Positions 1 to 64,000 of a stretch of 64,000 nucleotides of DNA are shown here, one piece after another. The DNA comes from Eublepharis macularius (lineage: Eukaryota; Chordata; Lepidosauria; Squamata; Eublepharidae): assembly GCF_028583425.1 (NCBI RefSeq), contig NC_072792.1:155564676-155628675 (forward strand), read 5' to 3'. Each line of letters begins with the position of its first letter. Positions within the stretch are counted from its first letter, which is position 1. The notes below the pieces were generated by a model, which saw only the letters and a list, made by a program, of their open reading frames with translations, ran no database searches and was not told the DNA's origin. Position numbers and translations under genes: made by a program.

Positions 1-659
1 TTTCTTTCAGCTGCTGCAGAGACGGCTTCCTCTTACAATATTGCCCCCCCTTTATGTGAAGATTTTATAGAAAAAAATAACACTAAGTATTCAGAGGAAA
101 TTTTTACAGTAATCAATTATATTCTTATTCTGTATTACAGCAGAGTAAATTTTGAATTCAGAACTGGGGAATTATTGGTAACAATATAGGGATGTTCCCC
201 ATGTTTTACACATTTAATTCTGAATTTGGGGGGTTTTTTTTGGTATTTTAAATTATTCCTGTGTCATACCTAGAATGGTTACATTGAGTCAGTACAATAC
301 ACGTATTTTAAACTTGATAGCTGATGTTTTTGCAAAGTTTAGCACAATAATGCTATATGTGAAGGGCAATGGTAATGAATGGTTGAGTGTCCTCCCAAGG
401 AAACAGCACAGCATGGTGGCATTCAGGGCACAGAGGACTCCACTCTGAATAACACAGCCTTTTGTAGATGCACTGGTATCTATCTACAGAGCATCACAAG
501 CAAAGGAGGAACTTACACATTGCTGACTATGTCAATAGCTTGTGTCTTTTGGAAATTTACCTTTTTAAGCAACAATGGATCCTGGTCATGTGAACATAGT
601 CTATTAGATTAATGAGATATCTGCTGCATATTTTAACAAGTCACTGAAACCTTAAGGAC

Positions 660-1107
660 TAGAGATGGGCCCAAACCGAAATACGAACCAAAGTTCAGCA
701 CGAACCAGGCAAGTTAATGGTTCACGAACCAGTGGTTCGTCAGATCCCATTTCTGATGAGCTGCCACGAACTTTAGGCTGGTTCGTTTGGTTCATTTTTT
801 GGCTCGTCACTGTAGACAGCCTGGCGCAGATCAATCAGTTTCCTAGGAAACAGGGGATAGACTTCCTGCAGACCTTCTGCTGACCCAGAAGTGGCCTTTT
901 GCTGGCCCGGATGTGACATTTTCACGAACCAAACGAACCAGTTCATGAACTGGGGCAGGTTCGTGAAAGATCGTGGGTCATGAAATGAATGAATGAATGT
1001 ATTTGCGGTGAGAGACCATAACAATGACAATACATCCTTATCGCCATGAAATGCGACGAGCCGTGAACCGCATGGTTCAATTTTTTTCCAGTTTCTGCCC
1101 ATCTCTA
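660..1107. mobile_element. Short non-autonomous hAT-like DNA transposon
   Basis: The ends are perfect 11-bp inverted repeats, TAGAGATGGGC on the left and its complement on the right. The flanks are TTAAGGAC and TTAAGGGT, an 8-bp target duplication with two mismatches, which is the hAT size. The interior is full of GGTTCGTG / CACGAACC words in both orientations, as in a widespread squamate element. It has no transposase frame. The short open frames here on both strands are shadows of these inverted words. Confidence 0.75.
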
Positions 1108-2754
1108 TTAAGGGTCCTTCTCCATAACAGTCAAGATTCCCAGGATTTCAAATCAGTTACCAAAATCTTGGCTTCACAGGAATCCCATACATATAGAATA
1201 GTAGAAGACTACCATCTTGGAATCTAAACAGCTTCACAGAATAGTTCATATCACAGAAAGATGCTGACGTTTTTAATTGTGTAGGAATAATTTAGGGACC
1301 GCCCTGGAATAAAACATTAAACAGAAGAAATCCTTCACTGATTCGTGGGAACTTGTTAGAAAGAATAACTCTGTTAATAGCTCAACAGAACTTCCACGTT
1401 CAAAAGCATTAACCTTCTGAATACCAATCTTAGGGGACACAAGAAAGGGTTTTGCTTCCATTCCCTGTTTTTAGGACTTGTGGGGTCATCTGGTTAGATA
1501 CTCTTCGATTCTACTGGGAAAGAAAGCCCCATCTCAGAAGATAAATCCCATCTCTACTTGCAATTAATCTTGAGACCTGCTCAAAATGTTTACATGTTAT
1601 AAGAGACTCAGTATTTTTGAGCAGCACAGTAAATATACAGTTAATGAAAAATACACAAATACAAAGTCTTAGAACAGGCTGTTAAGAGTATATTACTTCT
1701 TGTACTGCATTGTGATAATTCTTAGAAAGTTAAATTAGTCTTGTTTGCAAAATCTATGCATATCTGATCTAGTCTCTCAACCATAAAGCCCTTCTTTACC
1801 TTATAAAAATGTGATCAAAGATAAGCTGAGTTGTAACACTAGAAGCTGTTCTCAGGATGTGGTCACAAAGCATGATACATCTTCCACCTGCCACTATGCT
1901 ACCTTTACAAAGTACAACTTCCTCCACATCAACTTTCAAATGAAGCAAGCCCCTATGGTTTTAAAAATATATCTCAACAAATCTGATCAGAAACAGGAGT
2001 CTCATAAATTGTGCATTTTAATGCTTGAGAAAACAAAAACTGTTAAGTAAGCATTTTACTCAGCAATGCAAAGTTCTCCTGCATAGAAGTCTGATTTTTT
2101 TAAAAAAACTTTTGAAACTTTAGTCACTGACTAAAAGTTCAAGGAAGTGGGGGGTTTGCCTCTTCTATTTGACAGATAGAGACTATACTTCATAGTATCT
2201 TTATTTTTTGGCAATAATATAAATTGATATAGTCACTCTTCAACAAAAATTGGTGTTCTGATCCAGCAAGATATTTAGCCCAGTTGTCATTAACTGAGTC
2301 CTCTGAAAAGGATGGAACTGTTAATCAGAACAGGAGGAAGTTTCAACAACAGAAGCTCTCACTGTAATTCACTAAATGCTGAAAGTATTTTGTTTCGACT
2401 ACATCACCAACTGTACTCCATTTACAACTCAAAGGGACATAATATTTGTACTCAATTCTATTCAATGGGCTTAGTAGAAAAGCATTCCTAGAATTGCTGG
2501 GTAATTTAAGAAAGATTTTAGGCCAGGTTAAATAAATATACACACAAACAGTTGCTTAATGTTGAACCTTTCAGTATATTCAACAAAAGACTGAATATAG
2601 CATAAAATATAAAACATTTAAGCTGCATGCTAGGTTGAATAGTGCCAGTGATTACTGAGGAAAGCTTACTGTTATTCCATGTTTTTTTTTTTTTGTTATT
2701 CTATGTTTAGTGTTTTTTTAAGCCAGGATCACATTTTTAGAACTAGACTGATAT

Positions 2755-2844
2755 TGTTGGTTAATGTTACAGTAGACTATTTGTTTAGCACAGCAGAACT
2801 GTTGGTTAATGTTATAATAGACTACTTGTTTAGCACAGAGAATC
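2755..2844. repeat. Two-copy 45-bp tandem duplication
   Basis: A unit beginning TGTTGGTTAATGTTA occurs at 2755 and again at 2800 with only a few differences, giving two head-to-tail copies of about 45 bp. No coding or mobile-element context was seen. Confidence 0.7.
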
Positions 2845-3089
2845 TTACTGGAACTCTCATCAGCTGAAGACTATTATTTAGATAGCGTTTTCATCATTAG
2901 AGTAGGTGCTTCTCAACACTAGCAGAATATTTTGCCTTTATAGATTAATATTCTTATTTTTCCTAATGTACTGTTTTGAACAACCTCATCTGTTGTTTCC
3001 ATGCTGGGAGATAAAAAAGAACTTTAAAATATTCCAAGAACAATTCCACAAAAAAGAGAGCAGTTTTTCCAGTACCACTTTCTGGAACT

Positions 3090-3565
3090 ACCCTGTGAAA
3101 TCTTTCAAGGTGCTACTAACCTTTAAGGCCCTTAATGGTCTGGGACCCTCATACCTATGCAATCCCACATCTCCCATTATAACCCTAAGTGTCCTCTTCG
3201 GTCATCTTCTCAGATCCTCTTGAAGATGCCTTGCTCCAGGACAGCCCAGTCAATTGTCACAAGGGGAAGGGCCTTCTCAGCTGCAGCACTCTCTGATGAC
3301 ACCTGGGCTCTTTCTGATTTGTTGAGTTTCAACAGGACATGCAAGGCCGAATTGTTCAGGTGGGCTTTTGGAAGTTAACTATATGCTTTTGAGCTAGTCT
3401 TGACAGTGGTATGGTGCTGAGCCATGTATCTTAATATTTCAATTTAATTTTATTGATATTATCTGTTCTCATGCTGCTTTCAAGTTAACTTGCTATATGT
3501 TAAAAGCTGTAAGTCAACTGAAGAACCTAGGGTGAGTGGCAAGTAATCTAATAATAAATAAACAG
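3090..3565 (+). mobile_element. CR1/L2-type LINE fragment (end of ORF2 and 3' UTR)
   Basis: Plus-strand translation gives pieces such as FKVLLTFKALNGLGPSYL, then RGRAFSAAALS and LLSFNRTCKAELFRW. This is the usual C-terminal tail of CR1/L2-clade reverse transcriptase. The copy is 5' truncated, broken by frame changes, and ends in an AATAATAAATAAA-like tail near 3563. Confidence 0.7.
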
Positions 3566-3574
3566 CAAAGCCAG

Positions 3575-3805
3575 TACATTTTATTTACTTCATTTAAATG
3601 CCACCTTTCTACTCAATGAGGACCACAAGTAGCTTACATTGTTCACCTGTCCTCCATTTTATTCTCACAACAAACTTGTGAGGAAGATTAGGTTGAGTGT
3701 GACTGTCCCAAGGTTACCAAGCAAACCACCACTGAGCAGGTACTCAAACCTGGATCGCCCAAATAGTAACAAACTCTATTACACCACACTGGCACTAACT
3801 ACAGT
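3575..3805 (-). mobile_element. tRNA-derived SINE (minus strand)
   Basis: It matches the arrangement of the squamate tRNA-head SINE seen many times in this window. Read on the minus strand it has a degraded B-box-like stretch (about 3745-3755), then the TTACCAAG / GACTGTCCC block, and ends in an AT-rich tail at the low-coordinate end. Confidence 0.6.
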
Positions 3806-4588
3806 GCAGTGCCTACTTCTAATTCCCACTAAAAGCCCAGAATACCATCAGCAATGGTTCTGAAAAGCATTTTGCAATGAAGGTTGAAGATTCTCACTAG
3901 AATTACCCAAATCAGAGCACAGAGGCAAATATGAATTTGTCCTGCTAAAAATCCATCTTTCCTAAAAATATACAGATAGGTGCAGCTATTCTAAGAAGAA
4001 CTGACATAAATTACATAAATACACTGAAGCATACATGGCATTTCTAAACTTGGAACCTAGTTAACTTGTCCAGTTATGGATTACAGCACAAACTCCATAT
4101 TCATTCCACATACTCTTTTTGCACAGCGGAGGTTTTTTTAATGATGGTCTTAGCCTCATTCATGACAGCAACTAGTATGCTTTGTAGACAGAAAAGGAAA
4201 TCAAGGCAAGTAAATTATGGAAGTGCTAAGTGGGTGGAGGGTTTCAGAAGCACTAAATGAACACACTAGAGGCAATATGTGGCAGCAAACTCCACAACCA
4301 CCTACCCAGAAAAGAACTCAACCCTTTAATTAACAAGCCCTGGTCAAGGTCAACTTTCATCAGGCGAGACACTTTTCCTTTATCACCACCCCTGCCCCCA
4401 TCACTTGGAGGTATTCAGGGCAGCCTAGATAAATTAACTTTTGAACAAAGGCACCCAACTGGGCAGTCTAGCAATGATTAAAATCTTACAAGATGAAACT
4501 TTATATTCTGAATAGAAGCGACCCTCCCTGGAAAATAAGCTCATTTGCACGTACACTGAGAGGTTTAAGTGTATGGGTCAATTGGGGA

Positions 4589-4760
4589 GGGGTCATGGCT
4601 CAGCGGCAGAGCATCTCCTTTGTATGAAGAAGGTCTTGGGTTCCCTAGCATCTCCAGTTAAAAAGACTAGATGCTAGGAAGGGCCTCCCCCAGAGACCCT
4701 GGAAAGCCTGTGTCAGTCGGAATAGACAATATTGACCTTGACAGACCAGGAGTTTGACTC
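4589..4760 (+). mobile_element. tRNA-derived SINE (plus strand)
   Basis: It begins with an A-box-like TGGCTCAGCGGCAGAGCAT and a B-box-like GGTCTTGGGTTCCC, followed by a body with CATCTCCAGTTAAAA and GACAATATTGACCTTGA. The same family appears at 48305-48500 (plus) and 26080-26295 (minus). Confidence 0.75.
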
Positions 4761-5593
4761 AGAATGAGTTCAATTTACAGATGACAAAGCTATCACCTGT
4801 CAGAAAATCAAAATAGTCTTTGAAGCATTAGTGACAACTCCCTGAAGTAAGAGGGTAATGAGTTGAACCCATCAAAAAAGCTACTTTTATGGTTCATTTT
4901 TAAAAAGTTAACACAAAACAAGCATCAAGATTCTCTTATACAAGTCCCACTGTAGGACATAGAAAGACATTTGCAACATACAATACAAAGCAGGTACAGG
5001 GCAAGTCTGGTAACAAAAATAGGGGTAAGCATGCCTTTCCTAGAAAGGGAAAAGGATTAGGTCTCTTCATCTTAGAAAAAGTAAATACAAGAGGAAGATA
5101 AATATGAATGGTTTACAGAGTGAAAAAAGTTTACTAACTTGCATAGCACTATCGAATGTATGACAGGCAGACGTGCAAAACATCTGCAAGGAATAGGAGG
5201 GAGCACTTGTTGCACACAACTGAAATTTCAAATGCTACCAGAGACAGTTCGAAAGGTTTCACAAACACCTTAATATCTATTGATATATTAATGGCCAGAT
5301 ATATTAATTACCATTGCCAGAATACTTTAATAATATATCTTCTGGTACCATTAAATGGTTCAAGTTATTAGAATGCTTGAAGAACAGTAGTGCTCTGAGT
5401 AGCCTCCAGTTGTCTGAGACAAAATCCAATCAGCTATAACAACGAACTTGATGGGCTATTGATCTGAACTCAAGTAGTGTTCTTACAGCAGCCACTAAAA
5501 CATGCTAGTTTCATGGATGTTGCAGAAGTTACTGAACTAGCCTGCTTCTCGTGAAGGGGATGAAACCATAATATTTATGTAATAGGTTTATGG

Positions 5594-5881
5594 CAGGGGT
5601 AATCAACCTTTTTCTGTCGAAGTGCACTGACCTGCAAAGATGCTGGCATGCCAATACACGAAAAGGAGAAATAAGGATTGTGCTTGGCCAGACAGAGAAT
5701 AAGCAAATCCAAAGCAGTACTACTAACCGCTAGGTGGCCTTGGAACTGGCAGGTCGTTACCTGTGTCATGAAGATGATGACAAATGTAAGCCACACCCAT
5801 CTCCCACGCACTTGTCCTAGTGGAAGTGACAAGTAAGATGACATGGCACACTGCTATGTGTCAAGGGGTTCCCTACCCCCG
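5594..5881. mobile_element. Non-autonomous hAT-like element with perfect 8-bp target duplication
   Basis: The ends read CAGGGGTAATCAACC and, in complement, CGGGGGTAGGGAACC. Both flanks are GTTTATGG (5586-5593 and 5882-5889). The size, the CAGGGG-type terminus and the 8-bp duplication together indicate hAT. No transposase frame is present. Confidence 0.8.
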
Positions 5882-7834
5882 GTTTATGGCTTAAATACTG
5901 GGGTGACCTTATGCAAACGTATTTTGATGTTTTGCACAAGTAATTGCATCGAGAGCTACTGTCTATCATTTCTTAACCAACAATTTAAGGTAAATTGATT
6001 CAATTTTTGTGACCTTTCAAGAGTATTTTTTCACTCCAACTCAGAAGGGCCATAGATAAACAAGCGAAACACGAGGAATTTTAGTTCAGCTTTTGGTACA
6101 GCTCCCTAAAAGAGCTAGGGAGGCAGGACTGGGAAAGATTTCTGTCAGTCAGAATCAACAGTACAGGAAATGGTCTAACAGTATACGGCAGTTTAATATG
6201 CTTTCTGTTAAAGTTTAAGCTCTTTGTTATTATGGGATAACAGGACAGGTAAGTAATTGGTTCAAAATCATTGGGAGTAGGTAGTTAAGAAATAGTTCAC
6301 AAAAAGAGAGATGAGCAATCACTCTTCCCGCAATAAATTATGGAAAAGTTTAAATTCCAGTTGTTCTGAATTTTCAATACTGAGCGATGTATTTTTATAA
6401 ATAGATAGGAAAAGGAGATAACCTACTCTTTCACCTACCTTTGAGTTTTGCTGGTTTGCATAAGCATAACTTAACTAAGAAAGCTCTCTAAGCTCTCAAT
6501 ACAAGAAACATAACAGCAAGTGAAATTCATTGCAGACCTGTAAAGGCAAATGACCATTCATACTTACTCCTAAATATATCTGAGGTGTTCAAATATTGAC
6601 TGAGAGGACAACTATACCAGCATATCAAAGTACAGTAATCCAAGCTACCTCAGGACAATGTACTCAGTACTCACTGACGTTACACAACTGCGGTTCCGAA
6701 CTCCCGTACTCATACACTCCAAAACAGGATCACACTACTATGGAAGAAAAAACCAACAGGAGTAGCACATGTCTGTGTGAAAGGGAAGAGTGACAGGGAG
6801 AATAAAGCCAGCTATGCTGAAGCAACCCAACATAACTCTAGTATGGTAGGTATTTAATAAGAGCTACAAACAAGAAGTGACAAAAAACCCATACATAACT
6901 ACTCTACTTTTATTTGCAGTCGCTGTACCAGCATACATATGTACAAGATGGCATTCTGAACTTCAAAAAGCTAAGGATTTAATGTTGTTACGTCTTTTTT
7001 TTACACCAATGAACAATGCTTTCAAAAGTCTTACAGGCAAAAATGGAAAAAAGTGTGTTAGTGAGTAATCTACATGAGAGTAAAGAGATCCTGAAGAACT
7101 TGTAAGAAAGTATACAATAGAAGAACCTGAAATGCATACAACTATGCAACAATATAACACTCAATAAGTCGAACATATTAAAATGGATGGAGCTACAAGA
7201 GAGACCAATATATAGCTTTGGGTTTGTTTCCCAGTCAGTGGTATCTTTATAGATTCAACTAGAAACTCTACTACCAAATGTTCAAACTGTTAAATACTAG
7301 AGATTTAAGAAGATTAATAAAAACAGGATAGTAAGCTCAAAATTTACAGTTAAAGCCAAGAGACCTTTTCATCTATAACTGAATAATTTGAATTGAATCT
7401 AATTGAATAACTGAAATTTACAAACTTTGTTTAAAGTGGCAAAATATTAGAACTGTTAAGTTATTTAAAATCAAAAACATTGATGTGTTTTATGCTGACG
7501 GCGGTGATAAATGCTTAAAAGCTATCCCTTTTAACATGCAGTTGCCTTGGACACGCAATACAAAAGTAACTACCTGCCATTTCTCTCTAATAATTCAAAT
7601 GTATATTCTTTTTCACTGAAACATACTTTTTGACCATTATTTTTAGCTGAACAGAAAAAGGAAACTACACTGTTTAGAACACAAAACAGATCCCAGGTTT
7701 GCACAAACCTGTAACCTAAAGTCCATGATGCCAGTATGCATGACAGCACATGCAAAGACAATTTCCTTTCACTTCCAATCATAAAGTGACTCATATACAG
7801 CGACAGAGCATTTTCATCCCTAGGTATTGTTCTA

Positions 7835-7925
7835 AAACATTCAAGAGTCTTATGGTACCTTAAAGACTAACCAGTTTTTGTTCTAGCATAAACCTTCAAG
7901 GACTACAGCCCTCATCATCGGGGCA
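7835..7925 (-). repeat. Fragment of a hammerhead-bearing (Penelope-associated type) repeat
   Basis: Plus-strand words GGTACCTTAAAGACTAAC, AGCATAAACCTTC and GGACTACAGCCCTCATCATC match a common reptile repeat. Its complement reads as CTGATGA - short stem - GAAAGC - TTATGC. This copy is eroded in the core. The link to Penelope-like elements is inferred. Confidence 0.45.
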
Positions 7926-8929
7926 TATAGTGAGTCAGTCCTACCTGCCTTTCCACTTGCATTTCTTCCATAGTAAGGGAGTAGCGCACACAATGTCATA
8001 AAAGCATAACCATGTTTTAGAGAAAAATCATCAAAAGCTCTGAAAATGACTGGGTATATCTATCACAAAGGCAAATGTGAGGAACTACAAAATGGTGAGA
8101 AACTACTAAATCATAGAGCAGGCCATGAAAATCCATTGCAGCTTGGCAAAAACAATAACCATGAGGTTCTGTAATATGCAGAAATCTTCCTTTATCAAAA
8201 TATTATTCAAGAAGTTTGCTACAGCTGGATACAGGCTGTCACTTCAAGGATCTATTATAATAGAATGCTGTTGGATGCAAGATGAGAAATGATAAAAAAA
8301 ACAGGAATAAAACTAGAGTTACCAAGCAGGGAAGGTATGAGATTAACAATGTGCTAATGGAAACACCGGAGACAAGAGATATTGTTAAGGGGAAAGCCAC
8401 AGAAAAAAACAACTGTAAGAAGATAAGCAGGAAGAAACAGAGCATACAACACAAGATAATTTAATACCCATTACTCCTTACCACTTTTTATTCATTATAA
8501 GGGGAATCTTAGTGTTGATTTTGCACATGCATGCTTGTGCATGCAATTAGCAGTTCTAATCTGTCACCACAAATGACTGTACAGAAACAGCCAGTAGATA
8601 TTAACTTTTCCGATGGCAATTAAGTCCAGTATTCAAACCCGCAACCGAATGAGCTCATGCACATTAAAGGCCAAGGAAGAGAAGTAAAATGCTGAAACAG
8701 AAGATGATCAAGGGCTTTACAAACCGGGGAAGAGGGGCTGAGAGATAATAATAAACCTATGGCATGGAGAACAGAAATCACAGCACAACCCTGTTAAGAG
8801 TTACTCTGATTTAAGCCCTCCTAACTTGGTGTAGTATCATTCCAGAGAGACAGTCTGTCACAACGCCTTTAAAGGCTGACATCATTTATATCTGGTAGGT
8901 AATTGTGTTGCGTCTCCAGCAGAAGAGCA

Positions 8930-9025
8930 AGATTCAAGTTCAGTAGCACCTTAAACCAGATTTCCAGGGTATGAGCTTGGGTCAGAGCTCCCCTCTTCAG
9001 ATACTTTCAAATATGGATGTACCTA
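8930..9025 (-). repeat. Fragment of the same hammerhead-like repeat family
   Basis: Plus strand shows AGTAGCACCTTAAACCAG, then GTATGAGCTTGGGTC and CCCCTCTTCAGATAC. In complement the last part reads CTGAAGAGGGGAGCTC, a CTGANGA core followed by stem sequence. The GAAA side is degraded. Confidence 0.4.
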
Positions 9026-9179
9026 GGATTTTATTCAGGCAGAAGGTAGGAGCAGTATCTGAACTAAAGGCGTAAGGTATAATATTAGCTTTGCCTCTCA
9101 AAAGCCCCGGAAATCTAGTTGATCTCCAAGGTGCTCATTTCACCAGATAGCTGCCTTTGAAGTCAAGTCTTCTAAGGTG

Positions 9180-10095
<916 letters not shown>

Positions 10096-10110
<15 letters not shown>

Positions 10111-10265
10111 ATGCACTGCTCAGCAGAGGCCAAATGGAAGATTGGGAAACGTAGTCCGAGTTTAAGAGGAAAAGCGTTCCTGAGGGTTCTCCCCAAGAGC
10201 ATTTTGGGAGTCGTAGTCATACGGCTGAGGCACGCTCCTGGCCGATGCATGACGGGAGCTGACGT
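10096..10265. promoter_or_regulatory. Cluster of four ZNF143/THAP11-like (SBS) motifs upstream of CDK8
   Basis: The known SBS motif is close to ACTACAATTCCCAGCATGC. Four matches lie within 170 bp: plus strand 10096-10114 (GCTACGCCTCCCATCATGC); minus strand 10136-10155 (ACTACGTTTCCCAATCTTCC); minus strand 10199-10217 (ACTACGACTCCCAAAATGC); and a weaker minus-strand one at 10247-10265, ending CTCCCGTCATGC. Such sites are common at CpG-island and bidirectional promoters. They probably drive CDK8 and may once have served RNF6 too. Occupancy is inferred. Confidence 0.6.
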
Positions 10266-10599
10266 TTGGGCAAGGGAGAGGGGCTGAGTGTTTCCTGGTT
10301 GTTGCGGGGAGGCGGTTTCGAACCTCATAGGAATGAAAAGAAGAATTTGCAGCGAAGAATAAAGTAAAAGTCCAGTGCCTACTTAAAAGACTAAGAACGT
10401 TTAGTTAATTAGGAGCATTTGCAGTTAGCTTGGTTATTAATTGGATGGGGGATCTGCGAAGAATGCAAGGGTGGCAGGCAATGGCAAACTACCCCAGCAG
10501 GGTTCCTATAAGTCGGCTTCCGCTTGACGCTTTGCACCACCGGTTCTGGACTAGTTGTTCTGATGCCGTGATCAGGTCAGGTGCATGGATTTAGCAGCA

Positions 10600-10725
10600 G
10601 TGTTGTCTTTGAAAGCAGCACGGATAACCCGGCTTAACCCGCGCATGAGTTATGGGGCAGCATGGGAGGCCACCGAGGAAGACTGGGGCTGCGGTGCAGA
10701 GAAAGGCAATAGCAAACCGCCTCTG
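10600..10725 (+). mobile_element. Degraded 5S-rRNA-derived SINE
   Basis: The order GAAAGCAGCACGGATAACCC, then GGGAGGCCACCGAGGAAGAC, then GGCAATAGCAAACC follows the squamate SINE whose head resembles 5S rRNA. The central 5S-like box is mostly lost here. The clearer copy at 43093-43228 (minus) supports the call. Confidence 0.45.
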
Positions 10726-11364
10726 CTTGTTTTCTGCCTGCAGCTCGCCAGAATTGGAATCCCAATGATTGTTCCAACTTGACCACGTCTTTTCCTTCTC
10801 CCTGTCAGCGAGATTCCTGCAATAGATCCACTACCGTCTTAACACTATTCCAAGCAATTTCCTAAATGAGCAATGGGCAGGGGGGGGGGGGGTTAGGGTA
10901 GAGCATGTGACTATCTGAGGTTCTCGAAATAGGTGTAGTGTTGCAATAAATCCGACGTTCGTTTAAGAAAACACATTGTATGTTCCTAATGGTTTCGTTA
11001 ATACGTTTCCTCCCATTGCATATTTTAATAACGCCCTAATATTGTTCCGGCTGAAGAAACGCTGTATGAGATTTGGGGGTGGGCGCGGGTGACAGCTGGA
11101 TTACTTTGGACGGAAAAGAAATAGCTTTGTGAAAGCTGTTTGCACAGCAAATTGTGGTTGATGGTAAGGCATTAATTGATTGGGAGCAAGGTAATGGCTT
11201 CAGGAAGTAACAGAATTTTGGCTGTGAACAGTCTGAGACTATGTACATCTTCAGAATGGAAATTCTGAGGTTTTTTTTTTTTTTAAGCTGGCGAAGCAGA
11301 TCGGAAGAGGAGAATAAGCCTAACGGTATTGGGTAGCCGACTTGGTCTGAAGTAGAACAGCGGG

Positions 11365-11450
11365 ATTTGAATCCAGTGGCACCTCAGAGACCAACAAGAT
11401 TTTCAGGGTGTAAGCTTTATAACGCCAGAGCTTCCATCTTCAGACCAAAT
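11365..11450 (-). repeat. Fragment of the hammerhead-like repeat family
   Basis: Plus strand reads CCAGTGGCACCTCAGAGACC, then GGTGTAAGCTTTATAACGCC and CCATCTTCAGACC. The complement gives CTGAAGATGG with a damaged distal side. It has the same layout as the copies at 7835-7925 and 49505-49690. Confidence 0.4.
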
Positions 11451-11639
11451 GGTGTAAAATGCGTATTACTGGAGTTCGTTTCTTACCACTAACACAAATA
11501 ATGCTTACCCACAAAGAGTGTCGTTTTCTGCTCAGTACTGTGCATGTTTACTCGGCTGTAAATGCCAGTGCGCAACCTACCCTTAGTGTTTATCTGGATA
11601 CAAACATTCTGACCCTATATCAGCGCCAACCGACTGCAT

Positions 11640-12040
11640 GTTCTGCCTGATGCCGCAGCGCCTAAATCCCGTTGAACGCAATGGAACCTCGAACGACAGA
11701 TGCGTGGGCGTTGAACCACCACTGGCCGTAACCTGTCCTGCAGCCGCGTAGAAAACAAGGACCGCGAAGACTAGGTTTCGCTGCTCGCGCAGGCGCAGTT
11801 CGAAGCAGACACAGGCGTCGGACGTTTCGGCGTTGACTTTGCAGCTGGGCGCTTTTGAGCCGGCGCGGGGTGGAGAGGGAGCAGCAAGTGCCTCTTATAG
11901 ACGAGGCTGACCCCAGAAAGTGGCTTCCTTTTTTATGCGGTGAGGAAGGAAAAGGGTCTGTAGGCACCGCCGCGGCGCTGCCCTGGCCAAGCCACGGTCT
12001 GTCCCTTTATCCTGGTTTCGGTGAGGTTGTGCGGGTGGCA
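11640..12040 (+). promoter_or_regulatory. CpG-rich patch, possible former RNF6 promoter and 5' exon
   Basis: This patch is CpG-dense (GCTGCTCGCGCAGGCGCAG, GAGCCGGCGCGGGG, GGCACCGCCGCGGCGC) while the DNA on either side is AT-rich or repetitive. It lies about 2 kb from CDK8 exon 1 and 2.4 kb upstream of the first RNF6-like coding segment on the same strand. A GT donor-like CGGTGAGG occurs near 12018. No start codon with a recognisable protein was found. It may be the surviving promoter of dead RNF6, or an alternative CDK8-side promoter. Confidence 0.35.
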
Positions 12041-12090
12041 ATTGTGTCCGTTATTCTTTCTTAGCCCTCTCCTGTCCTCTGAGGCTCTAA

Positions 12091-12300
12091 TAGGGTTGCC
12101 AGCTCCAAGTTGGGAAATTCCTGGAGATCTGGGGAGTGAAACCTGGTGAAAGTGGGGTTTGGGGAGGGCCTTGGCATGGCATAATTCCATACGGTCCAGC
12201 CAAAATAGCCATTTTCTCCAGGTGAACGGATCTCTGTGGCCTGGAGACCAGTTGTAATTCCAGGAGATCTCCAGCTAGTACCTGGAGGCTGGCAATGCTA
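12091..12300 (+). mobile_element. Short hAT-like element (AGGGTTGCCAGC family)
   Basis: The ends are TAGGGTTGCCAGC and, in complement, TAGCATTGCCAGC. The flanks GGCTCTAA (12083-12090) and GGCTCCAA (12301-12308) are an 8-bp duplication with one mismatch. The interior has ATTCCTGGAGATCTGGGG and GCCATTTTCTCCAGGTG, as in the copy at 43408-43626. Confidence 0.75.
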
Positions 12301-12784
12301 GGCTCCAAAGAGGTCTGGCTCGGGAGGCGGTCATTAGCCCCAGGCAAGAACCAGGGGCTGCCCCACCTGGCGAGTCAGGCAATGTTTTTGGGTTGCCAAT
12401 CTCCAGGTGGTGGTTGGAAATCTCCCGGAATTCTACCTATTCTCTACACAACAGAGTGAGTCCCCTTCTAGAACAGCTTTTGCTCAAAGGCTGTGGCTTT
12501 CGTACCAGCCTGACTAAAGGCGCCTGCCCTGGCTGATTCTGTTCTGACAGCAGAAACCTGGTGGTGTGGCCTAACAGAGCCCTCAGTTCCAAGGTGAGAG
12601 GTTTTCCCCCAAAGGGTTTTTTTCTGATGGAAAAAACTGGGAGTTTGGGGGAACTGAATGAGAGGCTGGAAAAATTCCTGTGAAACTGGTTAGGCATTTT
12701 TTCCATGGCTTCAAAATTTATGCAAGTTTTGTATCTCTGTTCCAGGAAGCAATAAAATTGTAACAGAAAGGATTCTGTATTTTT

Positions 12785-13130
12785 ATGTTTATTTTATTTA
12801 AAGCATTTCTGTGCTGTCTTTCCATCCAAATAGGACCCCAATGTGGTTAACAATAAGGCTTTTAAAACATTTTAAAACAGATATAACCAAGGAGGAGAGC
12901 CAATAAGAGTTTGCTGGGGTTATGCCAGACAAACCAAAAAAAGCTTCGCCAGCTGGCAGAAAACAATGACAGCAGGAGACAGATGAATCTCCATGGGGAG
13001 GGAGTTCCAAAGGTTTGGTGCCGCAACTGAGCAGGTTGTCTCTTGAATCACTACTCATCTAGACTCAGATAGAAGGGTCACTGGAAGCAAGCCCTCTAAA
13101 GATGACTGGAATGAATGGGTAGGTTCATAA
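12785..13130 (-). mobile_element. CR1/L2-type LINE 3' fragment (minus strand)
   Basis: The low-coordinate end is TTTATTTTATTTAAAGCATTT followed by the ACCCCAATGTGGTTAAC block of a LINE 3' UTR. Further in, GGAGGGAGTTCCAAAGGTTTG is the complement of the WN(G/S)LP-like ORF2 tail. It is 5' truncated and broken. Confidence 0.55.
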
Positions 13131-13839
13131 TGTAAATAAATAACTATAGTGTATGGCTTAAGTGTGCCATACTTTAAGGGTGAACTGTCATCATTTTTTT
13201 GTTTTCCAGCAGGTGCCTTATCTGTAACAACTATAAGATGGGTAGAAATATCATTGGTGCATTTTGGGGGTCCTTGTTTGGGGGAAAAAATCTGAATTTT
13301 TCTGTGTCCATTGAAAGTTTGGCATTTATGTTAAAAGATAAATCAAACAGACTGTGTTTGAAACATAATCTGTAGGTTCATTCAGCTTTCTTGTCTATCT
13401 TGCAACAGTTTGGTTTCTCCACAATGGACTTAGGGGAAAGTGGTGGGAAGGTCACCTTTCAAAATCCCAGTGGTGAAGATGAAAGGCAGCGACAGTAGGA
13501 GCACCTTAATAGACAGGAAGCCTATTACCAATTTATTAATGATCTCTGTGGTAAAGACTACAGATTAATGAGAGATTGTAGCTTCTTTGGGACTCCAGAT
13601 GAGGTGTGGTTTACCTTTTGCAGTTATATCCTGCCCTTTCTTCAGGGACCTTAGGGCAGAGTATACTGTTCTTTCCACGCTTTTATTCCTCTGCTGGAAT
13701 TCTGAGCTAAAGTTCATGTAGCTATCTTTTTAGTCCATCACTTTGAGTGTGTAAAAGAAAATGAAATGATGATTATGATGCCTTGAGTCCAAGGAGATAA
13801 GGGAGGACAAAAATGTTTTAATTAAATAAATAAGCAAAT

Positions 13840-14045
13840 GTACCCATTTTTGTTTGTTTGCTTCATTTATGTCTTGCTTTTCTCTCCAATGAGGATGCAG
13901 AGCAGTTTACATTATTCCTTTCCCCTCAATTTAGGTAGAGAGGGTGTGACTGGCCCAGGGTCACCCAGCACATTTCCATGGCAGAGTGGGGCTTCAGATC
14001 TGGATATCTTGGATCCTAGTCTAACACACTAACCACTGTATCAAA
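13840..14045 (-). mobile_element. tRNA-derived SINE (minus strand)
   Basis: On the minus strand a head with AGTGGTTAGTGTGTTAGACT leads into a B-box-like AGATCTGAAGCCCCA region, the GTCACACCCTCTC block and a tail near 13840. It lies just upstream of the RNF6 relic. Confidence 0.6.
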
Positions 14046-14636
14046 TTTAAGCCTCATGTGCCTAGGGAATGTTTTAATTCTAGTTTTCTGGGTTTTGTAG
14101 GAAAAAGTATTGCAAATTATGCCCCTTTTTTCCTTCCATTGGCTTAGAAGGATGCCTTCATTTGTGCAAAACAGAAGAAAGACAACTCGAATGTTAGATT
14201 TCACTTCCTTAAATTTTATAATTTGTTTTAGAATCAAATTTATCAGGAGAAGCCACATCAAAGGTAAGTGCCTCAGAACTGTGAGCAGGGTTTATCAAAG
14301 CGTTTGCAAATTGTTGTAGTGTAGAATAATCTTGCCATCTCTCTTATTTCTCAGATGTATTTGGAGCACTATCTTGAGTCTTGCCATTACAAATTATCTC
14401 TTATGATCTCTTTATTGATTTCTCATTTTTATTTCTTCTCTTTTCTTGTATGTCATAGGATGAAAAAAAAACCCTGCCCTGTTTCTATGTGTTGCTCAAC
14501 CAATAATAAAACTCATGATATCATGTACAGTGCTTCAGGGGAAATAACAGCAGATGAGCTGCAACATATTTGCAAGGTACAAAGGAGCAGCTGGTATCCC
14601 AATCTGACATAGAAAATGGAGGAGATCCAGTTAGAT

Positions 14637-15908
14637 GTAAGCTGTCTTTGTAATATAATAATTTCTTCGTTGATCGTTTTCAAGAGATTCCAACTCTGTA
14701 GATACTTAACAAAATATTCTTTCCTATATTGCTGCTAAAACACTGACTTTTCATCTACAACATACCAAGATGGTGATATGTCTTGGTCGCCCAGAACCTA
14801 CAGAGCTTCTGAAGCTGGTCTGCAAGATCTACACCCCAGCCTTCTCTTAGGGTTCCTGTGTGATGTGATTGCTTTCTTAACAACCCTTTTTGGTTTTTTG
14901 GATTTGTGCTGTATCACTGGCTCATAAAAGAGTTGTGTGAATTGCTCAGGAGCACTTTATTATTTATTTGCTTTATGCATAGCCCACCTTTCTCACAGCT
15001 ATTTAAAATGGATTATACCATCTGAAACAATGCATGTAATTTAGCATGAAGCAGCCAACAAAAATGCATTAGGACTAGGATCAGAAACATTGAAATCTAA
15101 TAACAATAATAACAACAACATTTGATTTATATACTGCCCTTCAGGACAACTTAACGCCTACTCATAGTGGTTTACAAAGTGTGTTGTTATTATCCTCATT
15201 ACAATCACCCTATGAGGTGGCTGGGGCTGAGAGATCTCCTCCATTCACTCTCCCCAATATTTACAGATAACTGAATTACGTTTTAAAGTGATGGGTAATT
15301 ATTATTGTAAGGGTAGGACATCTGATACCCATTGCTTTAATAACTGCAGTTTACTACTGTAGGCATTAAGCTTTGTTTCATATGTCAAATAACCAAATGT
15401 TCTTTAGAGTGAAGTAACATCATGATAAAATCTAAGTTTATTTTTCACAACTACAAACTGGAGCGAAAATAAATTACTCCTCCATAATTCAAATATAACA
15501 ACATACTATGGTATGCAGAGCGGGCCTATGGGCCATGATTTCTGTGCAAAACTAGGGGATTGACAAGTATAGATATATGTCTTTATTTTTGCACGCGCAT
15601 ATTGGAATCATGCAGAATTGCAGAGCTGCCCACTTAGCTCCGATTAAGATCCATTTTTGCCCATGAAACTGCTTGAGTTGTGCTCCCCTGCTGTAAACTT
15701 TCAACATTTGTTTAAGAGGCTAGGTTTTTATAAGTCGTCAGCATTTGCAGTACCTGAAGGGAAGTGGAATGCGAACCCTTTCTGTGATTATATGATCACA
15801 GAAGATTGCAATTTCAGACATTTAGGTTATCAAGGAGTACAATTACCTGCCTTTCTAAAGTTTTAAGCCCTGTAAAATATATCTTAAATATATTTTAACT
15901 GCTTACAG
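14637..15908 (+). other. RNF6: Former RNF6 intron between the two exon relics
   Basis: It is bounded by GTAAG at 14637 and TTACAG at 15908, so both splice signals survive. It contains a tRNA-derived SINE (about 15100-15280, minus). The rest is AT-rich with no recognised feature. Confidence 0.65.
15100..15280 (-). mobile_element. tRNA-derived SINE, 3' part (minus strand)
   Basis: AACAACAACATTTGATTTAT followed by ACTGCCCTTCAGGACAACTT and AGTGGTTTACAAAGTGTG is the tail half of the SINE seen complete at 50565-50825. The tRNA head is missing or eroded. Confidence 0.65.
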
Positions 15909-17158
15909 ACTATGAGACTGTTGGGTAAACCCAGCCAGTGATACCCTGCTAGAATGGCTGCATATATTCCATTGTACAAGAAATTCTAACCGAAGTGAAC
16001 TGAGTGGAAACCAGACTCAGACCTGTGAGCCAGGCAAACCCAACTAGCAGATAATTAAAGTTTAGACTTGAAATAGATATAAATCATGAATATTATAGTG
16101 AAAGTGGTCCCAATCCAGAATATGATGGCATCTCACATGTAGAAAATATTCCTCCAATAGCAGATATCCCAATAGCCAGCCAAGCAAGGAGCAGGGTATT
16201 GAGAGAGACATTTGGCCAAGCCCTTGCCTCCTCAGGAATATAAGTGGTTCATTAGCACAGTATGGTGAAGAAACACCTTGGCTTCTGGGCAGACTCAGCA
16301 GCAGAAACAGCAGCTCAGCTCAGCATCACACAATGAACACAACATTATCAGACAAAGGAGAATACAGAGAGTTACAGCAGTGAGGCTTCACAGTGGGATA
16401 GCCAGAGCTAGTACTCGGAGGACTATGAGACAAAGATCAGATGTGTTAAGTAGCTGAAACCAGACCCTATTGGAAGGATGGCCATGTCAGAATAAACAAA
16501 AGCAGGTCTAGTGGGATGCATAGAGTCCATTCTCTTCCATGACAAGGTGAAGTGCAAATGCCATCACTGGGTATAACTGGAAGAGGAGGAATTTGAGAGA
16601 TCCATAACCTTGCTTACAAGGTATCCTGCCATTGTATCAGACCTTCTGGTAAAAACAACTTGACCCAGAGAACACAGATACCAGGTCAGGATTGGTAGAA
16701 GAAATCACTCAGGACTGGACATGGCAGGAAACTTGGTCACTTCTGAAAGTAATACTGAGGGATTTCATCAGATCATTTCATAAACTGAACATCCAGGTGT
16801 ACAAAATTACATTAGCATCTTGTGTATACCTCCTCGTAGGATATCAGAACCTGGACTGGTCTAAGCAGTGTTGGTGAATTCAGAGAAACATCATTTGAAG
16901 CAGGCCTGCTGAACACGATAGCAGGGAATGGCATGGAGAGATCAGCGCTACAGAACATGATAGTCATGAGGACTAAAAGCAAGGGAGCAAGTTTCAAGAT
17001 GTCAACAATTTAATTGCAAACGGGACACTTCCTATTCTTTGTCTTGTGCCTTTTGTTAGATGAAAATACCACTGTTTATTGAGAGGATTTACCAAAGACC
17101 AAATGGACAATCTTTGTACTCTCAATTATGGGGCTACTACCATAGAAGAAGGTGAACC

Positions 17159-17284
17159 TGTAGTAGATGCATGAATGAATATGTGGTGGGACGCAAGCTA
17201 AGGCAGTTACCATGTATGCATGAGTTCCATATTCATTGTATGGATCATTGGCTTTCTGAAAATTCTGCTTGTCCAATTTGTCAG
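17159..17284 (+). other. RNF6: RING-H2 domain remnant of RNF6, open for 42 codons
   Basis: The frame reads [16 protein letters not shown], then [11 protein letters not shown], then [15 protein letters not shown], and then a stop. All eight zinc ligands of a C3H2C3 RING are present: CxxC, CxHxxHxxC and CPIC. From memory of human RNF6, about 31 of 42 residues agree. The family's last dozen residues after CPICR are cut off by the stop. It is out of frame with the upstream GFTKDQMDNL segment. Confidence 0.9.
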
Positions 17285-18215
17285 TAATCTGTTGTAACCT
17301 AATATCAGACAGTGGAGAAATCCTCAAATTCTTGATTTTGTTGGGTCTGTTGGAAGCTGGTATTTCATTACTATTTTGAATAAGAGGAAGGGATTTATGT
17401 TTAAAATTGGAGAAACTTGGACTATATTTGAGAGCAAACAATCTCAAATATCCATGTTCTGACTGTTATAAATCTTCATAATTTGAATGCATTTCAGGTT
17501 TCAGGCATCAAATGAGAGTGCGGGGTCACATGTGCCTTATGACTGATCATTGAAAGCTACAAGCTGGTATCTCCTAGACTCCAGCTTTGATAACTTGCTA
17601 GTCCTTGGGTCCTAAAAACATCTGCAGTAATATTTATACCTTATGCCATTGACGGTGATTTGCTTCAGAAGTCAAAATTCTCCCCCTTCCGTTTGTTTTT
17701 ACATTGAAAAGCAGCCTTTAAATCAAGAGACTATTCAGTCTGCTGCTGGTACAACAAACACCTGACTAGAGATCCCCACTAGGGGTGACCCTAAAACTTG
17801 TCTGACTTAACTGACATCAGATTGGGTAGGCGATATCCGAGATCTGTAAACATCATTTGTTGGGAATTAAATGGAGCCTGCCTGCCTCCCATTCTCTAGG
17901 AAACAGCCTTTCTTCTGGCCAATCTTAGTCCTGGGTCTCTTCAGGAGGGTTGCCTTGGCCAAGCACATTGTCCTTGGAGGGGAGGGAAATTTTAAATGGC
18001 AGTCATCACTTACGTTAGGCATTTTGCATCAAGTGTGCACTCAACTGCCCCTTGTGTCATGGGACAGATGTCTCTCTAGGCCTGACAGATCCTGTATGGG
18101 CTACACTGGGCTATTTTCTTGACAAATGTTTTGATTTTGATTATTAATTCACTACTAGCTAGTCTTTCCTTTGTTCCTTTTCTCTGGTGGGAGGGAGGGA
18201 GGGAGGATGACATTT

Positions 18216-18296
18216 AACAGTGCAATCGTAAGCAGATTCACTCCATTGATTTCAATGGGCTTAGACTGGTGTAACTCTTCTTAGGATTGCACTGTT
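18216..18296. mobile_element. 81-bp palindromic miniature element
   Basis: The ends are AACAGTGCAATC and its exact complement. The interior pairs AAGCAGATTCACTCC with a GGTGTAACTCTTCTT-like arm around a TTGATTTCAATGG centre. It is a common squamate foldback sequence. A partial relative lies at 58683-58745 (AAGCAGAGTTACTC, then AAGCCCATTGATTTCAATG). Confidence 0.7.
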
Positions 18297-21200
18297 GGTC
18301 ATGGGGATGGTGTACTTTGGGAGAGGTATTTTTGTTTTGGTATGGGTTAGCCTCTGACTTGTTTTGATCCTTTTCTTTGCTTCTGATGAGTTTGTTTCTT
18401 GCTTTTTTAAAAAAAAAATATGGTTCATTTTCTTGGTTGGTTTTTCTGGTTGACCACAATGGGTTGCCTGTTTTCCACCTTTTTATAGATTAGTGATTTT
18501 GAGTAATGTCATATATTTAAGTTTGGATGATTAGGCTCACTTTCCTTTTTTAGATTACTCTGCAAAGAGAGACCATTCCCCCCGCCCCCCCAACAAATCA
18601 ATTGCAATTCAAAATCAGCTGGCCTCAATTTTTAAAAATGCTCCCTTCTTCCACAATGTGATTGGCGGGGTGGGTGGGCGCTTCACAAGATAGACACTCT
18701 TAAACAACTGCCTTTACTTGCAGTTATTAAGTTTGGTAAAAACAAAACAATCCAGAAAATCAGCGACCATTTTTGTGCCTTTTTCTACTATGCAGACAGG
18801 ATGGCTGGGGGTACGTTATTCAAGGGGCTGTAAAATTGCACCCCTTTGTCTAATCTACTCGAAACTTGGAGAGTCTTTAGAAGAGAGGGTGAACTAGATT
18901 CCCTGATATTTTGATACCATTTAGCAAGAAAAAAAATGTCTGCTCAGGAAAATCTTCCATGCAGACATCCAATTTTAATGAAAACTGAAATGGAACATAA
19001 CATGTCTTCATCGTGATACAACAAAACATTTACAAGAATTCTTAAAACAGATAAACCTTCACTTTCTTAAATTATAATGTGAAATTAAAACCAGATTTTT
19101 TCCCAGTACACACTTCTAATGCCCATAGGACATATTCCCCTTGTAGAGTGCACAGTAGCATTGGCCTAGATTATTATGGGGGGTAGAAGGCTTCTGGAAC
19201 TCTCCTGTTGCCCTATCCTGCTCCTTCCTGCTTCACATACTGTGCTGCTTGACTGATAGAGAAGATTGGGTTAAGAATGTGGCAGATAGGTACATGCCTT
19301 CCGTTCCTGAAAATGACCTGGTAAAAGTGTCAGGTGCTCAGCATCAGGATCACCTGTCATACTCCTGCAGCTAAGGCTGATGCTGTTGGGGGCTGGGAAA
19401 CTGAGAACAGGAAGGGGTTATTGATTCCTACTGTAACCTCTCTGTAGCCTGAGAACCTGGCCTTGAGAAGTCTATGAATCACACAGCCTGATTTCCTGCT
19501 TGTAGAGTCCAAAGACTATTAGAAGGTGGGGGGGGGGAGGAAAGTAGCCACGGGGAATCTTTAGCTGCTTTAGGCTGGTCTGTAGCTGTCAGTCCTAGCA
19601 AGGATGGCATGAGAGCATGAAACTAGCATCTTATCTATAAACAAGTTTAACTCCTGAAGTCTTTTGAGAGCTGCCTGACAGCCTCACAGTAAGCTGAGTG
19701 CCAACGAATGGCCCAGAGTGGGGTGGGTGTGTGGGTGAGGCAAGCAGGCCCCTTTGCAGTTTTTGTAGGGATTCATTCCACTGAACTATGCTAACCTGCA
19801 GTGGACTGGCCCCAAACCAAGGGGTTTGACAGATGGACATAGTTCAGCTTGAAGAGACTGCGTGTGTTCTTATTTAATACTGGTGTTTTTATGTAATAAT
19901 TTTAAACTAGGATATATATTTTGAAAAGACACTTTAAAGAGATTGAAATATAAATAATTAAAATTGTAACAGTTATTATTTTAATCCATGCTCACCTTTA
20001 CAAAATAAATGCAATATCTGAAATTTTCTAAATATGTAATTTCTGCTGATTCATGAAAAACTTAATTTAAATGTAATTTTATTTTAAACCCCCTGCGTAA
20101 CTCATAAATTTGCAAGACAAGAAACTATTGCTGAGTATCGACTTCATTTTTGTAGCTTTTGAGACAGTACGTATAATTTACATGAATTAAGCTTTGAGTA
20201 AATCCATTTACTCAGCCCCAGTCCTCGAGCAAGTTACTCCAGATAAACCTGATGGGACACGTCTAAATTCAACAACTTGATAACTGTGCCTTAGCATCTG
20301 TCTCTCTGAACAGGGAGAGTCCATTTTGCTCTTATTACTAAGTCATTAATGGACCCTGTTGGGCAATTTCATCCTATCATATATGTAAAAATCTTGTTGA
20401 TCGTAAAAATAATAATGTGAAATATGTTGTGTTGGGACCGGACTAGATGTTTCCACAGGTGTGAGGATTCCTGCTCACAGAACTTGATTCCTTCTTTCTT
20501 ACATCAGTCTGATGTAAGGCTCCCAAAGATTCTCTTCTTATAGGTGAGGAGACCTCCCCGGAACAAGATTTCAGGGGGGCATTTGGGCTTGCTGTAGGAG
20601 AAGGGAAAATCACATGCCATTTGCAGAAATCCTGATGCCTACTAAAAAGTTCATTAGTATGGAACCAACCCATTTTTAGTGCCCCAAATAAAAGAAAATA
20701 GTACCTATCTAATAATCTTAGCAAGAGCCACTTTTCAGAAATACGAAGTGCTGTGAACCAAGTGGAACTAGCCATGGTGCTGAAAATTCTTCCTCCAAGT
20801 TTGTATAAGGTCAGTAGAATAGGCATCTCTGTTTCAGGTCGTCTACTTATGTTGAATATATCTGGAAGTGAATTCTATATAATTATTCTCAAAAGTAATT
20901 ATAATGTTTCTGCACCCCATGTTCCCATTTTAATATTTTATTTGTAGCAATGTGGCTGGAGAAGAAGGGGTTGTGCCATAGAGGTTCTCAAGGTTTAGTT
21001 TTCTTTAAGTAACATCAGTAAGTTTTCCAACTTCCAACTTTTCAGTACAGCAATATCTACTATGCAGAATACCCAATTTATTTTTAAAGATGCCCTTGTA
21101 TACTTATAGCCCTCCAGGCTAACAGAATATTGAGCCTCCTTACCTGATAGAATTAGAATTAGGAAGTGCCTGGTTCAAATATTGCCACTGCCATTAGTGG

Positions 21201-21433
21201 ACTTCAGTTTTCCTAAGGCCACTGTCATTTCACCACCTCAGTTCTCCATCTGCAACACCAGGATCAAATGGAACTGTCTTACAGGGTTGTTACAAGGATA
21301 ATTGAGGTAATTAAATGCTTATCTCTTTTGTTGCATTTTATTATTATTTATCTTGCATTATTTTAAAAATCGGAATGTTAACAATGACAAAATTCCTAAG
21401 ATCTTGAGAACATTTATAACAGCAATAAATGGT

Positions 21434-21655
21434 TGAGTGCATTGAGAGCTGCTGTAGCATAATAGTTAATAGTTAACCACTCTGCTGGTTCGACTCTCAC
21501 TACTGCCATGAACTCAGCAGGTGGCCTTGGGTAAACCACTCCTCTCAGTTCCAGCTCCCCAGCTGTATTGTGGGGATAATAAAAACACTGACTTTGTTCA
21601 CAGCTCTGAGTGGGGCACTAATCTGTCTAGAAGAGCAGCATATAAGGGCAGTTGT
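21434..21655 (+). mobile_element. tRNA-derived SINE (plus strand)
   Basis: The order AGAGCTGCTGTAGCATAATA, a B-box-like CTGGTTCGACTCTC, GGTGGCCTTGGGTAAACC, and a tail with GAGCAGCATATAAGGGCA is the standard layout of this SINE class. The end of the tail is eroded. Confidence 0.65.
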
Positions 21656-23426
21656 TGTTATGCTTGCATGCACAAAATGCCAGATTCGGTTGTTGGCACC
21701 GCTTAGAGGATTTCTAGTAATAGGTGCAGAAGGGACTTCTGCAATTCCTAAGACTAGGCATCACTCCCAGAATACTAAACTAGATAGACCTATAGTCTGA
21801 CTTGGTATAAAGCAGCTTCGTATGTTCAAAATCAAGCTTGTGGGGCCAGAGGAATGTTCTCTCTCACCAGCTGCCATATGTGGAAACTTTCTTCTACATA
21901 GGCAGAGCTGCAGGCCATCTGTGTATTGCTATTAATCTCCCTGCCCACGAGTACCCTGGTTACTCAGCTTCTTACCTTAACAGTCCCATATGATTGCTAC
22001 GAAACTCATTGGGTGACCTTGGGCCATTCATTTTATCTCACGCCAGACAACCTTCACAGGGCTATTGTGAAGATACATGGAACAGTGAGAATCCTATCTG
22101 CCACCCTGTGCTCCTAGGAGAAGGAGCAGGATAAAAGAAATGGGTTAAATGAATGGAAATGGAAATGTTATTCCATATCGAGTAATCTGTCTGTCACAGC
22201 TTTCCAGTATTTCTGAACAAAACAGTTTGCAGCAAACATTGTAATCAATGTAAACATTGACTGAATGAGTAGTCATTGCCAGTATTTCCTGTTCTTAGCC
22301 TATACTGACCTCTAGTGTCTTCTAACAGCTAACTCTGAACACAAGAGCGCAAGGGCTGGCACATTATGCATCCTTGTGTAGATAGGTTTTTTAAAATAAA
22401 GAACCTAGAAGGTAGGCTTTAAATATTGGTTCATTTGCAAATGTAAGTTGCCATCTTGAACTTCCTTGTGAAGTCATGAGAGTCTGTCTGTATGAATTGG
22501 GATGTTTAGTGTGTGCACTCTCTTATAAATGTGAATTTATTCACAGCTAATACAGTTAAAGTTTTACATGGTATAGTTTATAATTTTGTGATTACCAGCC
22601 ATCTCCTTAAGAGAGCAACATTATTCAGTTAGGAAAAGGTTGGGAACATCAGGCCTATTTGTCTGATCTAGTTGCCTTCTCCTTCTCCCCCTGCCTTTTT
22701 ACAAATCCTCCCAGGGCTTCTGTTTAACTGGACCCAGCCTCAGAGATTATCTAGCAAATTCCACTGTTATTTAAGCACACAAAGAACCATCTTCTCTGTG
22801 CCATTGGGAAGAACTAGGGCAGCCCTTTCCCTCCTTCAGAGGGGTACCTTTCTCAGGAACCTGTAATGCAAGTATTAACTTCAGACACATTCTCTACCAG
22901 GGCTTTACAAACTATATACTGGACTACAGCTGTCAGTCCTTGGCAGGTAGATTCCCCAAGTTCTCCACAGCAAACATGCAGGTGTATTAGAGATCCATCA
23001 AGTTCAAGGTGCTCAGACAACTGAATTGGCAGAAGTGACGTGGATGGGGTCGGTATTGTTAGTTAAGGGAAGGTTCCTGCCATCAGGATAGGAACTGTTA
23101 AAAGTCTGGGCATGAAAGAGCCTAGGGGGTGAAGAGAAGAAGCTAGGTTTAGGCTAGACAGAACAAAGAATGAAATCATCTCAGTTCCCAAGGATTCATT
23201 TCGACTTGGCCGCAGCTGTCCTTCAAGGACACTTGCTGGAGGCAGCGGGGAAAGAGAAAGTAAATACTTGCGAGATAACCTACTGCCTTAACATCAGTAA
23301 GAAACGTCTCATGCCCTCAGAGGACCAGTACATAACACAGAATACATTTGTGGCAGATATGCAGACAGGCATATATGACAACAGCAGTGAATGATTATGT
23401 ATCTCCATCTACTCGGCATTTCTTTC

Positions 23427-23456
23427 TGTCTCTCTCTCTCTCTGTGTGTATGTGAT
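23427..23456. repeat. CT/GT microsatellite
   Basis: A run of CT dinucleotides passes into GT repeats. No further meaning is claimed. Confidence 0.8.
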
Positions 23457-23611
23457 AGATGTGATGCTATTATTTATTAGAGTTCACCATTCAATTGATC
23501 TTAATCTAATTTATCATATTAAAGGCACTGGTGTACCAAGTATGTTTATAATTCTTATTTATAATGTTTATTTTAATTATGGAGAACAGATACATCCTTT
23601 GTATAATCTGG

Positions 23612-23930
23612 CACTGGATCATTCATTCATTCATTCATAGTCTACCTTTTTCACTGAGACACAAGGCAGATTACACAGCACAAATCAGTATGAACAGCAG
23701 TTAGGACATTCAATACAATAGCTTGAAGACATTTGAAATCAAGAATAAATCCAAACACAAGAGATGAAACATTGCTGAACATTACATCTTTCACGCTATG
23801 TAAACTACCCAGTCAAAGAGTCTACAGCCCCTGTCCCTTTACCAAGGCGTCTCTCTTGCAGCGCAGCCCTGTGACCTCCGATTATGAAAGGGGCTCACTA
23901 GCCCTTAGGGGCTAGAAATCTCTTTCAAGC
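23612..23930 (-). mobile_element. CR1/L2-type LINE 3' UTR fragment with ATTC-repeat tail
   Basis: Minus-strand 3' end: TCATTCATTCATTCATTCAT (complement of the TGAA-repeat tail), then AGTCTACCTTTTTCACTGAG, the conserved last block of this LINE family. The same block begins the copy at 24425-25140 and closes the plus-strand copy near 34060-34105. Confidence 0.65.
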
Positions 23931-24424
23931 ACTTGGAAGGTCAGAGAGTGGGGGATGAGTAGAGACACAAATATTAGTTTGCGTTTAGACAGAAACACTT
24001 AAGAATTTGAGCTGGAGTTAGCTAAACCTGGAATGCAGCTGGGGAGTTCAGTTGTTGCTCTTTGGAAATCTGATGTAGGATAAGCAATTTTGCTTGCTTG
24101 CAGTTTCCAGGGCTCTGCCATTACAAGGAAACTGATGCTGTTAAAGAGGCCATCTCTGACACTTAACAACTGCTAGGGAAAGCTGGATGAGCCTCTTCTT
24201 CATAAAACTATTCCATACTCTGTTTTTTGTGGGCACAGTTCAGCCTGTCAAGTCACCATGGGTTTGGAGAGAGGAAGGTATGTCTCTAGCAGCTATTCAT
24301 CTTTGAAAAAAAATCTTCTGAAACAATAGGATCCCACTGAACTGGAATAATGGTTGCTTTGTAGTTATACATCTTCGCTCCATTTCTAGGACTAAATCAG
24401 AGACACACAAAGGGACCAAGGATT

Positions 24425-25140
24425 GATTATGTCATTTATAGTCTGCCTTTCTCACTGAGACTCAAGGCGGATTAGTACAATCAGACATTTCCATAAACAA
24501 TGCCATAGAGTAAATAAATACAAGCTTACAAAGACATAGCATTAGCAAGGATCCAATACAGAGTTGAAGAAATGCTGAAACAGAACATAATCAATTCTAG
24601 GACTGGCATTAGACAACATGAAGCACAGGCAGTATATAGGAGTACATATTTAAAGCAACAGATAATATGTAAGGTAACATAGTGGTGAGGTCTATGGTCC
24701 CTTACTCATTAGCAAAGCATCTGAGCCCCCCTCCCTACAATACAGCCCTCCTATCTGAGTAAAAATAATTCGTTTTTGCATTGTTTGCGGAAAGCCATGG
24801 GAGCAGAGTCTCTCCTGACCTCCTCAGGCAGGCCATTCCACGGGGTAGGGGCCACCACACAGAAAGCCTGTCTATAGGTTGCTGTTGATTTTGCCCATGT
24901 GCAGGCTGGCACCTGCAGAAGACCCTGTTCAGATGAGCGAAGCTGCCATGGAGGAACATAGGGAGGGAGGCAGTACCGTTGGTATGCCGGACCAAGGCTG
25001 TGAAGAGCTTTGTATGTGATAACCAATACCCTGAGCTGAGCATGGTAAATGATAGGTAGCCAATGGAATGGGAGCGATGGTCATGCTCCTGCTCGCTCCT
25101 GATAACAGTCCCAATAACCAACATCAGACAATTCCAGCTA
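24425..25140 (-). mobile_element. CR1/L2-type LINE fragment (ORF2 tail and 3' UTR, minus strand)
   Basis: The minus-strand translation includes VITYKALHSLGPAY, LPPYVPPWQLRSSEQG and APTPWNGLPEEVRRD, the C-terminal tail of CR1/L2-clade reverse transcriptase, then a 3' UTR ending in TAGTCTGCCTTTCTCACTGA (24440-24459, written on the plus strand). The 5' part is truncated. One frame of about 90 codons remains. Confidence 0.75.
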
Positions 25141-25814
25141 AAATACTGCTTTATCAATGTCTTTTTTAGTGCATAATTTATAATTAATCTCATCATGATT
25201 CATTATTTTACAATAAGCATGCACTTGGGCATTTATTAACACACAACATTAATAATGACATTCCATCAGCATGTGTAACAGATCAATCCAATTCTACCAC
25301 CATCTGATAATCATCCCTATACCAGAGCATGTCGTGTGCTTACAAGACTGCTGTTTGAACAATGTGAAGAGGCTTGACATAAAGGAATACTCCTGGTGGG
25401 TGCCAGGGTTTCTGACACCAAAAATATCAATGTTCCTTTGTGAGCACAGATGTTTTCTCAGTGGGATCTAATTGTTAGGCAATGAGTATGTTCAGGTTCC
25501 CATCAGAGACTGAAGAAAGAAAGCTCCTCCCCAAAAGAGCCTTTTGAGCAAAGAAAGCAGCAGAGAGAGAACTATGAGTTGGCTGAAGTGCCTTGGTGTA
25601 GCAGTCTCCCGGTTTCTCTTTGTGGATCTGATGTGGGGTAGTAGATCTGCTTCCCTGTAGCAGTGCCTCTTTGCCGCTACTCATACAGCAATGCAAAAAA
25701 CTGCTCTAGGATTCCAGTGCTGTCTCCTCCCAACAGCACCTCCTCTTCAAATGGGACAGGAAGCCCAGCCCCAGGAATTTCTTGAGAAGTAGAATGCATG
25801 TAACACTAATCTGC

Positions 25815-26045
25815 CCTAGAATTTATTTATATGCTTACTACATCATCATCCCACACATCCTGAAAGGAGCTCAGGGCAGCATACATCAGACTCCCCGCCT
25901 TTATTTAATCTTTGTGACAAACCTGTGGGGTAGGTTAGGCTGATAGAATGTGACTGGCCAAAGGTGCTTCCATGGCAGAATGGGGATTTGAACTCAAGTC
26001 TCCCAGGTCCTAGCATAACACTCTAACCACTACACCGATATAAAG
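25815..26045 (-). mobile_element. tRNA-derived SINE (minus strand)
   Basis: Minus-strand head at about 26020-26040 (TGTAGTGGTTAGAGTGTTAT), B-box-like TTGAGTTCAAATCCCC, then the tail with GGGGTAGGTTAGGC and CTGAAAGGAGCTCAGGGC near 25860-25940 on the plus strand. Confidence 0.7.
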
Positions 26046-26079
26046 TTGGAGAGGTGATTGAATGTCTTTGAAAAACATA

Positions 26080-26295
26080 TACACATGAAGTTGTCTTCTA
26101 CTGAGGCAGACCTTTGGGCCATCAAGGTTGGTATTGTCCATTCAAATTGGCGCCAGCTCTCCAGGGTCTTATACAGTGGTCTGTCACATCACCTATTGCC
26201 TGGTCCTTTTAACTGGTGATGCCAGGGATTGAACCTGGCACCTTTTGCATGCCAAGCAGATACTCTATTATTAAGCCACAGCCTTTCATAATAGA
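26080..26295 (-). mobile_element. tRNA-derived SINE (minus strand)
   Basis: The complement reads AGTATCTGCTTGGCATGC as the anticodon-arm region and GGTTCAATCCCTGGCATC as B box, then the CTGGAGAGCTGGCGCC and ATACCAACCTTGATGG blocks. It is the same family as 4589-4760, abutting another SINE at 26296. Confidence 0.75.
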
Positions 26296-26515
26296 GTTTT
26301 GTAGTTTTATTTCATTTGTACCCTACCTTTCTCTCTAACAGGGATCCAAAGTGTCTTACATCATTCTCCTCTCCTTCATTTCATCATCACAAGAAATCTG
26401 TGAGGTAGGTTAGGCTACGAGTATGCATCTAGCCCATGGTCACCCAGCAAGCTGCCACCAGCAGAGTGGGAATTCCAGCCTGGGTCTCCCAGGTCCTTTG
26501 ACGCGCTGGCTTGTC
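26296..26515 (-). mobile_element. tRNA-derived SINE (minus strand)
   Basis: Low-coordinate tail TTTCATTTGTACCCTACCTT, then CCAAAGTGTCTTACATCATT, GTGAGGTAGGTTAGGCTACG and a degraded head near 26500. It sits back-to-back with the SINE at 26080-26295. Confidence 0.65.
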
Positions 26516-27194
26516 TGTAAGTCCAGTTGAACTGAAGTCTGTGAAAAAGAGTATCAGTCACCCCAATGAGTCCTCTTGGAGATGAGAGGTGGCAGCAGAC
26601 AGTACCAGATTTAGAGGCCTTCTGGGCTAAAGCCCCACCCAACCTGCCAGGCCACATGCTCCTACAATATTGTCATCAATATAGCTAGAACTGTAGGGAA
26701 ACAGGTGCTGGATACGACACCAGCTCTTTCCTTCAGTCCTTCACTGAATATGAAGGCCTCCACAGGCAGTTTTCAACCACACATCTCTCCACTTTCCACA
26801 GCTATCTCCCTGTTCAACTGGGAAGGGAAAAATCTCCTCTCCTTAGAAGATCTACCCCTTTCTTTGACCAGTTTGGGAGTCTGCACCTACTACCCAAACC
26901 TTGCTGCCAACTTTCCCAGTTCTCCTGTCAGTTTTGAAACTTCTTTTCCTTAGGACTCCATCTCTTCACTCCTCACACTGGATCTCTCTGCTAAGACTGA
27001 AACAAGATCCTCTTCTCTGAGCTCAGCTACCCAATCCAGTGCCTTGGAGTAGCCTGCTACTCAAATCTCTCTGATTCTGAGAGGGATTAACCTTGAACAG
27101 TTCTGCAAATGTGTGTACAACCCTTCCATGCTTCTTTAAACCATTCAGTCCGTCACTGAAGCATAAAACAACAGTTACACAGTTGTATTGCCAT

Positions 27195-27300
27195 GTGTAG
27201 ATTAGAAGAGCTGTCGAACTCCAACTGTGATTCTCAAAAACTTATGCTACAATAAAATTGGTTAGTCTTAAAGGTGCTACTGGACTCTTTTTGATTTAAC
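27195..27300 (+). repeat. Hammerhead-like (Penelope-associated type) repeat fragment
   Basis: Plus strand reads AACTGTGATTCTCAAAAACT, TATGCTACAATAAAATTGG, TTAGTCTTAAAGGTGCTACT. In the family consensus as I know it this is CTGANGA - AGAGAACTGTGATTCTC - GAAAGC - TTATGCTA, a hammerhead layout. Here the CTGANGA side is damaged but the downstream arm is well kept. Confidence 0.5.
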
Positions 27301-27849
27301 TCATATCAATATATCCAATGTGCCAAAGTGCAGAGAGTATCTGAGAATGACAGGAGTGTCTTAACTTTATACAGCTGTCAATAAGGTAATGAACCTAAGA
27401 CGTTATCTGTGGTGTCCCTCTGGCCAGGAGTTAAATTATTTGATATAGGAAAGCTAATTAGATGCTCAGGGCTCCTTAAATGCACGCTTGAATTGGAATC
27501 AAGCCTGACCAGAGTCATCCGGAAAATACATTGGACAGGGAATGCTCTTGCTCCCTTGGATGCTTTCCTCATATTGCTTTCTCAATGCAAACTGACTTTC
27601 CATCAGAGCATCTATTCCTCCATACTGGTACCAGCATGTTGCCACCCTCAAGTGTGGAGGAGACCACCGCTCCAGGGAAGGGGCAATTTGCACAGGGGAA
27701 ATGTGGTCAGGGAGAAGGTTAAATGCTCACTCCTTGCCCCATGGATCCAGTATGAGCATCCTGTGGCTGCTCTCTGCTTCAAACAACATTTAGAATTAAC
27801 AGAAGAGGCCATCCTCATGGGTCCTAAACGCAGTTTGGTGGTGAGCAAA

Positions 27850-29110
27850 TGGCAGAGATGAACGAATGTGCTCCTTTCGGCCCACGCCGCTTCTCCTACA
27901 CCGCTCCAGTCAACGGGGAGAAAGGGGAGATACCGTCTGGACTTGTGCTGGTTAAGAGCCATTCTTGCGGGCAAAGAACAAGGCACGATCTCGGGGGAAA
28001 GAGGCTCGCCGACAACCCCTGAAGTCCAGGGCGGGCCTGTTAAGCCAGCGCCAGCTTGGTGGCCGCAGCGTCCTTCCCCGGCAAGCGCCTGGTGGCCCCT
28101 GAACAACGCTATACATGATGGCAAACGCCAGCCTGCTTCTCAGAGGCCGGCGGGAGCAGGAGGGGGCCTGGCGTGCTAACAGGATTGCGTCTGCTTGGCA
28201 TCAGCCCAGGCAGCGAGGGGAATCCGTGCCATGCCCAGACCTCCCCCCCACCCCCAGCTGCTTGCCTCTCCAGCCGAGCGACACCCCACCTGGCTGCTGC
28301 AATCGCGCTGATTTGCATCGCAGCCGACGGATCGGACGCCCCCCCCTCCCGCCCCTCGCAGCGTCCCGGGCTCCGCAGCGAGGAGCCGAGGCCAAGCGGG
28401 GCTTTCGCAGCTCCTGCCGCAAAGAAGGCCCAGGCGCCAGCCGCAGTAGCCACGCCGTGCGTGGGGGCGGGAGCCGGCGAGGGGATGGCGCGGCCGCTGC
28501 AGCCCTAGCCGGCCTATGGACTTTGCTGGGCGCCCCCGCCTTGGCCCTGAGAGCGCAGCATGCCGAACCCCGGCGGCCTCGACAAGGCGCTGAGGATGTC
28601 CCTGCAGAGGAAATCCAAGATCCACTCGGCTGCGGGTAAGGCCGGGGTCGGGGGGCGGCAGCGGCGGCAGCGCCCCCAAGCCCTCCCTCCTCCAAGCCGA
28701 CTCGCAGCGCCCGCCTGTCTCTGCAGCCCTCGAGCAGACGCTGCGGGTTCGGCAGCCTGTGCGGAAGCGCTGGCAGTTTTCGGCGCTGGAGCGCGGGGCG
28801 GGAGGGGGAGCCGCGGCCCGGTTTTAATGGCAGCAGCGTGCGCGCACACACACACACACCCCGCAGCCGGTGAGCTCATCCTGGTGGGGGCAAAACACGA
28901 GCTGCAGCCGTTGCAAACCTGCGGCAAGGGAGTGCGGAAGGAGAAGGAGGGGAGTTGCAAATCTCCCGGGATTGATCCGTTTCCACTTTCGCTTTTAATG
29001 CTCTCCAGAGAAGAAGGGGGTGGGGAGAAATCTCTGCTCAAAATGCGGAGATTTGAATGCATACCGAGCACCCACCGGCACAGCTGCAGGTAGAGAGCCG
29101 CGCACGCCAT
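27850..29110 (+). promoter_or_regulatory. ATP8A2: CpG island and promoter of ATP8A2
   Basis: CpG density rises from about 27870 and is highest at 28300-28860, around coding exon 1. The 5' UTR should lie in about 28200-28559. Long open frames on both strands here come from the GC content. A short CA run sits at 28846-28860. No TATA box was noticed. Confidence 0.75.
28560..28635 (+). CDS. ATP8A2: ATP8A2 coding exon 1 (P4-ATPase flippase), first exon only
   Basis: ATG at 28560 opens MPNPGGLDKALRMSLQ, then RKSKIHSAA and a split Gly codon; the exon ends in CTGCGG followed by GTAAGG, a phase-1 donor. The long human ATP8A2 isoform, as I recall it, begins MLNGAGLDKALKMSLPRR, then SRIRSSVG with the same phase, so GLDKAL-MSL and the basic run after it match in register. 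ATP8A2 flips phosphatidylserine and phosphatidylethanolamine to the cytosolic leaflet, with CDC50A as partner subunit, mainly in neurons and photoreceptors. All transmembrane and catalytic parts (DKTGT) lie in later exons outside the window. The exon sits in a strong CpG island. The match is short (25 residues), but the start, the spacing and the splice phase agree, and human ATP8A2 is in the same chromosomal neighbourhood as CDK8 and RNF6. Confidence 0.85.
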
Positions 29111-30165
29111 CTCAGTAGCTTTGCACTTCGCTCTCTGCGTTTGATGACGTTCGGTCTGTATCAGGGCAATCCCCAGGCAGGCGTAGTTGGGAATACGAAC
29201 TGAGCACAGTGAGACCCTGCTGCAAGTGAATTACCAGTTCGGGGTTCTTTGCCGCCTCCTCTCCGCAATTTAAACCCCCTTTACCTTCAGCCGACCAAGT
29301 TTCCTATTCCTGGGGGTGCATTTAGTATTTTGCATGGGAGAATCACGGTTATTTAGGCGTAGGAACTGACACGAATCCAGCTGTAGCAGGGCGGCGCGGG
29401 GGAGGGGGGGGAGTGAGTTCTGTAAGACCAGTGGAGTTTACTTGGAAATAATGGCGTTTAATTGGGCTGTAAATTGGGTTGTGTGCATTCATACCTCTCG
29501 AGATGCTTAAAAATAAACTCCCTTGCCCACCCACCAGGCACATCAAGAGCTGCCATGTGCTAAATCAGCCCTTAGCCTCTAGATGGATGCTCTGCTTGCT
29601 CTGGCAAAACAGAAACTCAAGCCAACTTTCAAGCCCTTCTGTTGAGATCATTTATTTCAGGGTTTCTCAGACTTCCTGGTCTACCTTTTAAACTTAATCT
29701 CAACAAATGTAGCCATCTGCTCAGTGGGTGAGCGCATCACACAGTCCTCATATGGGTATGTGTGTGTTTGCAGCATGGGGAGTATATTTAGATTGGGGTG
29801 AAATTCTATTATATTAAACACTGCATCCTGCCTGTGTCTCCCATTCCTCGTAGTCTCTTGTCCCAATCCAGTCTCCATCATGCAACTACATGGCCCCCTA
29901 CCTTGACACAGCCAATCTGGCCACCTGAAATCATGGCACAGTAAGATCAAAACTAGACTACTGTAATGCACTTTACATTGGCCTCCCCTCAAAGCTGACT
30001 CGGAGACTCCAGTTGATGCAGAACGCTGCAGCTTGTTTACTCTCAGGAGCTAGATAGAGCATGTATATTGTGCCCGTTCTTCAGTCACTCCATTGGCTTC
30101 TCATTTACTGGGCTCAGTTCAAGGTCATGGTTATCATATTCAAAGCCCTTCATGGTCACATATCT

Positions 30166-33100
30166 TTTTTTTTTTTGAAAAATTTTTTATTGGGTTAGAG
30201 CATTATTATTTTTACATTACATTCAATTTTCCCCTAATTTTTCGTTTCTAACCCCCTCCCTTTCCCCCCCTTTTGTTGACTTCCAACAGCTTTCCCACCC
30301 TCTGTCCCTTTTCCCTTACTTCTATAAAATTCATCTGTCTAAAACAAATATACATTCTCCATTATATTAAGCAGTACATCTTTAACTCCTTTACTTATTA
30401 TACACCCAAACCGTACGTCTTTAGATAACCAATTTATCCCATTTTCCAGTTTTGAATATTTCTATATATCATAAACCTATACATCGTAAACCATAAAAAT
30501 TTCCCACATTTAAATCAAACAATTTGATTTATTCTCTATATATTACTCATTTCATCTTTTTATGGTAATTCTATCTAACTTATCACATAATCAATCAATT
30601 TAACTCTTCTATGCATTCAGTTTGGTGCATATAAATCTTATCAGAGAAAGAAAATATTGTTAGTTACTCAATCCTCATGTTTAAACCTTATCATTAATTA
30701 TTCTCTATCAGTATTCTATCACTTAATCTTTACATATCTATATATATCTCGATCAATTAATCTAACTGCTTATAAATTCACATTTCTCTTCCTCCCCCGG
30801 TAAAGTCACCCCTCTCTTTTATACTTTTATTATACTTCAGTAGTTCTCAAACCGCCACAGTTTTCCTCCCACCTCCCATTTCTTCTCCAGATATTGTTTC
30901 AGCTTCTCCCAGTCTGTGTTAAACTGCCCTGAGTCCAGATCTCTCAGTTTTCTTGTCATCTTGTCCATTTCAGCCATGTACAGCAATTTGTAGATCCAAT
31001 CTTCAATAGTTGGCACTTCTTGTACTTTCCATTTCTGCGCATACAAAAGTCTAGCTGCTGCAGTCATATAAAATATCATCGTCCTATGATGGGCTGGAAT
31101 TCCCTCCATTCCCAAGTTTAGCAGCAGGAGTTCTGGGTTCTTATTTATTTGAAACTGTAAAATTTCACTCATTTCTCTTATTATTTCCCCCCAGAACTGC
31201 CTAGCTACCTCACACGACCACCACATATGATAGAGGGAGCCCTCATGTTTCTTACATTTCCAGCATTTGTTAGATGTATTCAAATTCCCTAGCGCAATCT
31301 TCTTTGGTGTCATGTACCAACGATAGATCATTTTGAAAATGTTCTCTTTAATATTAATACATGTCGTTGTCTTCATTGTAGTTTTCCACAAGTATTCCCA
31401 TGCCTCCATTGTTATTTCTTTATTAAAGTTTATAGCCCATTTCACCATCTGTGTTTTAACTATCTCATCTTCAGTATACCATTTCAACAGTACTTGATAT
31501 ACCTTGGATATTCTTTTCTTGTCTTCTTTAAGAAGGGTCTGCTCTAGTTCCGAGTTCTCTGTTCGTATGCCCCCTTTTGCAAAGTCCGAGTTGTATAAGT
31601 CTCTAATCTGTCTATACTGAAACCAGTCATAGTTAGGTGATAGTTCCTCTTGCGTCTTTATTCTAAGTTTAGATACTTCAATCTTAGTTATTTCTTTATA
31701 CGTTAAACATTGTTGTTCATTATCCACAGCTCTCGGATCTATCACCTCATATGGAACCACCCACAAGGGGGTTCCTTCTTGTAGGTAAGTTCTGTACTTC
31801 TTCCAGATTGTATATAGACTTCTCCTTACAAAATGATGCAGGAACATCGAGTTGACCTTTACTTTGTCATGCCATAGGTATGCGTGCCATCCAAAAAATT
31901 TTTTATATCCCTCTAGGGCTAATAGTTTCTTATTCTTTAATGTCATCCAGTCTTTTAGCCAAACTAGGCAGATTGCATCATGGTAAAGTCTCAGATTGGG
32001 CAGTTGCATTCCGCCTCTCTCCTTTGCATCTTGTAGAACTTTTACTTTCACTCGAGGCTTCTTGCCTGCCCAAACAAAATCTGATATTTTCCTCTGCCAT
32101 TTTTCAAATTGTTTAGAGTCTCTGATGATTGGTATTGTCTGTAACAAAAACATTACTCTTGGTAACACGTTCATCTTAACTGCTGCAATCCTGCCCAACC
32201 ATGACAAATTCAGTCTATTCCACTTGATCAAGTCTCTCTCTATCTGAGTCCATAATTTTTCATAATTATTCTTGAACAAATCTATATTTTTTGCAGTCAG
32301 CTCAACTCCCAAATATTTCACTTTACTAGTTACTTCACAGTCCGTTGTTTCCATTAACAATTGTTGTTTCTGCTTAGTCATGTTTTTACATAGTATCTTT
32401 GACTTCTTTTTGTTAATGAAGAAACCTGCCAAATCACCAAACTCCTTGATCTTATCTATCACTTTTGGCATGTTCTCCAATGGATCTTCTACAATTAACA
32501 TTATGTCATCTGCAAATGCTCTAACCTTGTATGAATAGTCCTTTATTTTTATTCCTCGTATTTCCTCATCTTGTCGTATTTGTATCATCAGAATCTCCAA
32601 TACTAAAATGAACAACAATGGAGATAACGGGCAACCTTGTCTTGTTCCTTTACTAATCGTCAATTTCTTGGTCAATTCATCATTCACTACAATTACTGCA
32701 GTCTGGTCTCTATAAATTTCTTTAATTGCTCTGATGAATCTTTCTCCCAATTGTAGCTTTTCCATAGTGGCAAACAAAAAGTCCCAGTTTAAATTGTCAA
32801 ACGCTTTTTCAGCGTCTACAAAGAAGAAACCAACCTCTTTACCACAACGCTTGTCATAGTATTCAATAGCATTGATCACTGTCCTTAAATTGTCTCTTAT
32901 TTGTCTGTCCGGCAAAAAGCCTGCTTGTTCTTCCTCTATGACTTCCGAGAGCCACCCCTTCAGTCTCTCCGCCAATATCTTCGCAAAAATTTTGTAATCA
33001 TTGTTAAGTAATGATATAGGCCTGTAATTTTTCACGTTAGTCAGATCTTGGCCCTCTTTTGGGATCAATGATATATTCGCTTCGCTCCAAGTGTCTGGAA

Positions 33101-33488
33101 TTCTTTGATCCCTGAAAACTCCGTTCATCACCTCTTTTAGGAATGGTGCCAGTTCGTTGGCCATTGTCTTATAAAATTTAGCTGTAAGTCCATCTGGCCC
33201 TGGCGCCTTTCCTAGATTTGCGGATTGTATTGCCTTACTTATTTCTTCATCAGTTACTTCACTGTTCAACTTGTTTCTCCAAGCTTCCGAAATCTCTGGA
33301 AGTTTAGTTTTCTCCAAATATGATGCTATTGATTCTTTGGTTACTTCTTTTTTATTATACAGCTTCGCATAGAATTTATAGAAGGCTCTACTAATGGTAG
33401 TCTGCTCCAGGTACGTTTTATTTTCTTCACAGATTTTATTTATTATTTTCTTTTCCCTTTTCTTCTTCAATTGCCATGCCAAATATTT
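30166..33488 (-). mobile_element. Young 5'-truncated L1 LINE with perfect 19-bp target duplication
   Basis: The element lies on the minus strand. Its A-tail shows as 11 T at 30166-30176, followed by a 3' UTR of about 660 bp and ORF2 at 30837-33482. Both flanks carry CCTTCATGGTCACATATCT (30147-30165 and 33489-33507) without a mismatch, so the insertion is by target-primed reverse transcription and fairly recent. The 5' end is cut inside ORF2, so the endonuclease half, ORF1 and promoter are absent; it cannot move by itself. It lies inside an older CR1/L2-type LINE and antisense to ATP8A2. Confidence 0.93.
30837..33482 (-). CDS. L1 ORF2 reverse transcriptase, 881 codons open, N-terminus truncated
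   Basis: The frame begins at MAWQLKKKREKK, an internal methionine of ORF2, and runs to a stop after LWRFENY without a break. Reverse-transcriptase motifs in order: GKAPGPDGL (residues 91-99), NYRPISLLN (152-160), QAGFLPDRQIRDNL (186-199), motif A FVDAEKAFD (221-229), motif B GTRQGCPLSPLL (279-290), motif C AFADD (322-326) with both catalytic Asp. A C-terminal zinc-knuckle-like CxxC-x8-H-x4-C sits at 740-757. A full L1 ORF2 is about 1,250-1,280 residues, so roughly 400 including the apurinic endonuclease are missing. The open frame reflects the youth of the copy; it need not be translated. Confidence 0.95.
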   Translation of the reverse strand: MAWQLKKKREKKIINKICEENKTYLEQTTISRAFYKFYAKLYNKKEVTKESIASYLEKTKLPEISEAWRNKLNSEVTDEEISKAIQSANLGKAPGPDGLTAKFYKTMANELAPFLKEVMNGVFRDQRIPDTWSEANISLIPKEGQDLTNVKNYRPISLLNNDYKIFAKILAERLKGWLSEVIEEEQAGFLPDRQIRDNLRTVINAIEYYDKRCGKEVGFFFVDAEKAFDNLNWDFLFATMEKLQLGERFIRAIKEIYRDQTAVIVVNDELTKKLTISKGTRQGCPLSPLLFILVLEILMIQIRQDEEIRGIKIKDYSYKVRAFADDIMLIVEDPLENMPKVIDKIKEFGDLAGFFINKKKSKILCKNMTKQKQQLLMETTDCEVTSKVKYLGVELTAKNIDLFKNNYEKLWTQIERDLIKWNRLNLSWLGRIAAVKMNVLPRVMFLLQTIPIIRDSKQFEKWQRKISDFVWAGKKPRVKVKVLQDAKERGGMQLPNLRLYHDAICLVWLKDWMTLKNKKLLALEGYKKFFGWHAYLWHDKVKVNSMFLHHFVRRSLYTIWKKYRTYLQEGTPLWVVPYEVIDPRAVDNEQQCLTYKEITKIEVSKLRIKTQEELSPNYDWFQYRQIRDLYNSDFAKGGIRTENSELEQTLLKEDKKRISKVYQVLLKWYTEDEIVKTQMVKWAINFNKEITMEAWEYLWKTTMKTTTCINIKENIFKMIYRWYMTPKKIALGNLNTSNKCWKCKKHEGSLYHMWWSCEVARQFWGEIIREMSEILQFQINKNPELLLLNLGMEGIPAHHRTMIFYMTAAARLLYAQKWKVQEVPTIEDWIYKLLYMAEMDKMTRKLRDLDSGQFNTDWEKLKQYLEKKWEVGGKLWRFENY

Positions 33489-34119
33489 CCTTCATGGTCA
33501 CATATCTATGTGACCACCTCTTCTCCCATGTTCCACCACGGCAGCTTGGCTCGTCTGGACAGGGCCTTCTGCAGATACCACCCTGCAGTTGGGCAAAAAC
33601 AGCACCTTGCCCACACATGCTTTCTCTGTGGTAGCTTCCATCTTATGGAATGGCCTGCCTGAGGAGATCAGGAAAGCTCCCGCACTTCTGGATTTCTGCA
33701 AAGTATGCAAAACTGAATTATTCAGGAAGGCTTTCTACACAGATTATAGGGCTATGTTGTAAGAGGTATCTTAGAGAGATGCAACAGAGAGAGTATTCAC
33801 TACTCTGTTGGGTACTCTGCTGATGTAGATGTGTGCCTACTAGTGGGTTTCTTAGTTGCAAAACATGCCATGTAAATTAGTTATGCTTTGTTTCAGAAAG
33901 GTTTCATCACTATGCTTAGCTTTATGCTTGTTTTTCCAAATCTTCTACTATTGTACCTTTGGATCTCTTTCCCTGATTGTCCTGTTGATAATTATAGTAC
34001 TTTGCTCAGTGAATGTTTGATTACATTGTATTTTCACTTGCACTGTGTAATCCGTCTTGGATCTCTGTTAGAAAGGCAGACTATTAACAACAACAATAAT
34101 GGTCAGACTGAATGCTGTG

Positions 34120-34345
34120 AGCCAGGGCTGTGTAGTGGTTTGAGTATTAGTCTAGGATCTAGGAGACCCAGGTTTGAATCCTTGCTCTGCCATGGAAGCT
34201 CAATGGGTGACTTTGGACTAGTCACATACTGTCAGCCTAACCTACCACAAAGGGTTGTTTTCAGGATGAAAACATGTAGGAGAGAAGAACAATGTAAGCC
34301 ACTTTCCCCATTGGGGAGAAAGGCATGGTATAAATAAATAAAGGT
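34120..34345 (+). mobile_element. tRNA-derived SINE (plus strand)
   Basis: GGCTGTGTAGTGGTTTGAGT as head, GGTTTGAATCCTTGC as B box, GGTGACTTTGGACTAGTCAC, then a tail GGGGAGAAAGGCATGGTATA followed by AATAAATAAA. It directly follows the LINE that ends near 34110. Confidence 0.8.
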
Positions 34346-35254
34346 GAAGATCCATTATTGGCATATGAACATTATGAAGGAGCCTTGGGGAGGGGAGACT
34401 GGATTGTGGTTGCAGCATTGGGGAGAAGGAGGGTTTATGGAAGGCACATAGCGTTTGCCTGAGTTATTCTCCATTCCTTTTCCCTCCTGCATCCCCTTTT
34501 GATAGCCAATTAGATCTTTCCTGGGGTCCATGTGAAGGAACAAGTGTGCAGGTTGGTGGGCAAGGCGGGACCAGGGGATGAAAACGAGTCCTTTCCTCAG
34601 CAGAACTGTGCTTGAAGAAGGGGAAGTAGGAGCAGTTTCATCCCCTTGTGTGTCCTCTCTCTGGGCCCCCTCCCCACTGCATGGCTATTCCTCTTGTGTG
34701 AATCCCATGACAATGGGAATAATCTTTCTGGGGGTTAGAAGGGGCTGAAGGAACAGGGAGAAATGGAAAGTTCCACACTCATGCAGGGAATGGTGAGATA
34801 TATGGCAGTAGGAGCAGCAAAAGACGTTTTGATATCTGAGAACTAAACTACAAAAGACGAATTACTGCTCCTCAGAGGGTTTATTTCCACTTTGAAACTG
34901 ACAGAGCCTTCAGGAGGTGAAGAGGAAATAAACAAACCCTCGAAGGAGCATCTTTGCTGGCTGACAAAGCCTTCCAATCTGTCTTTTAAAACTTGGCTTC
35001 CCGGCTAACATTGTGACTCCCTTAACGTGAGCGTCCTCATGTAATTCATCTCTTGTAGTTTAGCTCTGAGGCTGAAGATCCAAATGGCCCCAAACTAGGG
35101 TTCAGTGATGCTCCCCTAGAGGAAACCATGTGAAAGCACGGGCTGCCAAGGTCACATTACTCCCATTGTGTGATTCTTTTTCATTTTAACCTACATATGC
35201 AGTAAAACGTCCCAGTGGACTGTGCCCCATGTTAGTTAATGAGAGGGAATCAGT

Positions 35255-35432
35255 GAGAGAGCTAGCACCGTGTAGTGGTTAACATGTCAGGTTAGGTCCT
35301 GGGAGAACCGGGTTCAAATTGTGGGATCTTCCGTGAAGCTCACTGGCTCACTTGGGCCCAGTCACTGTTCTTCAGCCTATGTTACCTTGTAAGGTTGTGA
35401 GGACATAGAATTGGAGGAAGGTTGAGATGAAA
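35255..35432 (+). mobile_element. tRNA-derived SINE, interrupted by the half-L1
   Basis: Head GTGTAGTGGTTAACATGTCA, B box GGGTTCAAATTG, then GGCCCAGTCACTGTTCTTCA. Its tail is broken at AGGTTGAGATGAAA, which is repeated at 37245-37258 on the far side of the L1, where the sequence continues for some tens of bases. Confidence 0.75.
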
Positions 35433-35593
35433 TTTTTTTTTTATTTTTTTATTTTTAATATCTAAAACAAAAACCTACAAAAAACTACAAAAGTACTAAG
35501 AAAGGGGAAAAGGGAAAGAAGAAAGAGAAGGGGAAGGAGGGCTGGAAAAAGGGGGGAGGTTACATACAAACAATAAACACTACACTACAATGT

Positions 35594-35834
35594 ATTGTCG
35601 AAGGCTTTCACGGCCGGAGAACGATGGTTGTTGGGGGTTTTCCGGGCTGTCTTGCCGTGGTCTTGGCATTGTAGTTCCTGACGTTTCGCCAGCAGCTGTG
35701 GCTGGCATCTTCAGAGGTGTAGCACCAAAGTCTTTTGGTGCTACACCTCTGAAGATGCCAGCCACAGCTGCTGGCGAAACGTCAGGAACTACAATGCCAA
35801 GACCACGGCAAGACAGCCCGGAAAACCCCCAACA
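35594..35834. mobile_element. 241-bp palindromic insertion with 15-bp target duplication and hammerhead-like core
   Basis: ACTACACTACAATGT flanks it on both sides (35579-35593 and 35835-35849). The insertion is nearly all one inverted repeat: arms 35627-35729 and 35734-35836, 103 bp each and identical in complement, separated by GTCT; the right arm's last two bases overlap the target repeat. Each arm, read outward, contains CTGAAGA, a 6-bp stem GCCAGC/GCTGGC, then GAAAC and GTC, the order of a hammerhead ribozyme core. Such motifs are known from Penelope-like retroelements. There is no protein frame of its own. Confidence 0.85.
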
Positions 35835-35940
35835 ACTACACTACAATGTTTTCCCTTCATACTGCCATAGTTAAAAATTTAAACCTTCATAAAGTAATGA
35901 TGGAGTGGTTGACCTTGCAAAATTCAAAATACAACCCATA

Positions 35941-36838
35941 TTAAATTTTCTTCTTCCCCCCCCTGGGCCTCGGACGCAGTTCTCTCTGAGCAGCTACAGC
36001 CACTGTGCTCACTGCCTCCCCCCTCCCTTCAGGCTTCGAGTCTTCTTCATTTTGCATGATATCTTGCCCGAATTCTTGATTTTTGTCCACAAAATCCCTT
36101 AGCTGATCCTCTGAGTTTATCTTGTAGGCTTGATCTTTATAATTAAACCAAATTCCTTCCGGAAATAGCCATTTATACTTTATCCCTCGTTCCCTCAGGA
36201 GAGCTGCGAGCTTTTTGTACTTAAATCTTCTTTTCTGAACTAGAAATGGAATGTCCTTCAGTATCTTGACTTTATTTCCCAGAAAATCCAAGTCCGCATT
36301 ATATGAGTTAAATAGGATAGTGTCTCGGACCTTCCTAGATGAAAACTCAATAAAAATCTCGCGAGGCAGCTGCCGCTTCATTGCATATTTTGAAGAAGCC
36401 CGACGGACTTCCAAAATGGCGCTTTTTACCTCTTCCTTAGTTGCCCTCGCGGGTGACGCCAATATTTCTGAGGCAAACTCCCTTAAATCCTCGTTTTCCT
36501 CCTCTTTAACATTCTGGAGACGCAAAACAGTCTGTGTTCGTTCCACTTGCAGCCCGATCAGCTGGTTTTCCACCAGCTTTAGCTCCTTGTTCGTTGCTCT
36601 CATGAGTGACGCATTTTCCCGAGCAGACTTCTCTGCCCCCCCCCACTGCTTCCTTAATGGCTTTCACATCGCTCTCAATTAAGCCCACCCTTTGATCTGT
36701 TTCATTCAGCTTGTCAACAAAGGGTTTTATGGCTTCAATGACCGACCTTTTCACCAATTCCTCGAGCGACTCCGCTTTTCCCTGCAGGGCAGCCGAAATT
36801 GACTTGCCCAAAGCGGGACTCTGCTTTTTTGCTGCCAT
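35941..36838 (-). pseudogene. L1 ORF1 (RNA-binding chaperone) with one frameshift
   Basis: From ATG at 36838: MAAKKQSPALGKSISAALQG, then a heptad-like coiled-coil stretch (LNETDQRVGLIESDVKAIKE). The frame changes at a run of ten C (36637-36646). In the next frame the sequence continues SLMRATNKELKLVENQL, then the RRM-like RTQTVLRLQNVKEEENEDL and the C-terminal domain (KILKDIPFLVQKRRFKYKKL, SEDQLRDFVDKNQEFGQ), stopping at 35941. This is the order coiled coil - RRM - CTD of L1 ORF1p. Only the homopolymer break separates it from an open frame, so slippage or a sequencing error is possible. Confidence 0.85.
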
Positions 36839-38594
36839 TTTAGGGGGGGGGGACCTCCAACCTTCTGAAACTCAGCGAGGGGGAAGAAAACCGAGTCTCC
36901 TTAACTTCAGATCCCACCACTCCTTCGCATACGCTTGTAATAACAGAAGGGATTCGCTTACTTACATGCTTCCGCCTAGTCCTGTTCTTTGCCGTTTTCC
37001 GTGGCTCGGCAGCACGCAAGGTGCCGCGCACGTCTGCTGGCCTCCATGGGGACAAACGGGCAATTTACCCCCTGCCTCGATTTGCCAGAGGGCTCTTCCC
37101 GCAGCGTCCCAGACCCTGACTCCCTCCCTGGGAGTCCTGGGGGCTAATCTTTGCAGATCAGCCGCCCGGTCAGGCTGCTCGGACGTTTCCTCTCGGACCT
37201 GCGAAGAGGAGCGTCCGACATGGCCGCGAAAACGAAACCGAATCAGGTTGAGATGAAAATGTATGGCTATCTGGAAATCCTTACTTGGGTCATGCTCCTT
37301 CTGACTAACCTATCTCATAGGATTATTGTGAAGGAAGAACCGCATCCACCACCCTTGGAGGAAGTGTATGATTTAAAAAAGGGGGGAAGTTGAACCTCAG
37401 ACCCGCCCAGATTTATGGGTCAGGTCTCTTTGTCGCCCTTCCTTCTGCCATTCACAGCACACAAATTATGCTATCTGAAGTGGCTGCCTCATTCTACCAC
37501 TATCCAAGACCCTCAGGATTTGAGAATGGAGGTTTTCACTGGAATTACTAGGGCGAAATATGGGATCTCATATGCGTAAAACATGTTCTACCACTCCCCT
37601 TTGGTTCCCCTGATGCTGTTGCACAGTAGAAATTAAGCTTGTCTCTTGTTCTCGTGCATAGATTTTAGGAGCTGCTGATCGAGGGTAAATATTGATAACA
37701 GCATATGCTGAAGAAGACAGGAGGCTGTAGAGAAGATGTGATGGGTGCAACCCTTTGGGGGTGATACCAAGGACGGTGCAGACCCTTTGGGGGTGACCCT
37801 TCTGGTTTGTTTCAATTCATAGGGAAAATCTTTTTTCCCCCATCAAACAGTTTACTTATATTTCAGTGAAGAAAGGTCTGCTAAGGGCATCTGCTCAGTG
37901 GAATTACATCTGCAAAGTCATTTGAAAAACATAGGCGTTGTGAACTATGATCTAATATAGCTGCATTGAGACCTATCAATACAAAATACTGGTACTGTTC
38001 AAAAACAAGACTAATGGAAGCTGCTGACATCTGGCTGTAGTCCTGAGATTTTGGCTGTGGAACACGTATGTGGAACTGGATACTTCTAAAAATTCATTTG
38101 CTGTAGCTATTACTTACAATTCAACAGTTCCAGGTACCTAAACCTTCAATGAATATACGAATCTGTATCATGCTGAATCTGACATTGCATACAGCCCTAT
38201 AACGTTTATTCCATCTGGCGACATAGGGTTTCAGCAGTGTTTCCATGCCCAGCTATTGGAAATCCTTTAGCTGGAAATGCTGGGGATTGAACATGATGCA
38301 TCTTCTGCCTAAGCAAGTGCGCCCCCGTTATGACCCATTTTTATCAAAAAGTGACACCTTGAATCCTCTCACAGTCATGCTCATGTCTGGTCCCTAAAAC
38401 ACTCGTGCTGGCTTCCAAAAGAGAGAGGGGGAGAGAGAGACTGACCATCACTGAGAAATGTCAGAGTTTTTGGAATCCTGCTGTAATTCTTTTGTAGGTA
38501 GTCTCTGTGAATGCTGGTCTCCACCTCCACTCCCCCATCCTGGAGGACCAGAGAAGAAGAAGAAAACCGTACAAAGAGGAGCATTTTAACAAGC

Positions 38595-38770
38595 TCATAC
38601 ATATATTTATTTATTTAGAAAATTTGTATGCCACCTCTCCAGAACTTCCTCAAGGCAGCTCACAACTTAAACAGTAAATTAATACCAACAAGTAAATAAA
38701 AACAACAAAAACAAGTCAATCCTTTTTTTAAAAAAAAAACCTGGTTTTTAAACCAGTTGGTATAGATCTT
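38595..38770 (-). mobile_element. LINE 3' UTR fragment (minus strand)
   Basis: TATTTATTTATTTAG tail, then TTTGTATGCCACCTCTCCAG and CCTCAAGGCAGCTCACAAC, the closing blocks of a CR1/L2-type 3' UTR. Short and non-coding. Confidence 0.5.
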
Positions 38771-41700
38771 TAATATTGTAAGTCTCCTTTTTCATTTGAG
38801 GGGGGTGGTATAATGTTCTAAGAAATATTCAGAAAATCAGATAGCATCACCATCACGTGGGGGAAATACTATCCTGCTCTTGTTTCAGAAAGTTCTGAGC
38901 ACTTAGTCTTCAGGTATGTGATCTTGCTTTGTGTCCTTACATTAGTATAAAGAAAACCAAACCGAAAACCTTCATTTTTCAGCACCTCCCTTGATAAATT
39001 TTGCAGTGTCAAACATAGACGGCCAGAGCTGAGGTTTTAGATTTGGTTTGGGCACTAAAAAGAGTCAGTTTAGCAGGGGAACTGTTGTAATTGTTACAGC
39101 AACCCATTGATGGGCACATGTGTTCAAGGAAACAGATTAATTAGGAAGTGGGAACCTTGATTTCAGTCACGGATTTTAATCTGCTCTTTTCCAGTGGTTT
39201 AAATTTCCCTGACTCAGCCAATCCACCTTGCTTTTCATGGCCATTTTAGTACATAGTCAATACGGAAGAAAGTAGGCCTGTGCTGCGTTTTAGTTGCCCC
39301 CATCTGCAGTGAGGTGGTTGCATCTAACTGCCAAGTTGTAAAGCATTCACATGAAGGGCGGCCCACCTATACAGGCAAGCTAGGCTGTCTCTTGGTTGGA
39401 GGCCAGGATTCCAGGGCTGCCTTCCTTAGCTGTGGCTGCCTGTTCTGTTGTAGGAGGTGCCCAGAGGCAGTTTAGCAGCCCTGGGACAAGGTCATTGCCC
39501 TTGCAGTCCAGAGGACACACCAAAGAGACTTCTGATCTCCCCTGACTACCCAGGACATTGACTCCATTGTTGGAGAAAGCAAAGAAGTGAGCAATGGACA
39601 CAGACATTCAACACGCAGATGAGAAACAAATTCCCTGGCCAACATGTGATAATTTCCACGGGTTTACAGATACGCTGCTCAAGAAGTGGAGTGGAACATG
39701 ACTTTCCTTAGGGTGGCAAAAACCCCGGGGCAGGCCTCGTCTCACATTTGTTTTGGCCTTGGCCCAGCTCTGCAGGGACATGCATTGAAATGGTCTTCGA
39801 TTGATTCTGATTTCAATTATTCTCTAAGAAGCTTGCCTCTCCTTTCTTCGGAAGCCACAGACTGCAAATACATGGCTTCTTTCCTCCCTGGCTCTTTTAA
39901 GGTCACTAAAAATAAGGCATTGTCAATAGCACACAGGGTGGTTACAAAGTGCTTTTCCTTCCCCCACGAAGACTGTTGGAGGCTGGCAGAAATGTAGAGG
40001 TCAAACGTTAGCCTTGTTAATATTGACTGAAATAAAAGGAGTGCTGTTACTGTCTTTTGTGATCTCTCCCATGGAAGTCGTCACACTGCTGCATCAAAAC
40101 CGTACATACAGTAGCTCTCTTCTAGATCTCCAAAACTGAATTGTAAATGTTAGATATGGATGGTATAAGACCATCTGGATAACATTTGCTGCCTGTCCTT
40201 CCCAGCGTGGCTGGTCTTCAGAGTTGCGGGAGGGCCTGTGCTGCCCCCTTCCACCAGTATCTTATTAAACAGAATATTAAAATTTGTGTGGTACATATTT
40301 TCAGGAAACACTGTTATGTTGTAGATCATACTTCAAGGGACAGGAACTAACCTGAATCTGTGTTCTTTTCCTCTCCTGCTCTATCCCAATTGAATTCTTT
40401 CTACGATCCTTTATTTTAACATTTTGTTTACATCTGCACCGTGCTAACTGTGGTTAATGCTAACCAGGGTTCCGTTGAGCCAGTATTCAAGGCCAGGATT
40501 TGATGTGAGTAACCTGGTTAGTGCTAACTAAGGCACAAATGATATTAACATAAGTTAAGAATTTGACTGCATTACATCTGTAATGGCGGTCCAATAACTT
40601 GAATGCAGAACTGAAGAATCTGAAAGATTTTGCTGTTCTTTTGACAATCAAGATTAAAAGTAACAATCCAATAATCTTATTCTGATATCCACTACTGAAT
40701 CTCTTTCCCATACCATTTCTGGTCTAGAAACACTTAATTGCAGCATTTTGCCCCCTTTTATGATCTATATATTGTAACTGTAACAATTTAGGGAAGGCAT
40801 GACAAGAGGCTGTGAAATTTGAAGAAAGATAAGACAGGCAAGAACAAGTGGTTTTCCCAGAAGCTCATATTCTAAATTGCATGTAGCTGTATCAATAAAT
40901 GCTTTTGAAAAAACAAAACAAAAAGACCCAGATTAAATAGATCAAAGAAAAATATAACGGGGTAAGAAAGGGAGATTACTGAATGAGGTTTGAAAAAATA
41001 TTTCCAGTTTGAAGCACCATTTTGAAATAGCTATGTTGGATATTTTCACCAGTGCTGCACATGACTGAAGCATATTTCAACAGGGGGCAAGAGAAAAGCT
41101 TCTGGCTTTTGGACATCTGAGTGGGAGTCTGTTAGCAATTCCTCATCCCAGTAATTCAGTGAGGCAGAGAAAAGGGAACCGAACTGGATTTTTAAAAAAT
41201 GAAAAAAATGTAAATATATGGATTAAAAGAGTGTGATTGTCTAGTGCCTAAATGGAAAACTTGGAAGCTACTAAGTGATTAGAGAGTTAAAACAAGCCAA
41301 TTAAGGGATCAAGGGCCAGGTTCTGAATGTAAGAGATAATTATAGGCCATGCAGGCAGGATTAGAATAGAATAGAGTAGTTGGCATGGTATGCCTTTAGG
41401 AACAAAACGATTATGGCTCAGTTGCCAGAGGAGAGAGCGGAGGGCAGTGAGAGAGTGAGAAGAAAAGAAAGTGGTGGAGGAAACGAGGTGAGGAACATGG
41501 ACAAGAAAGGGATTCAGGCCAACTGGGAGGAAAAACCTTGAAAGCTAGATAGGGTTACTTTGCACAGAATGGGATGGATGGAAGACTTAAAGATTGTAGT
41601 TCTGGTTGACAAATAGTAATTAAAAAAAATGTCAGCAAGTTCACAAAGTTATTGAGAGGATAAGATACGGAAACTACACATCGTACCTGAAAGAATGGGT

Positions 41701-42429
41701 AGGATCCAAGGGGATAGATGGAGAGAGAAAAATCCAATCCATCTCCAGATCTAATATTTATGTCAGAGCTCTCCATATACAAGGCGACTTCTCTTCTGTA
41801 CCAGTATCCCGTTTCCTAGCTATACAGAGCTATATGCATACATTGTATGTGAATATCAAGGATTAGATCATTAATTCATTTTAGTTCATCACAAGACATT
41901 TAGTCAATTAATCCAACTAATTCACTACATGGTCATACAGTTTTTAGCATGATAGCCAGCTGATTAATTTTTAATTGATAAATGTGAGGGCTTTTCGGTC
42001 AATTAATCTAATTGATTCATGGACTAAGAGGTGACATTCTAACTTAGTTTTTGGCACGATGCCTTCATGGGAAAACAAATTTTAGATTCGAAAGGGAAGA
42101 ACCCAGTGAAGTGTGTTAGCTGCCTTATGGATAATGGCTGTGAATCAGATGGGCACATACAGCCAACCTTATTGCTTTTGTTTACATCCGCACTCAGCCC
42201 AATCCAACAGAACCACAAATTATTTTCTGAGCGTGGGGGAGTTTTAAAATGTGCTTTTGCTCTCTCCCGTAGGAGGCTGCAAAGTTGAACGTAATTTCAA
42301 GAGCATGCACTAAGGTCTTGCTTTAATATCAGATAAGGGGATGAAACATTCTTCTTTCCAAATCTCTTTTACAAATGTCTGTATACGTTAATATTGGAAA
42401 CAGTGCTTCTCTAAATGGAACAATAACCT

Positions 42430-42500
42430 TCTGTAGTGGTGGTAGAGAGTACCCTCAAGTCCTAGCTGACTTATGGCAACCCCTGACAGGGTTTTTGAAA
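42430..42500. mobile_element. SINE fragment
   Basis: AGAGTACCCTCAAGTCCTAG and GCTGACTTATGGCAACCCC are the opening words of a common squamate SINE; the body downstream is lost. Confidence 0.45.
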
Positions 42501-43092
42501 AGGGATTTTTATGACCCTTTACCTGTATGAGCTCTATCGAAGCTGAATTCTTACACAGAAGGCAGAACCTGCCTCGGTGGGAAAATATCTTTGTTCAGAT
42601 AAAACGGTAGGTCGTGTTGGTTCTACAGTAAGGAGGGAATATCAATAATTTCTTTTGTTTTCCTTTTTCCGCACTCAAGAATTAGCCTTGGAAAAGCAGT
42701 CTCTCAGGTTCTATACCCATAACAAAAAGTGTGGCTCCAAATGATATGTTTATACTACAGTGAGATTTTATTGTCCTGCTGTTCAGGCCTAGGTGCCGTA
42801 TATCCTGGAGACTGTAATTCTAAATAATTGTTCTTTGATCTTTTATTCTGTAAAAACAATTAGCAATTATCCTGTAAATAAACCAGTATTAAGAATATAT
42901 AAGATTCTCTGATGTGACTGATCTTTACACATTTCTCCCTGAAATGGAAGAAGTGTCATGGGCTTATCAATATAAATCCACATTTCTTTGAAAATCACAG
43001 CTTTGATGTCTGGAATTGTGTGAAGTCATTGGCTGAAAGTGGAGAACAAATTAAAACGCAGAGTACTCTAAATTAAATCCCCTTTCAGTTTT

Positions 43093-43228
43093 CATGGCAA
43101 GAGACTAACAGGAGTGGTTTGCTATTGCCCCGTCTTTGTTGGAGATCTCCCATCCAATCACTAACCAAAGCCAACCCTGCTTAGCTTTTGAGATCTGATG
43201 AAATCAGGCTCACCTGGGCTATCCAGAT
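43093..43228 (-). mobile_element. 5S-rRNA-derived SINE (SINE3 type)
   Basis: On the minus strand it reads TTTCATCAGATCTCAAAAGC, then TAAGCAGGGTTGGCTTTGG, then TTAGTGATTGGATGGGAGAT. This tracks vertebrate 5S rRNA (GATCTCGGAAGCTAAGCAGG, then GGTTAGTACTTGGATGGGAG) including the internal control region. The tail CAATAGCAAACCACTCC follows. It is too diverged to be a 5S gene. Confidence 0.8.
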
Positions 43229-43407
43229 CAAGGCAGAAGTCTTAAGGATGTGACTCTGCTTAGGACTGCACTGTTGGGAGTCCCATCACTAGAAAGGGTA
43301 TGTGAATTAGTACAGTGGTTCCTACAAAGAGGGATCAATCACTGCAAGTCTGAGATTGCTTTGTTGCAAGCTAGGCCAAGGAAGTGTGGGAAGAGATGAG
43401 GGAAGGT

Positions 43408-43626
43408 TAGGCTTGCCAGCCTCCAGGTGGCGGCTGGATATCTCCCAGAGTTACAACTGATCTCCAGGCCATAGAGATCAGTTCCCCTGGAGAAAATGGC
43501 TGCTTTGGAGGGTAGACCGTAGGGTATAATATACCACTGAGATCCCTCACCTCCCCAAACCCTGCCTTCCTCAGGCTCCACTCCCAAAATCTCCAGGAAT
43601 TTCCCAAGCTGGAGCTGGCAACCTTA
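43408..43626 (-). mobile_element. Short hAT-like element with perfect 8-bp target duplication
   Basis: Ends TAGGCTTGCCAGC and, in complement, TAAGGTTGCCAGC. Both flanks are GGGAAGGT (43400-43407 and 43627-43634). It is in reverse orientation to the copy at 12091-12300. No coding capacity. Confidence 0.8.
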
Positions 43627-43744
43627 GGGAAGGTAAGCATCTTGACTGCCAACCTCTCACCCTTAAGATGGTTCAACGAGAATAAGAGGCTGGATGATTG
43701 GAAGTACATAAACAATGGCATCTCCATCCTATTCCATTTCTTGG

Positions 43745-43978
43745 CAGTATTTATATTTATTGAGGATTTTTTTATCCTGCCCTTCCTCTGAGGAGATCAG
43801 GGCAACAAATATGTTTATCTCCCCTTTTTATCATTATAATCCAGTGAGACAAGCAAGGCTGAGAGCAAGAGACTGGCTCATGTTTACCCAGCAAGCTTCT
43901 GTGGGGGAATGACAATTCGAACCTGGGTCTCTTAGGTCTTAATTTGACATTCTGACCACTGTGCAATACTGGCTCAGT
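43745..43978 (-). mobile_element. tRNA-derived SINE (minus strand)
   Basis: Minus-strand head near 43960 (AGCCAGTATTGCACAGTGG), B box GGTTCGAATTGTC, block TAAACATGAGCCAGTCTC, and tail TCCTCAATAAATATAAATAC at 43748-43767. Confidence 0.7.
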
Positions 43979-45191
43979 AGTATTGCTTTAGGGCAAAAAT
44001 ACTTCTTGTCACCTCTGGCTTTAAGTAGCTTTGCAGCTGTTTTAAAGCACTATAATTCAACATATACATACTACTTTCAGAAGTAACTAGTGCCTGCTTT
44101 TCATCTAAAGGACACAGGAGGAGCTAGGCACCAAGGGAAATGGAATTAAATCTTTTGTTATTGATTGTACAAGCCTAGATTTTCCAGTTTTTTAAAAATA
44201 GATATTTAAGTACTACAGTATCTCAGATAGTGTCTGCTGTTAACATAACAGTAATTTTGAATTAATCTGGAAACAAGGAATGTTTGGTACATGTTCCTCT
44301 AGGTAGCTCTGTAAAATCTTTAACTCAAATCTGGTAAACTACCAGATAATCTGCAAACCTCAAGAAGAAGCAGTCTGGTATTTTAATTTGTAAAACATAA
44401 TATCCTGAGATATGATGAATAACTGGCCTGTAATATTACTAAAATGTTCGTGGGAGTCTATTCTTGAGAACAAATACGGATTTGAATTTGCCACTGTGTT
44501 TGACTGTTATATAAGATCATTAGACTCCTTAAAAGAAGTGGATTAACCACACAACCACCCTCTAAAGAAATCTTCACAGATCAGCCTTATTGCACAGTAA
44601 AATATTCATTTTTATTATGCCCAATTTCCCTGAGGTGCATACAAGGTAATGAATTTTGTTTCTAAATAAAGCCATAGAAGAGTTTTGGCAACCTGTGGAG
44701 ATAATTGCAGAAAGCATATTGTGTGTGTGTGTTTTTAACCTTCAAGCACATTTTAAGGCACCTACAGCTTGTCAAATTTGATAGCAACTTGGTTAATAAT
44801 AAATACAGGGAGAAAGGAAATTTGAGGAGGGAAAAATGGTTTTTACTTGCCAGGGTGATAGGTGAATGCCTGGCAGTAATACTTTGCAGCTTTACAACAT
44901 TTTATAATGTCTATAGATTGTCTACAAAACCTTTTGAAAAGTTGTAAATACAACTAGTAGATAACTTCCATTTTGTTGGCCTGTGAGAGGAGAGGTCTTA
45001 AGCAGATTCTGGGACCCTTTTAGGTCAGAAAAATGGTATGGGGAGAAGGCCTAGGTCTCCCCACCCCAAGTGCCATGGTTCTGATCCAAACCGGACCTTC
45101 CCCATGTGACTGAAAGTTAAGATTCAGTACAGAACTCCCATTACATGTCTGCTTTGACAAGAATTGGGCCAGACCCAGAAACAGTCAAATG

Positions 45192-45425
45192 CAGGGGTCA
45201 CCAACCTTTTTGAGCCTATAGGCACCTTTGGAACTTTGACAGGGTGATGGTTGCAACCACAAAATGGCCACTGAGGGAGGTGGAGAGAGAGGGAATAAGA
45301 CCATCTGCACAACCAATCGGATCTCCAGTGGCCTCAGAAACCCTGCTGAGCAGCAGCCCCACATGGCCATGGCCACTTTCGAAAAACATTTGGCAGGCGA
45401 CCGGAAAGGTGTTGGTGGATGTCGT
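45192..45425. mobile_element. hAT-like element, right end eroded
   Basis: The left end CAGGGGTCACCAACC and following TTTTTGAGCC, then CAACCACAAAATGGCC, match a common squamate hAT family. A degraded right end (GGTGTTGGTGGATGTC) is near 45410-45425. No transposase frame. Confidence 0.6.
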
Positions 45426-45459
45426 TAAGGCAGTAACTCCTGAAGTGTTTATATAACCT

Positions 45460-45620
45460 TCTTTTCCTATACAAACGTTAAAACTGCACTCAAAGAGGTA
45501 AGGAATCCAAAATTGTATGCAGATGAACAAAGATATCAGACGTGTCACAGGAGTCCAGTTACTTTCCTGTTTCGATACAGGCCTTGCCTTCAGGCGTTTT
45601 CATAAGACTCTGGAGATATC
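45460..45620 (-). repeat. Repeat fragment with a weak hammerhead-like core
   Basis: The complement of 45565-45600 reads CCTGAAGGCAAGGCCTG, then TATCGAAACAGG, which resembles CTGANGA - stem II - GAAAC with one core base off. The flanks are unrecognised. Confidence 0.25.
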
Positions 45621-47929
45621 ATGCGATTTCTGAATTACTGCATATTTAATAACACTGAAATGTCCGTTGTTGCCCAGATACAATTCCAAAACCTCTTAAG
45701 AAGAAACCCCAGACCTGCTGAGACCAAGAGGCAATCCCTTCCTTAAACGGTATTGCAAACCCAAAAGCTCATGGGTATATTTCTTTAATGACTTCCAAGT
45801 GATCAAACACACCGGTAACAGTCAGTCAAGGATTTCTTCAATTGGTATCAGAGCTCCCAAGGTCAGTTTCTCAATATTCTTTAAAACAAGCAGAATAATT
45901 TTCTATATGAATAATCGAAAGGTGGACGATTTCAAAGTTTATTCCCATCTCAAAAAAAAGCCACCCTGCACCAACTCTTGCAACCTGGCTTAATCCACTT
46001 TTTTTGTGTCACAAGAGAGTTGCTGATGGTGGGAGCAGAAGACATGCAAATTGCTCTAGAAGCTGTGTGTACAGAAACTCTGCATGGGTCTATTCTAGCT
46101 TTATTTTTAATATTCCAGCTTGATTTTTTCGGTTGGCCAGAAGCATAGTTTTGTGCACGTGGAAAAGTCTGCAAGGAAATAAGATAAAAGAAATTTCTGT
46201 TCTTGATCACAATATAACACGATATGGATACTTTCACAAAGCCAAAGCCTGCCTAAGATTGTGCTAAACATTCTTGTTAATGGGGCTAGTTTTGTAGCTA
46301 AATGAATATTGAATGCTAAATGAATATGGGTAAGGTTTCTACTTGGTGGGTATTTTTTACTTGGTGGGTATATTAAGCTAGCTTGCATGGCTTTTCATCG
46401 CTTGTGCTGCAGTCTGGTGTAAACACTTGGGGGGAAAGAAATGTCATGAACCAACCAAAAAACCTCCTTTTCCTGTACTTAACAGATCAATGGTGTTTGA
46501 ATGCAAACAATCCCAGTTCAGACCAGTGCAAAACTTGGAGATCCTAACAACCAGAAGCACAACAAGGTGGGGGAGGGGCTGCAATCCTGGTTTTAGTTCG
46601 ATTTAAAATAATGTTATTTGCTTTGTCTTCTGTTATTATATTGATTGTTTTTCTTTAATTTCCTCTTAATATCAGTAAGAAATGTATCTCATTAGGCAGC
46701 AACTTCTTTGCTTTCCAGTTATCTTGGGTGAGATTCTCAGGGATCAAGTACTTCTCCCAAGGGATCCTCCCTGGACCATTTCAAGCAGATAGGAGACAGA
46801 GACCCAGTTTTGTAAAGGCAATGAAACATGTTTCCAGCTATAATTTCATAGTTTTAGATCCAACTGGAACAGGATTTTCAGAAATTGTAGCCCTTATGCA
46901 TGTGATCCTTCCTGGTAAATTTCAAGCAAAATCCCTTAAAGCCACAGAAGACAGGGATCATTATAGACCAAGCCCTGGAACTTGCATTTAATTTGCTCCC
47001 AAAGAAGTTTAACAGAGTTACAAAGGGGCTATAGGAAGACATTTGGCACCCAAACAAAAGCAATTAGGGTGGCAGAATCTTGGCCTTAGGCAACATCTCA
47101 TCTCTTGCCCATCGTTTAGTCAGCAAGTGTTAGAACTGGTGTTTGGGTGCCCCAAAAAGGCAGGCAGCAGCAATAAAACTGCAAGGCTGTTTCCTCCTCC
47201 ACTGTGTTCTCTCTCAGGGGGACCTCTTGTTTAGTGTTCAGGCAATGAGTCTGAGTAACACACAAGAACTCAGTCTTTGGGTGCGCTGTGAAATTCTAAG
47301 AGGCAAAATACAGACTTAATGACAGATTTATGCTAGAAAACAGTGCTGAAGTGAATAGGGGAAACCCTCATGTAGCTAAATAGCAACACTTTCTAATGTT
47401 TGTCAAAACAGCAAATCTGTCAAACTGTCTCACAGACTTTCATATTCATGTCAGTCATGGAGCAGACATGCAGTTTGCGAAGCACTAGAAAGAAAGATGC
47501 ACAGTCTCTCTGGGAACAAAACTGGCTTGGCAAAGCAAGTACAGGGGAAGAAAATGCTGACCATCTATAGGCAAGAAAGCCCGAGTCCTAACTGGTAACG
47601 GCTGACAGAGATTCTGTGGAGACACCCCCATCCCTACCCCCACCCCAGGAAATTCTCTGTTATTGAGGGACCAGCTTTACTAAGCTGATTGGAAACATTC
47701 CTGTCAGTTTCTGTATTGATCTTTCCCTCCTACATCTAAGCTTCAGAATGAGGAATGTTAACCATCATTGTTCGTATGGCAGTTACAATCATGACGGGGG
47801 CATTTTTTCATTAGTTAGGCAATGAATGGATCTCTCAACTGCAAGAGAATATACTAATTTTATTAATGTATGTGTGAAAACCTTTCTTTCCCATTGTCTA
47901 TGGCATCTATACTATGCTGGCAAAGAATA

Positions 47930-48215
47930 CCATTAAAGCCATCGCCAATCCAATTCCACAAACAATAACAATAGTCAAAACACCACCCTGATACCTTCTA
48001 AAACCTCACACTGCCAAAGGTCCATCCAAACAGTATCGTTTTACACCTTTGGTAAAAACAGAGGCCATTATGGGGGCCTTCCTCACATCCTCAGGGAGAG
48101 TGCCCCAAAGGTTGAAGTTACTGCTAGGAAAGAATGAGCCCAAATTGTGGCCGACAAAATAATTTCAAGGGAAGAGTCTAACAGGAGGAAGCTCTGGAAG
48201 GATCTGAGATGGTAT
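47930..48215 (-). mobile_element. CR1/L2-type LINE fragment (minus strand)
   Basis: AACCTCACACTGCCAAAGG, CATTATGGGGGCCTTCCTCA and CATCCTCAGGGAGAGTGCC are the complement of the ORF2-tail region (the counterpart of PWNGLPEEVRR). It is short and broken. Confidence 0.5.
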
Positions 48216-48304
48216 ACAAGCTCATTGTGGGACAGCTTTTGGGCTCTTCTGCTACTACATTGTCATGGACGTTACTGGAATTATATTGTTCGACAGTTAT
48301 ATTG

Positions 48305-48500
48305 CCCAGGAGAAGGGCAGTGGCTCAGTGGTAGAATGACGGCTTGTCACGTAGAAAGTCCCTGGTTCAATCCCTAGCATCTCCAGGTGATGTGAAAGAC
48401 CTCTACTGGAGACCCTGCCAGGCTGCTGCCTGTCAGAGGAGAAAATACTGACCTTGATAGACTAATGCTGTGATGGTATAAGTTAGATTCATGTCGCCTG
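48305..48500 (+). mobile_element. tRNA-derived SINE (plus strand)
   Basis: CAGTGGCTCAGTGGTAGAAT as A-box region, CCTGGTTCAATCCCTAGC as B box, then CATCTCCAGGTGATGTGAAA and ACTGACCTTGATAGAC. It is one of the better preserved copies here. Confidence 0.8.
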
Positions 48501-49504
48501 TAAAGCTATGACAGTCTTCCTTTTCCAGCGGAAGAGAGTGCAGTTATTTTAGAGATGGCAGGGCTCAGCTGGACAGAGCCCCTAAGAATATTACCCAAAT
48601 CATGATGTGCCTAATCACAAAGTAGGCCTGTTGTTATCCTGTGTGATCTTAGCGATATGCCTGTGTGTCTGCAAAAAAATTCTCTTCTTACTGCTGTCTG
48701 ATCCCTCCGTTGTTGTCATCTGCTTTGTTTGTATGCTGTGAACGTGTCTGGTAATGTCAGATCTTAGTTAAAGCCAAACTGGGCAGGTGTACAACGTAAA
48801 TAATTAACCAACAGAGCCCACATGTATGCCTTGGTAATGGCATCTGGGAGACGTTATGACAGAATCGTGAATCTCTGGTTCTGTGAAAAGATTTCCATCG
48901 GGAATTTTGCTGAAGTAGGAAAGGAGATTTGAGATGGAGGGTATCATGTGATTCTTCTGTGGAACAATGGGAGGACCTTGTCCTTCTCTTCCCCCGATCC
49001 TGCTTCCATAGCTTGATAAAAATACAAATACAAGTAATGGAGGGGCAGGACAGGCTTGGATTGGTGGTGAAGATGGCTTGTAGCAACGGAATGATAACAG
49101 TCTTCTTACCATTTGTATTGTGCTTTCAGTATTTAAAGTGCTTCATATATATTATTACATCAGCCTTTGCAACAGCCCTTGTAAGGTCAGCTGTCCTCAT
49201 TACTACTCCAGCAGCATGGAGGGACTTAGGCGGGAGGAGGGTTTCATCCCCTGCCGCAGCCTGGCCAACTCCTTGCAACGTAGGAGGGTCTGAACATTTG
49301 CAAGAGGAGAGGGATGGTAGGAGGGTAGGCGCGGCCCCCACTGTGCTGCTTTTCAATGAGCAGTCATGAGGACTGGTGTGAGGGAGGGATCATGGAGAAG
49401 AAGATGACGAAGTACATGGGATTTGGTCTCAAGGGATCAGTAAACCAACAGATGGGTCTAGGCATCAGTCTGGTCAGTAAGTAGACCAAAATACACATGC
49501 ACAT

Positions 49505-49690
49505 GCATGTGCTACTTTAAAGACTAACACTGATCATTGGTGTAAGCTTTCATGCGCTTGAGCCCACTGTATCCAACATAAGGAGCCTACTTGCATGGGA
49601 TGCAGTGGGTTCTAGTCTACAAAATCATACTTCACAACACACCTGCTAGTCTTAAAGGGCCACAGGACTTCTGGTTTTCTTTGGAATATG
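49505..49690. repeat. Two hammerhead-like repeat monomers in inverted (head-to-head) arrangement
   Basis: The left monomer (49508-49575, plus) reads GCTACTTTAAAGACTAACAC, then GTGTAAGCTTTCATGCG and GAGCCCACTGTATCC. The right monomer (49592-49680) is its eroded complement: GGATGCAGTGGGTTCTAGTC, then GCTAGTCTTAAAGGGCC. The palindromic arrangement repeats that of 35594-35834 but is much older. Confidence 0.55.
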
Positions 49691-49944
49691 CAAATGTATC
49701 TGATGCCTACAAATCACAGAGCAATCGTGTGTGTATTTTTGATAATCTCAGGTAAATGAGAAGAACAGGAGATGAATGCAGCCAGTGTTGTTGGTGCAAT
49801 CGAAGTCACTGCTTTCTCTCAGGGCCTTTGCCCCAAACTCTTGCTCACTATCTCTTTCCGCCCATACAGACTTGACTAATTGAAACAGTGTTCCCAGGAG
49901 AACGCTGTTTCTTGGAGGATCTTGCATAGTCGTGAAATCTGTCG

Positions 49945-50060
49945 TCCCTAACTCATTAGCAAAGCATCTGAGACCACCTCCCAACAATACAGCCCACCTA
50001 TTTGAGTAAAAAGCCTTTTTGAATAATTTGGTTTTACATCGTTTGCAGAAAGCCAGGAAG
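49945..50060 (-). mobile_element. LINE fragment related to 24425-25140
   Basis: AACTCATTAGCAAAGCATCT and ACAATACAGCCCACCTAT recur from 24704-24760 in the same order. Only this short piece is recognisable. Confidence 0.55.
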
Positions 50061-50564
50061 TGGTAAACTCAGGTTTGTTACCCAAATCGGGGGGGGGGGG
50101 GCTCCTTGCGAGTTGGGGGAATTTGTGTGCAAGGAAAGGCTGTGAGAGGAGAGGTAACTGGGGTCTTCTCCACCAATGTATACCAGGTCCTTTCTCTCAG
50201 AGGACACTTGAAATGATCAAGTGGGTGTTTAAAGAATGATTTTTATTAAAAGAATATCAAAAAGCAATCATACAAGAACATACACCACACACATACAGAG
50301 TTTCCTAGGCAGAATAGGGAGAAGTTTGGATAGAGTTTCAGAGTTTTGGGGGTTATAGTGAGCTTCAGCATCCTGTGCTGCAGGGCAAGAAGGGAGAGAG
50401 GGGCTTAGACATAGCGTCTGATGGTGCGCACACATGGATCTGAAGGGTGCATGCACTGAATTAGGCTGTGGGTACCCTGGGGTGAGATTGCATCTTCTGC
50501 CCCAAAACGATAACTTAATGACTGTCTCTGGTGTGAGACAATAAAACTGGGAAGGTTTGATAAA

Positions 50565-50825
50565 GCCTTCAACAACATAACAACATTCGATTTATATACC
50601 GCCCTTCAGGACAACTTAGTGCCCACTCAGAGCGGTTTACAAAGTATGCTATTATTATCCCCACAACAGAACACCCTGTGAGGTGGGTGGGGCTGAGAGA
50701 GCTCCAGAGAGCTGTGACTAGCCCAAGGTTACCCAGCTGGCTTCAAGTGGAGGAATGGGGAATCAAACCCGGCTCTCCAGATTAGAGTCCTGCACTCTTA
50801 ACCACTACACCAAACTGGCTCTTCC
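50565..50825 (-). mobile_element. tRNA-derived SINE, near full length (minus strand)
   Basis: The minus strand runs from CCAGTTTGGTGTAGTGGTTA (head) through the B-box-like GGGTTTGATTCCCC, the TAACCTTGGGCTAGTCACAG block and AAACCGCTCTGAGTGGGCAC to a tail CGAATGTTGTTATGTTGTTG. Confidence 0.85.
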
Positions 50826-52834
50826 TGGCTCTTGCTGTGTGAAACTAAAATTATCAGTGATTATTGATGATCCACAACGGCTGGATAGGTGAGGCTATCA
50901 GAGCCCTGAATGGGAATGTGGATAAGGAAAGATCAGTAGGGTGTTTTAAGGATATTAATTCAAGAACTCCTGGAAGACCCTATTGTCTTAGGATCTTTGC
51001 ACATTTCCGGGGCCTGAGGGCTGAAAGCTGGTCTCGCCTGGCACTTCACATGCTAGTAATTTTCCAGCTCCCGGCTGGGATTTGGCATCCATTTTCTGCC
51101 TGGCTAGGCAGTGTTTCCAGGTTTAAAACACATACAGAGAGGGGCCCTATTCAGCTTCTGCACATCTCTTAGTCATTGGGACCCATCCTTAGTGCTCAGT
51201 CTGTGGTGAGGAAGTGTGACCAGAGGAGCCCTGAGCATCCTCCTTTATTGTCACTGTTCCCCATTCAGCATGGTAGTGCAGAATTCTAACAGCACTGAAC
51301 GGCTTACTGTGTGCTAGAATGAAGTGTTGAGTGAATATCCTCTTGTCCAATATGCCCAAATTGTCCAAACTGGCATACTTGAACAAAGACCGATACTGCT
51401 CTTTGCCCGAGTAGTTCCTTTAGGCATTAAGGCTACTTCCACATGGTGGTGTTTTTCTCTGCCTTGCTTTTCAAACTGGAGCACTTTGTTTTGGAGCTTC
51501 TGTAATGTTATGCTGTAATCATCCTGTTCCCAGGTTTTCTCTCCCTTCAGTACACGTTTTTCTCAAACCTGCTTTGCTCCAGTCATTTTGGAAAGTATGT
51601 AGCTCAAGTGCATTACCATGCTGATGGAAGGAGTGGCGCATGGGTGTCCTGTAAAGGTTCTGCCCACATCAGCACCATTTCCCCACTGTCAACCCCTCTG
51701 TGGATGCTTTTTTCCAGCATTTGTTCTCCTGCTCTGCCCCTGGAGAGCTTTTTGAGAGTTTTTTTTAAAGCTGTGATTGCTAAAGCACTATAATGATTTA
51801 CTGCTATTGTACTTGTGTGAAGAAAGAAACGTATCAAGGGAACAGTGAGTCACCGTGGTTCTGAGATGGCGGTGCCCCAAGACCCAGTGCAGAGTCACTG
51901 CAGAGCACCTGTAGAAGGGCAGAGTCAGGAAAAAAGATGGTGGAAAGGTCACAGAAGTCTCCCCCGCACATGCCTCTGAATTGGCAGTGATGTTAAAGCA
52001 ACACAGAGAATACTTGCCATGTGGAAGCAGTTTTAAGACTGACAAACGGTTTACACAAAACAGATCATGGGATAAACGTTTTACGGCATTATATACTTCA
52101 GACTGTAGGTAAGGAAATTGATTGAATGTTTCATTCCATTCTAAACATTATGCTGTACATAGTAAACTAGATGAAAAGTGGCCTCGTTTATTTATTTGAA
52201 ATACTTATATATCATTTTTCTTTTATATGTTCAAAGCGGTTTTTTTTTTGGTGACCTCATTGACAGAAACAGTGGACTCTACCTCTGTAGATAAGGAATG
52301 CCCCCAAGCCCACCCCCACCCCCAAATTTCTAACCAATTAAAAAAACTAGCATGTTAAGGAATAGGCCCTAGAACCATTTTCTTGGACGTCTGATATTCA
52401 GTATGCTGGAACTGGTTCTTTTTCTTAATGAAAAAGCATTCAGTTATGTGAACTCTCTCAGAAGTGGTATAGTCCAAACCCAGATTTATCACCTCTGTTG
52501 TTCTTGGTATGATTTAGTCATACAGATGAGTGAGTTCTCTTTTTGTTGATAAAAACACTTCCTATAACAAGTGATATATTCTAGGAAGAGTTTTATTTTG
52601 TGACTTCTTGTGGGTGTATATTGGCCCTGAGAAATCAGAAAAGTAAGACTTGGCCATGTACACTAATGCTAATTGTTTCAAGTGGTCATTTTAGTTCTGA
52701 AACAACCTAAGCATTTTCTTTAGGTTAGCATTTTACTGCACCCTCTCCACTTGAGACCTAAATGTTAATAAAAATGTTTCTAATTCTAAGAAATAGGTCC
52801 AAAGTGCACAAATGGGTATTTTTCTGCAGATCTG

Positions 52835-53501
52835 GGGCATCGTCACACGGGCTTTTATTTAGCGCTAAAATGGCGCTATTTCCCGGCAAACACCCACCTT
52901 ATTCCAACACTGTAGCGATTTTCTCTCTTCTGCTTTGTGCTTGATAGTCGCGTTATTTTGTGCCTCAGTGTGAATGCCTCACATCGATGTATTTCGCCTC
53001 GCAACGTCCTATGCCCTCCCTTCAATCCCAGAATCCATTTCTTCCTGCGACTCCCCTTTTTAAAATTTTATTATGTCCTTATAATGCCATAACGCCATAA
53101 CACAATGCAAACTTTCTGCTGAAGTAAAAATGACTCAATCGCCATGGCAGAGTCTTCAGCGATGGGGATCACGTCAGACAGGGAGTTTTCTGCGGGCAAA
53201 GGGCTATTTATATAATTTCAAAGTTGGAAAAACAAAAGGGTCTTAATGTTTTGCTCTGACGGAATGCTTATATGCTGTTATTCTGTTATAGCGGAATTAA
53301 ACACCAGAATAATAAAAAAGGGGGGGGAGGAGCTGCTTCTGTGCAGTTAGAGAGAACAGAACAGAGTGCTTCGGTGTGGACAGCTGGTGGCGCGAAAAGC
53401 CGTTAGGTGACCCAAAGAAACGTTACTGTGCCGATAACAGGTAGGACGCTATATGCTGTAAATTTAACGGAAGAGATGCCCGTGTGATGACGGCCCTGGT
53501 G
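52835..53501. mobile_element. TIR-bounded non-autonomous DNA transposon
   Basis: Left end GGCATCGTCACACGGGC; right end in complement GGCCGTCATCACACGGGC. The interior of about 665 bp carries ATAATGCCATAACGCCATAA and similar AT-rich words with scattered CpG. It has no coding frame. The target duplication is unclear (a TGG trinucleotide on both sides at most), so the superfamily is left open. Confidence 0.65.
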
Positions 53502-54449
53502 ATGTGGATAAGAAACTGACAGTGGTGATGGCGGTCCAGAGAAAGGAGTGAAAGCAGTAACCAGTGGAGGAGGGAGAAATAAAATTTGTAATTTTACTTT
53601 GACAGTGAACTCTTTAAGAACCCATTCATTCCTTACCAGGGAGAGCCAACACTGGTGTGGGAATTAAATATATAGCAATTCTCAAAAAGAATTTTGTAAA
53701 GGAGCTCCAAAGTGAGTTCTGTTCATCAGTGTTTGATTTCCCTCATTTCTCAGTGGTAGGATTTTTGAACATGAAGATTAACAATAAGACTGAAAACAGC
53801 AACTGAAAAGTAACTCAGCCCTTTACTGATCTTATTTCTCAGAAAGCTGTTTCCGTGGAACTATTCCATACTCTACTGTGTATGACTGAAGAAATCAACA
53901 ACTTGTCACAATGACTCAGCACAACTTATTCCAATCAGTTTCAATGCTAACTAATGGCACAGGCAGTTAATTAAATTACTATTGTATAATTGCTTCCTAT
54001 GCTTTGAAAAATGTGCGCCAGGCAGTTCCCCGCACAGAGAGAGTTGATGTTTTCCAGAACATCTGCCTTTTACTTCTTTCATGCCTGTGTTACGATTTAT
54101 TTAAAGTATTCTTTGTCCTGGTGAAAAAAAATCACTCTGCATTCAACATTTTCAAAACTAACTTGATGTTAATCAACATCAAATTTTATCAAAAGCCAGA
54201 AGCTGTGTCTTGTTGAATAGCATAATATGGTGGTGTATAATAATTTGGGGTATTCATCCAAATTTAGGACTTGAGGGAAGGGTCCTCAAAAGCTTATCGG
54301 GAGTTCCATAAGGATTAGAGCTGTATTTATGAATTTTGTATCCTGCTTTTCTATGGAAACATACTCAAGAGTTAAAATAATAAAAGCTCGCTATATCAAA
54401 ATACTTATATAGAAAATCAAAATCAAATTTAAAAACAGCAGGCATCCTG

Positions 54450-54625
54450 CGCTCCGCAAGGGCCCACAATGGGCCCAATCCGCGCCCAAATGGGCTGTGT
54501 GGTGACGTCACTAAGTGAAGTCATCGCGCTTGCAGGAGCGCACGTGTACACTCCTCCCCCCTCAGGTAAGAGCCAGGCCCCAATCTCCCGCTGGGAGATC
54601 GAGGGGGCCTGGCAACCCTAGTTCA
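54450..54625. repeat. GC-rich repeat fragment
   Basis: GTGGTGACGTCACTAAGTGA, GCGCTTGCAGGAGCGCAC and CCTGGCAACCCTAG are words of a common squamate interspersed repeat; its left boundary is not clear. Confidence 0.45.
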
Positions 54626-54635
54626 GGAACCTCTT

Positions 54636-54778
54636 GAAAATGGCCACATGGCTGGTGGCTCCGCCCCCTGATCTCCAGACAGAGGGGAGTTTAGATTGCT
54701 CTCTGCACAGAGGGCAATCTAAACGCCCCTCTGTCTGGAGATCAGGGAGTGAGGCTACCAGCCATGTGGCCATTTTCT
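54636..54778. mobile_element. Hairpin (foldback) miniature element
   Basis: Two arms of about 70 bp (54636-54706 and 54709-54778) are inverted copies with roughly nine in ten bases alike: GAAAATGGCCACATGGCTGG on the left and its complement on the right, meeting at CTCTGCACAG. It explains the mirrored 60-90-codon frames on the two strands. Confidence 0.75.
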
Positions 54779-55049
54779 CCAAGGGCAACTCACTGAGTTC
54801 CACCACCTCTTTTCCCAGAAAAAAAGCCCTGGTACCATTCTTTTGGAACAGACATCTAGAAGTCAGAAAGGTTTTGGCCTTGCCTAAGGTTTACAGAGCG
54901 CTGTAAATCAGTGCAATTTAGAAGAGCGTTCGATCGATTGTAACCTGTCTTTTCACTGATGTCTTCTTTTTAGGTGGTGGTGCTTACTGTGGGTTCTAAT
55001 TATTGTGATTTTTATTGCTGTGACTAATTATTTTGTTCTTTGCCTATTT

Positions 55050-55135
55050 TTTATACATGCTGTTGAGTAAGCGGCTTTGAGCTTCCTCAGATGGGGGAAA
55101 GATCTTAGATGGGGGGAAGACAGCAAATAAATACA
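55050..55135 (+). mobile_element. LINE 3' end fragment (plus strand)
   Basis: GTAAGCGGCTTTGAGCTTCC, then AGCAAATAAATACAAA, is the closing block of a CR1/L2-type 3' UTR. Confidence 0.45.
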
Positions 55136-56104
55136 AACTGTGCTTGTTACTCATTAGCAATCTGGCCATTGTGTTTTGTACTGTAGTTTCTGAACAATCT
55201 TCAAGGATAACCCCAAGAAGGGCACATTCTAGAAATGCACCCTGAACATGGTTGCCTGGCAACTAGCTGGAGACAGGGAGAAGGGAGGTAGGAACATTGT
55301 GGGAGAGGCTGGAGGTGATGGTGTGACATCACTTCTGTGAAAACCCAGAAATGACACCACATACTACCATAGAGTTTCCAGCAATTCCTGACATCACATC
55401 TGGGAGGTTTCCCAGAAGTGACATCATGCCATCAGCCCAATGGCTATTTTTTAATTAATTTAATTAATTTAATTTAATTTTTTAAAAACTGGATGAGAAT
55501 GGCATTCCTGTTTTAATCAAGAGTGTATTTTTCTGAATGTTATGTCCTTCTTCTGGAACTCATTTGACTCTCTTCTCTAACTGTATACAGGCTAGAAATC
55601 ATTAGTGTCAGTGCTAATTACTGAATTACTTAGCAAATTGTGGCCATACATGCACACAGTTTCTGTCATGTGCTTGTATGAATATCATGGAAAGTAAACC
55701 ACTCATCGCTCTCTTCATATCACTTCACTGAGCAGGAAACTCTTTGGTGGGCAAGGGTGGGGGAGTTGCATGTAGTGCCTTTGAGCACAGCCCTGGATCT
55801 TGTCCAGTCTTTGTTGTATTGGCAGTACATGTTTCTTGATGAACATGGAACAAGTAGTTAATGGACCTTACCTAATTGCTCTATGTACTTTCCAACCCCC
55901 TGAGTATTTTTCAAGGTGAAACACTTCTTTGTTTTACAAATTTAACACAAAAAGAACCTCCAAGTTTTGCAGAGAGAGATGGGCCAATTTTTGTAATTAA
56001 GTTACCTAAAAGAACAGGATCTTAATTGATTGTTTTTTTTCCATCTCCATTTTTTGTTTTACAGCAGCATGATTTGAATAGAATGGACCTATCTCTGCTA
56101 TAAA

Positions 56105-56395
56105 AAGGTAAAGGTAGTCCCCTGTGCAAGCACTGAGTCATTACTGACCCATGGGGGGATGTCACATCACGACATTTTCTTGGCAGACTTTTTATGGGGT
56201 GGTTTGCCATTGCCTTCTGCAGTCATCTACATTTTAGCCCCAGGAAACTGGGTACTCATTTTACCGGCTGAGGATGGAAGGCTGAGTCAACCTTGAGCCG
56301 GCTACCTGAACCCGGCTTCCGCCAGGTTCGAACTCAGATTGTGAGCAGAGCTTGGGCTGCACCAGGCTCATTTCTGTGCTATACAGCAAATTAAA
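56105..56395 (-). mobile_element. tRNA-derived SINE (minus strand)
   Basis: AAAGGTAAAGGTAGTCCCCT tail, TTGGCAGACTTTTTATGGGG, GGCTGAGTCAACCTTGAGCC and the B-box complement CAGGTTCGAACTCAG near 56323-56337. It is well preserved and nearly full length. Confidence 0.8.
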
Positions 56396-56494
56396 AACTG
56401 TGCTAGTCCCAACACCAGTTTATAAAACCCTGAAAATAACATAAAATTGCAGGTAGATAAAACGCGCAGCAATTTGCTCTGCCTCACAGTAGAA

Positions 56495-56945
56495 TATTAG
56501 CTACTAAAAGAATGCCAGAATAGTTCTGCCTTGCAGAGTTTCTGAACCATCAACAAGTCCTGCTGAGCATGAGTGCCTTCCAACAGTGCATTCCAAAGGG
56601 AGGGCGCGGCAATCGTAAAGGCCATCTTCCTGGTGGAAGAAAGTTGTGCCACCCCGGGGCCAGGAACCACCAGCAAGCCCTGCGAAGATGAACGAAGCAG
56701 ATTTGGGGGGGGGGGTCATAATGGGAGAGGCAGATCCGAAAGTATGAGGGTCCCACATGCTAAAGAGCTTTAAAGGTGAGGACCAAAACCTTTGATTGGA
56801 TCTGGAGGCTAATTAGTATCCAGTGCAGCTGCTCCAAAATAGGTGTTATATGAGCTGCCCATGGTGACTTGGTCAGTGACCTAGCAGCTGCATATATGTT
56901 AGTTGGTAGGGTGGATGGCTGAACTAGATTACCAAAAAAAAGCAT
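56495..56945 (-). mobile_element. CR1/L2-type LINE fragment (minus strand)
   Basis: Minus-strand translation gives AHITPILEQLHWILISLQIQ and SKVLVLTFKAL, then in another frame AFGMHC-type sequence, i.e. the RT C-terminal tail (HITPVLxxLHWLP, FKVLVLTFKAL in the family). It is 5' truncated and frame-broken. Confidence 0.7.
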
Positions 56946-57366
56946 GTTGGTAGTGTTTCAAGTCTTCTTACTACTTAGATGGTCCCAGTCATGAAAATAT
57001 ATTTTTCACATCTGAACTGATGCTCTTTCAGTCAGTTCTTCCTGTTCCTTGCCAACCATATGGTGCGTTCAAGAACCAGAAGACAAATGATTTATATGTG
57101 CTGCTGACCCAGCTTGACCCTTACTTGGACTGTGGATCTTCTAGATATTATTAAGTAAGCTTTAGGTACCCTTTTCTTTGAACTGAACAACTTTTCAGAA
57201 GGACAAGTAATTAGATTACTAAGCACAGTGTTTTATTTTTAAGCCCTACGTTCTTTGTGTTTGATATTTTTTGCTGGATTAAAAGAAAGCTTTTTATTAA
57301 AAAGGAAACTTGTTCTGATTTGGTGATGCCAAGTTTCCTAATGCCTACCTTGATTGCACAAAATGT

Positions 57367-57450
57367 AGTCACAGAAACGTAGAGTTGGAAGGGACCCCAA
57401 GGTTCATCTAGTCCAACACCCTGCACAATGCAGGAAATTCACAGCTTGTA
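57367..57450. mobile_element. CR1-type 3' end fragment
   Basis: GAGTTGGAAGGGACCCCAAG, then TCATCTAGTCCAACACCCTG and CACAATGCAGGAAATTCAC, is a word string very common in sauropsid genomes at ancient CR1 3' regions. Confidence 0.6.
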
Positions 57451-57489
57451 ATTGGTTTACATTGCTGTCCTCATTGATTGCTGTTTTAA

Positions 57490-58250
57490 TGCATATTTTA
57501 TTTTATTTATTTATTTTATTCGATTAATATTCCACCCTCCCCATGTCAGCAGGCTCAGGACAGATTACAATTAATACACTAATATAAAATACAAATACCT
57601 TTAAAACCAATAAAACTCCTTAAATATTTAAAAACACACAACAAACAATACAGCAGCAGATTTTAAGAAGATATATAGCAGCAGATTCCTCCAGGAACCA
57701 CCACCCAACTACCTCCAGAAATATATGGCAAAGGCTAGGTGGTAGATACCCTTTGTGGCCGGCAGGGAGGCCCAAGGCGTCAACCATATGCGGGACAGCT
57801 CTGTCTTACAGGCCCAGTGGAAGGATAGCAAATCTGGCCAGGCCCCAATCTCTTTAGACAGAGCATTCCACCGGGTTGCAGTCAGGACCGAAAAGGCCCT
57901 GGCTCTGGTCGACGCTAAACGGGCCTCCCTGGGGCCAGGGGCCAGTAACAGCTGTTTGTCGCTGGATCGAAGTGTCCTCCAGGGCTCATACGGGGAGAGG
58001 CGGTCCCATAGATACGCCAGTCCCAGTCCGCATAGGGCTTTATAGGTTAGTACCAAAACCTTGAATCTGAACCAGTACTCCACCGGTAACCAATGCAGCT
58101 GGCGCAGTACCATTGTTATATGTGCAGTGCAAGGCACTCTGGTGATGACTCGCGCCACTGCATTTTGGACCAGTTGCAACTGCCAGATCAGGTTCAAGGG
58201 AAGCCCTGAGTAGAGCGCGTTACAGTAGTCAAGCCTAGAGGTAACCATTG
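57490..58250 (-). mobile_element. CR1/L2-type LINE fragment with 179-codon ORF2 tail (minus strand)
   Basis: The minus-strand frame at 57709-58248 reads MVTSRLDYCNALYSGLPLNL, then QNAVARVITRVPCTAHITMV, LRQLHWLPVEYWFRFKVLVL, TYKALCGLGLAYLWDRLSPY and on to ARAFSVLTATRWNALSKEIG. This is the C-terminal region of a CR1/L2-clade reverse transcriptase, open to its stop. The 3' UTR ends in a TTTA-rich run at 57495-57525. It is the longest intact tail of this family here, hence probably its youngest copy in the window. Confidence 0.85.
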
Positions 58251-59417
58251 CTTAGGGCACTTTTAACCCGCTTTTGTCCACTCATAGTCAACCCAATGTA
58301 GTTAACAATGGCAACCCCTCCCCCACCGAAACCAATCAAATTTTGCAAATATTGCTTGCCATTCAGCAAACTAGACGAAAACCGTCTGTTTATTTACACA
58401 GTGATACTTTGGCATTAACTGATTAAATTTAATTTAATATTAGTGGTCATAAACTTGTTTTATTAATTGATTTATTTTATTTTTAGCCACCACAAGCAGA
58501 TTTTGGAAGTTGGAGAATAAATCTTCTAAATAACCTAACAGCTGTGCTGGAAACAGGGTGGTAAAGTCAGAAAGGGCTCATTTTATGCTGGAAAAAAGTT
58601 CTTTCTCCCAAGTTAACTCTTAATTTATGGTCCCTGGATATTTATTAAAATATTTGTACCCCACCTTTCCTTTTAGTATATAAACAATGCAATACTAAGC
58701 AGAGTTACTCAAAGTCTAAGCCCATTGATTTCAATGTGCTTGACAGCTACCTCAGCTTATCCCTAATTTTGATACGATTTAATTCATGAATGTGGCTATA
58801 GTATGGGTGCTAAGATTGTTGTATTTTAAAAACAAACAAAAATAGAAGTGATCTGTTGAGTTTAGGAAGGACTTCTGCAACCTTAGTATGGTTGCCAGCT
58901 GGAGCTTGGGGAATTCCTGGACATCTGGGAGTGGTGCTTGGGGACAACAGGGTTTGAAGACAGGAAGAATTCTGTAGGATGTGATGCCACATCCTGTGAT
59001 GCCAGTCCAGGTCAAAGGACGTCGTTAACTCCTCTCTTCTTGCGAGGTCACTTCCCCGCCCCAGAAAACATCAAATTTTAAAATTAAATTTGTTGCCTTA
59101 GCCTTAAAAAAATCTCTCAAAAGTGTCTCCAGGTTTTTTTCAGTGTAAAAGAGAAAAATCTAATGTGAAGACGCATTGGAAGAGACCAGCCAACAGCAGT
59201 CCTATCTCTCAGTCCCCAAGCAGCCTCTAGCCTTTGGTGTTTTATAGGCAGCTGTCTATCAGTTTCTCCTCATCTCTATGGTAGACCGTAGAGAAAATGG
59301 AAACCCAGAAGCATCCACACTGTAGCCACTCTAGGATTTCAGTATTTCCTAGACTCTGCAGTTCCTCCAATGGAATTGATCTCTGTAGTTAGAATTCTAG
59401 GCTCTACTTGGAGTTTG

Positions 59418-60038
59418 CCAAAAAACACAAATGAGCACTGATGCAGTGAACTAAATTCTTCACACAATGTTCACAAAAATAATTTAGTGAATTTGAAAGT
59501 AATATACAAGAGTGAATACAACATGTGAAATTCTAAAACATCATCACTATAATATCATCACAATCAATCACACACAGCAAGGTGTTACAACACCGAGTAG
59601 CATGTGTATCCTCAGAAAAGGGAAGAATCCCAAGAGTTCTCTTATGAGCTGTCTTCAGTCAGTACACTGAGGATTCCCGCTGAAACCGCGGGGGCAGATG
59701 AAAAGTCCCTCCGGACAAAGTGGAAAGGAGCTGGAAGACTGGGAGGAGAATGGAATGTGCAGGTGGAGAACAGCAACCGGGAGCCCCCGAGGGGGACCTC
59801 CCCGCCCGACAAGCCTCCGGGTATCTCAAGCTTGTTTCATGAGCACTTCCTCACGGGGCGTGGTTTCTCCTACCACGATGGTATTTCTCCGACTCTCCCA
59901 CAAACTCTTTCACGTGCTGAAACTCTGCGCACTTCCAGGGACCGCCTCTAATTTAGTTCACTGCATCAGTGCTCATTTGTGTTTTTTGGCAAGTTTGGGT
60001 GGGTGAGCATCTTTGATAGCCTCTTTTGGTTTGAGTTT
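59418..60038. mobile_element. 621-bp insertion with 15-bp direct repeats and 41-bp perfect inverted arms
   Basis: TCTACTTGGAGTTTG occurs on both sides (59403-59417 and 60039-60053). Inside, 59417-59457 and 59950-59990 are exact inverted copies over 41 bp; the right arm lies 48 bp in from the right boundary, so these are not simple terminal repeats. The interior is partly GC-rich and has no family I recognise; a 115-codon plus-strand frame (59604-59951) shows no known domain. Confidence 0.7.
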
Positions 60039-60093
60039 TCTACTTGGAGTTTGGCAGTCCTGTCCCTTAGTCTTCTCACATTGTATAAGAAGA

Positions 60094-60762
60094 CAGCGCT
60101 GGATCTAGGGTTGCCCGCGCCTGGGGCAACGCTTGGCCGACCACCTTGTGTGCACGCGCTCCCCGTGCTGCGTGATGATGTCACTTCAGTGATGTCATCA
60201 TGCAGGGCGGAACGGCAGAGGCAGCGTGTGGGGCTGGGAAGCCGCTCGCGCCATTCACCTCCCCGCAGGTGAATGGCGTGGGCGGCCTTGCAGCCCCGCA
60301 CGCTGCCTTTCGCCTGCCCCGCAGGACAGGGTGGTGGCCGGCTTGCCGCGCACCCCGTGCCCCGCACGCTGCCTTTCGCCTGCCCCGCAGGACAGGGTGG
60401 TGGCCGGCTTGCCGCGCACCCCGTGCCCGTGCAGGGCAGGCAAAAGGCAGCGCAGCCACCTGCACCATTCACCTGCCCCACAGGACAGGGGGTGGCCAGC
60501 TGCCCCTGTCCTGCGGGGCAGGCAAAGGGCGCGGGCGGCCCTGCAGCCCCCCACGCTGGCTTTTGCCTGCCCTGCAGGACAGGGGGTGCGTGGCAAGCCG
60601 GCCGCCCTCTGTCCTGCGGGGCAGGCGAAAGGCAGTGCTGGGGGCTGCGAGGCATGGGGGGCTGCTGCCTGCGCCCTCTGGCAGCTGGCAGCTGCTCCCG
60701 GTGCCCCCTCCCTGGTGGCGCCGGGGCAGACTACCCCCTTGCCCCCCCTCGATCCGGCCCTG
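60094..60762. mobile_element. GC-rich hAT-like element with 8-bp target duplication and internal 66-bp tandem repeat
   Basis: TAAGAAGA flanks both ends (60086-60093, 60763-60770). The ends are CAGCGCTGGATCTAGGG and, in complement, CAGGGCCGGATCGAGG, an hAT-type terminus. Inside, 60293-60358 is repeated exactly at 60359-60424 (66-bp unit starting GCCCCGCACGCTGCC), with further inverted relatives of the CTGCGGGGCAGGC word up to 60630. The overlapping 180-230-codon frames on both strands are GC-driven and are not called. Confidence 0.75.
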
Positions 60763-61357
60763 TAAGAAGATATAATCCTAGGCCACATGTTGCCCTATCA
60801 AAGGCTAGCTTTCAGAGGCAGTGCCACTCCTGAAAGTACTAGCTGATGGATTTTATTAAACTTCTTAGTGCAGCCATGTAAAAGGAGAAGAAACATGCTA
60901 TAGAAAATTCACTTGTTTCCATTAGGAAGCCTCTCATACATTATGTAGGACTAATATGAGAACAACAAATGTATTGCATTATGCTAATTCCTTCACTGAA
61001 AACTCGCAATTAAAAAAGGGATGCAAATTCAAATAGTACAATAGTACAATTTTAAAAAATTGTACGACTTAAAGAGAACGAAAGAGAACTGAGGATAGCT
61101 CGTGGAGATGGACTCTGTATCCATCTTTTGAGTTTCAAAGAAGAGCCAGTGGATTCTGCTGACACCATTAAATCTGAGTGTGCTTGTGTTTTAAAGATGC
61201 TGCAATGTTTATGACCACAGTCATTTTGAATAGTGTGCCGGAAGTGGGAAATCATCAGCAGAAACATGCAGAGTCCGTGGGCATATCTAAATCTCAGTAA
61301 CCCCGTTAAGAAGACAGTAGGTTTGGCAGGTAGGCCCTGAGAATCCAGGTGGCCCAG

Positions 61358-61824
61358 GATCACTCTAAAGGTGACTTCTTTTATGAGTTCTTCACAGAGC
61401 CAACCTGTGCTCCGCACAGACACACATCACCTCAGGGACTGGTTTCTGTTAAAAAAATGAGCGTGCAAATGGGCTCAGAAAGCTGCCACCGAGGGAGGGA
61501 GATCTCCAGCCTTTCTCCCAAGCTTTTTTCCCCACACAAAAACATTGTGGAGGGAGACTTTTCCCCATTTCTGCTGCTCGACGTGGAGGTATTCTGTGCA
61601 CATGCAGCAGCTGAAAGGAGAAAAGCAGGAGAAAAGCGGGAGAAAGCTTTTGGCGGGAAAAGCTTGGGAGAAAAGCAGGAGCTTGCACTTCCCCAGCGGC
61701 AGCTTTCCGAGCCCATTTGCACTCTCTTTTTTATTGAAACCAATCCCCGGAGCTGTTGTGTGTCTGCACAGAGCACAGGTTGGTTTGTAGAGAACTCATA
61801 AAAGAAGTAACCTGTAGAGTGACC
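61358..61824. mobile_element. Foldback element with ~150-bp inverted arms
   Basis: Left arm (61358 to about 61497) begins GATCACTCTAAAGGTGACTT; the right arm (about 61680-61824) ends AGTAACCTGTAGAGTGACC, its near complement. Shared blocks include CTTCTTTTATGAGTTCT, CCAACCTGTGCTC and GTGCAAATGGGCTC. The arms differ at roughly one base in ten. The centre is A/G-rich (GGAGAAAAGCAGGAG words). No transposase. Confidence 0.75.
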
Positions 61825-61999
61825 CCCCAGTTCAGGTCTTGTCGCTGCCCTGAAGCCATTGAGGCATACTCACTTTGGCATATAATTCTCAGCAAACTGT
61901 TTGGTAGGACTCAGGGGCTGATGGCCTCCCAGTCACTGTTAGAGGCATAAATCCTTTACTGGAACATGTGACTGTGAGAAATGTATTTATTTTCTCTCT

Positions 62000-62530
62000 C
62001 ACATAAGACATACTTGTATATGCACATCCTTCATCTGTAAATCAAATACCAAACAGTCAGAGACATCCATTCTGTAGATTACTGCAGGGATCCTGTTAAT
62101 CAGCTCCGAGCCCCTCTGATGCTGCAGAAATCTTAGGACTGCTGCTGATTTCATCGTCCTGCTGTGCAAAAAAAAGGGAAGGATGAACAACAAGCGTCTG
62201 ATATTCCACTGCTGGAGGAAATTCTTGTCTGGGCCTTCAGCAGCTGCTTTTCTTGGGTCTTTAATGACGCTGTGAGTGAATGTTGAACCACAAAAAGAGG
62301 AAGGTCAGTCTGTGTGTACAAAAATCTTTAATCTTGCCTTTAGAGGCTGTGAGTTGTAGGCCTGAACGCTGTGTGCAGGCCAGGCACCAGGCACCAAAGG
62401 AATTATGCTGTCATATGCAGACAAAAAAACGTGTCAGCCGGCTGGATGACAGGATTAATTATACCACTGAGCAGCAAATTAGATCCATGTCTGAGGTATA
62501 CAGGCAGTTGAAAATAAATTGCCACAGAAA
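62000..62530. other. Repeat-free stretch, possible conserved non-coding DNA
   Basis: Unlike its surroundings it contains no repeat word that I recognise, has balanced composition, and shows no convincing coding frame. That is compatible with a conserved intronic element of ATP8A2, but nothing in the sequence alone proves it. Confidence 0.2.
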
Positions 62531-62896
62531 TGGTTAGACAGTGTGTGTGGGGGGGAAGCATGCATGTGCAGTTGTGTGTTAGAATAATTTCATAATATTA
62601 AAAAATTAAAGGTATCTTTGGACAATTAGAAGAGGAGATGGAGTGGGGGACACCATATAAAATTGTTGCTCTTCTCTCTGTTGTCATGTCAACCAGGGCC
62701 ATTTTACAAGGAGAAAACAGCTGTGCCTGTCTCCCCCAGACTCCACACATCTCTCATCGTCATTCCGTGCTGCTTCCTTTCCCCACTGAAATAAGATAAG
62801 AATAGGTTAATACAAGGTTGGAGTTAGAATTGCTTAGCTGTGAAGTAACGTCTCTGCCTCAAGCAGAAAGTGTGTGAGTGTGTGTTGGGTGGGGGA

Positions 62897-63283
62897 TCGG
62901 GTTCCCAGGTCCCTATACCCTCCTGGCAGGAGGTGGGGGGACCTGGGACTTAACCTGGAGTCGACTCCTGGCGGGGCATGATGACGTCAGTTCTGGGAAG
63001 GGACATCATCACACTAGCCACAGGTGTGCTCTCACATTTTACATGGGGCAAATTTAGCCCATTTGGGGCCAAAATTGGCCCCAGCAAAACATGAGAGCAT
63101 GCCCATGGCTGGTGTGATAAAGTCAATTTGGGAAGTGATGTTGTTGCGCATTCTGGGAGTGTGTTGGGTGCATGCTTTCCTGGGTTGTCTGCCAATGGCC
63201 AGTGATCATTGGGAGATTTGCCACCTCCCACCAATCACAAGCCCCGGGAGATTGCCTGCCACTGGCGGGCAACTGGGAAGCCT
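62897..63283. mobile_element. Short DNA-transposon-like repeat
   Basis: Left end GGGTTCCCAGGTCC and right end complement AGGCTTCCCAGTTGCC form imperfect inverted termini. The interior has CATGATGACGTCAGTTCTGG and ACATCATCACACTAGCCAC, words of a widespread squamate repeat. The target duplication is not clear. Confidence 0.5.
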
Positions 63284-63720
63284 GAGGGAAGGTCCAGTCA
63301 TCATCCACAGCCTCCACCCACCTGTTCAGTCCTGTACAGATGTTTCTTACTCCTCTGTTACTGATGATGCTGTGGTGATACTGACTGACGACACCAAAAT
63401 TTGATACTTCAGTATGTTGAGGTAGTGCAGTGTGGTAACAAAACAAACTATAGATCTATTTTTCTATTTATGATCAAACTCTTTACAAAAATGCTGAAGT
63501 CACTGCAAGAAAGGAAAGGAGACTGCAGAGTGCAATGTTTGCAGAATCTTTATGGTTCTGGCTATAAATCATGGAATGCACTAGGATATTCTCCACATTT
63601 TCTAGTATAGAAAGATCTGCAAATGTAGGATTGTACAATATCTGAGCCATAAATGATACTTCCATCTATATAGTAACTTAGGAAGGTTTGTGGAGGGACA
63701 TACTGAATTTATGTTGCCAT

Positions 63721-64000
63721 TAGAGATGGGCATGAAATGAACCATGGAACAAAATTCCGAATGGAATGGCTGGTTCGTTTTTAAAGAAACATGTTCTGTG
63801 AGTCCGCAATTTTACGGACCAAACAACTTTTCCTACTGTTCCATTCCATTCCGTTGCTGGTTCAGGAAGCCAGACGCTTTGCGCCATTCAATCCATCGCC
63901 CAGGCAATGGTGGCAGTCTTTTAGTTGCCCCAATCTGAGACCTCCACGCTTGATTGGCAGCTGTCGCTGTGAACTAGAGAGCTCCCACTCTGGCCCATCC
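63721..64000. mobile_element. hAT-like element related to 660-1107, cut by the window end
   Basis: It starts with the same terminus TAGAGATGGGC followed by GGTTCGTT / GAACC words. The right end lies outside the window. Confidence 0.6.

Follow-up and report, generated by a model that had tools for sequence, protein, structure and literature searches.

The window, that is, the whole stretch of 64,000 nucleotides analysed (C3:155564676-155628675), carries the remnant of an RNF6 gene on the + strand at ~13.4-17.3 kb, together with the first exon of CDK8 and a CpG island. The human counterpart is a RING-H2 E3 ligase encoded at 13q12 next to CDK8. RNF6 and RLIM (RNF12) are sister E3 ligases, both kept in human. 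The features of the locus are:

9554-9682, - strand: CDK8 exon 1, the divergent syntenic neighbour (tblastn, 95% identical with human CDK8 over residues 1-43)
11601-12000, + strand: CpG island, possibly the old RNF6 promoter and non-coding first exon
13410-13598, + strand: remnant of the RNF6 first coding exon (tblastn, 61% over human residues 24-67)
14539-14636, + strand: remnant of the RNF6 second coding exon, with GEITADELQ and GTKEQLVSQSDIENGG (weak tblastn pieces and frameshift-aware alignments)
15909-17290, + strand: remnant of the RNF6 last coding exon, with the DTLLEWL, PPRRISE and GFTKDQMDNL pieces (tblastn and frameshift-aware alignments)
17156-17287, + strand: RING-H2 remnant (PF13639, E 8e-13; the best PDB match is RLIM)

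The query proteins (human RNF6, RLIM and CDK8) were sequences entered by hand. With human RNF6, tblastn returned pieces at 13475-13606, 15940-16017, 16019-16195, 16580-16861, 16902-17147 and 17159-17284, and two weak ones at 14508-14564 (E 0.15) and 14570-14620. As a control, 200 shuffled RNF6 proteins and one reversed were searched against the same window, and their best piece reached 31.6 bits. Five of seven RNF6 pieces lie above this value (80.9, 71.6, 58.5, 55.1 and 33.9 bits); those at 16019-16195 (30.8 bits) and 14570-14620 (24.6 bits) lie below it and are supported by their order and place. The peptides named in the original prediction do occur in order on the + strand, both in the sequence and by tblastn. 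The start of the interval had been placed at 14459, which is ~1 kb too late, and the upstream coding exon at 13410-13598 was missed.

The first coding exon remnant follows a CAACAG acceptor (seen by eye), opens with ATG at 13425, continues as RQEAYYQFINDL..YRLMRD..GTP and ends at 13598, a boundary set by the RLIM gene of the same genome. It contains an in-frame TAG at 13496. In the RLIM gene the matching exon ends at the same codon, with CCAG|GTATGT, and the next resumes with G|GT GAG ATT. The RNF6 remnant reads CCAG|ATGAGG at 13598|13599, with AT in place of the GT of RLIM, and the donor is thus lost; the TTCAG acceptor (ending at 14538) is kept, and the exon resumes with G|GG GAA ATA. Since both exon ends were compared with RLIM of this genome, the first coding intron can be assigned the position and phase of the RLIM intron, with a broken donor. 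In the second coding intron both the donor (GTAAGC at 14637) and the CAG acceptor (ending at 15908) are preserved. For the second intron of RLIM several splice choices fitted, a GTATGT donor and a CAGCAG acceptor were adopted, and its agreement with the remnant is no test. The proposed intron still bounded by splice signals is therefore found in the second coding intron, while the first retains the acceptor and not the donor.

The RING-H2 remnant still spells all eight zinc ligands (by eye). A stop stands directly upstream of it, and its in-frame ATGs are at 17171, 17216 and 17240, the first of them already inside the RING and past its first two cysteines. A residual gene encoding the RING only was considered and rejected: there is no ATG before its first cysteines, and the clean 129-nt stretch has a ~0.23 chance of occurring at the observed lesion density.

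The frameshift-aware alignment to human RNF6 (with corrected exons) spans residues 24-673 and gives 232 identical codons out of 524, with 8 stops and 10 frame breaks, in agreement with the several stops and frame changes described earlier for this DNA. Human residues 1-23 have no counterpart in this alignment. A laxer setting gives 228 identical codons out of 516, 7 stops and 15 frame breaks, one of which, at 14543, is a boundary artefact. Six stops are common to both settings (13496, 16052, 16574, 16661, 16781 and 16974), as are six frame breaks (near 14568, 15923, 16018, 16856, 16900 and 17157, the one at 15923 hinging on the assumed acceptor). Alignment is poor in the middle of the last exon, where the lesion counts are uncertain. 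The observed/expected CpG ratio is 0.11 in the last exon of the remnant, compared with 0.51 in the last exon of RLIM.

The remnant shares with human RNF6 the order of segments, the RING sequence and the divergent neighbour CDK8, and differs from it in the stops, the frame breaks and the lost donor. RLIM belongs to the same family, is intact in this genome and lies on a different contig (C13). The frameshift-aware alignment score of the remnant is 681 with human RNF6, and lower with RLIM (501 for the gene of this genome and 448 for the human protein). Judged by these scores, the remnant is nearer to RNF6 than to its paralogue.

The divergent placement with respect to CDK8 was borne out: exon 1 runs from 9682 to 9554 on the - strand, and the later exons lie on the same contig and strand. 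The genome search located CDK8 at 12 places in order over C3:155519437-155574357, on the - strand and 76-98% identical. Stops were reported inside four of the 12 places. Two stretches covering three of those four were re-read and yielded eight CDK8 pieces with 83-100% identity, all stop-free, and exon 1 is stop-free too, so that the stops in the CDK8 matches sit at the match edges. The CDK8 reading excludes residues ~106-127 and 159-170, part of that sequence being N. At the level of sequence, both CDK8 and RLIM are intact where readable. SHISA2, on the other flank, was not found in the window (best E 2.9).

The whole assembly (2,236,738,225 bases in 72 contigs) was searched for another copy. 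With the RING as the query (33 of 33 candidates scored) there were 11 matches, namely the remnant itself, RLIM and nine weaker hits, none better than E 4.5e-8. With full-length human RNF6 (35 of 35 candidates scored) there were 18, of which four belong to this locus, three to RLIM, and 11 fall entirely within query residues 610-682, at the RING end. RLIM, at C13:7119218, has an open frame of 533 residues. Over 568 aligned positions this RLIM shows 67% identity with the human protein, and it is the only other relative in the assembly that matches past the RING. Thus neither query revealed a second RNF6 locus in the 2.24 Gb assembly, a search that a copy missing from the assembly would escape; the 12 CDK8 places in order, recovered by the same genome search, serve as a positive control. 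An intact RNF6 elsewhere in the genome had been named as the finding that would speak against the loss, and none emerged from the whole-assembly search. A protein database search with the RING sequence returned no candidate.

The depth of the decay was estimated on a set of 183 conserved sites, at which human RNF6 and human RLIM are identical, in seven blocks picked as well aligned (289 codons). The remnant keeps 117 of these sites and has changed 66, while RLIM of the same assembly keeps 181 and has changed 2 (Fisher p 1.8e-20). At the 181 sites identical in human RNF6, human RLIM and the RLIM of this genome, the remnant retains 115 (64%). Neutral decay simulated on RLIM codons, with a transition bias of 2 or 4 and without CpG hypermutation, matches the retention of the remnant at ~0.22-0.23 substitutions per site. 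The retention is uneven: the N-terminal exon and the RING keep 51/66 sites, and two middle blocks keep 48/91 (p 0.002, with the groups picked after seeing the data); the remaining three blocks, with 16/24 sites kept, stand outside this comparison. The corresponding neutral estimates are ~0.12 for the N-terminal exon and RING and a little over 0.3 for the two middle blocks. Such unevenness is not predicted by uniform decay, and could result from alignment selection or from partial constraint before the final loss. All these estimates lean high, because substitutions from before the loss are counted and CpG decay is outside the model.

For the rate, one study compares two geckos that split 87.2 million years ago and reports a median KS of 0.230 (PMC5901865), which by our own division corresponds to ~0.0013 per site and lineage per million years, and another gives squamate fourfold-site medians of 0.00175-0.00178 (PMC7116210). 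At these two rates, 0.12-0.22 substitutions per site would translate into roughly 65-170 million years, an order of magnitude, and the middle blocks alone would be older. Because the decay is this deep, it suggests that the loss of RNF6 is old and probably common to other geckos.

The ordered pieces, the place next to CDK8, the intron matching that of RLIM, the lesions, the score preferring RNF6 and the lack of another copy together lead us to read the locus as the orthologous RNF6, decayed in place into a unitary pseudogene, with a probability of about 95%. The proteins compared were human ones and the RLIM of this genome. Selection on RNF6 would have ended in an ancestor of this lizard, after which stops, indels that shift the frame and random replacements would have accumulated in the gene and a splice donor would have been lost; meanwhile the neighbour CDK8 and the paralogue RLIM would have remained intact where readable. 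No functional RNF6 protein would be expected from this locus, and some of the E3-ligase work that was lost may be done by RLIM. Pseudogenes commonly arise from retrocopies or segmental duplicates, and a decayed copy of either kind would leave a working RNF6 elsewhere. The assembly contains no other RNF6, however, and the locus occupies the orthologous place adjoining CDK8. A processed retrocopy should also lack introns; here two introns split the coding pieces, the first at the position and phase of that in RLIM. The earlier view of decay in place is upheld by these introns and by the CDK8 synteny, and a retrocopy or duplicate is very improbable. That the sequencing or the assembly is at fault, or that RNF6 has diverged yet still functions, is barely conceivable. 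Assembly errors do typically take the form of frame breaks, and the RING still matches PF13639 with its zinc ligands in place, but point stops and a lost donor are of another kind, no ATG precedes the first cysteines in the RING frame, and the contrast in changed conserved sites between the remnant and RLIM arises within one and the same assembly.

Decay of RNF6 in place may also have left a trace at its 5' side. Positions 11601-12000 contain 36 CpG in 400 bp (observed/expected 1.03), compared with an observed/expected ratio of 0.16 over 12001-19500, downstream of the island. Inside the island are GCGCAGGCGC at 11787, an NRF1-like motif, and a donor-like GCG|GTGAGG near 11938. A genome search with 11401-12100 gave six other matches, each covering only the first 43-46 bases, and the rest of this segment has no match elsewhere. 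The island possibly represents the promoter that RNF6 once had, with germline methylation still absent. In an extension of the unitary-pseudogene reading, the protein would be dead and the surviving island would drive transcription of the locus as a non-coding unit. The CpG contrast with the downstream sequence favors this, as methylated CpGs are expected to decay over the time estimated above. On the CDK8 side, however, the ratio drops less: it is 0.68 over 10501-11600 and 0.79 over 9001-10500, the island of CDK8. Positions 11601-12000 may thus form only the margin of a wide unmethylated domain belonging to CDK8, and because of the intermediate values between the two islands the transcription unit is possible but rather unlikely. 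The full scenario, with a single loss in the gecko stem (or earlier among squamates) of the order of 100 million years ago, a CpG-island promoter unmethylated and active since then as a protein-less unit beside CDK8, and RLIM taking over the ligase role, is distinctly doubtful. The window contains other CpG-rich stretches, to which no gene is assigned, at 27751-29500, 36501-37500 and 59751-60500.

Unitary pseudogenes are known from other genes, e.g. GULO in primates. The RNF6 locus resembles them in the in-place decay of a single-copy gene with no replacement copy; what differs here is the gene. A literature search covering main texts, with few subscription journals among them, found no report of RNF6 loss in squamates or reptiles, and none that treats RNF6 in the evolution of RLIM paralogues. 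The titles and abstract openings retrieved for RNF6 and gene loss concerned other subjects only, and RNF6 was not mentioned among the matches listed in a broader search. RNF6 is absent from the main text of the genome paper on the Madagascar ground gecko (PMC5901865). A list of lost genes outside the texts searched could still include it.

A lineage lacking RNF6 would represent a natural knockout, in which the tasks of RNF6 that are dispensable can be told from those assumed by RLIM. One such task is the ubiquitination of the androgen receptor. Another, as cited in a review, is the control of TLE3 in Wnt signalling (PMC6826584).

Elsewhere in the window, a GC-rich unit of 66 bp is repeated in tandem at 60293-60428 (2.1 copies, 100% matches). 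The single tRNA-family match from Rfam, at 26214-26283 on the - strand (32.2 bits), is possibly a SINE.
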